Source: Blastococcus colisei
GTDB lineage: Bacteria > Actinomycetota > Actinomycetes > Mycobacteriales > Geodermatophilaceae
DNA length: 36,274 nucleotides
Direction of reading: 5' to 3'
Assembly (NCBI RefSeq): GCF_006717095.1
Contig: NZ_VFQE01000004.1
Coordinates: 1 to 36,274 of the forward strand
Shown: positions 1 through 36,274 of the stretch, piece by piece
Numbering within the stretch: position 1 is the stretch's first letter
Layout: each line of letters starts with the position of its first letter
Position numbers and translations under genes: made by a program
The notes under the pieces: model-generated
The model's input: only the letters and a program-made list of their open reading frames with translations
Database searches by the model: none
What the model was told of the DNA's origin: nothing

Positions 1-401
1 GAGGCGACGTTCACCTCGTTGTGGACGTCCTGCGAGGCGTCGACGTCGCCCTCCTCGCTGCCGGCCTCGGCCTGGTTGCCGTTGCCGGCAACGACGACGA
101 CGGCGGAGGTGCCGCCGCCGGCGTTGATGTCGCCGGTCTGGGCGTTGTTTTCGACGTCGTTGCTGGCATCGCTGTTCTGGTCGACGTTGCTGTCGGCGTC
201 GCCGCCGTTGCCGTCCTCGCCGCCGTCTCCGCCCGTGGCGTTGGAGTCGGAGGTGTTGGAGGCGGTGGCGACGGTGTTGGAGCCGTCGCCTGCCGAGGCG
301 TTGTTGCTGCCCTCGTCGGCGCTCGCCGCCGCCTGGCCGAGGAAGAGCATTCCTCCGGCCATGCCTGCGATGGCGAGTCCGTTTCTCACGGATCGATTCA
401 C
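1..401 (-). CDS. Secreted Asn/Asp/Gly-rich acidic protein, C-terminus outside window
   Basis: The gene reads leftward and runs off the window edge, so only the first 133 residues are visible. I chose the GTG at 401 because AAAGGA lies about 8 nt upstream and because it gives a textbook signal peptide: MNRSVRN, a hydrophobic Gly/Ala/Leu/Met stretch, then AAASA before DEGS, with predicted cleavage near residue 28. The mature part is very acidic and polar, built from Asn, Asp, Gly, Ser and Ala (for example SNVDQNSDASNDVENN), with no cysteine and no recognisable domain. It is probably exported by Sec and stays extracellular or wall-associated. I do not recognise a family. It is upstream of nothing visible in the window, and the neighbouring minus-strand gene encodes another secreted low-complexity protein. 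Confidence 0.7.
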   Translation of the reverse strand, partial: MNRSVRNGLAIAGMAGGMLFLGQAAASADEGSNNASAGDGSNTVATASNTSDSNATGGDGGEDGNGGDADSNVDQNSDASNDVENNAQTGDINAGGGTSAVVVVAGNGNQAEAGSEEGDVDASQDVHNEVNVA

Positions 402-498
402 GTGCGTGTCCTTTGCGAGTGTGCACGCCACCGTTGGGTATGAAGTGACGCGCAGGGTGAATGGGTGATCGCTTGGGGCGGCTGCACTTGGTCGGTGA

Positions 499-516
499 TG
501 TGCCCCCCGTGGCACA
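499..516 (-). terminator. Possible hairpin terminator after the Ser/Thr-rich gene
   Basis: TGTGCC and GGCACA form a perfect 6-bp stem around a 6-nt loop, 36 nt beyond the stop of the Ser/Thr-rich gene (minus strand). There is no T tract, which is common in high-GC actinobacteria. Termination is inferred from position only. Confidence 0.3.
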
Positions 517-551
517 CCTGTGGACGGACGCTGGCCGCTGGAGCGGCGGCG

Positions 552-1856
552 TCAGTCCGGCCGGTCGGAGGGGTCGATCGCCGCGGTGGCGAGTGACCCC
601 TCTGCCGGCGCAGCGGGCGCGGCGTCCTTCACTGCGAGGGAGACCTCGAAGGGCGAGCCCAGGACGGCGATGGCTGACGCGGAGCCCGCCTTGGCGGAAC
701 CCGGCCCCGCACCCTGGCCGCTGCAGCTGCCGCCGCCGACGGTGGTGGTGGTGGCCGGCGCGGGAGCCGGAGCCTGCGGCACGACCGGGGCGCTCGCGGG
801 CGCCTGCGGGGCCGGGGTGGCGACCTGCTCGGCCAGCAGGTCCGACGGCGCTGCGGTGGTCGTCACCGGAGCCACCGGAGTGATCGGCTGCGGTGCGGCG
901 GCAGCCGAGGAGCCCCGGGTCGGGGAGGCGTCGTCGGCACCGTCCGCGGTAGCGGTGGCTGCGGCCTCGGACGGTTCAGCGATCGTCGTCTGACCGGCGG
1001 TCGTCCCCGGCGCGCACAGGATCCCTGGAGCCGTCGTCGGCGTCACGGTTGCGGTGGACGGGGTGGCCTGGCAGGCGGAAGCCGCCGGGACGGCGCTGTC
1101 GGCATCCTCGGCGGTGGCGTCCGTGTCCGTCGCCGCGCCGGTGGTGCACTCCGGCGTCCCGGTGGCGTCGGCGCCGGTCTCGTCGGTCGGCGTGGCGACG
1201 TCGGCGCCGGTCTCGTCGGTCGGCGTGGTGGCGTCGGCGCCGGTCGGAGTGGTGGAGACGGTCTCCGTCGTCGTCCCGTTGCCGGACGTGGTGGTCACGG
1301 TCTCCGACGTCGTCGTCGTCCCGTTGCTGGAGGTGGCGGTGACGGTCTGCGACGTCGTCGTCCCGTCGCTCGTCGTGGTCGTCGTCCTGGTGCTCGACGA
1401 GTTCGTGGAGGAGCCGCTGGAGGAGCTGCTGGAGGAACTGGTCGAGGAGCTGGTCGAGGAGCTGGTCGTCGTCGACTCGGACGTGGTCGAAGCAGGAGCC
1501 GGCTCGGCCGTGGCGGCGGCCTCCGCCGCGTGCGCGGACGTCGTCGTGGGCTCCGTCGGCTCGGATTCTGCCTTCTCCGGCTGCGGGCTCGTGGCCGTCG
1601 CCGAGGTCGTCGTCGTCGTGGTCCCAGAGCTGGCCGTGGTGCTCGACGCGGGGGATGTTCGCTGGTCAGGCGCTGGTTCGTGGTGCGTCGCCGAGGCCGC
1701 CGGCTCTTCGACGGCGGCGACGGCGGCGTCGGTCGAGACGGCGATGCAGGCGTAGGCGCCGGCTCCCAGGAAACACACGGCCGTCATGCGGCGGAGCCAG
1801 GACCAGCGGGCAGGCGACGGCACGAGGCCGTTCCTGGTCGCGGTGGTCCCGGTCAT
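552..1856 (-). CDS. Secreted Ser/Thr-rich mucin-like low-complexity protein
   Basis: This 434-residue protein starts with a basic segment (ARWSWLRR, about residues 16-23) and a hydrophobic stretch (about 24-48), consistent with a signal peptide or membrane anchor. The rest is low complexity. Residues 50-200 are dominated by Ser and Thr, including a run of consecutive Ser near residue 140 and SNGTTT/SGNGTTT repeats. A tandem TPTDETGAD pair follows, then Ala/Pro-rich sequence. Scattered cysteines occur in the second half (PECTT, SACQA, GILCAP, GGSCSG). Such composition is typical of wall-spanning or O-mannosylated stalk proteins of actinobacteria, but no domain supports a function. The start has no Shine-Dalgarno; a TAACGT hexamer 7 nt upstream suggests a leaderless mRNA. 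Long open frames on the opposite strand (for example 1054-1755) are mirrors of the repeat. Confidence 0.65.
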   Translation of the reverse strand: MTGTTATRNGLVPSPARWSWLRRMTAVCFLGAGAYACIAVSTDAAVAAVEEPAASATHHEPAPDQRTSPASSTTASSGTTTTTTSATATSPQPEKAESEPTEPTTTSAHAAEAAATAEPAPASTTSESTTTSSSTSSSTSSSSSSSSGSSTNSSSTRTTTTTSDGTTTSQTVTATSSNGTTTTSETVTTTSGNGTTTETVSTTPTGADATTPTDETGADVATPTDETGADATGTPECTTGAATDTDATAEDADSAVPAASACQATPSTATVTPTTAPGILCAPGTTAGQTTIAEPSEAAATATADGADDASPTRGSSAAAAPQPITPVAPVTTTAAPSDLLAEQVATPAPQAPASAPVVPQAPAPAPATTTTVGGGSCSGQGAGPGSAKAGSASAIAVLGSPFEVSLAVKDAAPAAPAEGSLATAAIDPSDRPD

Positions 1857-1869
1857 GCGGCGGACGTTA
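1857..1869 (-). promoter_or_regulatory. Candidate leaderless -10 element for the Ser/Thr-rich gene
   Basis: Minus strand: TAACGT (1869-1864) fits TANNNT and is followed by 7 nt and then the ATG at 1856. There is no purine-rich ribosome site. No clear -35 is visible. Confidence 0.4.
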
Positions 1870-1990
1870 TGGACGAGTCCGTCCGCTGGGCTACCCGATC
1901 GCGCACCACCAATCCGCTGTGCGGCGTGTCACAGCGTTACCCCTGTTCGGGGGATTGCAGAGCGTTACCGAAATCGAGCCGTTACCGTTC

Positions 1991-2011
1991 GTGGTATCAC
2001 GCTGATACCAC
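1991..2011 (+). promoter_or_regulatory. Perfect 9-bp inverted repeat, probable autoregulatory operator of the TA pair
   Basis: GTGGTATCA (1991-1999), a 3-nt spacer CGC, then TGATACCAC (2003-2011) form a perfect inverted repeat 40 nt before the antitoxin start. Type II antitoxins usually bind such palindromes to repress their own operon. TACCGT at 1983-1988 is a possible -10, which would put the start of transcription inside the palindrome. The heptamer CGTTACC also occurs three times just upstream (1935, 1963, 1980). Confidence 0.6.
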
Positions 2012-2051
2012 TGACGGACGAACCGCTACGACGTTCGGGGGACGACCTGGC

Positions 2052-2264
2052 ATGGCGATGACACTGCGACTCAACGAGGCGCAGACCGATGCGTTACGGC
2101 GTCGCGCGCGCGCCGAGGGCGCCTCGATGCAGGACGTCGCCCGGCGCGCGGTGGAGGCCTACATCCGGGCCCAGGAGCCGGAGGTGCCGATCGCCGTGCT
2201 GATCGACGAGGAGCTCGGCCGCTACGCCGGCGCCGTGGCGCAGCTGAGCCGATGGCAGGACTGA
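2052..2264 (+). CDS. Small ribbon-helix-helix-like antitoxin
   Basis: The product has 70 residues. The N-terminus (MAMTLRLNEAQTDALRRRA...) has a short basic beta-strand-like segment followed by two predicted helices ending in VEAYIRA. This is the layout of Arc/CopG-type DNA-binding domains used by antitoxins; the acidic C-terminal tail (EPEVPIAVLIDEEL) would wrap the toxin. The ATG at 2052 has a GGGGGA site about 10 nt upstream; the ATG at 2058 is an alternative. The toxin-like gene starts inside its last codons (13-nt overlap), so translation is coupled. It probably represses its own operon through the palindrome at 1991-2011. The assignment rests on size, layout and partner; no sequence search was possible. 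Confidence 0.7.
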   Translation: MAMTLRLNEAQTDALRRRARAEGASMQDVARRAVEAYIRAQEPEVPIAVLIDEELGRYAGAVAQLSRWQD

Positions 2265-2620
2265 GCCTCGAGGATCTCCTGGAGGTCGCCCGGCGCACGG
2301 TCGGACCGCACGTCCGTGTCCGTGACCTCGGACTGCTCAGTGCGGCCCTCGCCCGGGTGGAGGCCCGCGTGCTCGGACACGACGTCTACCCCAGCGTGGA
2401 GGAGCGGGCGGCGGCGTTGCTGCACTCCCTCGCCACCACGGCGCCGCTGGTGCACGGGAACCGGCCGTTCTGCTGGGCCGCGACCGCGGTGTACCTGGCT
2501 CGTCGCGGGCGGGCGTCGACGCTGACGGATGACGAGGCGATCGCCCTGGTCACCGACGTGCTGACCGGACGGGTCGAGACGGTCGAGTCGATCGCCGAGC
2601 GGCTCCGCTCGACCGCCTGA
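2252..2620 (+). CDS. Doc/Fic-family toxin-like protein with degenerate active site
   Basis: The 122-residue product matches the overall Doc layout: LSLEDLLEVARR at the N-terminus, VRDLGLLSAALAR, then AALLHSLA leading into the position of the Fic motif, and WAATAVYLARRG after it. Fic/Doc enzymes carry HxFx(D/A)GN(K/R)R, where the His is the catalytic base for phosphate, AMP or other transfer. Here residues 64-72 read A-P-L-V-H-G-N-R-P, so the catalytic His is Ala64, the acidic residue is His68 and the last basic residue is Pro72. Only the GN pair and one Arg remain. Either this is an inactive or antitoxin-neutralised relic, or a divergent branch with altered chemistry. The gene starts within the upstream antitoxin gene. 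The ORF is intact, so it is not an obvious pseudogene. Confidence 0.7.
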   Translation: MAGLSLEDLLEVARRTVGPHVRVRDLGLLSAALARVEARVLGHDVYPSVEERAAALLHSLATTAPLVHGNRPFCWAATAVYLARRGRASTLTDDEAIALVTDVLTGRVETVESIAERLRSTA

Positions 2621-2662
2621 CCCGCCCCTCGGGAGTGTCGCCCGGCTGTGTCCCCGGCCACG

Positions 2663-2668
2663 TACGGT
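2663..2668 (+). promoter_or_regulatory. Candidate leaderless -10 element for aidB
   Basis: TACGGT fits TANNNT and lies 7 nt before the ATG at 2676. This supports that ATG, rather than the GTG at 2667, as the start of a leaderless message. No Shine-Dalgarno sequence is visible. Confidence 0.4.
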
Positions 2669-2675
2669 GTCGATC

Positions 2676-4376
2676 ATGGGGTCCACGCACGAGGTGACCA
2701 ACCAGGTGCCGCCGTCGGCCGGGCACGATCCGATCGCCGGCGACGCGGCGCTCGCCGAGGCCTGCCTGCGGCATGCCGACGAGGCGACGCTGCATTCGCT
2801 GGCCGACCTGGGGCGGCTGGCCGGCAGCGAGCAGGCGCAGGAGTGGGGCCGGGTCGCCAACGAGAATCCGCCGAAGCTCAGGACCCACGACCGCTACGGC
2901 CACCGGATCGACGAGGTGGAGTTCCATCCCTACTGGCACGAGCTGATGCGGACGGCGGTCGAGAACGGCCTGGCCGGCGCACCGTGGGCTGCCCTGTCCG
3001 CCCACCCCACCGCCCCGACGCAGTCCGCCCACCCCGCCGCCCCGACACAGTTCGCCGATCCCACCGCCCCGACGCGCTTTCCCCACGCGCACGTGCGCCG
3101 CGCCGTCGGCTATGTCGGCTGGACCCAGAACGAGATGGGCCATGCCTGTCCGATCACCATGACCTACGCCGCCGTCCCCGCGCTGCGCCGCACCCCCGAG
3201 CTCGCGGCGCGCTACGAGCCGGGGCTCACCGCCACGGCCTACCAGTTCGGACTGACCGAGCCGTCGGCCAAGCGAGGGCTGATCGCCGGCATGGGGATGA
3301 CGGAGAAGCAAGGGGGCTCCGACGTCCGGGCCAACACCACTCGCGCCGTGGCCGAGCCGGACGAGTCCTACCGCCTGACGGGCCACAAGTGGTTCACCTC
3401 CGCGCCCATGAGCGACCTGTTCCTGGTGCTGGCGCAGCTCGAGGAGGGCGTGTCGTGCTTCGCCGTCCCGCGGGTACTTCCGGACGGCAGCCGGAACGTG
3501 TTCCACGTGCAACGTCTCAAGGACAAGCTCGGCGACCGGTCCAACGCCTCCAGCGAGGTGGAGTTCGACGGGACGGTGGGCTGGCTGGTCGGCGAGCCCG
3601 GCCGCGGCGTGCCGGCGATCATCGAGATGGTCAACATGACCAGGCTGGACTGCGTCCTGGGCTCGGCCGCCACGGTGCGCGCCGCCCTCACCCAGGCGAT
3701 CCACCACGCCCGGCACCGGCGGGCGTTCGGCGCTCTGCTGGTCGACCAGCCGCTGATGCAGAACGTGCTGGCCGACCTGGCCGTGGAGAGCGAGGCGGCG
3801 ACCGCCCTGGCCATCCGGCTCGCGGCGGCGGTGGACTCGGGCGAGTCGGCGTTCCTGCGCCTGGCGGGTGCCGCGGCGAAGTTCTGGGTGTGCAAGCGGG
3901 CGCCGGGCGTCGTCGCCGAGGCGATGGAGGTGCTGGGCGGCAACGGGTACGTCGAGGACTCCGGGCTGCCGCGGCTCTACCGGCAGTCGCCGCTGAACTC
4001 GATCTGGGAGGGGTCGGGCAACGTGATCGCGCTCGACGTGCTGCGCGCGATGGGGCGTTCCTCGGACACGCTGGCCGCGGTGAGCGCGGAGATCGAGCTC
4101 GCCCGCGGGGCGGACGAGCGGTTCGACGACGCGGTGAAGCGGCTGCACGCCGAGCTCGGGGACGCGGAAGGGCTACCGTTCCGGGCGCGGCGAATCGCCG
4201 GTCTTCTCGCGCTGTGCCTCCAGGGCTCGCTGCTGCTGCGGTACGCGCCGACGGCCGTCGCGGATGCCTTCTGCGCCTCTCGCCTGGGCGAACGCGGCGG
4301 TGCCGCGCTCGGGATGCTCCCGGCCGGTGCCGCGGCCGGCACGATCGTCGATCGGGCGTCGATCGCGGCTGTCTGA
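2676..4376 (+). CDS. aidB: AidB-family acyl-CoA dehydrogenase
   Basis: This FAD-dependent acyl-CoA dehydrogenase-fold protein closely follows E. coli AidB, the alkylation-response protein with isovaleryl-CoA dehydrogenase activity. Matching blocks include ANENPPKL, VEFHPYWHELM, CPITMTYAA, KRGLIAGMGMTEKQGGSDV, GHKWFTSAPMSDLFLVLAQ, LKDKLGDRSNASSEVEF, LGGNGYVEDSGLPRLYR and NSIWEGSGNV. At about 566 residues it is slightly longer than AidB. The extra length is partly a His/Pro/Ala/Thr-rich insert made by a 27-bp tandem repeat just before the HAHVRRAVGY segment. In E. coli, AidB binds DNA and is proposed to protect against alkylation; whether that holds here is inference. The GTG at 2667 is an alternative start. 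It stands alone, 55 nt after the toxin-like gene. Confidence 0.9.
   Translation: MGSTHEVTNQVPPSAGHDPIAGDAALAEACLRHADEATLHSLADLGRLAGSEQAQEWGRVANENPPKLRTHDRYGHRIDEVEFHPYWHELMRTAVENGLAGAPWAALSAHPTAPTQSAHPAAPTQFADPTAPTRFPHAHVRRAVGYVGWTQNEMGHACPITMTYAAVPALRRTPELAARYEPGLTATAYQFGLTEPSAKRGLIAGMGMTEKQGGSDVRANTTRAVAEPDESYRLTGHKWFTSAPMSDLFLVLAQLEEGVSCFAVPRVLPDGSRNVFHVQRLKDKLGDRSNASSEVEFDGTVGWLVGEPGRGVPAIIEMVNMTRLDCVLGSAATVRAALTQAIHHARHRRAFGALLVDQPLMQNVLADLAVESEAATALAIRLAAAVDSGESAFLRLAGAAAKFWVCKRAPGVVAEAMEVLGGNGYVEDSGLPRLYRQSPLNSIWEGSGNVIALDVLRAMGRSSDTLAAVSAEIELARGADERFDDAVKRLHAELGDAEGLPFRARRIAGLLALCLQGSLLLRYAPTAVADAFCASRLGERGGAALGMLPAGAAAGTIVDRASIAAV
2997..3077 (+). repeat. Three in-frame 27-bp tandem repeats inside aidB
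   Basis: The units are 2997-3023, 3024-3050 and 3051-3077, encoding SAHPTAPTQ, SAHPAAPTQ and FADPTAPTR. The first two differ at only a few bases, so the expansion is recent. The reading frame is kept. Confidence 0.85.
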
Positions 4377-4492
4377 TCACCCGTCCGAGGAACTACTCTC
4401 GATGTCATTCACCGGGCGACCGCGGCACTGCCGGACGGGTCCGTACCGAATTTCCGCCTGGAGCGGACGACGAACGGGCGAGGCGGGGGAGC

Positions 4493-6613
4493 GTGCAACC
4501 AGACGGTGACGGGCCGCGGCCAAGCCAGCCCGACGTGCTGGCCGGCGTCCCCGATGCCGTCTACCGCCTCGACCACGAGGGCCGGTTCACGTACTTGAAC
4601 GCCGCGGCCGAGAGGCTGCTCGAGCGCCGAGCGCAGAAGCTGCTCGGTCACCACGCGTTCCATGTCTTCCCGGCCTCGCGCGGGACGATCGCCGAGACGC
4701 ACTTCCGGGACGTCCTCGCCGACCGGCAGCCCCGCCAGTTCGAGTACTACCACGAGCCGCAGGACCGCTGGTACGACGTGCGAGCGTTTCCCGACCCGGG
4801 CGGGCTCGCCGTCTTCTTCCGGGACATCGACGCGCGGCACCGCACCGACCAGCAGCGGGAGGCCGCGCTCCACGAGCTCACGGCAGTCCTCGCGGCCCTG
4901 CCGACGGCCACCGTCCTGGTCGGCGAGGACGGCCGCATCCTGGTCACCAACCGAGCCTGGGAGGCCGACGCCGACCTGCTGCGCAGCAACGACATCGACG
5001 CCGGCGGGGTCGGTGACGGATATCTGGACTGCATGTCGCGAGGACTGCGGCCCGGCGACCACGCCATGATCGCGGCCGCGTTCCACCGGCTGCAGGCCGA
5101 GTCCGCGGAGAGTCCTCCCGGGTCGTTCGACCACGAGTACTCCGCCCAGCTCGGCTCGTTCACCAGCTGGTTCCGGCTGCAGGCCGCGCGGGTTCCGGAG
5201 TCGCGACGAATCGTGGTGACCCACACGAACATCACCGACCGGGTGCGGGGCGAGCAGGCGCTCGCCTGGCGGGCGGGCCACGACGAGCTGACCGGCCTGC
5301 CGAACAGAGCCACGTTGCTGGACATGACCGCCGACGCGCTGGCGTCGGGCTCCCCCGACGCCCCGGGCACCGCACTGCTGGTGCTGGACCTCGACGGGTT
5401 CAAGACGGTCAACGACTCCCTCGGCCACCAGCTCGGCGACCGGCTGCTGCGCGAGGTGGGCGGTCGCCTGGCCGAGCAGGTGCGACCGGGCGACGCCGTG
5501 GGCCGGCTCGGTGCCGACCAGTTCGTCGTCCTCGCCCGCGACTGCGACCAGGCAGAGGCCGCGGCGCTGGCTTTCCGGCTGCAGACGACGTTCACCTCGC
5601 CGTTCACGGCGTCCGGCATCTCCGTTCCCCTGTCGGCGAGCATCGGCGTCGCCGTGTCCCGGTCGGACGTGCGCGACCCGCACCAGCTGCTCAGTGACGC
5701 CGACGCCGCGATGTTCGCGGCGAAGAGCTCCGGACGCGACCGGGTCCACCTGTTCTCCCCCGGGCTCCGCGAGGCGGCGCGCTGGCGGCTGGAGGTCGCC
5801 ACGCGGCTGCGAGGCGACGCGATCGACCAGCTCGTCGTCCACTACCAGCCGGTCGTCCGCCTGGACACGGGCGCGGTCGAGGGCGTGGAGGCCCTGGTCC
5901 GCTGGCAGCATCCCGAGCGCGGCCTGCTCCCTCCCGACTCCTTCCTGTCCGTCGCCGAGGAGACCGGTCAGGTCATCCCGATCACCCGGTGGCTGCTCCG
6001 CGAGACGACCCGCAAGGCGGCCGAGTGGGCCGCGCAGGGGCTTCCGCTGCGCATGTCGGTGAACGTGAGCGCCCGGCACTTCTCCGCCGAGACCCTGGTC
6101 AGGGACGTCCGGGTGGCGCTGCGCGACTCCGGGCTGCCGCCGGACCAGCTGGTCCTGGAGCTGACCGAGACCAGCGTCGCCGAGGACCCGACCCGCGCCG
6201 AGGACCAGCTCACCGTGCTGCGGAGCTTCGGTGTGCGGGTCGCCATCGACGACTTCGGGACCGGCTGGTCGTCCCTCGCGCAGCTGTTCTCCCTGCCGAT
6301 CGGCACGCTCAAGATCGACCGGTCGCTGCTGAATGCGGCCGAGCGGGCCGTGGCCGGGGAGACCGGTGCGGTGCTCACGGCCATCGTCGAGCTCACCCGG
6401 ACCCTGGGCATCAGGTCGGTCGCGGAGGGCGTCGAGACACCGGAACACCTGCGGATGGTGCGGGAAGCAGGGTGCGACCTCGCCCAGGGCTGGTTGCTCG
6501 GTCAGCCCATGCCGGCCGAGGAGATCCCCCGTTTCGTGCGATCGGTCCAGGCTGCCGGCGGCGATCTGTGCGCGCTCGCCGTCGCCGGCAGCGCGGCCTC
6601 CCAGGCCGGGTGA
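4493..6613 (+). CDS. PAS-PAS-GGDEF(degenerate)-EAL c-di-GMP phosphodiesterase
   Basis: This 706-residue cytoplasmic signalling protein has no membrane segment. Two PAS-like sensor domains come first (about 15-120, with FTYLNAAAERLL, and about 130-250). The GGDEF domain (about 255-420) has GADQF at residues 340-344 instead of GGDEF, so cyclase activity is probably lost, though it may still bind GTP. The EAL domain (about 440-690) keeps its catalytic set: EAL at 466-468, NVSARHF, ELTETS, IDDFGTGWSS, LKIDRS, AEGVET and QGW. I predict c-di-GMP hydrolysis controlled by the PAS domains. The GTG at 4493 follows a GGGGGAG stretch; no other start is available in frame before the first PAS domain. A PilZ c-di-GMP receptor lies 1.1 kb downstream on the same strand, separated by a NYN gene. 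Confidence 0.92.
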   Translation: MQPDGDGPRPSQPDVLAGVPDAVYRLDHEGRFTYLNAAAERLLERRAQKLLGHHAFHVFPASRGTIAETHFRDVLADRQPRQFEYYHEPQDRWYDVRAFPDPGGLAVFFRDIDARHRTDQQREAALHELTAVLAALPTATVLVGEDGRILVTNRAWEADADLLRSNDIDAGGVGDGYLDCMSRGLRPGDHAMIAAAFHRLQAESAESPPGSFDHEYSAQLGSFTSWFRLQAARVPESRRIVVTHTNITDRVRGEQALAWRAGHDELTGLPNRATLLDMTADALASGSPDAPGTALLVLDLDGFKTVNDSLGHQLGDRLLREVGGRLAEQVRPGDAVGRLGADQFVVLARDCDQAEAAALAFRLQTTFTSPFTASGISVPLSASIGVAVSRSDVRDPHQLLSDADAAMFAAKSSGRDRVHLFSPGLREAARWRLEVATRLRGDAIDQLVVHYQPVVRLDTGAVEGVEALVRWQHPERGLLPPDSFLSVAEETGQVIPITRWLLRETTRKAAEWAAQGLPLRMSVNVSARHFSAETLVRDVRVALRDSGLPPDQLVLELTETSVAEDPTRAEDQLTVLRSFGVRVAIDDFGTGWSSLAQLFSLPIGTLKIDRSLLNAAERAVAGETGAVLTAIVELTRTLGIRSVAEGVETPEHLRMVREAGCDLAQGWLLGQPMPAEEIPRFVRSVQAAGGDLCALAVAGSAASQAG

Positions 6614-6717
6614 TCGGCCGCCGGGCCGGCCGCCGGGCGACCGCGCCGGCCGGGCCGCCACGGCCGCCCGAGCTGCGCCCCCCGGTCCCGGGACGCACGG
6701 AGGAGCGGTCGGCGCGG

Positions 6718-6723
6718 CAGACT
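6718..6723 (+). promoter_or_regulatory. Candidate leaderless -10 element (CAGACT-N6-GTG) for the NYN gene
   Basis: CAGACT is followed by 6 nt and the GTG at 6730. The same arrangement, sharing GGCAGACTG and CCCGTG, is found before the GAF-ANTAR gene at 12416. Confidence 0.45.
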
Positions 6724-6729
6724 GCTCCC

Positions 6730-7464
6730 GTGCCCGACAGCCTCGACGCCGAACTCGCGACCCTGACCGACGGGGAGCCGGTGCCCGACGGGCCGTCGTC
6801 CCTGCCTGCCGCGGCGGTGGCCGAGGGGCGGCCGCAGCCGGCGCTGGACCTCCTGATCTGGGACGCCCCGAACATCGACATGACCCTGTCGACGGTGATC
6901 GGAGCGCGTCCGACCGCGGCCTCGCGACCCCGGTTCGACGCCATCGCGGCCTGGTTCGTCGACGGCGCCGGGGATCCGACCGCGCCCGGTGCACCGGAGG
7001 TCGAGGCGTGCGTGTTCGCCAACATCCCGCCGCAGCCCGGGACGCTGCAGCGCTGGGTGGAGGCGCTGCGAGGCTTCGGGTACTCGGTGTTCGCCCGGCC
7101 GAAGTCGCAGCCCGACGACGACATCGACCAGGACATGCTCGACCACATCGCCGTGCGGGCCCACAGTCATCGGCTGCGGCGGCTGGTCGTGTTCTCCGGC
7201 GACGGGCGGAACTTCGCCGAACCCCTGGAGCAGATGGTCCGCGAGGGCACCCACGTCGTCGTCGTGGCCTTCAGCGAGGTGGCCGGCTACGCCATCAGCT
7301 CGGAGCTCCTGGAGTTCATCGACATCGAGGACGTGCCCGGGGCCTTCGTCGAGCCGCTGGACCGGGTCCGCCTCGACGCGCTGCCGCCGGACGGCGCCTG
7401 GCTGCGCCCGACTCGCAGCCTGCGGGACTTCGTGAGCAGCTTCAACGCCCGCCGGGATCGCTGA
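6730..7464 (+). CDS. NYN (PIN-like) domain protein, putative RNase
   Basis: The 244-residue product carries a NYN domain of the PIN-like nuclease fold from about residue 38 to 200. Recognisable parts are LDLLIWDAPNIDMTL (first acidic site), a variable middle, DDDIDQDMLDHIA (second acidic cluster) and VVFSGDGRNFAEPL (third acidic site), then LEFIDIEDVPGAF. These acidic positions bind metal in PIN-like nucleases. A standalone NYN protein of this type is common in actinobacteria; its RNA substrate is unknown. The GTG at 6730 is favoured because the domain begins soon after and the CAGACT box implies a leaderless mRNA. It sits 116 nt after the EAL gene. That gap holds the GC-rich inverted sequence GGCCGCCGGGCCGGCCG near 6617, possibly a terminator, and a GTCCCGGGAC palindrome at 6685-6694. 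Confidence 0.8.
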   Translation: MPDSLDAELATLTDGEPVPDGPSSLPAAAVAEGRPQPALDLLIWDAPNIDMTLSTVIGARPTAASRPRFDAIAAWFVDGAGDPTAPGAPEVEACVFANIPPQPGTLQRWVEALRGFGYSVFARPKSQPDDDIDQDMLDHIAVRAHSHRLRRLVVFSGDGRNFAEPLEQMVREGTHVVVVAFSEVAGYAISSELLEFIDIEDVPGAFVEPLDRVRLDALPPDGAWLRPTRSLRDFVSSFNARRDR

Positions 7465-7735
7465 GGGGTCCGCACGCCGAGGTGCCGCGCCCACCGCGGC
7501 CGGCGCTCGCTGCGGCGACGCTCCTGCCCCTTCCGGGTGGAGGACGGCGGGCGGGACCTCCTCGACCGTCGATCCGGGCCGATGACAGTGAGAGGCGCAG
7601 CAGGTGTTGCGCCCTGCGGCGCGTCGGGGGCGGGCGGCGTGGTCGGTCGTCGGCCCGCGAGTTACCGTCCCATCGCGGTGTGGCAGAGCGGGTCGAACGG
7701 GCCCGTGCCCCCGCGGTACCGATCGGAGAGGCACC

Positions 7736-8398
7736 ATGACGAGCGTTCCCGGGATGGATCACCCGGAAGAGCAGACGGAAGCCGAGATCACGCTCTCCGG
7801 CCGGGGTGTGTCCGTCAGCTCGCGGGTCGAGGTCGTCCAGAACGAGTTCATCTCGGTGCGGCCCTCCGTCGGCGAGTTCGTCGAGCAGGTCGTGGTCAAG
7901 GTCGGCGACGTCGTCGAGATCTTCTGGAAGACCGAGGACTCCCAGCGCGCCATGCCCGCGGAGATCACCGACGTGGAGACCGGCGCCGTCGTCCGCTGGC
8001 GGATGCGCACGACCGGTCCGGCGGACACCAGTCAGCGGCGCAAGGCGGTCCGTGGTCGCATCGCGGTCCCGGTCGAGGCCGAGCACGGGGCCATCGACCT
8101 CAAGGGCACGAGCATCGACCTCAGCGAGGCCGGCATCCGGGTCGAGTTCGAGGGGCTGGGCGCCCCGCCCGAGGCCGGCGCGAAGCTCCTCCTCGTCGTC
8201 CACCTCGACGACGGCGACATCCGGACCCCGGCCGAGGTGGTGCGCACCCAGGCCCGGGGCGCCCGCTGGGTCATGTCCATCCGGTTCGTCGACATCCCGG
8301 AGAAGGACCAGGACCGCGTGCGGCGGCGCGTCTTCCAGGCGCTGCGCGAGGAGCGGGCGAACAAGGCCGATGACGCCCCGCCCGGGTTGCGGGGGTAG
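7736..8398 (+). CDS. PilZ-domain c-di-GMP receptor, YcgR-like
   Basis: The 220-residue soluble protein has an N-terminal beta-rich YcgR-type domain (about 15-95) followed by a PilZ domain (about 98-210). The two c-di-GMP-binding motifs are intact: R102xxxR106 in QRRKAVRGR, and D128xSxxG133 in DLSEAG. In bacteria with this architecture, binding alters flagella, secretion or polysaccharide output; the partner here is unknown. The ATG has a good GGAGAGG site 5-8 nt upstream. A TACCGT hexamer at 7663-7668 is a possible -10. The 271-nt gap before it holds no convincing gene. It probably reads the c-di-GMP level set by enzymes such as the upstream EAL protein, which is inference from proximity. Confidence 0.87.
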   Translation: MTSVPGMDHPEEQTEAEITLSGRGVSVSSRVEVVQNEFISVRPSVGEFVEQVVVKVGDVVEIFWKTEDSQRAMPAEITDVETGAVVRWRMRTTGPADTSQRRKAVRGRIAVPVEAEHGAIDLKGTSIDLSEAGIRVEFEGLGAPPEAGAKLLLVVHLDDGDIRTPAEVVRTQARGARWVMSIRFVDIPEKDQDRVRRRVFQALREERANKADDAPPGLRG

Positions 8399-8428
8399 CC
8401 GGGCTCCGTACGGGGCAGTCATCGCCGT

Positions 8429-10132
8429 GTGAGCGTCCCACCTCTGCGGCTGCCCGACGCCCTTGCCGCGTTGCGGGACCAGCTGGCCGCGACGCCCCTC
8501 GGGCTCGCCACGCCGGCCCGGGACACCGCCGCACGCGCGGCCCGTGCCGTCCGCGACCAGATCGACGACTACCTGCTCCCCCGGCTCGGTGATCTCGACG
8601 CGCCCCTGCTGACCGTCGTCGGCGGCTCCACCGGCGCCGGGAAGTCCACCCTGGTCAACAGCCTCATCGGGAGTCCGGTGACCACCGCCGGCGTGCTCCG
8701 GCCGACGACGCGAGCCCCCGTGCTCGTCTGCGCGCGGACCGACGTGGCGGCGTTCGAGGGCGACCGCGTCCTGCCCGGGCTGGCCCGGGTCACCGGCGGC
8801 GCCGGCGGCCCGGGAACCGTGCAGCTGGTCGTCCGGGACGACGTCCCCGCCGGGCTGGCACTCCTGGACGCCCCGGACGTCGACTCGGTGGTGGAGTCCA
8901 ACCGCGAGCTGGCCGGTCAGCTGCTGGCCGCGGCCGACCTGTGGGTCTTCGTCACCACCGCCGCCCGCTACGCCGATGCGGTGCCCTGGGATCTGCTCCG
9001 GACCGCGCAGGAACGCGGTACCGCCCTCGCCGTCGTGCTCGACCGGGTGCCGCCGGAGGCCGCGGCCGAGGTGGCCGCCGACCTGCACGGGATGCTGCAG
9101 CGGGCCGGCCTGGCCGGCGCTCGCCTCTTCGTCGTGGAGGAGCGCCCGCTGGTGGACGGACGGGTGCCGGAGGACCAGGTGGCGCCGCTGCGGACCTGGC
9201 TGCACGAGCTCGCCGCCGATCAGGAGGCGCGCGCCGCCGTCGTCCGCCAGACGCTCACCGGCGCGCTCGACAGCCTGGAGCAGCGGGTCGGCGGCGTCGC
9301 CGTCGTCGTCGACGAGCAGGTGGCGGCGGGGAACGCCCTCCGCGGTGCGGCGGCCGCCGCCTACACGGCCGCCTACCAGGGCATCGACGACGGCGTGCGC
9401 AGCGGCACGCTGCTGCGCGGCGAGGTGCTGGCCCGGTGGCAGGAGTTCGTGGGCACCGGCGAGTGGATGCGCGCCCTGCAGGGCCAGGTCGGCCGGCTGC
9501 GCGACCGCGTGGTCAGCGTGGTCACCGGCCGGCCCACGCCGGCCGACGACCTCCAGGGCGCGTTGGAGAACAGCGTCGAGCGACTGCTGCGCGCCGAGGC
9601 CGACCGTGCCGCGGAGCGGACGGTGACCGCCTGGCACTCGCTGCCCGCGGGCGCGCAGCTCCTGGCCGGCGACGAGCGGGACCTCGAGCGGGTGTCGCCC
9701 GACTTCCCGGAGGCAGCGGCCGCGCAGGTCCGTGACTGGCAGGGGATGGTGCTGGACCTGGTCCGCGACCAGGGCGGGGACAAGCGGTCCCGGGCCCGGA
9801 TCCTCTCCTGGGGCGTCAACGGTGCCGGGGCGGTCGTCATGGTGGCGGTCTTCGCCCACACCGGCGGCCTCACCGGCGGTGAGGTCGCCGTGGCCGGTGG
9901 GACGACCGCCGTCGGCCAGCGCGTGCTCGAGGCGGTGTTCGGCGACGCCGCCGTCCGGTCCCTGGCCGCCCAGGCCCGAGCGGACCTGCAACGCCGGGCC
10001 GACGGACTGCTGCGGTACGAGCAGGCCCGCTTCGACGACCGGGTGGACGACGCCGCGCCGGTGCCGGGCGCGGCCGAGGCGCTCCGCGCGACCGTGGCCG
10101 GGCTGGCCGCTGTCCGCCGGGCCGATTCATGA
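8429..10132 (+). CDS. Dynamin-like / YfjP-type GTPase, first of a pair
   Basis: The 567-residue protein has a G domain near the N-terminus: P-loop GGSTGAGKST at residues 65-74, switch I region RPTTRAPV, and G3-like LDAPDVDS. The G4 position reads LDRV instead of N/TKxD, so base specificity may be relaxed. The rest is long-helical, as in dynamin-like proteins, with one hydrophobic segment (AGAVVMVAVFAHTGG, about 468-483) that may insert in the membrane. Streptomyces encodes a similar adjacent pair, DynA/DynB, which stabilise FtsZ rings during sporulation septation. Equivalence here is plausible but unproven. The GTG at 8429 is the only suitable start and lacks a strong ribosome site. The next gene overlaps it by 4 nt (ATGA), so the two are co-translated. 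Confidence 0.82.
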   Translation: MSVPPLRLPDALAALRDQLAATPLGLATPARDTAARAARAVRDQIDDYLLPRLGDLDAPLLTVVGGSTGAGKSTLVNSLIGSPVTTAGVLRPTTRAPVLVCARTDVAAFEGDRVLPGLARVTGGAGGPGTVQLVVRDDVPAGLALLDAPDVDSVVESNRELAGQLLAAADLWVFVTTAARYADAVPWDLLRTAQERGTALAVVLDRVPPEAAAEVAADLHGMLQRAGLAGARLFVVEERPLVDGRVPEDQVAPLRTWLHELAADQEARAAVVRQTLTGALDSLEQRVGGVAVVVDEQVAAGNALRGAAAAAYTAAYQGIDDGVRSGTLLRGEVLARWQEFVGTGEWMRALQGQVGRLRDRVVSVVTGRPTPADDLQGALENSVERLLRAEADRAAERTVTAWHSLPAGAQLLAGDERDLERVSPDFPEAAAAQVRDWQGMVLDLVRDQGGDKRSRARILSWGVNGAGAVVMVAVFAHTGGLTGGEVAVAGGTTAVGQRVLEAVFGDAAVRSLAAQARADLQRRADGLLRYEQARFDDRVDDAAPVPGAAEALRATVAGLAAVRRADS

Positions 10133-11712
10133 TCCGCAAGGTTCTGCCGCTGGCCGACCGGCTCGCGGCGCTGCGCGAGGCGGTCGAGGTGGCCGAGGGG
10201 CGGCTCGAGGTCCCGGAGGTGTCACAGGCACGGGCACTGCTGGCCAAGGCGGGAGCCCGGGCCGCGCTCGGGGACGCGACCGTGGTGGCTCTCGCCGGCG
10301 CGACCGGCAGCGGGAAGTCCACCCTGTTCAACGCGCTGTCCGGCAGCGAGGTCAGCACGCCCGGCGTCCGGCGGCCGACGACCGGCGTCGCGCACGCCAC
10401 CGTCTGGGGGGAGCACGGGGCGGACGGTCTGCTGGACTGGCTGGAGGTGCCCCGCCGGCACCGGCACGCGCCCGAGCCGGCACTCGACGGTCTGGTGCTG
10501 CTCGACCTGCCCGACCACGACAGCGTCCGGCTCGAGCACCGCCTGGAGGTCGACCGCCTCGTCGGGCTGGTCGACGTCCTCGTGTGGGTGCTGGATCCGG
10601 AGAAGTACGCCGACGCCGCCGTCCACGACCGCTACCTGACCCCGCTGGCCGGGCACTCCGGGGTGCTGCTCGTCGTCCTGAACCAGATCGACCGGCTGGA
10701 CGCCGTCGCCGCCAAGGAGTGCCTGACCGACCTGCGCGCCCTGCTCGACCGGGAGGGGCTGGGCGCCGTTCCCCTGCTGGCCGCCTCCGGCCGGACCGGA
10801 GCCGGTGTGGCCGAGCTCCGCGGGGAGCTGGCCCGCCGCGTCGCCGCGCGCCGGGCGGCCGCCGACCGGCTGACCGCCGACGTCCGCGGCGTGGCGACCG
10901 CCCTCGGCGCGCACGCCGAGGGCGAGGACGCCGCGCTGGGGCGCCGGGAGCGTGCGGACCTGGTCGGTGACCTCGGGGAGGCGCTCGCCGACGCCGCAGG
11001 GGTCCCGGCCGTCACCGCCGCCGTGGAGCGCTCGACAGTGCGCGCCGGGGTCGCGCGCACCGGCTGGCCGCTGGTGCGCTGGGTGCGAAAGCTGCGGCCG
11101 GACCCGCTCGACCGGCTGCACCTGGGGGACGAGCGGGCCCGGACCTCGCTGGGGCCGGCCGGCCCGGTGGAGCTGGCCGGGGTGACGACGGCGGTCCGGC
11201 GGGCGCGTGACGTCGTGGGGGAGGGCCTGCCGCAGGCGTGGCGGGACGACCTCCGCCGGACCGTGGACGTCTCGGAGGGAGAGTTGGCCGACCGGCTGGA
11301 CCGTGCCGTGGCCGGCACCGAGCTCGGTGTCGACCGGGTGCCCCTCTGGCAGCGCGCGGTCGGCGGCCTGCAGTGGGTGCTGGCGCTCGTGGCCCTCGCC
11401 GGCGCGCTCTGGTTGCTCGCGCTGGTGGCCCTCGGCTTCTTCCAGCTCGACGACGTGGTGCCGTTGCCGCGGGTCGAGGGGCTGCCGCTGCCGACGCTGC
11501 TCGCCGGGGGTGGGCTGCTGGCGGGTCTGCTGCTGGCGCTGCTGTCCCGGCCGCTGGTGCGGATGCGGGCCCGTCGCCGGGCCCGGGTCGCCGAGCGCAG
11601 GCTGCGTGCCGCGATCGAGGCCGTGGCGGAGGAGGAGCTGCTCGTCCCGATGACGGCGGTCCGCGAGGACGCGGCCCGGTTCCGGGCCGCCGTGGAGACC
11701 GCCCGCCGTTAG
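10129..11712 (+). CDS. Membrane-anchored dynamin-like GTPase, second of the pair
   Basis: The 527-residue partner has a complete G domain: P-loop GATGSGKST at 57-65, RRPTTG switch region, DLPDHDS (G3) at 126-132 and NQID (G4) at 185-188. Unlike the first protein, it has two clear transmembrane helices near the C-terminus (about 410-440 and 455-480) separated by a short loop with FFQLDDVVPLPRVEGLPLP. It ends in a basic helical tail (RARRRARVAERRLRAAIEA). This fits a paired arrangement with a soluble or peripheral GTPase and an integral membrane GTPase acting together in membrane remodelling. It overlaps the first gene by 4 nt. Within the family the closest described case is the Streptomyces DynA/DynB pair; that mapping is from memory of architecture, not alignment. 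Confidence 0.83.
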   Translation: MIRKVLPLADRLAALREAVEVAEGRLEVPEVSQARALLAKAGARAALGDATVVALAGATGSGKSTLFNALSGSEVSTPGVRRPTTGVAHATVWGEHGADGLLDWLEVPRRHRHAPEPALDGLVLLDLPDHDSVRLEHRLEVDRLVGLVDVLVWVLDPEKYADAAVHDRYLTPLAGHSGVLLVVLNQIDRLDAVAAKECLTDLRALLDREGLGAVPLLAASGRTGAGVAELRGELARRVAARRAAADRLTADVRGVATALGAHAEGEDAALGRRERADLVGDLGEALADAAGVPAVTAAVERSTVRAGVARTGWPLVRWVRKLRPDPLDRLHLGDERARTSLGPAGPVELAGVTTAVRRARDVVGEGLPQAWRDDLRRTVDVSEGELADRLDRAVAGTELGVDRVPLWQRAVGGLQWVLALVALAGALWLLALVALGFFQLDDVVPLPRVEGLPLPTLLAGGGLLAGLLLALLSRPLVRMRARRRARVAERRLRAAIEAVAEEELLVPMTAVREDAARFRAAVETARR

Positions 11713-11749
11713 CGGCCCTCTTCCAGGGCCATTCCAGGGACGTGTTCCC

Positions 11750-12286
11750 TCATTCCCGGTGGATCTCCGGCGACCGCGGTTCGGGCAGCTGGTTGCGGCG
11801 GCGTTCGTGTACCTCGTCGCGGCCCGAGGGCAGCCGGGCCCACACGTGCTTGCGACCGGGCCGCTTCTCCCAGCCGAACGTCGTGGAGAGCTGCGCGACC
11901 AGGTGCAGGCCCATCCCGCCCAGCGCCGGGTCGCGGTCGACGGCGGGGACCGGGGGATCGTCCGGGGCCTCGTCGCTGAGGTCCAGCAGCCAGCCGCCGG
12001 GGCCGGCCACCACGAGGGCGCGCACATCGCCACCGCCGTGCCGCAGCGCGTTGGAGGCCAGCTCCTCGAAGACCAGCAGCAGGCCGTCCCGGGCGTCCTC
12101 GGTGGAGGCGGCGGACACCGACGGGTGCGCGATCCGGGCGCGGAGATCGCTGCGGACGCGGGAGACGACGTGCATCGCCTCCAGCTGCCAGTGCCAGACG
12201 TCGCCCGGGACGGACGGCACCGGAGCGCACGGCCACGGGCCGGGAGCAGCGTCGTGGGACGGCTGCTCGGCCATGTCCCCGGCCAT
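11750..12286 (-). CDS. RsbW/SpoIIAB-like HATPase_c anti-sigma or regulatory kinase
   Basis: The 178-residue protein has one GHKL ATPase domain (about 35-155). The N box is EELASNALRHGGG, the G1-like region is LDLSDEAPDDPP and the G2 box is GGMGLHLVAQLS. In actinobacteria such single-domain ATPases usually bind a sigma factor and phosphorylate an anti-anti-sigma STAS protein. No STAS gene or sigma gene is in the window, so its partner is elsewhere. The ATG at 12286 follows a G-rich GGGGGAGG stretch very closely; the ATG at 12274 is an alternative. It is divergent from the GAF-ANTAR gene and shares a 129-nt control region with two hairpins. A second protein of the same type lies at 20751-21206. 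Confidence 0.85.
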   Translation of the reverse strand: MAGDMAEQPSHDAAPGPWPCAPVPSVPGDVWHWQLEAMHVVSRVRSDLRARIAHPSVSAASTEDARDGLLLVFEELASNALRHGGGDVRALVVAGPGGWLLDLSDEAPDDPPVPAVDRDPALGGMGLHLVAQLSTTFGWEKRPGRKHVWARLPSGRDEVHERRRNQLPEPRSPEIHRE

Positions 12287-12319
12287 CGCCTCCCCCTCGC
12301 GTCACACCCGTGCAGGCGG

Positions 12320-12409
12320 GGCCAGGCCCCTGCCTGGCCGGGTCCATCCTGACCGATGGTGATCCAGCGCGCACCGGGGGGCGGCAGTTCGCCCCCGACC
12401 AGGCAGACT
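12320..12409 (+). promoter_or_regulatory. Divergent control region with two perfect hairpins and a CAGACT -10
   Basis: GGCCAGGC (12320-12327) and GCCTGGCC (12332-12339) form a perfect 8-bp stem with a 4-nt loop. GGGGGCG (12377-12383) and CGCCCCC (12390-12396) form a 7-bp stem with a 6-nt loop. CAGACT at 12404-12409 lies 6 nt before the GTG at 12416, suggesting a leaderless start. Either hairpin could be an operator between the two divergent genes. Confidence 0.45.
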
Positions 12410-12415
12410 GTGCCC

Positions 12416-13102
12416 GTGGAGGCGTTGCTACGCGAGCTCAGCCAGGTGGTGTTCGACGACAGGTCGCTGTCGGAGATCCTCACCGACATCGTGACGATCG
12501 CCGCGCGCGGCATCCCCGGCGCCGAGGCATCGTCGATCACGCTCCTGCGCAACGACAAGGCGTACACCGCCGCCCATCACGGGGACATGGCCCTGGCCGC
12601 CGACGAACTCCAGTACGAGCACGGGTACGGGCCGTGCATGGACGCCGGTCGCGGCGGCGTGCTGCTGCGGGTCGACGACATGCGCGCCGAAGAGCGCTGG
12701 CCGGACTACGTGGCGCACCTGCTCGAGACCACGCCCGTCCTCAGTTCGCTGTCCGTTCCGCTGCCGTACCAGGGATCGAGCATCGGGGCGCTGAACAACT
12801 ACTCGACGAAGCCCGAGGCGTTCGCCTCACCGGAGTCGCTGCGCGCCGGATCGGACGTGGCCGAGGTGATCGCCGTGGCCGTCGCGAACGCCGACGCCCA
12901 CGCCCAGCTGTTCGACCAGGCGCGCAACATGCGGCTGGCCATGGAATCGCGGGCGGTCATCGAGCAGGCCAAGGGGGTGCTCATGGCGCAGCGTCGCGTG
13001 GACGCCGCCGAAGCCTTCGAGATCCTCCGCGAAGCCTCGCAGCGGTACAACCGCAAGCTGCGCGAGATCGCCCAGGGCATCGTGGACGGGACCCAGCGCT
13101 AG
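12416..13102 (+). CDS. GAF-ANTAR RNA-binding antiterminator
   Basis: The 228-residue protein has a GAF sensor domain (about 5-155, including IPGAEASSITLL and LSSLSVPL) and a C-terminal ANTAR domain (about 168-226: SRAVIEQAKGVLMAQRR, AFEILREASQ, REIAQGIVDG). ANTAR domains bind tandem-hairpin RNA and block transcription termination. GAF-ANTAR proteins are common in actinobacteria, where they respond to an unidentified ligand bound by GAF. The GTG start at 12416 follows a CAGACT box by 6 nt and has no ribosome site. It is divergent from an RsbW-like ATPase and its last 4 nt overlap the convergent nucleoside hydrolase. No obvious double-hairpin ANTAR target followed by a terminator was seen nearby. 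Confidence 0.9.
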   Translation: MEALLRELSQVVFDDRSLSEILTDIVTIAARGIPGAEASSITLLRNDKAYTAAHHGDMALAADELQYEHGYGPCMDAGRGGVLLRVDDMRAEERWPDYVAHLLETTPVLSSLSVPLPYQGSSIGALNNYSTKPEAFASPESLRAGSDVAEVIAVAVANADAHAQLFDQARNMRLAMESRAVIEQAKGVLMAQRRVDAAEAFEILREASQRYNRKLREIAQGIVDGTQR

Positions 13103-14046
13103 ACCGGACGGCCGTCCAGCGCAGCCAGCCGCGACACGAGGAACTCCACCGCGGTCGCGCTGTCGACGTCTTCGGCGACCTCGACCGCGGTCGGAGCGGT
13201 GGAGACGGTGCGCCGGTCGACCAGCGTCTGGCCGCGGCCGAAACCCAGCCCGGTGTCCACGACGACGTCGCGCCGCACCGTGCCGAGGGTGCCGGGCGCG
13301 ATCGCCTCGGTGACGGCCAGCGCATCGTGCACCACGACGCCGGTGGTGCCGTACGCGGTGCGGGCGTGGTCCAGGTACTGCCCCAGGATCGCTGCGGCCT
13401 GCGCGCCGATGGGGCCGGCGGCGGCGAACCGGGCGATGCCGTCCTCGTCGAGCACGGTCGGCAGGGTGACGTCGAGCCCGACCAGCACGGTCGGCAGCTT
13501 CGAGGTCAGGATCGCCTGGGCGGCCTCCGCATCGGCCCACACGTTGAACTCCGCCGCCGCCGTCACGTTGCCGCTGCGCGCGGCCGAGCCGCCCATGATG
13601 ACCAGCCGGCCGATCCGTGCCGCGGCCTCGGGAAAGACCCGCAGGAGCAGTGCCAGGTTCGTCAGCGGGCCGACGGCGGCGATGGTCACCGGCTCGGGCG
13701 AGGTCGTCAGCAGCTCGGCCAGGGCCACGACGGCGGGCCGCGGGTCGACCGGCGCCGGGGACGGCGGGAGCTCCACCCCGCCCAGACCGGCGGAGCCGTG
13801 CACGTGGCCGGCCCGCTCCGGCTGCCGATGGACCAAGGAGTCGGCCGCGCCGGCCGCCACCGGGACGTCGGAGCGGCCGGCCAGGTGCAGCACGCGCAGC
13901 GCGTTCTCGGTGGTCTGCGCCAGCTCGACGTTGCCGTGCACCGTCGTCACCAACCGGAGGTCGACCTCGGGACTGGCCAGGGCCAGGAGGATCGCGAGCG
14001 CGTCGTCGATGCCGGGGTCGGTGTCGATCACCAGGGGGATGGGCAC
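13099..14046 (-). CDS. Inosine/uridine-preferring nucleoside hydrolase
   Basis: The 315-residue protein is a full-length IunH-family nucleoside hydrolase, cleaving ribonucleosides to base plus ribose for purine/pyrimidine salvage. The Ca2+-binding aspartate cluster DTDPGIDDA is at residues 8-16. Other family blocks are TTVHGNV, VTIAAVGPLTNLALLL, IVIMGGS-like LVIMGGSA, EFNVWADAEAA and VVHDALAV, the last carrying the C-terminal metal-binding Asp. No signal peptide is present, so it is cytoplasmic. The ATG at 14046 begins directly with the family N-terminus. Its stop overlaps the stop of the convergent GAF-ANTAR gene by a few bases. The upstream space holds the hairpins at the 3' end of a decayed tnpB. 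Confidence 0.92.
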   Translation of the reverse strand: MPIPLVIDTDPGIDDALAILLALASPEVDLRLVTTVHGNVELAQTTENALRVLHLAGRSDVPVAAGAADSLVHRQPERAGHVHGSAGLGGVELPPSPAPVDPRPAVVALAELLTTSPEPVTIAAVGPLTNLALLLRVFPEAAARIGRLVIMGGSAARSGNVTAAAEFNVWADAEAAQAILTSKLPTVLVGLDVTLPTVLDEDGIARFAAAGPIGAQAAAILGQYLDHARTAYGTTGVVVHDALAVTEAIAPGTLGTVRRDVVVDTGLGFGRGQTLVDRRTVSTAPTAVEVAEDVDSATAVEFLVSRLAALDGRPV

Positions 14047-14106
14047 CGGGAGATCCTGCCCCCCTCACGATTCGGGTGAGATGGGAGCATCGTCCACCGT
14101 CGTGAG

Positions 14107-14152
14107 CGCCCCTGTCCGGGGCGTCCAGTGCCTACGCCACGCTGACGCGTGG
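14107..14152 (-). repeat. Two adjacent hairpins at the 3' end of tnpB, possible omega-RNA/right-end remnant
   Basis: CCACGC (14137-14142) with GCGTGG (14147-14152), and CGCCCC (14107-14112) with GGGGCG (14118-14123), are perfect 6-bp stems with 4- and 5-nt loops. They straddle the tnpB stop codon. IS200/IS605-type elements have subterminal hairpins at the right end and TnpB guide RNAs derive from this region, so a remnant is plausible. The exact element end cannot be fixed. Confidence 0.35.
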
Positions 14153-15483
14153 CCGGCTGGTTCCTGCTTCACCGGGCAGCACCGGGTCAGCCGTGACGGC
14201 CGCTCCTGATCTCCACCCTCGACAGGCATGCCGAGTGCTCTCGGCTGACGGGCCGCCCGGGTGGCGGTCTCCGGCCTGGGTCACGCACGGGCATATGCCC
14301 AGCATGTGCTCGCCCCAGGCGGCGAGGTTGGCGGCGGCGTTGACGTCCCGGTCGGCCACGTGGCCGCAGGAGTCGTTGCCGCAGCGGTAGGTGCGCTCGG
14401 CGAGGGTGAGCTTGGGTCTCACCGCACCACATGCCGAGCACGTCTTCGGGGACGCGAACCAGCGGTCCGCGACGATCAGTTGCCCGCCGTGGCGGACGGT
14501 CTTGTACTGCAGCTGCCGGGCGATTTCGCCCCAGCTCTGGTCTCCGATCGCGGCGGCCAGGTGCCGGTTGCGCATAAGGTTCGGCGGTGGCTAGGTCCTC
14601 GACCACGACGACGGCGTGCGCTCGCGCGAGGGCAGCGGTGCAGCGCCTCGGCGCGGACGGCGGCGGCCCGGGCGTGCGCCCGGCCGAGGCGGGCGACGGC
14701 CCTGCGTCGGGTCGCCGATCCCTTGCTCGACCGCGACACCGCGCGCTGCAGGTGCTTGAGCTGGCGCAGCCGGTCCCGCAGTACCCGGCTGGCAGGCAGT
14801 ATGGCTGTGACCTGACCATTCGCGCTGGCGACGACAGCGGCGGTCTTCACCCCTCGGTCCACACCGACTACCGGCCCGGCCGACGCGGTGTGCTCGCCAG
14901 TACCGGGTCGCGCCGCCCGGTCGAAGGTCAGCGTTGCATACCAATGCCCGTCGGAGTGCTTCGTGACGGTGACGTGTTGCAGGGTCGCCTGCCCGCGGCG
15001 CATGAGCCTGCGCAGCTTCGCCTGGGCCTGGCACGCAGCGGCGATGCGCACCCAGCCGTACTTGGCCAGCCGCACCCGACCGACCTCGAGCGCGAGCCCG
15101 TCGCGGACGGTGAACCGGGCTCGGTCCCGGCGCCGGGCCTTGAACCGCGGGAACCGGCGCCTGCCCGCGAGGAACGCCGCGTGCGCGTTTGCAGCCTCCC
15201 GGAGCGCGTACCGGAACGTCCACGTGGAGTGCTCCACGGACCACGGTGCCGCCGAGGGCTTCTCCGCCGTCCACAGTGTGGCCAGGGTGAAGAACGTCAG
15301 CGGCCGGACCCGGTCAGCGCGCTCGACGCCGTAGGTGGCTTCGGCAGCCCGCTGGTCGGCGTTGGTCTTGATCTTCGCGACAGCCCAGTTCCACGCGAAC
15401 CGGCGCGCCCCCGCCGCCCGCAGCAGCATGCCGGCCTGGACGTCGGTCACGTCCAGCCGCACCCTCACCGCACTGTGGCCCAC
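14132..15483 (-). pseudogene. tnpB: TnpB (IS200/IS605 family RNA-guided nuclease), two frameshifts
   Basis: The coding sequence starts near the GTG at 15483 and its parts lie in three successive frames. Part one reaches EALHR, with the N-terminal domain, the WTFRYAL segment and the first RuvC aspartate in VVGVDRGVKTAAVV. After a shift near 14635 the frame gives CTAALARAHAVVVVEDLAT, holding the RuvC glutamate. After a second shift near 14583 it continues MRNRHLAAAIGDQSW, a four-Cys zinc ribbon (CSACG... CGNDSCG) and the third catalytic Asp in ADRDVNAAANLA. At the second site, removing one G from GCCGAACC restores the family sequence. All catalytic residues survive, so decay is recent or the shifts are sequencing errors. 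No tnpA is nearby. It abuts a decayed permease gene. Confidence 0.85.
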
Positions 15484-15546
15484 ACCCGGATAGTGCCGGA
15501 AGGGTCGGACAGTTGATCTCAGCCAAATCTTGAGGGGGTCAGCGGC

Positions 15547-16303
15547 TCAGCCGACTGGTTCCGTCGCCTTCTGCTCGGTGGCGTCCGGCTCGTTGCGCCA
15601 CCAGGGCGCCCGGGCCAGCAGGTACAGCGCCACCCCCGACGGCGAGCAGGATGCCCGCGAACAGCCAGGTCCGGGCCTCCTGCTGCCAGAGCAGCAGTCG
15701 GCAGGACGCGATCGCCAACACCGGGAGGATCACCAGCGCGGGGAAGTGGTCGGCCTCGACCCGGTCACGTCGGAGTACCAGCACCGCGGTGTTGGTGCTG
15801 AGGGAGACCAGGAGCAGCAGCAGGACGACGGTGTTGGCCAGCGTCGCGAGGTCTCCGACGCGGGTGAGCCCCATCGCCACGGCGGTGGTGACGACGAGGG
15901 CCACCCACGGCGTCCGGTGGTGGAGGAGCACCCGCGCCCCGCGGAGGGCGCAGGCTCCCCGCTCGGCCATACCGAAGACCAGCCGGCTGGCCATGATCAT
16001 CGTGAGCAGGGCGCCGTTGGCCACCGCGATCAGGGCGGTCACACTGAACGGCCAGTCGGGGATGCCGGCGTCAGCCGCCTGGACGACGGCCAGCAGCGGC
16101 CCCGACGACTCCGCGAGCTCCGCCCGATCGAGGACGATCGATGCGGCGAGTCCCACCAGCACGCAGACGACCCCTGCGACGAGCAGCGAGCCGAACAGTG
16201 CCCGCGCGTAGACGCGGCGCACGTCGCGTACCTCCTCGGCCACGTTCGCCGACACCTCGAATCCGACGAAGGAGTAGTAGGCGAGCAGCGCCCCCGCCGG
16301 CGA
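15547..16303 (-). pseudogene. APC-family amino acid permease, 5'-truncated and frameshifted
   Basis: Only the C-terminal half of a 12-helix amino acid/polyamine permease remains. It begins at SPAGALLAYYSFVGFEVSANVAEEV, which in the family lies around helix 6, and runs through several hydrophobic helices to LLLWQQEARTWLFAGILLAVG. The N-terminal half and start codon are absent. A run of five C on the plus strand (15633-15637) sits where the frame breaks: dropping one base restores GVALYLLARAPWWRNEPDATE and a stop at 15547-15549, whereas the unrestored frame runs on into unrelated Ala/Gly/Arg-rich sequence. The tnpB remnant lies immediately beyond the gene's 3' end. Non-functional as a transporter. 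Confidence 0.8.
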
Positions 16304-16583
16304 CCGAGACTCCGGTTCCGACACGCCACGCGGGTCGCGCGACCGGCCCGGATGACCGTGCGCGCTGCCCGGCATTTCTACGCTCAGAATGCGCCGTTTG
16401 TCGACATGTTCCCGTTCGGAAGAAAGGGTCGTCGACCGGTGCGGAAATGCTGCGCAACGGTTGGGTCACGCGCCCTTCGGTGCGTGTCGGGAATGGCTGG
16501 GAAACGGTCCGGCGGTCCCTATGTTTCTCCTTGTCCGCAGCACCTTCCCCCCCCGGCTGCGGACACGACTTCGAGGAGGCGAC
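16304..16583. other. Intergenic region between permease remnant and WGAGP gene
   Basis: No gene is visible. From about 16370 the sequence is less GC-rich than its surroundings. GGAAA (16500-16504), 18 nt, then GTT (16523-16525) resembles the SigR/SigH-type promoter GGAAT-N18-GTT with one mismatch, 60 nt before the next gene. The permease's missing 5' half is not here. Confidence 0.4.
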
Positions 16584-17438
16584 ATGAGCAGCGAGCGAAC
16601 GACCGCGCCGCGCATGCCGGCCGACCCGGCCGATCCGGCCGCCCGTGCGCAGGGACGCAGCATCGCCGGGCTGATCGACGTCCTCGACCGCGCGGAGGGC
16701 GCCGGACCGGTCCGTCGCCCGCAGGGGCGCCGGTCGGTGGGCCACCGGCCGCCGGGCGCCCGCCCGGGCCTCGTCCGCACCGTGCCGCTGCGCTCGGTGC
16801 AGCCGGCGCCGATGGCCCGCCCCGCCCCCGCGCCCCGGGTCGTCGTGCTGCCGGAGCCCGAGCGGGTTCCGGTCACCCGGCTCTCCGACGTGTTCCGTCG
16901 AGCCGCGATGTGGGGCGCCGGCCCCCGCGGCGAGCATCTCGCCTGGCGGGTCGCCCCGCATTCCGCGGCTCCCGCCGCCCGCCGTCCCGGGAGGGTGCGT
17001 GCCCTCGTCCGCCGGCTGGCGCTGTGGGGCGCCGGTCCCGAGGGCGAGTACCTCGCCTGGGGCGGGCCCGCCCGCCCGGCCGCTCGCCGGGACGTCGACC
17101 CACCCGTGGTGCTGCGCGAGATGCCCAGCACCCCCCTGGTCCAGCCTGCGGCGCCTTCCCCCGCCGCGGTGCTGCTTCCCCGCGATCCGGCGTCGTCGGC
17201 CGGCTCGCGAGGAATGCCGCCGGTCCCCCGCGGAGCAGTGGCCGTCCCCGGCATAAGACCGGGCGGACCGCCTGAACGCTTCCGGGCCACCGGCCGGCCG
17301 TCCCCGTCCCGTGTGCCACCGACGTCGACCGGACTGATCCGCGCTCGGGGTGACCCGGTCTCCTGCCCGGTCAGGGGTTCGCCCCTACCGGCGCAGCGTT
17401 CCCGGTCCCCGGGCTCCGTCCGGAGCTCGTTCCCCTGA
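16584..17438 (+). CDS. Unrecognised Pro/Arg-rich protein with duplicated WGAGP motif
   Basis: The ATG at 16584 has an excellent GAGGAGG site 5 nt upstream, the best in the window. The 284-residue product is unknown to me. Its N-terminal part (SIAGLIDVLDRAEGAG) is followed by basic Pro-rich sequence, then a duplicated unit: FRRAAMWGAGPRGEHLAW (about 105-122) and VRRLALWGAGPEGEYLAW (about 147-164). The duplication and strong G/C at codon position 3 up to about 17140 support real coding. Beyond about 17240 codon use degrades (ATA, AGA, CTA) and the sequence becomes low complexity. The true C-terminus may therefore be earlier: a TAA at 17254-17256 in a neighbouring frame would fit a one-base shift. 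It is soluble, with no signal peptide or membrane helix. Confidence 0.5.
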   Translation: MSSERTTAPRMPADPADPAARAQGRSIAGLIDVLDRAEGAGPVRRPQGRRSVGHRPPGARPGLVRTVPLRSVQPAPMARPAPAPRVVVLPEPERVPVTRLSDVFRRAAMWGAGPRGEHLAWRVAPHSAAPAARRPGRVRALVRRLALWGAGPEGEYLAWGGPARPAARRDVDPPVVLREMPSTPLVQPAAPSPAAVLLPRDPASSAGSRGMPPVPRGAVAVPGIRPGGPPERFRATGRPSPSRVPPTSTGLIRARGDPVSCPVRGSPLPAQRSRSPGSVRSSFP

Positions 17439-18158
17439 GGACCGGACGCCGCATCCGACAGCAGTCGCGCGACCACGGCAGCCAGCCGCTGGACGCCGTC
17501 CTCCGCCCGCCCCGAGCACGCCGGAACCGGCCACCCCCTTCCCCGGGTGACCGGGACCGCCGCCCTCGGTCCCCGAGCACGTCCGAACTCTGCCGGCCGA
17601 CCCACGGCCGCTACCTGGCTCGCCTCCGACGGTGCACCCCCGGCCGCCGACCGACTTCGACGCACGACGGTTCTCGCCTCGACCTCCCGCCGACTGCCCT
17701 GTGCAGCGCGCGGACCCTCCAGGGAGGCGCGGACGTCTGCGGCGTCGCCGACCGGTCCCCGGTTCCGTTCCGAGGCGGACACAGTGCTCCACCGGTACCC
17801 GCACGGGACGTCCGTCCCCGGGTCTCTGACCGGTCCGGACGCTGGCCCGGCAGCGCCCGTCCCCGCCCGGAGTGGACGCTCTCGCGCGGACCGTTCGCGG
17901 CCCGGCAGCTCCCGGCGCCGCGATGCTGGACGGACGTCGCCTGGCGCGTGAGTTCGTGCCGGCGGACCCGCTCACCGTCCGCCATCCTCCCGCCGACGGG
18001 CGGGCGCCTCCCGGAAGCCCCCGGCCGGCGCCCGCCCCGGCCAGAACCTCCGACCCGGTGCCGACCGGGGAACCACGAACCGGAATGCTGGCACCGGACA
18101 CCGGCGTCGATGCCGGAACCGGGTGTGCCCGGTCGGCCTGCGTGGAAGGAATCCGATC
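17439..18158. other. About 720 bp of GC-rich sequence without a convincing gene
   Basis: The stretch is dense in short CCGG-containing strings (ACCGG, GGTCC, CCGGAAC, CCGGACAC), especially 17740-17840 and 18040-18140. Open frames exist on both strands, but none has a ribosome site, domain or balanced amino acid use. One 96-codon frame (17872-18162) ends in a GTGA overlap with the next gene but has no start signal. It may be a decayed gene or long leader. Confidence 0.5.
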
Positions 18159-20747
18159 GTGACCGCCCCCGAGCCGAGCGCAGGCTCCGTCGAGGGGCGG
18201 TCGGCCGCGGTACGACGGCTGGAGCCCACGGCACTGGGATCGCGTGCCCTCCAGCGGCTGACCGGCCTCGCCACGCGCCTCCTCGACGCCGATGCAGCGA
18301 CGGTCTCCCTGCTCGGCGACGTCGAGACGGTGGTGAGCGGGGAGGGACTGCCCTCCGGCGGCCTGGGCCGGCAGATCCCCGTGACCGAGTCGATCTGCGC
18401 TGCCGTGCTCGATCTCGGTCCCGTCCCACTGGTGGTGCCGGATGCCCGGCGGGAGCCCCGCGTCGCCGGCCTGCCCCCCGTGGCCGACGGCCGCGTCGGG
18501 GCCTTCCTCGGCGTGCCGCTGGTCGTCTTCGACGGGTCGCCCGTGGGCGCACTGACCGTGTACACCCGCAAGCCCCGGTCGTGGACACCGAGCGAGACCA
18601 CCCTCCTGCGCCAGCTCGCCGACTCCGTCGCCACCGAGCTCGAGCTCTCCGCCCTCGGCCGCGAGTTCGAGGCGCACCGGCTGCGCTTCGAGCTGGCCAT
18701 CGACGCCGCCGAGATCGGCAGCTTCGACTGGGACCTGGTCACCGGCCGGCTCGTCTGGGACGACCGCCTGGTGGAGATCTTCGGCTACGACCGGACGACG
18801 TTCGACGAGACGATCGATGCCTTCCTCGACCGATGCCATCCCGACGACCGGGAGCGGCTGGCCGACGCCCTCCGGTCGGCCATCGACACCTGTGGCGAGT
18901 ACGACGCGGAGTTCCGCATCGTCCTGCCCTCCGGCGAGACGCGCTGGGTGCAGGGCCGGGGACGAGCCCTGGCCGACGACCGCGGCGTCGCGATCCGGCT
19001 CGTCGGTGCCGGGTTCGACACGACCTCCCGGCGGCGTGGTGACGTCCGGGTCTCGCGGGTCCTCGAGGTCATGAAGTCGGCGTTCTTCTCGCTCGACCGC
19101 GACTGGCGGTTCACCTACGTCAACGCCGAGGCCGAACGGGTGCTCGCCCGGACCCGGGAGCAACTCATCGGCGGGTCGATCTGGGAACTCTTCCCCGCCG
19201 CGGTGGGGAGTGACTTCGAGATCCACTACCGGGGTGCGGCGGCCACCGGTGAGGAGCGGGTGTTCGAGGCCCACTACCCGGAGCCCCTGGAGGCGTGGTA
19301 CGAGGTTCGGGCCTGGCCGGGGCCGGACGGCCTCTCGGTGTACTTCCTCGACGTCACCGAGCGCCGGCGCGCAGAGGAGCAGGCCCGGCGCAGCACGGCG
19401 AGGCTGTCGCTCGTCGCCGACGTCACCTCGGCGTTGTCGGCGACCTTGACCAGCGGCGATGGTGAGGAGGCCGCGCTGCAGCGGGTGGCCGAGTCGGTCG
19501 TGCCCGTGCTCGGCGACTGGGCCATCGTCAGCCTGGTCGACGAGGACGGCCGGATGCGCGACGTCGGCAGCTGGCACGACGACCCGGCGCAGCGCGCGTC
19601 GGTGACCCGGTACGCCGAGCTGCGGCTGGCCGCCCTGACCGCGACCGCGCCGATCATGCGCGCGCTGGCGTCCGGTCAGCTGATGAGGGTTCCGGACGTC
19701 GAGCAGGCGGTCGGCCGGACGCTGCCGCCCGGTGAGGTGCGGGACGTGTTCTCCCGGTTGGCGCCGCGGTCGGCGGTCGCGCTGCCGATGGCCGCCCGGG
19801 GACGGACGCTGGGGGCGTTGAGCATCTACCGCTCGGCCGACCGCCCGCAGGCCGACGACGACGACGTCGCGACGGCCCGCGACCTCGCCGGGCGGGTGGC
19901 GCTGGCCCTCGACAACTCGAGGCTGTACACGCAGCAGCGCCGGCTCGCCGAGGGCCTCCAGCGCAGCCTGCTCACCGCGCCGCCGCAGCCCGACCACGCC
20001 GAGATCGTGGTGCGGTACATGCCGGCGGTGGAGGTCGCGGAGGTCGGCGGGGACTGGTACGACGCGTTCCTGCAGCCGTCCGGCGCCACGGTGGTGGTCA
20101 TCGGCGACGTCGTCGGCCACGACACGGCTGCGGCGGCCGCGATGGGTCAGCTCCGCGGAATGCTCCGCGGCATCGCCTACCGGGACGGGCCGGGGCCGGC
20201 CGCCGTCCTGAGCGAGCTCGACGCCGCCATCCAGGGCCTCGGCATGGGCACCATGGCCACCGCGGCCATCGCGCGGGTGGAGCAGACGCCCGAGGAGCGG
20301 GCCGCCGGGCTCACCCGGCTGCGGTGGTCGAACGCCGGGCATCCGCCCCCGCTGCTGCTGCACGAGGACGGCCGGATCGAGGAACTCGCCCACCCACGGG
20401 CCCAGTTGATGCTCGGCGTCGACCCGACGGCATCCCGGACCGACGCGGTGGTGACGGTCCGGCGCGGAGCCACCCTGCTGCTCTACACCGACGGGCTGGT
20501 CGAGGGCCGGGACCTCCCGCTCGACGAGGGCATGGCCCGGCTGCGGTCGGCCCTGACCGAGCTGGCCGACCGGCCGCTGCCGGTGCTGTGCGACGAGGTC
20601 ATCGAGCGGTTGCGTCCCGAAGGGCTGCAGGACGACGTGGCGCTCGTGGCCATCCGGCTGCACCGGGAGGACCGGCCGCGACCGCGTGAGGCCGGGGACG
20701 AGCGGGTGCCCCACCTGATCGATCCGCAGGAGGGACCGGCCGGGTGA
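18159..20747 (+). CDS. GAF-PAS-PAS-GAF-SpoIIE (PP2C) serine phosphatase
   Basis: The 862-residue cytoplasmic protein is a multi-sensor phosphatase. Order: GAF (about 20-165), PAS (about 170-290, FGYDRTTFDETIDAF and HPDDRERL), PAS (about 298-415, FFSLDRDWRFTYVNAEAERVL), GAF (about 420-595) and the SpoIIE-type PP2C domain (about 600-850). Metal ligands are visible in GGDWYDAF (D632), IGDVVGHD, LLYTDGLVEG and LQDDVALVAIR, so catalysis should be intact. Such enzymes dephosphorylate a STAS anti-anti-sigma factor, releasing it to free sigma factor from an RsbW-type kinase. The GTG at 18159 is chosen because GGAAGGA lies 8 nt before it; the in-frame GTG at 18123 has no such site. A convergent RsbW-like gene ends 3 nt beyond its stop, suggesting a shared pathway. 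Confidence 0.92.
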   Translation: MTAPEPSAGSVEGRSAAVRRLEPTALGSRALQRLTGLATRLLDADAATVSLLGDVETVVSGEGLPSGGLGRQIPVTESICAAVLDLGPVPLVVPDARREPRVAGLPPVADGRVGAFLGVPLVVFDGSPVGALTVYTRKPRSWTPSETTLLRQLADSVATELELSALGREFEAHRLRFELAIDAAEIGSFDWDLVTGRLVWDDRLVEIFGYDRTTFDETIDAFLDRCHPDDRERLADALRSAIDTCGEYDAEFRIVLPSGETRWVQGRGRALADDRGVAIRLVGAGFDTTSRRRGDVRVSRVLEVMKSAFFSLDRDWRFTYVNAEAERVLARTREQLIGGSIWELFPAAVGSDFEIHYRGAAATGEERVFEAHYPEPLEAWYEVRAWPGPDGLSVYFLDVTERRRAEEQARRSTARLSLVADVTSALSATLTSGDGEEAALQRVAESVVPVLGDWAIVSLVDEDGRMRDVGSWHDDPAQRASVTRYAELRLAALTATAPIMRALASGQLMRVPDVEQAVGRTLPPGEVRDVFSRLAPRSAVALPMAARGRTLGALSIYRSADRPQADDDDVATARDLAGRVALALDNSRLYTQQRRLAEGLQRSLLTAPPQPDHAEIVVRYMPAVEVAEVGGDWYDAFLQPSGATVVVIGDVVGHDTAAAAAMGQLRGMLRGIAYRDGPGPAAVLSELDAAIQGLGMGTMATAAIARVEQTPEERAAGLTRLRWSNAGHPPPLLLHEDGRIEELAHPRAQLMLGVDPTASRTDAVVTVRRGATLLLYTDGLVEGRDLPLDEGMARLRSALTELADRPLPVLCDEVIERLRPEGLQDDVALVAIRLHREDRPRPREAGDERVPHLIDPQEGPAG

Positions 20748-20750
20748 CGG

Positions 20751-21206
20751 TCAGCCGCGCGGCAGCAGGGCCCAGACGTACTTGGCGCCGTCGTTGACGT
20801 ACCAGCCGTGCGCGGTGGACATCTCGGCGATCAGGTAGAGCCCGAGCCCGCCCTCACTGGGGTCGCGGCCCACCGCCGGGGACGGCGGTGCCTCGGCGGC
20901 CCGGTCGGAGACCTCGATGAGATAGGCGTCCTCGGTCAGCCGTACCGCGGCCCGCACGTCGCCGCCACCGTGGCGCAAGGCGTTGGACGCCATCTCGTCG
21001 AGCGCCAGGATCAACTGGTCGCGGAGATCGGCGACGGTGTCCGGGTCGGCGGACGACCGGGTCATGGGGTGCGCCAGCGCGTGCCGGCGCACCTGGGCCC
21101 GCACGCGCGGCAGTTCGGCGATCTCGCGCAGGTTCCAGGAGAGTGCGGCGTCGGCCGGGGGCGGGGATGCCGCCGGCCAGACCGGCCCGGCCGCCTGCCC
21201 TGTCAC
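20751..21206 (-). CDS. RsbW-like HATPase_c anti-sigma or regulatory kinase
   Basis: This 151-residue single-domain ATPase has N box DEMASNALRHGGG, DRAAEAPPSPAVGRDPSEGG and G2 box GGLGLYLIAEMS, ending AKYVWALLPRG. It resembles the protein at 11750-12286 in layout. I chose the GTG at 21206 because AAGGGGA lies 8 nt upstream; a longer frame to 21368 adds unconvincing sequence. It is convergent with the SpoIIE-type phosphatase, 3 nt apart, so the two are unlikely to be co-transcribed but may act on the same STAS protein in a partner-switching pathway. Upstream on the minus strand, TTGACC (21284-21279) and CATACG (21263-21258) with a 15-nt spacer are a weak promoter candidate. Confidence 0.85.
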   Translation of the reverse strand: MTGQAAGPVWPAASPPPADAALSWNLREIAELPRVRAQVRRHALAHPMTRSSADPDTVADLRDQLILALDEMASNALRHGGGDVRAAVRLTEDAYLIEVSDRAAEAPPSPAVGRDPSEGGLGLYLIAEMSTAHGWYVNDGAKYVWALLPRG

Positions 21207-21387
21207 GCGATGGTCCCCTTGCCTTCGTGCGGCCCTGATGGTCGGGGCCAACACCTGCGTATGGGCTGTGGCGACCCCGGTCAAACCTAGTGCGACATGT
21301 GTCACCCTTCGGAGGGAGACGACCGGTTCCGCCGGGGACTCTGCGCAGCTCGAGGCCCACCCCCGCACGGTGGCGCCGGCAGTCAGG

Positions 21388-22149
21388 TCAGCCGACGAAG
21401 ATCGGTGACCACGCCCCGGTGAGCACGCTCAGGGTGACCGCGAGAGCGCAGACGAGCACGGCACCGGCCACGAACCCGGCGTCGCGGGGGTGCAGCCGCG
21501 ACCCCCGGGCATTGGTCCGCGCGATCCCCGAGTCGAAGCCGCGGGCGTCCATCGCCGTCGCCAGGCGCGAGCCCCGCCGGACCGCACCGACCAGCAGCGT
21601 GAAGGCGATACCTCCGAGCAGGCGGGCCTGGGCGACGGGATTGCGTCCGGCCTCGACGCCACGGGTGCGCCGCGCGAGCCGGACCGACTCGAACTCCGCG
21701 ACCAGCAGAGGAGCCAGCCGCAGCGCGGCCAGGGCCCCGAATGCGAAGCGCGTGGACACCCGCCAGTGGATGGTGAGCGCATCGGCCAGCCGGACCGGAT
21801 CGGTCGAAGCGACCAGGAGCACGCCGGGCAGCGCGAGGCCGACGACGCGCAACCCGAGCCCCACCCCGGTGACCAGGGTCGCCTCGTTCGAGAGCAGCAC
21901 GTTGACCAGGCCGACGGAGCCGGCGCCCAGGACGAGCGGCCAGGTCCGCCGCCAGAGGCCGCGCAGATCGGTCAGTCCGGCCGCCGGGAGGAGGCACAGC
22001 TCGGCGGCCACCACGACGGCCGGGGTGACGACGTCCAGGCTGGTGAGGAGCACCAGCGTGACGACGGCCATCGCGCTGAGCTGGGCGACCGGGTTGATCC
22101 GGCCCAGGCGCGTGTCGGGCACCGGGCCCAGCGACAGGGACGCCGTCAC
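21388..22149 (-). CDS. ykoC: ECF transporter transmembrane subunit (EcfT, YkoC-type)
   Basis: The 253-residue integral membrane protein is the T component of an energy-coupling-factor transporter. It has about five or six hydrophobic helices (from LSAMAVVTLVLLTSL to AGFVAGAVLVCALAVTLSVLT). Two cytoplasmic Arg-Gly coupling motifs link it to the ATPase: LARRTRGVEAG and AMDARGFDSG, the latter in the classic ARG form. It starts at the GTG at 22149 after a G-rich stretch. It is the third gene after ykoE and ykoD, but 103 nt separate it from ykoD and that spacer holds hairpins. With the TPP riboswitch upstream, the complex is predicted to import thiamine or its hydroxymethylpyrimidine precursor. 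Confidence 0.87.
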   Translation of the reverse strand: MTASLSLGPVPDTRLGRINPVAQLSAMAVVTLVLLTSLDVVTPAVVVAAELCLLPAAGLTDLRGLWRRTWPLVLGAGSVGLVNVLLSNEATLVTGVGLGLRVVGLALPGVLLVASTDPVRLADALTIHWRVSTRFAFGALAALRLAPLLVAEFESVRLARRTRGVEAGRNPVAQARLLGGIAFTLLVGAVRRGSRLATAMDARGFDSGIARTNARGSRLHPRDAGFVAGAVLVCALAVTLSVLTGAWSPIFVG

Positions 22150-22252
22150 AGCGCCCCCCGTTCGACTCCGGACTCGTTCCGCTCCTCGCTCGCTGTCCCC
22201 CGCAAGCGGGAGGTGCCGCCAGCCTGCGGCGATGCTCGCTCGCCCGTCGTTC
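22150..22252. repeat. Hairpin-rich spacer inside the ECF operon
   Basis: CCCGC-AA-GCGGG (22199-22210) and GCCGC-N6-GCGGC (22215-22230) are perfect 5-bp stems, flanked by copies of GCTCGCTCGC-like sequence (about 22186 and 22235). This looks like a small palindromic intergenic repeat inserted between ykoD and ykoC. It could also attenuate or stabilise the mRNA between the genes. Confidence 0.4.
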
Positions 22253-23683
22253 TCACAGCGCGAGCCGGCCGTCGGCGAGGACTGCCACCAGGTCGGCGTC
22301 GTGGGTGACCACGGCGACGGCGCAACCGGCCGCCCGCTGCTCGGCCAGCAGCGTCACGAGCTCGCGCCAGGTGGCGGCGTCCTGTCCGAACGTCGGCTCG
22401 TCGAGGACGAGCACGCGTGGCGCGGTCGCCAGCGCCGTGGCCACCGAGAGCCGGCGCTGCTGGCCGCCGGACAGCGTGTACGGGTTGGCGTCGGCGAACG
22501 CGGTCAGTCCCAGCCGCTCGAGCAGCTCGTCGGCGGTGGCCCGTGCCGCGGCGGCGTGCTCGCCCGAGCGGAGGGGGCCCAGCGCCAGCTCGTCGCGGAG
22601 CCGCCCGGTGAGGAACTGCTGCTCCGGATGCTGGAACACGGTGCCGATGCGGCTGACCAGCTCGCCGGCCCGCCACCGATGTGGCTCGTCGTACCCGTTG
22701 CGCACGGTGCCGGTCAGCTCGTCCGACGCCGTCACCCGGCCGGTGGTGGGCGCCCGGAGCCCGGCCAGGAGGAGCGCCAGCGTGGACTTGCCCGTCCCGT
22801 TGGGGCCGGTCACCGCCAACGCCCGGCCGGCCCGGAGTGCCGTCGTCGTCGGGGGAAGCGCCGGGCCCGGGCTGCCGCGGTAGGTGAACCCGGCCGCCTG
22901 CGCGGCGAGCAGGACCGGTCCGTCCGGTGCGGCCGGCAGCTGCAGCCCGGCCGTGCGGGGGACCGGCCGCCAACCTGCCGGGTGCTCCACGACCCCACCG
23001 GGCACCACCTCGACCACCCGGTCCACCAGGGGGAGCCAGGGCTGCGCGTCGTGGTCGACGACGAGCACGGTCGCGGTGCGGTCGGCGGTCGCGCGGGCCA
23101 CGGCCGACCGGACGAGCGCCGCCCCGTCCGGGTCGAGCTGGGCGGTCGGCTCGTCCAGCAGCAGCAACCCGGGACGACGGGCCAGGGCTCCGGCCAGCAC
23201 CAGCCGCTGCTTCTCCCCTCCGGAGAGCGCCTGGGTGGGACGGTCGCGCCCGTGGGGAAAGCCGACCGCCGCCAGCGCCTCGTCGACCCGCGGCCAGATC
23301 CCCTCCGGTGGGAGGCCGGCGTTCTCCACTCCGAAGGCGACGTCGTCCCCGGCCCGGGTCATGACCAGCTGGCTGTCGGGGTCCTGCGCGAGCAGGCCCA
23401 GCCGGCCGCGGGCGGCGTGCGGAGCCCCGCCGTCGACGGTGAGCTCTCCGGCCACCTCGGTGCCCTCGGCGTCGAGGATGCCGGCCAGCGCGGCGAGCAG
23501 CGTCGACTTCCCCGCACCGGAGGCGCCGGTGAGCAGGATCCGCTCCCCGGGCTCGACGACGAGGTCGACGCCGGTCAGTGCCCAGGCCCGCCGCGAAGGG
23601 TGACGGACGCCCAGGCCCCGCGCGACGAGGCGCACGGGGCCGGCGTCCGCCCGGATCGGCGACGGACCACGCGTGGTGGTCAC
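22253..23683 (-). CDS. ykoD: ECF transporter ATPase with two fused ABC domains (YkoD-type)
   Basis: The 476-residue protein contains two complete ABC ATPase domains, so it can act as both A and A' subunits. Domain one: Walker A GASGAGKST, Q-loop LAQDPDSQLV, signature LSGGEKQRL, Walker B LLLLDEPTAQLD and the His switch VVDHD. Domain two: Walker A GPNGTGKST, Q-loop FQHPEQQFL, signature LSGGQQRRLS, Walker B VLVLDEPTFGQD and His VTHD. The second Q-loop with two consecutive Gln is typical of ECF ATPases. The GTG at 23683 lies 10 nt after the ykoE stop and has no ribosome site of its own, so translation is probably coupled. Domain order and fusion match the YkoD type. Confidence 0.9.
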   Translation of the reverse strand: MTTTRGPSPIRADAGPVRLVARGLGVRHPSRRAWALTGVDLVVEPGERILLTGASGAGKSTLLAALAGILDAEGTEVAGELTVDGGAPHAARGRLGLLAQDPDSQLVMTRAGDDVAFGVENAGLPPEGIWPRVDEALAAVGFPHGRDRPTQALSGGEKQRLVLAGALARRPGLLLLDEPTAQLDPDGAALVRSAVARATADRTATVLVVDHDAQPWLPLVDRVVEVVPGGVVEHPAGWRPVPRTAGLQLPAAPDGPVLLAAQAAGFTYRGSPGPALPPTTTALRAGRALAVTGPNGTGKSTLALLLAGLRAPTTGRVTASDELTGTVRNGYDEPHRWRAGELVSRIGTVFQHPEQQFLTGRLRDELALGPLRSGEHAAAARATADELLERLGLTAFADANPYTLSGGQQRRLSVATALATAPRVLVLDEPTFGQDAATWRELVTLLAEQRAAGCAVAVVTHDADLVAVLADGRLAL

Positions 23684-23693
23684 CGGGGGCGCG

Positions 23694-24323
23694 TCAGACG
23701 CGGGTGCGGCCCGAGGCGAAGGAGCCCAGCGCCCCGGTCCGGGCCATCGCGCGGACCAGCAGCAGGCCCACGACACCGGCCAGCAGCACGCTGGAGAGGA
23801 CGGTGGCCAGCGTGTACGGGAGCGTGAACGCCCAGAGCGGGTACTCGCCGGACACCGGGTAGTACAGGCTCAGGTCCAGGATCGACGTCGACAGGCCGGC
23901 GGTCACCGCGGCGAGGATCGCCGTCCCCCAGCCGAAGGTGCGGTAGCGCGTGAGCAGGAAGCCGAGCTCGGCGCCGGCGCCCTGGACCAGGCCGTAGACC
24001 ACGATGATCCCGCCGTACGGCGAGCCCAGGAGCAGGCTGACCGCGGCGGCGAGGGTCGAGGCGAAGATCGCCGCCCCCGGGCGGCGCACCATCAGCCCGG
24101 CGACGACGCCGGGCATGAGGAAGACACCGTTGAGCAGGCCCTTGATCGGCGGGAAGAAGTCCAGCGGCGTGGAGACCACCTCCGCGAACAAATTCCAGCC
24201 CCAGAAGACGACGCCGAACGCGACGCCCAGGACGGCGGTGACGACGATGTCGACGGTGCGCCAGCGGACGGGCTTCTCGTACCCGGCATCGACGGACGAC
24301 GGACGGACGGCCTGATCGGCCAT
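23694..24323 (-). CDS. ykoE: ECF transporter substrate-binding subunit, YkoE-type (thiamine/HMP)
   Basis: The 209-residue membrane protein is the S component. Helices begin at TVDIVVTAVLGVAFGVVFWGWN and continue through PGVVAGLMVRRPGAAIFASTLAAAVSLLL, GGIIVVYGLVQGAGAELGFLL, a turn with LDLSLYYPVSGEYPLW, and a last helix VLSSVLLAGVVGLLLV. Sequence blocks such as WNLFAEV, PPIKGLLNGVFLMPGVVAG and GSPYGG fit the YkoE family, which binds thiamine or hydroxymethylpyrimidine. The ATG at 24323 has a strong GGAGGAAAG site 4-9 nt upstream, placed directly after the TPP riboswitch. That riboswitch confirms a thiamine-related substrate and implies repression when thiamine pyrophosphate is abundant. First gene of the ykoE-ykoD-ykoC operon. 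Confidence 0.92.
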   Translation of the reverse strand: MADQAVRPSSVDAGYEKPVRWRTVDIVVTAVLGVAFGVVFWGWNLFAEVVSTPLDFFPPIKGLLNGVFLMPGVVAGLMVRRPGAAIFASTLAAAVSLLLGSPYGGIIVVYGLVQGAGAELGFLLTRYRTFGWGTAILAAVTAGLSTSILDLSLYYPVSGEYPLWAFTLPYTLATVLSSVLLAGVVGLLLVRAMARTGALGSFASGRTRV

Positions 24324-24338
24324 GACTTTCCTCCAGAC

Positions 24339-24413
24339 TCCCTGCGCCGGCATGACCCGGATCAGGTTCGAGGGTCTGCGGTTGCCCGCACTCTCAGCGC
24401 CGTAGCGCTCCCC
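24339..24413 (-). promoter_or_regulatory. TPP riboswitch (THI element)
   Basis: Read on the minus strand, conserved blocks appear in order: GGGGAGCG, CTGAGAGTGCGG, ACCCTCGAACCTGATC, GGGTCATGCCGGCG and CAGGGA. These are the P1-P5 core of the thiamine pyrophosphate riboswitch. The ykoE ribosome site follows within about 10 nt, which favours control of translation initiation by sequestration, as in other high-GC actinobacteria. Confidence 0.95.
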
Positions 24414-24440
24414 TGCTGCGTGTGTTCGGTTGTGCCGTCG

Positions 24441-24446
24441 ACCATA
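24441..24446 (-). promoter_or_regulatory. Candidate -10 element of the ykoEDC operon
   Basis: TATGGT on the minus strand fits TANNNT and would start transcription near 24434, about 20 nt before the riboswitch core. No clear -35 is visible. Confidence 0.4.
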
Positions 24447-24481
24447 ACCCCTGCCGCGCTCACCGGTGCCGCCCCGTGGTC

Positions 24482-24511
24482 GCCGGTACCGCCCTGCACC
24501 GCGGTACCGGC
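24482..24511. repeat. Perfect 11-bp inverted repeat between Mut7-C gene and ykoE promoter
   Basis: GCCGGTACCGC (24482-24492) and GCGGTACCGGC (24501-24511) are perfect complements with an 8-nt spacer. Each arm contains the palindrome CGGTACCG. It lies beyond the stop of the Mut7-C gene and upstream of the ykoE promoter, so it may terminate one transcript or be a two-site operator. No T tract follows. Confidence 0.5.
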
Positions 24512-24563
24512 CACTGCACGGCGGTCTCCACGGCCGACTCGGGCCCTCCTGGCCGCGCACGGC

Positions 24564-25289
24564 TCACCGCACTCGCCGGGCCGCCGCCACCAGTTCGCCG
24601 ATCCGGCGGGCGTGGGCGCCGGCCCAGTAGACCCGGCCGCAGGCCCTGCACCGCGCGAACTCCTCGAAGCTCCGCAGCGTGCCCGGCTCCAGCCGGTGGG
24701 CGACCTCCTCCTTGGCGACCGGCTGCAGCGGCCCTCCGCAGGCGGTGCAGCGGGTCAGGGGCGCGAGGACGGGGGCGAAGCGATCCAGGACGTCGGCGAG
24801 CGGGTCGTCGGGGTCGCTGCCGCGCACCAGGGCTCCCCGGGTCAGTGCTCGGCGCATCAGCAGCCCGCGATCCTGGGTGAGCAGCGCCCGGTGCTCGGTG
24901 ACCGCGCGGTCGACGAGCTCCGGGTCGTCGGCATCGTTGGACCACGCCGCGTCCAGGCCGAGCAGGCGCAGCCGGCGGGCCAGGGCGCCGAGACCGACGT
25001 CCAGCAGGAAGCCGCCGGTCGCCGATGGCTCGGGGCGGGCTCGCTCGACGACCTCGATGGAGCCACCGGGGCGGGCCCGCGCGCCGGCCGGCACGGGTTC
25101 GCCGTCCAGCCGGAGCGCGCCCACCTCGCTCAGGGGCACTCCGGCGGACTGCACGACGTGGCCGACGGTGGCGTCGGGGTCGAAGCGCAGTCGCCGCATA
25201 CCAGCGTGCCGGTCCCGCCTGGGGAGCAGGAAGCGCAGCGGCACCGGGACGACGACATCGACGTCCTGCGGTCCTGACCGTTCGTCCAT
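24564..25289 (-). CDS. Ubiquitin-like / Mut7-C RNase-domain protein
   Basis: The 241-residue protein has an N-terminal ThiS/MoaD-like ubiquitin-fold domain (about 10-85) followed by a Mut7-C domain (about 90-240). Mut7-C has a PIN-like nuclease core; acidic residues are seen in FLLDVGLGALARRLRLLG (D97), the NDADD cluster near 120 and LTQDRGLL (D140). A zinc ribbon with C181xxC184 and C214xxC217 closes the protein. The family is named for the C-terminal part of the animal exonuclease Mut-7 and is predicted to act on RNA; the bacterial role is not established. The ATG at 25289 has GGAGGG about 12 nt upstream, slightly far. It is divergent from the VOC gene. Confidence 0.88.
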   Translation of the reverse strand: MDERSGPQDVDVVVPVPLRFLLPRRDRHAGMRRLRFDPDATVGHVVQSAGVPLSEVGALRLDGEPVPAGARARPGGSIEVVERARPEPSATGGFLLDVGLGALARRLRLLGLDAAWSNDADDPELVDRAVTEHRALLTQDRGLLMRRALTRGALVRGSDPDDPLADVLDRFAPVLAPLTRCTACGGPLQPVAKEEVAHRLEPGTLRSFEEFARCRACGRVYWAGAHARRIGELVAAARRVR

Positions 25290-25317
25290 GGCGGGCCGCT
25301 ACCCTCCTTCACCGGAA

Positions 25318-25335
25318 TACTTGAAGCATCAAGCA
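25318..25335 (+). promoter_or_regulatory. Palindromic MarR-type operator before the VOC gene
   Basis: CTTGA (25320-25324), AGCA, TCAAG (25329-25333) form a perfect 5-bp inverted repeat that extends imperfectly by two bases on each side. The TTGA-N4-TCAA core resembles MarR/DUF24-type operators. TTGAAG (25321-25326), 17 nt, then CACGAT (25344-25349) is a possible promoter overlapped by it. Confidence 0.45.
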
Positions 25336-25379
25336 ACTTGGTGCACGATGACCGCGCCATCGACCGCCAGGAGCCCGCC

Positions 25380-25892
25380 ATGCCCGTGCAGCGCCTCAAC
25401 CATGCCGTCCTGTACGTGCGCGACGTCGAGCGCAGCCACGCGTTCTACCGCGACGTCCTGGGCTTCCGTGCGAAGACGGAGATCCCGGGTGCCGCAGTCT
25501 TCCTCCAGGCGGAGGGCTCGACCAACGACCACGATCTGGGCCTGTTCCAGATCGGCGCGGGCGCGGGCCCGTCGGAGGCCGGGCGCCGGACCGTGGGCCT
25601 CTACCACCTGGCGTGGGAGGTCGACACCCTCGCCGAGCTGTCCCGGATCCGCGATGCGCTGCTGCGGGCCGGTGCGCTCGTCGGCGCCTCCGACCACGTC
25701 ACCACCAAGGCGCTCTACGCCCAGGACCCCGACGGCATCGAATTCGAGGTCTCGTGGCTGCTGCCGGCCGCGCTGATCACCCCCGAGGTCACCGGCGGCG
25801 CGGCGATGACCGCGCCGCTGGACCTCGAGCGGGAGATCGAGCGCTACGGCGCGCAGACCCGCGGCGGCGTGGGCGTCTCCGTCCCGGCCTGA
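25380..25892 (+). CDS. VOC-superfamily protein, catechol 2,3-dioxygenase-like
   Basis: The 170-residue protein has two vicinal-oxygen-chelate modules: RLNHAVLYVRDVERSHAFYRDVLGF at the start and TVGLYHLAWEVDTLAEL in the second half. Candidate metal ligands are the His in LNHAV, the His in LYHLAW and the Glu in GIEFEVSW, arranged as in extradiol dioxygenases and related lyases. The substrate is unknown; such small VOC proteins often handle quinones, catechols or thiol adducts. The ATG at 25380 is chosen because CAGGAG lies 6 nt upstream and the family begins there; an upstream GTG at 25338 would run through the promoter region. The palindromic TTGA-N4-TCAA site just upstream suggests induction through a MarR-like repressor. 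An insertion sequence follows 13 nt after the stop. Confidence 0.87.
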   Translation: MPVQRLNHAVLYVRDVERSHAFYRDVLGFRAKTEIPGAAVFLQAEGSTNDHDLGLFQIGAGAGPSEAGRRTVGLYHLAWEVDTLAELSRIRDALLRAGALVGASDHVTTKALYAQDPDGIEFEVSWLLPAALITPEVTGGAAMTAPLDLEREIERYGAQTRGGVGVSVPA

Positions 25893-25905
25893 CCTGACCG
25901 CCCGA

Positions 25906-27449
25906 GTGAGCCTGTCGCACAAAGCGCGCCTGATTGATGATCATCCTGGGCGGCGGGAGACTGGGGTATGCCGCAGAACTTCATCCGCGGGGATGTCGAT
26001 CAGGGGTTCCTGCTGCCGCCGGATGTGCGGGATTGGCTGCCCGACGGGGAGCTGGCCTGGACGGTCAAGGATGCGGTGGACTCGTTCGACCTGTCGGGGT
26101 TCAAGCGCTCGTATCGGGCCAACGGGCAGGGCGCGGCGGCGTTCGACCCGGCGCTGATGGTGGCGGTGCTGCTGTACGCGCACGCGGTCGGGGTGCGCTC
26201 GTCGCGGGCGATCGAGCGGCACTGTGTCCGCGATGTGGCGTTCCGGGTGCTGGCCGGCAATCGGGTGCCCGATCACGCCACGATCGCCCGGTTCGTCACG
26301 CGTCACCGCCAGCCGCTGCAGGAGCTGTTCGCGCAGGTGCTGCGGGTGTGTCACGAGGCCGGGATGGTGCGGCTGGGCGTGATCGCGGTGGACGGGACGA
26401 AGATCGCCGCGAACGCCTCCTGGTCGAAGAACCACACCTCGGCGTCGCTGGCCCACCAGGTCGCCGAGGAGCAGGCCCGCTACGACCAGCTGGCCGCCGA
26501 GCTGCTCGACGAACAGACGCGCATCGACGCGGCCGAGGACGCCGAACACGGCGACGACCGCGGGGATGAGCTGCCACCGCCGCTGCGCCGGCGGGCCGAG
26601 CGGTTGGCTCGACTGAAGGAGGCCAAGCAGCGCCTGGACGACGAGCAGGCCGCGGCCGTGGCCGAGCAGGAGGTGAGGAAGGCCGAGTGGCAGCGCCGCA
26701 AGGACGCCGGCACCCGCCGCGGCGCCCAACCGGGCGAGCATCCACCGGGCCGCAATCCGGACAAGGACAAGCCGCCGCGGGCCAACGCCACCGATCCGGA
26801 CTCGCGGACGATGCGGGGCGGGCGGGGGCTGGTGCAGGGCTACAACGCCCAGGCCGCGGTCACCGAAGACCAGCTCATCGTCGGCCAGACGCTGACCCAG
26901 GCGGCCACCGACGCCCATCAGCTGTTTCCCGTCCTCGATGACGCCGCCGAGCAGCTGAACCAGGCCGGCATCGAGGAGACGCCCGACACCTGGGTCGCCG
27001 ACGCCGGCTACGCCAACGAGGAGACCTTCACCGAGGCCGAGACCCGCGGCCTGCGCCTGCTGGCCCCGATGATCAGCGACGAACGCCGCGCCGCCGGCGA
27101 GGACCCCGCCGGGGACAAACCGCTGACCTCCCGCCCGGCCACCGCCCGCGCCCAGGACAGGCTGCGCACCCCCGAAGGCACGGAGAAATACGCCCTCCGA
27201 GGACGCACGGTCGAACCGGTCTTCGGCCAGATCAAAGACCGGCAGGGACTACGCCAGCTCCTCCGCCGCGGCCTGCAGAACGCCAAGACCGAGTGGTCGC
27301 TGGCCTGCACCGTGCACAACCTGCGCAAGATCCACGCCCACCGGCTGGCCACCGCCTGATCCGGGGGCGGCCGGCACCGCCGACAGCGCTGACCGGGCCA
27401 CTATCCCCGCTCCCGACCACCATCAACCGGCGCCCGCCCCCCGACTCAC
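25906..27449 (+). mobile_element. IS1182-like insertion sequence with imperfect terminal inverted repeats
   Basis: The transposase gene is flanked by related ends. Left, GCGCCTGATTGATGATCATC at 25926-25945. Right, the complement of 27415-27433 reads GCGCCGGTTGATGGTGGTC. Outside both cores are GTGAGCC (25906-25912) and GTGAGTC (complement of 27443-27449), which I take as the outer limits. This gives about 1.54 kb. The match is imperfect and no target duplication is evident, so the outer borders are approximate. Confidence 0.55.
25968..27359 (+). CDS. IS1182-family DDE transposase
   Basis: The 463-residue transposase is full length. The N-terminal part (MPQNFIRGDVDQGFLLPPDVRDWLP) and the DUF772-like region (FDPALMVAVLLYAHAVGVRSSRAIE) are typical of IS1182. 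Catalytic residues are visible: D142 in AVDGTKIAANAS, D345 in VADAGYAN and E416 in TVEPVFGQIKDRQGLRQ. A long charged coiled-coil insertion (about 160-280) separates the first two, as usual in this family. No frameshift or stop was found, so the element may still be active. The ATG at 25968 has a GGGAGACTGGGG purine-rich stretch upstream. The element sits between the VOC gene and the compound palindrome at 27.5 kb. Confidence 0.92.
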   Translation: MPQNFIRGDVDQGFLLPPDVRDWLPDGELAWTVKDAVDSFDLSGFKRSYRANGQGAAAFDPALMVAVLLYAHAVGVRSSRAIERHCVRDVAFRVLAGNRVPDHATIARFVTRHRQPLQELFAQVLRVCHEAGMVRLGVIAVDGTKIAANASWSKNHTSASLAHQVAEEQARYDQLAAELLDEQTRIDAAEDAEHGDDRGDELPPPLRRRAERLARLKEAKQRLDDEQAAAVAEQEVRKAEWQRRKDAGTRRGAQPGEHPPGRNPDKDKPPRANATDPDSRTMRGGRGLVQGYNAQAAVTEDQLIVGQTLTQAATDAHQLFPVLDDAAEQLNQAGIEETPDTWVADAGYANEETFTEAETRGLRLLAPMISDERRAAGEDPAGDKPLTSRPATARAQDRLRTPEGTEKYALRGRTVEPVFGQIKDRQGLRQLLRRGLQNAKTEWSLACTVHNLRKIHAHRLATA

Positions 27450-27498
27450 AGCGCAACATCACCCAGCGATGCACCGCGGCGGCTCATCCGCCACCGTT

Positions 27499-27568
27499 CG
27501 CGCGACAGGCTCGAGTGGCAGTTATGGCCATAAGCGCCACTCGCGCGACAGATATGGCCATAACTGCC
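27499..27568. repeat. Compound palindrome with repeated CGCGCGACAG and TATGGCCATA
   Basis: GGCAGTTATGGCCATA (27517-27532) and TATGGCCATAACTGCC (27553-27568) are a perfect 16-bp inverted repeat, 20 nt apart. Overlapping this, CGAGTGGC (27512-27519) and GCCACTCG (27536-27543) enclose the perfect 12-bp palindrome TTATGGCCATAA (27522-27533). The decamer CGCGCGACAG occurs at 27499 and again at 27542. It lies between two converging genes, typical of REP-like elements. Its A/T-rich core differs from the surroundings. Function unknown. Confidence 0.85.
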
Positions 27569-27581
27569 GTTCGGCACGGCG

Positions 27582-28064
27582 TCAGCTGGCGAGGACCTGC
27601 GGCGAGGTGACCTTCAGGTGCGCGTTCGCCCATCGGGTGATCCGTAGCGACTCCGGGTGGCAGCGCTCGGCGATGTCGAGCAGCTCCTGCTCCTTGGCCC
27701 CCTGAGCGCCCTGCGCGAGCAGCTCCCAGTCCACCGAGGTGCCCGCCGCCTCCCGGTACAGGTGCCGCAGGTCGGCGAGCAGCAGCAGGCCGGGCGCCGA
27801 GCGGCGTCCGGTGAGGACCGAGGCGCGCTGCTTCATGGCGGAGAGCAGGCCGGGGTCCTCCGACGCCTCCGGGTCCAGGTCCAGGCCGAAGTCCCGTCCG
27901 ATCCTGGCGAGATCGGCCACGTGCTCGCGCGACCACTTCGCCATGTCGCGGGTGACGTAGAAGACCTCGTGGTCGGCCTTGTGCTTGTCCGACATGGACG
28001 TCAGCACGGTGACCAGGTGGTTCTCCGAGCGGTGCAGTTCCTCGATGGCCATGTCGAGCTTCAT
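27582..28064 (-). CDS. Small all-helical protein partnered with the molybdopterin oxidoreductase
   Basis: The 160-residue protein is predicted to be almost entirely helical. Helix one, MAIEELHRSENHLVTVLTSM, and helix two, DHEVFYVTRDMAKWSREHVADLARI, are rich in Glu and His. Two further helices are LLLLADLRHLYREAAG and the long segment ending ESLRITRWANAHLK. This pattern is reminiscent of ferritin-like or hemerythrin-like four-helix bundles, but I cannot assign metal ligands with confidence and do not recognise the family. It starts at the ATG at 28064 and overlaps the oxidoreductase stop by 4 nt (ATGA), so the two proteins are made together. A role as chaperone, electron-transfer partner or regulator of the enzyme is inference. 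It has a single Cys, in ERCHPES. Confidence 0.75.
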   Translation of the reverse strand: MKLDMAIEELHRSENHLVTVLTSMSDKHKADHEVFYVTRDMAKWSREHVADLARIGRDFGLDLDPEASEDPGLLSAMKQRASVLTGRRSAPGLLLLADLRHLYREAAGTSVDWELLAQGAQGAKEQELLDIAERCHPESLRITRWANAHLKVTSPQVLAS

Positions 28065-30526
28065 CGCCGGTCTCCCGTCGTCACCAGTTCCTCGGCCAGG
28101 GCGGCGTCGCCACCCGTCGTGGGCGGCACCGAACCGGTGACCGGGGCGGAGCCCGTCGTCGTCGGAGCGGCGGAGACCTGGCCCTTCGCCTTGGAGATCC
28201 GCTCCACCGCCGCTGCCGCGGTCTTGAAGATCGGCTGCTTCGACACCGGGTCCCAGTCGGTCAGGGTGAGTTCGTTGGCCGCCCGGCCGTCGCGCTTCTT
28301 CTTCGGCTGGGAGCCGTCCTCGGTGTCCCAGTAGCCGTAGTGGAACGGCAGGAAGAGCGCTCCCGGCCGGATGCCGCTGACCCGGAGCCGGGCCTCCACC
28401 CGGCCGCGCGGAGTCGTGATCCTGAGCAGGTCGCCCTCGGTGAACCCGCGGTCGGCGGCGTCGCCGGCCGCCATCTCCACCCAGACCTCCGGCGCGGCGG
28501 CGTTCAACTGCGGCGCCCGCCCGGTCTTCGTGCGGGTGTGGAAGTGGTACAGCGTGCGCCCGGTCATCAGCTGGAACGGGTACTGCTGGCTCGGCAGTTC
28601 GTGCGGGCCGATGTACTCGGCCGCCTTGAGCACCGCCCTGCCGGTCGGGTTCATCGCCTTGTACTCGGTCTCCTCGACCGGGGCGCCGGTGATCATGTCC
28701 CGGCCGTAGCTCTCGCAGTAGTCCGGGTGCGCCCAGAACCTTCCGTCCTCGTAGATGCGCTCGGTGCCGTCGGGATGCTCGTCGTTGCAGGGCCACTGGA
28801 TGCCGCTGCCGCCGCGCAGCTTGTCGTAGGACATGCCGGTGTAGTCGCACGGCCGGCCGCGGCTGCACTCCTTCCAGCCTTCGAAGGCGCCCTCGGCGTC
28901 GCTCCACTTCACCAGCGGAGCGCCGTCCTTGTCCTCCAGCCCCATCCGGTGGGCGAAGTCGATGAGGATGTCCAGGTCGGCCTTCGCCTCGCCAGGCGGC
29001 TCCACCGCCTTGTCCGAGATGTGCACCGTGCGGTCGACGTTGGTGAAAGTCCCCGTCTTCTCGCCCCACGTGGCGGCGGGCAGGACGACGTCGGCGAGCT
29101 GGGCGGTCTCGGACAGGAAGATGTCCTGGACGACGAGGAACAGCCGGTCCTGAGCCAGGATCTCCCGGATCCGGCGGAGCTCGGGCAGCGAGACCGCCGG
29201 GTTGGTGGCGGTCACGTACAGGAAGCGGATCGAGCCCTCTTCCATGTACCGCAGCTGCTGCATGATGTGCGTCGGCGGCGAGTAGTGCGGGATCTGCATC
29301 GGGTCGATGTTCCAGACCCGCGCGAGGTCGGCGATGTGCTCGTCGTTCTCCCAGTTGCGGAACGCCGGCAGGTCGCCGTCCGCCCCCGCTTCGCGGGTGT
29401 TCTCCGCGGTGGGCTGGCCGTTCATCTGCAGGATGCCGCAGCCGGGCTTGCCCAGCATGCCGCGGATCACGTTGATGTTGTTGACGCTCACGGCGGCGGC
29501 CGACGCCTGGTGCGCCTGGTAGAAGCCCTGCAGGACGGTGGACAGCAGTCGCTCGGCCTGGCCGAGGATGCGGGCCGCCTCCCGGATCTGCTCGGCCGGG
29601 ACGTCGCACACCTCCGCGGCCAGCTCGGGGGTGTAGCCCTTCATCTGCTTCTCGAGCTCGGCGAAGCCGACGGTGTGGGCCTCGACGTACTCCCGGTCGA
29701 TCCAGCCGTTCTCGATGATCTCGTGGATCAGCGCGTTCATCAGCATGACGTTCGTGCCCGGCCGCGGGGCGAGGTGCACGGTGGCCGCGCGGGCGACCGG
29801 GGTCTCCCGCGGGTCGACGCAGATCACCTTCGGCGGGTTGGGCCCGGCCAGCCGGTCGAGCACGCGGGTCCACAGCACGGTCTGCGTCTCGGCCATGTTG
29901 TGCCCGTACAGCGCTATGACGTCGGCGTGGTCGATGTCGGTGTAGGAGCCGGGCTGGCCGTCGCAGGCGAACGTCTCCTTGAGCGCCGCCGCCGCGGTGG
30001 CGGTGCACAGCCGGGTGTTGCCGTCGACGTGGTTGGTGCCGATGCCGCCGTGGGCGATCAGGCCGAGCGTGTAGTACTCCTCCAGGAACAGCTGCCCGGT
30101 GGTGTAGAAGCTGATCGCGCTGGGCCCCTGCTCCTCGAGCAGCTCCTTGGCCCGGCCCGCCACGGCGTCCATCGCGGTGTCCCAGTCGGTCTCGACCAGC
30201 TTGCCCTTGCGCCGGATCAGCGGCTTCGTCAACCGGTCGGGCGAGTGGTTGGCCTGCCAGCCGAACAGGTCCTTGGGTCCGAGCCGGCCGTGGTTGACCC
30301 GGTCGACCTCCCGGCCGCGGACACCGACGATCCGCTCGTCCTTCACGGCGATGTCCAGCGCATCGCCGTTCGAGTGCAGGATCGTCGCCGACTGGACCCA
30401 TCGGTCCACGTCGTCCTCGGTGAGGCCGTCGGCCAGGTAGGAGTCCACCCGGGTCGGCCAGGTCTCTCCTGGTCCGTACGGGGTCCGACTGCCCCACGGT
30501 TCGGCGATCCGGTCGATCCTGCCCAT
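28061..30526 (-). CDS. Molybdopterin oxidoreductase (NasA/FdhF type) lacking the N-terminal [4Fe-4S] cysteines
   Basis: The 821-residue protein has the full DMSO-reductase-family layout, from RIVGVRGREVDRVNHGRLGPKDLFGWQ to the C-terminal dinucleotide-binding domain (YPFQLMTGRTLYHFHTRT, GDLLRITTPRGRVEARLRVS). The likely molybdenum ligand is C174 in NTRLC. Where relatives carry three or four Fe-S cysteines, this protein has SATILHSNGDALD (residues 46-58), without any Cys. The cluster is therefore absent, and electron transfer must differ from nitrate reductases and formate dehydrogenases. No Tat signal is visible, so it is probably cytoplasmic. The ATG at 30526 follows GGGAG by 6 nt. A Thr/Pro/Gly-rich tail follows residue 780. 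The substrate cannot be assigned. It is followed by a coupled 160-residue helical protein. Confidence 0.87.
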   Translation of the reverse strand: MGRIDRIAEPWGSRTPYGPGETWPTRVDSYLADGLTEDDVDRWVQSATILHSNGDALDIAVKDERIVGVRGREVDRVNHGRLGPKDLFGWQANHSPDRLTKPLIRRKGKLVETDWDTAMDAVAGRAKELLEEQGPSAISFYTTGQLFLEEYYTLGLIAHGGIGTNHVDGNTRLCTATAAAALKETFACDGQPGSYTDIDHADVIALYGHNMAETQTVLWTRVLDRLAGPNPPKVICVDPRETPVARAATVHLAPRPGTNVMLMNALIHEIIENGWIDREYVEAHTVGFAELEKQMKGYTPELAAEVCDVPAEQIREAARILGQAERLLSTVLQGFYQAHQASAAAVSVNNINVIRGMLGKPGCGILQMNGQPTAENTREAGADGDLPAFRNWENDEHIADLARVWNIDPMQIPHYSPPTHIMQQLRYMEEGSIRFLYVTATNPAVSLPELRRIREILAQDRLFLVVQDIFLSETAQLADVVLPAATWGEKTGTFTNVDRTVHISDKAVEPPGEAKADLDILIDFAHRMGLEDKDGAPLVKWSDAEGAFEGWKECSRGRPCDYTGMSYDKLRGGSGIQWPCNDEHPDGTERIYEDGRFWAHPDYCESYGRDMITGAPVEETEYKAMNPTGRAVLKAAEYIGPHELPSQQYPFQLMTGRTLYHFHTRTKTGRAPQLNAAAPEVWVEMAAGDAADRGFTEGDLLRITTPRGRVEARLRVSGIRPGALFLPFHYGYWDTEDGSQPKKKRDGRAANELTLTDWDPVSKQPIFKTAAAAVERISKAKGQVSAAPTTTGSAPVTGSVPPTTGGDAALAEELVTTGDRR

Positions 30527-30669
30527 GACGTCTCCCAACTGTTGCTGTCCGGCAACCGATCGCCAGTCTGGCCCTGTCGCCACCGGTTCGCAGGTCCATC
30601 CGGACGCATCAGACGAGGCCCGGCTGGGCAGGACCGCAGGACGACCGACCCGTCCGTCAGGAGGCCCCC

Positions 30670-31473
30670 GTGACCGCGCCCACCGCCCGTCCGCTCGCCC
30701 TCGTCACCGGAGCCTCGAGTGGCATCGGCCGCGAGCTGGCCAAGCAGTTCGCCGAGAACGGGTTCGACCTCATCGCCGCCGCAGAGGACGTCGAGCTCGA
30801 CGACGCCGTCGAGGAACTCCGTGGGATGGGCGCGACCGTGGCCCCGGTCAGTGTCGACCTCACCAGGCCCGACGACGTCGAGCGCCTGGCCGCCGCGGTG
30901 CGGGGCGCCGGCCGCCCACTCGACGCCGCTGTGCTGAATGCCGGTGTGGGGGTCGGCGGGGCCTTCGTCGACACCGATCTGGACCGGGAGCTGGAGATCG
31001 TCGATCTCAACTGCCGGTCCACCGTGCACCTGGCCAAGCGGGTCGTCCAGGACATGGTCGCGCGCGGGGAGGGCCGGATCCTGTTCACCTCGTCGATCGC
31101 CTCCCAGGCGCCCGAGCCGTTCCAGGCGGTCTACGCCGCCTCCAAGTCGTTCGTCCAGTTCTTCGCCCTGGCACTGCGCGAGGAGCTGACCGACACCGGG
31201 GTCACGGTGACCGCGCTGCTCCCCGGCCCCACGGAGACCGAGTTCTTCGACCGCGGCGACCTGACCGACACCAAGCTGGGCGCCTCCGACAAGAAGGACG
31301 ACCCGGCGCTGGTCGCGCGCCAGGGCTACGAGGGCCTCATGAAGGGCGAGGCGTCGGTGTTCGCCGGGTCGCTGTCGAGCAAGGTGATGGGCAAGCTGTC
31401 CGCCGTCCTGCCGGACTCGCTCGCGGGCAAGGCGCACAAGCCGATGACCCGGCCCGGCTCGGCGGAGGACTGA
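30670..31473 (+). CDS. Short-chain dehydrogenase/reductase
   Basis: The 267-residue protein is a classical SDR with a Rossmann fold. The cofactor-binding motif TGASSGIG is at about residues 14-21, NAGV is present in the middle (VLNAGVGVGG), the catalytic Ser lies in LFTSSIASQ and the catalytic Tyr/Lys pair is in YAASK. The C-terminal PGPTETEFFDR segment is also standard. The substrate is unknown. The GTG at 30670 is supported by AGGAGG about 6 nt upstream. It is divergent from the molybdenum enzyme, with a 143-nt gap. The C-terminal tail (KVMGKLSAVLPDSLAGKAHKPMTRP) is basic and resembles membrane-peripheral SDRs. Confidence 0.92.
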   Translation: MTAPTARPLALVTGASSGIGRELAKQFAENGFDLIAAAEDVELDDAVEELRGMGATVAPVSVDLTRPDDVERLAAAVRGAGRPLDAAVLNAGVGVGGAFVDTDLDRELEIVDLNCRSTVHLAKRVVQDMVARGEGRILFTSSIASQAPEPFQAVYAASKSFVQFFALALREELTDTGVTVTALLPGPTETEFFDRGDLTDTKLGASDKKDDPALVARQGYEGLMKGEASVFAGSLSSKVMGKLSAVLPDSLAGKAHKPMTRPGSAED

Positions 31474-31512
31474 GCCGCTCGGACACCATCGGGGCGGGCC
31501 GACCCCGGACCT

Positions 31513-31926
31513 GGAACCGATCGACCCCGTCGTCCGGGACGCCGGCCCGTGGCGGCTCCGGCCGTGGCGCCCGGACGACGTCGACGCCGATGCCGTGCTG
31601 GTCGGCTCGGCGTTGCTGCACTCGATCGACCGGCTGCAGGACGACGCGCAGATCGGCTACTGGACGGCGCCGGCCGGGAGGGGACGAGGAGTGGCGACCG
31701 AGGCGGTCCGCCGCTGGGCGTACGGCGCCTTGCCCGTCGACCGCATCGAGTTCTGCCACGCGGTCGAGAACGCCGCCTCGCCGGCCGGGTTGCGGAGAAG
31801 GCCGGCTTCGCCCTCGAGGGCGCGCTGCGGCGGTCCTACCGCTACGGCGACGGCGTGAAGCACGACGAGCGGCTGTGGGCGCGGCTCTCCGACGACCCGC
31901 CGTCGGCGCCCGGCACCGGCGGCTGA
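31513..31926 (+). pseudogene. GNAT N-acetyltransferase remnant (internal deletion and frameshift)
   Basis: The beginning (DAGPWRLRPWRPDDVDADA) matches the first strand of RimJ/RimL-type acetyltransferases. It jumps directly to VLVGSALLHSIDRLQDDAQIGYWTAP and the acetyl-CoA loop GRGRGVATEA, with roughly 60 residues of the normal domain missing. A frameshift then follows near 31790: the frame ends with CHAVENAAS, while the family end (VAEKAGFALEGALRRSYRYGDGVKHDERLWARL) lies in another frame and stops at 31926. No credible start codon or ribosome site precedes it. The protein is certainly non-functional as written. It lies downstream of the SDR gene and ends 10 nt before the convergent membrane-protein gene. 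Confidence 0.8.
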
Positions 31927-31936
31927 CCCCACCCCG

Positions 31937-32299
31937 TCACGAGCGCCAGGCCGGTCGGACCAGGTGCTCGCCCGCGGACGAGCGCACCCGCTCCACCATG
32001 TGCCGGAGCCGCCGTCCGCGGGGCTCGTGGTCGCGGGCCGGCCGGGGTCTGGGCCCGCCGCGCAGCGCGGCGCCGAGCAACCGGCGCAGCGCGACGATGA
32101 CGGCGGCGGTGAGGATCACCTGCCAGTTCGGCTCACCGGCCAGCCGCAGCAGCCCCGCGGCGAGGAGCAGGTCCAGCAGCACGCCCAGCGCGGTGGCCGG
32201 GCGGCGCGTTCCCACGAGGGCCAGTGCACCAGCGGCCAGGGCCGCTGCAGCGACGGCGTGCGAGGACCACAGCACGACGTCGCTCAGGAGGCCGGTCAC
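31937..32299 (-). CDS. Small membrane protein next to DUF1622
   Basis: The 120-residue protein has two or three hydrophobic helices (about 5-30, 36-52 and 58-75) followed by a basic, Arg-rich cytoplasmic tail (GGPRPRPARDHEPRGRRLR). No domain is recognised. The GTG at 32299 overlaps the stop of the DUF1622 gene (GTGA), so the two are translationally coupled and their products probably work together in the membrane. Nothing indicates a substrate. Confidence 0.7.
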   Translation of the reverse strand: MTGLLSDVVLWSSHAVAAAALAAGALALVGTRRPATALGVLLDLLLAAGLLRLAGEPNWQVILTAAVIVALRRLLGAALRGGPRPRPARDHEPRGRRLRHMVERVRSSAGEHLVRPAWRS

Positions 32300-32706
32300 A
32301 CCGTCGCGCCCCGGTGGCCGTGCGAGGTGACGTCGGCCCGCTCGCCGTCTGCCTGGTCCTCCTCGACCTGCCGGCGTTCCTCGGCGATCTCCTTGGAGAG
32401 GAAGTAGTTCAGCGCGGTCCGGATGGTCGCCACGGCGGCGAGCTGGCCGAGTTCCTCCCAGCTGGGTGCGACCGCCGTCTTCAGCACGTCACTCGCGAGC
32501 TGGAACTCCAGGCCGAGCGCCAGGAATCTGCCGAGGGTCAGCCGGACGGGGACGAAGGCCGCCGTGGTCCGTCGGCGTACCCCGACCCAGGCGAAGCGGG
32601 CGAAGGCCCACACCGCCCCGATGATGATGATCGCGGCGCCGCAGGCCTCCACGATCACGACCAGGACATTGACGACCTCCGCGAGCAACTCTTCCACGGC
32701 GGGCAC
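32296..32706 (-). CDS. DUF1622 family membrane protein
   Basis: The 136-residue protein has one strong N-terminal transmembrane helix (LLAEVVNVLVVIVEACGAAIIIIGAVWAF) and a conserved amphipathic middle. Blocks such as VRLTLGRFLALGLEFQLASDVLKTAVAP and LAAVATIRTALNYFLSKEI are the hallmark of the DUF1622 family, whose function is unknown. The C-terminus is acidic and His-rich (DVTSHGHRG). The GTG at 32706 gives the expected family N-terminus; ribosome-site support is weak. It overlaps the following small membrane-protein gene by 4 nt. Confidence 0.87.
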   Translation of the reverse strand: MPAVEELLAEVVNVLVVIVEACGAAIIIIGAVWAFARFAWVGVRRRTTAAFVPVRLTLGRFLALGLEFQLASDVLKTAVAPSWEELGQLAAVATIRTALNYFLSKEIAEERRQVEEDQADGERADVTSHGHRGATV

Positions 32707-32731
32707 CTACCCGTGCGTCCTGCCGGTAGAC

Positions 32732-33409
32732 CTAGAGGTCGACGGTCACGCCCTGGTCGGCCAGCGCCATCGCGACGTCGGGGCGCATCGGGGTGAGGCC
32801 GGCACCGGCGAGGACGACGTCCCGCACGAAGGTGTGCCACAGGTGGGCCCGGCGGATCATGCTGTGCCCGCCGGCCACGGTGAAGCGGGCGACGTGGGCC
32901 CCGGCGTCCCGGGCCCGCCCGGCGAACTCGGCCGAGAGCGCGGCCGGCACCCAGCGGTCACCCCGGCCGTGCAGGATCACCACCGTCGCGCCGCGGAGGT
33001 GGGCCACCGGCTCCCCGGGCGGCGTCCACGGCGCGAGCGCACAGACCGCGCGGACCTGTGGCTCCCCGCCGGCGCGGAGCACGGCCCGGCCGCCCATCGA
33101 GTGGCCCACGAGCACGATGGGCACGTCCCCGTGCTCGGCGCGGATCCGGTCCAGGGCCCAACCGACGTCGGCGTGCGCGTCGGCCGCCATGCCGTTCCAG
33201 CCGGCCACGCGGTACCTCAGCAGGCAGGTGGTGAGCCCCCGGTCCGCCGCGGCGGCGGACACGAACTGCTCGACCGTCCGCATCCGGACCAGCGAGAGCG
33301 CCCGCTCGCGGGGCGGCTCGATGCTCGCCACCGTCCCGCCGTGGCAGAACAAGGCGACGGCGGTGGTCGCGCCGGCGGCGGGCCGCACCTCCAGGCGCGG
33401 TTCGGTCAC
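32732..33409 (-). CDS. Alpha/beta-hydrolase
   Basis: The 225-residue protein has an alpha/beta-hydrolase fold. The nucleophile elbow GHSMGG carries the catalytic Ser, HGRGDRWVP provides the Asp, and VAGGHSM near the C-terminus provides the His. FCHGGT near the N-terminus is the oxyanion-hole region. The substrate is unknown; small hydrolases of this dienelactone-hydrolase-like type act on esters or amides. It has no signal peptide, so it is cytoplasmic. The GTG at 33409 overlaps the stop of the tiny upstream gene by 4 nt (GTGA). Confidence 0.85.
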   Translation of the reverse strand: MTEPRLEVRPAAGATTAVALFCHGGTVASIEPPRERALSLVRMRTVEQFVSAAAADRGLTTCLLRYRVAGWNGMAADAHADVGWALDRIRAEHGDVPIVLVGHSMGGRAVLRAGGEPQVRAVCALAPWTPPGEPVAHLRGATVVILHGRGDRWVPAALSAEFAGRARDAGAHVARFTVAGGHSMIRRAHLWHTFVRDVVLAGAGLTPMRPDVAMALADQGVTVDL

Positions 33410-33606
33410 CGCCGTCGTCCTCCGCGGAGGGTCGCCCGCGCGCGGTCGCCGAGGTCACCGGCCTTGAGCAGCGCACTGCTCACCGTCGACGGGCCGCGGC
33501 GCCGCTCGAGGGCCCGTCCGACGCGGCGCAGCAGGCCGGTGGTGAGCGGGACGACGACGGTGAGGATCAGCCACATGCGCAGCCGGCGGGTGAAGAAGAG
33601 CCACAT
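33406..33606 (-). CDS. Tiny basic membrane protein
   Basis: The 66-residue product begins MWLFFTRRLRMWLILTVVVPLTTGLLRRV, a single predicted transmembrane segment with flanking Arg residues, then a basic tail (ALERRRGP, LGDRARATLRGGRRR). I prefer the ATG at 33606 because CAGAGT lies 7 nt upstream on the minus strand, the leaderless pattern seen elsewhere in the window. A longer open frame to 33834 adds unconvincing sequence. The stop overlaps the hydrolase start (GTGA), so the genes form an operon. Function unknown. Confidence 0.6.
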   Translation of the reverse strand: MWLFFTRRLRMWLILTVVVPLTTGLLRRVGRALERRRGPSTVSSALLKAGDLGDRARATLRGGRRR

Positions 33607-33957
33607 GACCGGCACTCTGCCCCGTGACCGCCGTGGGGAACCGCCGGTCGACGATCGCCTCAGGTCGGTGACCGACCGGAACGCGCCCACCACAGCTGCC
33701 GCCAGGGCCGGTGGCAGCGGCGACCGGGGTGGCCGCTGAAGCAGCCAACGCACCGCGAGAGAAGCCGGGAGTTCGACGAGACCCCGAAGGCACAGCGGCC
33801 GAACCGGGCACGCGCCGGCGGATCGGTCCATCACGCTTGGTGAAGGAAAACTAGCGCCGAGTTATCACGGGTGTGTAACAACGAGTTATGGCACTGTTGC
33901 TTTGAGTGATCGCAAACTGGGAGATTGCCTCTGGCTCGCTCATGATCACCAACGACG
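33607..33957. other. Divergent intergenic region upstream of the RHS gene
   Basis: CAGAGT (minus strand, 33619-33614) is the candidate -10 of the tiny membrane-protein gene. From about 33837 to 33945 the sequence is distinctly A/T-richer. CGAGTTAT occurs twice (33858-33865 and 33882-33889), and TTATCAC is followed by GTGTAAC. These could form the promoter and operator of the RHS gene, but no consensus promoter is clear. No gene was seen. Confidence 0.4.
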
Positions 33958-36274
33958 GTGGGGTCTGCTGTGGCTGGAAAACTGCTTGCCCGTGGGACGT
34001 GGCGCCGACCGGGGGCGCGCCTGGCCCGCTCGACGACGGTGGTGGTCGCGGCCGCCGCGGTGGTGGCCGGGTCGGCCACGGGGGTGCTGGCCGCGCCCGC
34101 GTCGGCGCCGGTGGCGTCGGTGGCGATGAACGAGTCGTTGACGCCGGTGCTGCGGGGTGAGGCAACGGCGGCCGGTACGGGGTCGGAGTCGATCCGCTTC
34201 TGGGCGCGGACGGTCGGTGCGAGCGGCTGGGATCTGCTGGACGGGTTCTCGGTCGCCGGCAGCACCGCAGGCACCAAGCGGGTGGTGACCGATCAGCTGG
34301 CGATCGGGGAGCCGTTCGAGTACCAGGTCGCGCACTGCGACGACACCGGCTGCACCTCCTCGGACGTGCAGACCGGGCACGTCAGCCCGGATCTGGCCGC
34401 TGGCGCCCGGCCGGGGGCGACGAGGGTGCCGTTCACGGTCGGCGACCGCATCCCCGCGCAGGTGGACGTCGGCACCGGCAACCTGCTGGTCGCCACGACC
34501 CAGCTGTCCCTGCCGCGGGTGGCCGGCTCGCTGGATCTGGGGCTGGCCTATAACGGGCTGACGCTGGCGCCGGGATCCCGGTTCGACTCCGCGATCAGCC
34601 CCGGGTGGCGGTTCTCCACCGGCTCCGACGTGCGGGTGAAGGAGAACTCGGGCGCGAGGGTGACCGTCTACGGGCCGAACGGCTTGACCGGCACGTTCTT
34701 CGGGCAGTCCGGCTCGTCGACCGCCTACACCGCGCCCGGCACGATGAAGGCGACGCTGACCGCCCGCTCTCCGGGCGGCACCGACGGCTGGACCCTCACG
34801 CAGCACGACTCCGGCGACGTCTACTGGTTCGGTGGGGACGGCCGGCTGACCGAGCTGCGCGACCGCAACGGCAACACCACCACCTTCACCTACGCCGGCG
34901 GTGCGCTGACCGAGATCGCGGCCGACCAGGGCGACGTCGATGCCCGGACGGTCGAGGTGCAGGCCGACGGCTCCACCGGCCGCATCACCGGCCTGTTCCA
35001 GTCGCCGAACTACTCCCAGTACCGCTCGGTCTCCTACGACTACGACAGCAACGGCCGACTGGCGTCGATCACCGACGTGCTGGGCCGCACGACCAGCTTC
35101 GGCTACAGCAGCGCCGGGGACCTGTCCTCGATCACCGCGCCGGGCGGGGCGGAGACCACCTTTGCCTACGACGCCGGGCACCGGGTCACCACGGTCACCC
35201 AGCCGTCGGATGCCGCCGGGGACGCGGTGACGCGTTCCTCCTACGACGCCGGGCAGACGCTGGTCGCCGACCCGAACACCGACCCTGCCCAGGCGGTGCC
35301 CGCGGTGCCGCACACCACCTACGCTCTTACCGCTGACGGCATGCTGCTCGCCGAGAAGGCGACCGACCCGACCGGCGCGGAGCGGTCGGCGACGTTCACC
35401 CCGTTCCAGGACGTCGCCACAACGAGCAACAGCTCGGGGACCACCACCTTCGGCTACGCGGCCAATGGTGCGGAGTCGCTGACCGGCGTCACCTCGCCCA
35501 CCGGGGCGGGCAGCTCCTACACCTACGGCAACTCCGCCCCCGCGCAGTACCAGCCCGACTCCGGCACCGACGCCCAGGGCAACACGTCCACCTTCACCTA
35601 CGACGGCGCCGGCAACGGCCTGAGCGCGGCCAACGCCGGCGGCGCGACCGCGGAGGTCACCCGCAACGCCGACGGCACCGTGGCCACCAGCGTCTCCCCG
35701 TCGGGGGCGACGATGACTTACGGCTACGACGCGGACAAGCAGCTGACGTCGATCACCCCGCCGGCGGGCAACAGCCTCGGGAACCGTTCCTACACCTACG
35801 ACGGCTACGGCCGGATCGCCACCTACACGTCGGGCCGCGGCATCACCGAGACCTACACGTACGACGAGGCCGACCGGGTGCTGGAGGTCGACTTCTCCGA
35901 CACCACCCCCTCGGTGTCCTACACGTATGACTCCGCCGGCCGGGTGGCCACCCGCGCCGACGCGTCGGGGACGACGACCTACACCTACGACCCGCTGGGC
36001 CGGCTCGCCTCCCGGGTGCACACCGCCGGCGGCGGCCTCCTCACCTACGCCTACGACCTTGCCGGCAACCTCGAGGCCGAGACCGACGCCGGCGGCACCA
36101 CCGAGCACGGCTACGACGACCGCAACCTGCTGACCTCCACCCAGACACCGGACGGGCGGGTCATCGGCTACGGCTACGACACCGACGGCAAGCGCACCGA
36201 CACCTGGTTCGCCACCGACGACGGGAACACCAGCTGGGCGGCGCACACCCACACCGACTACGACGCCACGGGCC
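33958..36274 (+). CDS. Secreted RHS/YD-repeat protein, 3' end outside window
   Basis: At least 772 residues are visible. A basic N-terminus (ARGTWRRPGARLAR) and hydrophobic core (STTVVVAAAAVVAGSATGVLA) before APASA form a signal peptide, so it is exported by Sec. An N-terminal domain (about 60-330) with VDVGTGNLLV, LDLGLAYNGLTL and GWRFSTGSDV matches the DUF6531/RHS shell entry. At least ten YD repeats follow, from YDYDSNGRLASITDVLGR through YTYDSAGRVATRAD to YGYDTDGKRTDTW. RHS proteins form hollow shells around a variable C-terminal toxin, used in contact-dependent competition; that end lies outside the window. The start is the GTG at 33958 or 33970; an in-frame stop at 33943 excludes earlier starts. 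Confidence 0.9.
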   Translation, partial: MGSAVAGKLLARGTWRRPGARLARSTTVVVAAAAVVAGSATGVLAAPASAPVASVAMNESLTPVLRGEATAAGTGSESIRFWARTVGASGWDLLDGFSVAGSTAGTKRVVTDQLAIGEPFEYQVAHCDDTGCTSSDVQTGHVSPDLAAGARPGATRVPFTVGDRIPAQVDVGTGNLLVATTQLSLPRVAGSLDLGLAYNGLTLAPGSRFDSAISPGWRFSTGSDVRVKENSGARVTVYGPNGLTGTFFGQSGSSTAYTAPGTMKATLTARSPGGTDGWTLTQHDSGDVYWFGGDGRLTELRDRNGNTTTFTYAGGALTEIAADQGDVDARTVEVQADGSTGRITGLFQSPNYSQYRSVSYDYDSNGRLASITDVLGRTTSFGYSSAGDLSSITAPGGAETTFAYDAGHRVTTVTQPSDAAGDAVTRSSYDAGQTLVADPNTDPAQAVPAVPHTTYALTADGMLLAEKATDPTGAERSATFTPFQDVATTSNSSGTTTFGYAANGAESLTGVTSPTGAGSSYTYGNSAPAQYQPDSGTDAQGNTSTFTYDGAGNGLSAANAGGATAEVTRNADGTVATSVSPSGATMTYGYDADKQLTSITPPAGNSLGNRSYTYDGYGRIATYTSGRGITETYTYDEADRVLEVDFSDTTPSVSYTYDSAGRVATRADASGTTTYTYDPLGRLASRVHTAGGGLLTYAYDLAGNLEAETDAGGTTEHGYDDRNLLTSTQTPDGRVIGYGYDTDGKRTDTWFATDDGNTSWAAHTHTDYDATG

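Follow-up and report, generated by a model that had tools for sequence, protein, structure and literature searches.

A conserved cysteine-free loop in a NasA/NapA-like molybdopterin oxidoreductase family encoded beside a predicted ferritin-like partner

The window, a stretch of DNA of 36,274 nucleotides from Blastococcus colisei, encodes a Mo-bisPGD oxidoreductase in which none of the four ligands of the N-terminal [4Fe-4S] cluster remains and the residues that replace them are conserved. The gene was confirmed as described in the original prediction, with 821 codons on the minus strand, the Mo ligand C174 in place and residues 46-58 forming the cysteine-free loop SATILHSNGDALD. The explanation that we favour, at a little less than an even chance, is that this gene and its neighbour encode a two-subunit Mo-bisPGD reductase of the cytosol that descends from the NasA/NapA type, with a ferritin-fold subunit standing in for part of the lost cluster and an oxyanion as substrate. 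The large subunit of such an enzyme would keep the pterin-binding fold, the Cys ligand to the molybdenum and part of the nitrate-type pocket, with the [4Fe-4S] cradle swapped for a conserved Cys-free loop (H51-SNG-D55 ... G/D83-P-K85-D86). The small ferritin-like bundle, which in Halomonas forms one protein with the enzyme, would be expected to bind the large subunit stably and either to dock or relay electrons to the pterin edge or to stabilise the cofactor-binding core.

Table 1. Features of the gene pair in the window
Feature	Position	Strand	Basis or remark
Cys-less Mo-bisPGD oxidoreductase, large subunit	28061..30526	(-)	821 aa + stop
N-terminal segment, residues 1-40 (WG, WP, R26, D28 conserved), family-specific	30407..30526	(-)	alignment
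Residues 46-58, former CxxCxxxC loop	30353..30391	(-)	alignment to solved NapA and HDCR FdhF
Residues 83-86 (G P K D), former fourth-Cys position	30269..30280	(-)	alignment
Mo ligand C174, followed by T175	30005..30007 (C174)	(-)	alignment
Residues 554-604, conserved C554/C560/C580/C604; candidate other metal site	28715..28867	(-)	alignment
Ferritin-like four-helix-bundle partner (predicted), 160 aa + stop	27582..28064	(-)	predicted fold; no Pfam/NCBIfam match
ATGA overlap, enzyme stop / partner start	28061..28064	(-)	sequence

The former cluster loop

A scan of genome contigs returned at least 598 stretches, at least 594 of them encoding a relative, and the best 80 (L001-L080) were used for alignment. 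C174 and T175 are each present in all 81 rows (the window plus these best 80 of at least 594 relatives). The Mo-cofactor domains of the window protein score above the Pfam cut-offs while the Fe4S4 domain falls below its own, and the enzyme is predicted to have the NapA fold. Residues 1-40 align to gaps in all 14 outgroup rows of the four-Cys type and in the Staphylococcus relative.

The loop aligns onto the cluster motif of solved NapA and HDCR FdhF, and the four ligand positions are now T48, H51, D55 and G83. K85, two residues past G83, is kept relative to both and is found in all rows of a 49-row alignment; we take the lysine at this position to sit between the cluster and the pterin. Position 83 is G or D in the Cys-less rows, where K85 and D86 are kept, and H51, S52, N53, G54 and D55 are identical in every one of the 80 rows, the window's included, that extend over the loop (among the window and the best 80 of at least 594 relatives). 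The loop is modelled at low confidence in the predicted enzyme, with pLDDT below 50 at residues 45-56. A wider set of 168 family loci was assembled from L001-L080 and further sets of 15, 13, 19, 5, 10 (plasmid loci) and 26, and includes some near-duplicates. The 162 that reach the loop show [STA]-H-D-[GD] in 140 cases and C-C-C-G in 22, with no third state among them; position 48 is S, T or A, and H51 and D55 are present, in 140 of the 140 Cys-less loci.

The loss of four ligands, together with scattered broken copies of the enzyme among relatives (L112, L180 and L184), could be taken for a degenerating nitrate reductase. However, the restriction of 162 loci to two loop states and an omega (dN/dS) of 0.17-0.25 for the window gene against five relatives lead us to reject decay, the partner gene is also kept, and we give degeneration almost no credence. 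The Cys-less loop is a conserved state under selection. The original prediction was thus right that this is not simple decay, and the Cys-less group that it proposed to look for by alignment and tree exists, as a clade or near-clade. Its view that the enzyme has to turn to some other acceptor or reaction goes beyond the evidence. Several DMSOR members, DorA among them, are described as being without the N-terminal [4Fe-4S] cluster (PMC10100899, excerpt).

The enzyme shares a Cys-ligated Mo-bisPGD with NapA, NasA and NarB. It differs from them in having none of their CxxCxxxC...C ligands, in the T that follows the Mo-Cys and in H166, H209, Y336 and N369, and in carrying an extra 40-residue N-terminal segment and a 160-residue partner. 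It falls below the cut-off of each NCBIfam model among those listed, with 417 bits against 1100 for NasC (NF047855), 357 against 1000 for Halo NasA (NF041323) and 316 against 931 for NapA (TIGR01706); the enzymes of L111, L179 and L181 likewise reach no cut-off among the models listed. The best E-value among solved sequences (2.3e-112) is to the FdhF-type formate dehydrogenases, including HDCR FdhF. Formate dehydrogenases of that type have (Sec/Cys)-His at the active site, whereas the window enzyme has no His after the Mo-Cys and no cluster cysteines, and scores 466 against a cut-off of 666 for TIGR01591 and 134 bits against 582 for the FdhF/YdeP family TIGR01701. TorA and BisC are, like DorA, without an N-terminal cluster. 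The Mo ligand of this group is Ser (PMC10100899, excerpt), in contrast to the Cys (C174) of the window family, whose nearest types are NasA and NapA, and the window enzyme reaches 131 bits against 1018 for TIGR00509.

Three-cysteine relatives and the course of the loss

In the second loop state CxxCxxxC is retained and the fourth position is Gly. Fourteen three-Cys loci belong to a single family (f4) within the same class, and one more belongs to another family. One of the f4 rows matches Enteractinococcus coprophilus (Micrococcaceae) exactly. Three-Cys forms are found on plasmids of Curtobacterium, Deinococcus aetherius (two), D. taeanensis, Hymenobacter volaticus and Halomonas. A Staphylococcus saprophyticus plasmid protein (L181, 5983-8409) is also three-Cys, is 41% identical, and has neither the partner nor the N-terminal segment. 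Cys-less members were encountered only in Actinomycetota, the sampling outside this phylum being of plasmids only. AioA carries a [3Fe-4S] cluster in place of [4Fe-4S]. The same is described for IdrA (PMC10100899, excerpt), and by analogy the three-Cys relatives may hold a [3Fe-4S]-type cluster; the window enzyme itself differs from the IdrA/AioA group in score (TIGR02693, 162 bits against a cut-off of 359).

In the plasmid of Curtobacterium sp. MCBD17_040 (L177) a sulfite-oxidase-type molybdopterin protein (Oxidored_molyb; 3933-5612), which also has a cytochrome-b561-like match below the cut-off, lies upstream of the three-Cys enzyme and MoeA lies 3' of it. In that of Halomonas sp. KO116 (L179) the three-Cys enzyme is fused to the partner (5983-8811) and followed by an HPP gene, with an FdhD gene and an fdhF gene near the fusion gene.

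A first tree (73 rows, SH-aLRT only) contains a single Cys-less clade (96). In a second (49 rows, with non-actinobacterial members and the loop columns left out) the four-Cys rows lie on one side of a branch (100/100), and on the other Staphylococcus branches first, then Deinococcus-Hymenobacter-Halomonas, then Actinomycetota (98/91), the Staphylococcus and L144 rows being flagged as long branches. The second tree implies two changes for the Cys-less label, with the Cys-less L109 beside actinobacterial three-Cys rows, or three changes when the long rows L169 and L181 are removed; a single Cys-less clade is not rejected (p-AU 0.089). The Cys-less members may therefore form a clade or near-clade, and one loss followed by a re-gain, several convergent losses and recombination are all compatible with the trees. 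The branching order of the second tree makes the three-Cys form the likely ancestor of the Cys-less state. Since the closest kin keep three cysteines and the usual nitrate-type enzymes with four fall outside this group, a stepwise loss of the cluster, from four to three to no cysteines, is probable.

Whether cysteines elsewhere could bind a cluster was also raised by the original prediction. There are none in the CxxC region, but in the rest of the protein the Cys-less group retains C554, C560, C580 and C604 (in 23, 23, 22 and 23 of 23 rows). Over the window and the best 80 of at least 594 relatives they are present in 79, 81, 75 and 80 of 81 rows, and C554 and C604 are nearly absent from the nine four-Cys outgroup rows (1 and 0, with 2 for C560 and 3 for C580), as might be expected if the cluster had moved and these cysteines bound a new cluster or metal. 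However, they are found in most actinobacterial three-Cys rows too (10, 10, 9 and 10 of 10), so their presence does not go with the loss, and they were not gained when the loop cysteines disappeared. Moreover, C580 is V in 6 of the 81 rows, and the 554-604 region is weakly modelled (block-mean pLDDT of about 53-73). A relocated site seems to us highly unlikely.

Loss of the N-terminal cluster as such is known from other lineages (PMC10100899, excerpt). We recognised no naming of the Cys-less clade, no description of the partner and no assigned reaction in the literature covered, which included few subscription journals, and the family is not described in the excerpts of PMC3662644, PMC10609526 and PMC6650914. 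The elements that appear to be new are the partner, the three-Cys relatives and a cluster loss that took place inside the Cys-ligated NasA/NapA-like branch. A living series of four-, three- and zero-Cys forms, with an unnamed partner that has once been fused, makes it testable how a Mo-bisPGD enzyme works after its cluster has gone.

The partner protein

The ATGA overlap would couple the translation of enzyme and partner, and the same junction is seen in 58 of the 80 relatives (best 80 of at least 594). The partner family adjoins the enzyme in 163 of 168 family loci. It was not found in L138 and L140, where the available sequence runs out within the enzyme frame or at its end, nor, despite downstream sequence, in L139 (the same gene as L169) and L168, both three-Cys, and the Staphylococcus locus L181; these last loci count against a two-subunit reductase. 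Among 246 sampled genomes of the phylum the partner profile matches 16, with the enzyme adjacent in 15 and a weak broken match in the sixteenth; conversely, 17 genomes up to G245 have the family enzyme and 15 of these a partner match, G141 (cut) and G197 being without. Omega for the partner is 0.10-0.41 against the copies of relatives. The strongest sign that the two proteins work as one unit is that they form a single frame in Halomonas sp. KO116. A subunit relation is thus well supported, and the two are presumably in physical contact.

On the predicted structure the partner can be assigned with confidence to the ferritin-like four-helix bundles. The structural matches among those listed are ferritin-like, with 1-14% identity to Ferritin, bacterioferritin and YciE-like bundles, and no TorD/NarJ-type chain is among the 50 listed, an absence that carries no weight as a negative. 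The sequence has no convincing match in Pfam, NCBIfam or the PDB: the window copy has none in Pfam, the best stray Pfam match over 80 members has an E-value of 0.0017, and DUF892 is matched by 1 of the 80 (E 0.1). The ligands of the ferritin di-iron site are supplied by ExxH motifs. No canonical di-iron ExxH pair is conserved across the partner family, which leaves an iron relay through the partner unsupported and is a point against our favoured two-subunit reductase. E14, H48, D98 and C135 are conserved singly, in 137, 137, 136 and 133 of 138 partners of Cys-less enzymes and in 14 of 14 actinobacterial three-Cys partners each. Of five other full-length partners four have E14 and C135, the Halomonas fusion having S and M instead. 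One might guess at a candidate metal site formed by these residues, one from each helix; it would have to differ in Halomonas, where the fused partner has neither E14 nor C135. A bolder proposal, which we regard as unlikely, is that a Mo-bisPGD lineage swapped its Fe-S wire for a ferritin-fold partner that passes electrons to the pterin via a metal site with a novel composition, with E14, H48, D98 and C135 as candidate ligands, by way of the surviving three-Cys intermediate.

Alternatively, the partner may be a maturation chaperone with a NarJ/TorD-like role and another fold, which inserts Mo-bisPGD into an enzyme where cluster insertion is no longer a folding step, while a small diffusible donor supplies electrons directly. 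The partner is all-helical, its gene overlaps that of the enzyme and it was not seen away from the enzyme in 246 genomes. In NarG, cluster insertion precedes and assists Moco insertion (PMC5123574, excerpt), so loss of the cluster could demand a new helper. The fusion in Halomonas, the ferritin-like character of the listed structural matches and the presence of the partner beside the majority of three-Cys forms, where a cluster could still be bound, speak against a chaperone, and we consider this role somewhat unlikely.

Substrate pocket and genomic neighbours

As in the majority of nitrate-type rows, the pocket retains GQ145, the GQPxA segment, R378 and LPxxR390. Residues that differ family-wide from those of the 14 four-Cys rows are T175 (M in 13), H166 (N in 9 and Q in 4), H209 (S in 11), Y336 (N in 11) and N369 (T in 13). 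Several three-Cys rows also have S in place of P387 in the LPxxR element. Published work describes HPP proteins as nitrite transporters (PMC8774688 and PMC4137279, excerpts), and HPP genes adjoin the enzyme-partner pair in 17 of 166 loci, an undercount because the flanks of many later loci extend for only 1-1.5 kb. An FNT gene adjoins the pair in D. aetherius, with a further FNT match in L136 and a weak one in L002, and MoeA and an NTP transferase adjoin it in Curtobacterium. Nitrite-transporter-type neighbours in these other branches support a nitrogen-oxyanion chemistry. HPP genes recur in other branches only: none was matched in the flanks of L001-L080 and none is present in the genome of the window. 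That genome has a separate Fe4S4 nitrate-reductase-like protein (G000:C1:2733926-2738910, minus strand), best matched by NasC at 772 bits, below the cut-off of 1100, beside a nirB that scores above its cut-off. The altered pocket and this second enzyme beside nirB argue against simple nitrate assimilation, and these, the P387 change and the missing HPP genes also weigh against the two-subunit oxyanion reductase that we favour. With moderate confidence, the sequences point to an oxyanion substrate, nitrate being the first candidate. At its N-terminus the separate Fe-S enzyme has some 460 additional residues in its open frame.

A non-redox or self-contained reaction, like those of acetylene hydratase or transhydroxylase, would need no relay and would suit both the missing cluster ligands and the remodelled pocket. 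It is harder to reconcile with K85 in all 49 alignment rows, the retained nitrate-type elements, the nitrite-transporter-type neighbours and the three-Cys relatives, in which the pocket is altered in the same way and a cluster could still be present. Acetylene hydratase, for its part, does contain an Fe4S4 cluster (PMC9516567, excerpt). We regard such a reaction as decidedly unlikely.

Among the matches listed, most plasmid-borne relatives carry the label 'nitrate reductase'. Many relatives are so labelled although they lack the usual entry point for electrons in such enzymes, and it may be wrong to infer a capacity for nitrate reduction from the annotation. Deletion of the M. smegmatis 'NarB' (A0QW69), a candidate member of the family, gave no nitrate phenotype and its expression was not detectable (PMC7816997, excerpt). 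MSMEG_6816 was set aside as a family member because its reported 720 aa does not fit (same excerpt), and the metallopterin ergothioneine synthase was excluded because it keeps four N-terminal cysteines (PMC9516567, excerpt). A conserved wider operon in the clade of the window was rejected, as ORF clusters in the flanks of 80 loci occur in at most 18 of 80 and the examples looked spurious.

In the window, a transposase gene (DUF772 / DDE_Tnp_1_6; 25968-27359, plus strand) converges on the partner gene. Between it and the partner stop lies an inverted repeat, read by eye, around TATGGCCATA (GGCAGTTATGGCCATA ... TATGGCCATAACTGCC; 27500-27580), which could be a terminator or the end of an insertion sequence. 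A Mut7-C RNase domain with an N-terminal ubiquitin-like domain is encoded at 24564-25289 (minus strand) and a DUF1622 protein at 32296-32706 (minus strand); the adjacent frame at 31937-32299 has a weak match to the same family, below the cut-off, and the two are possibly a tandem pair.
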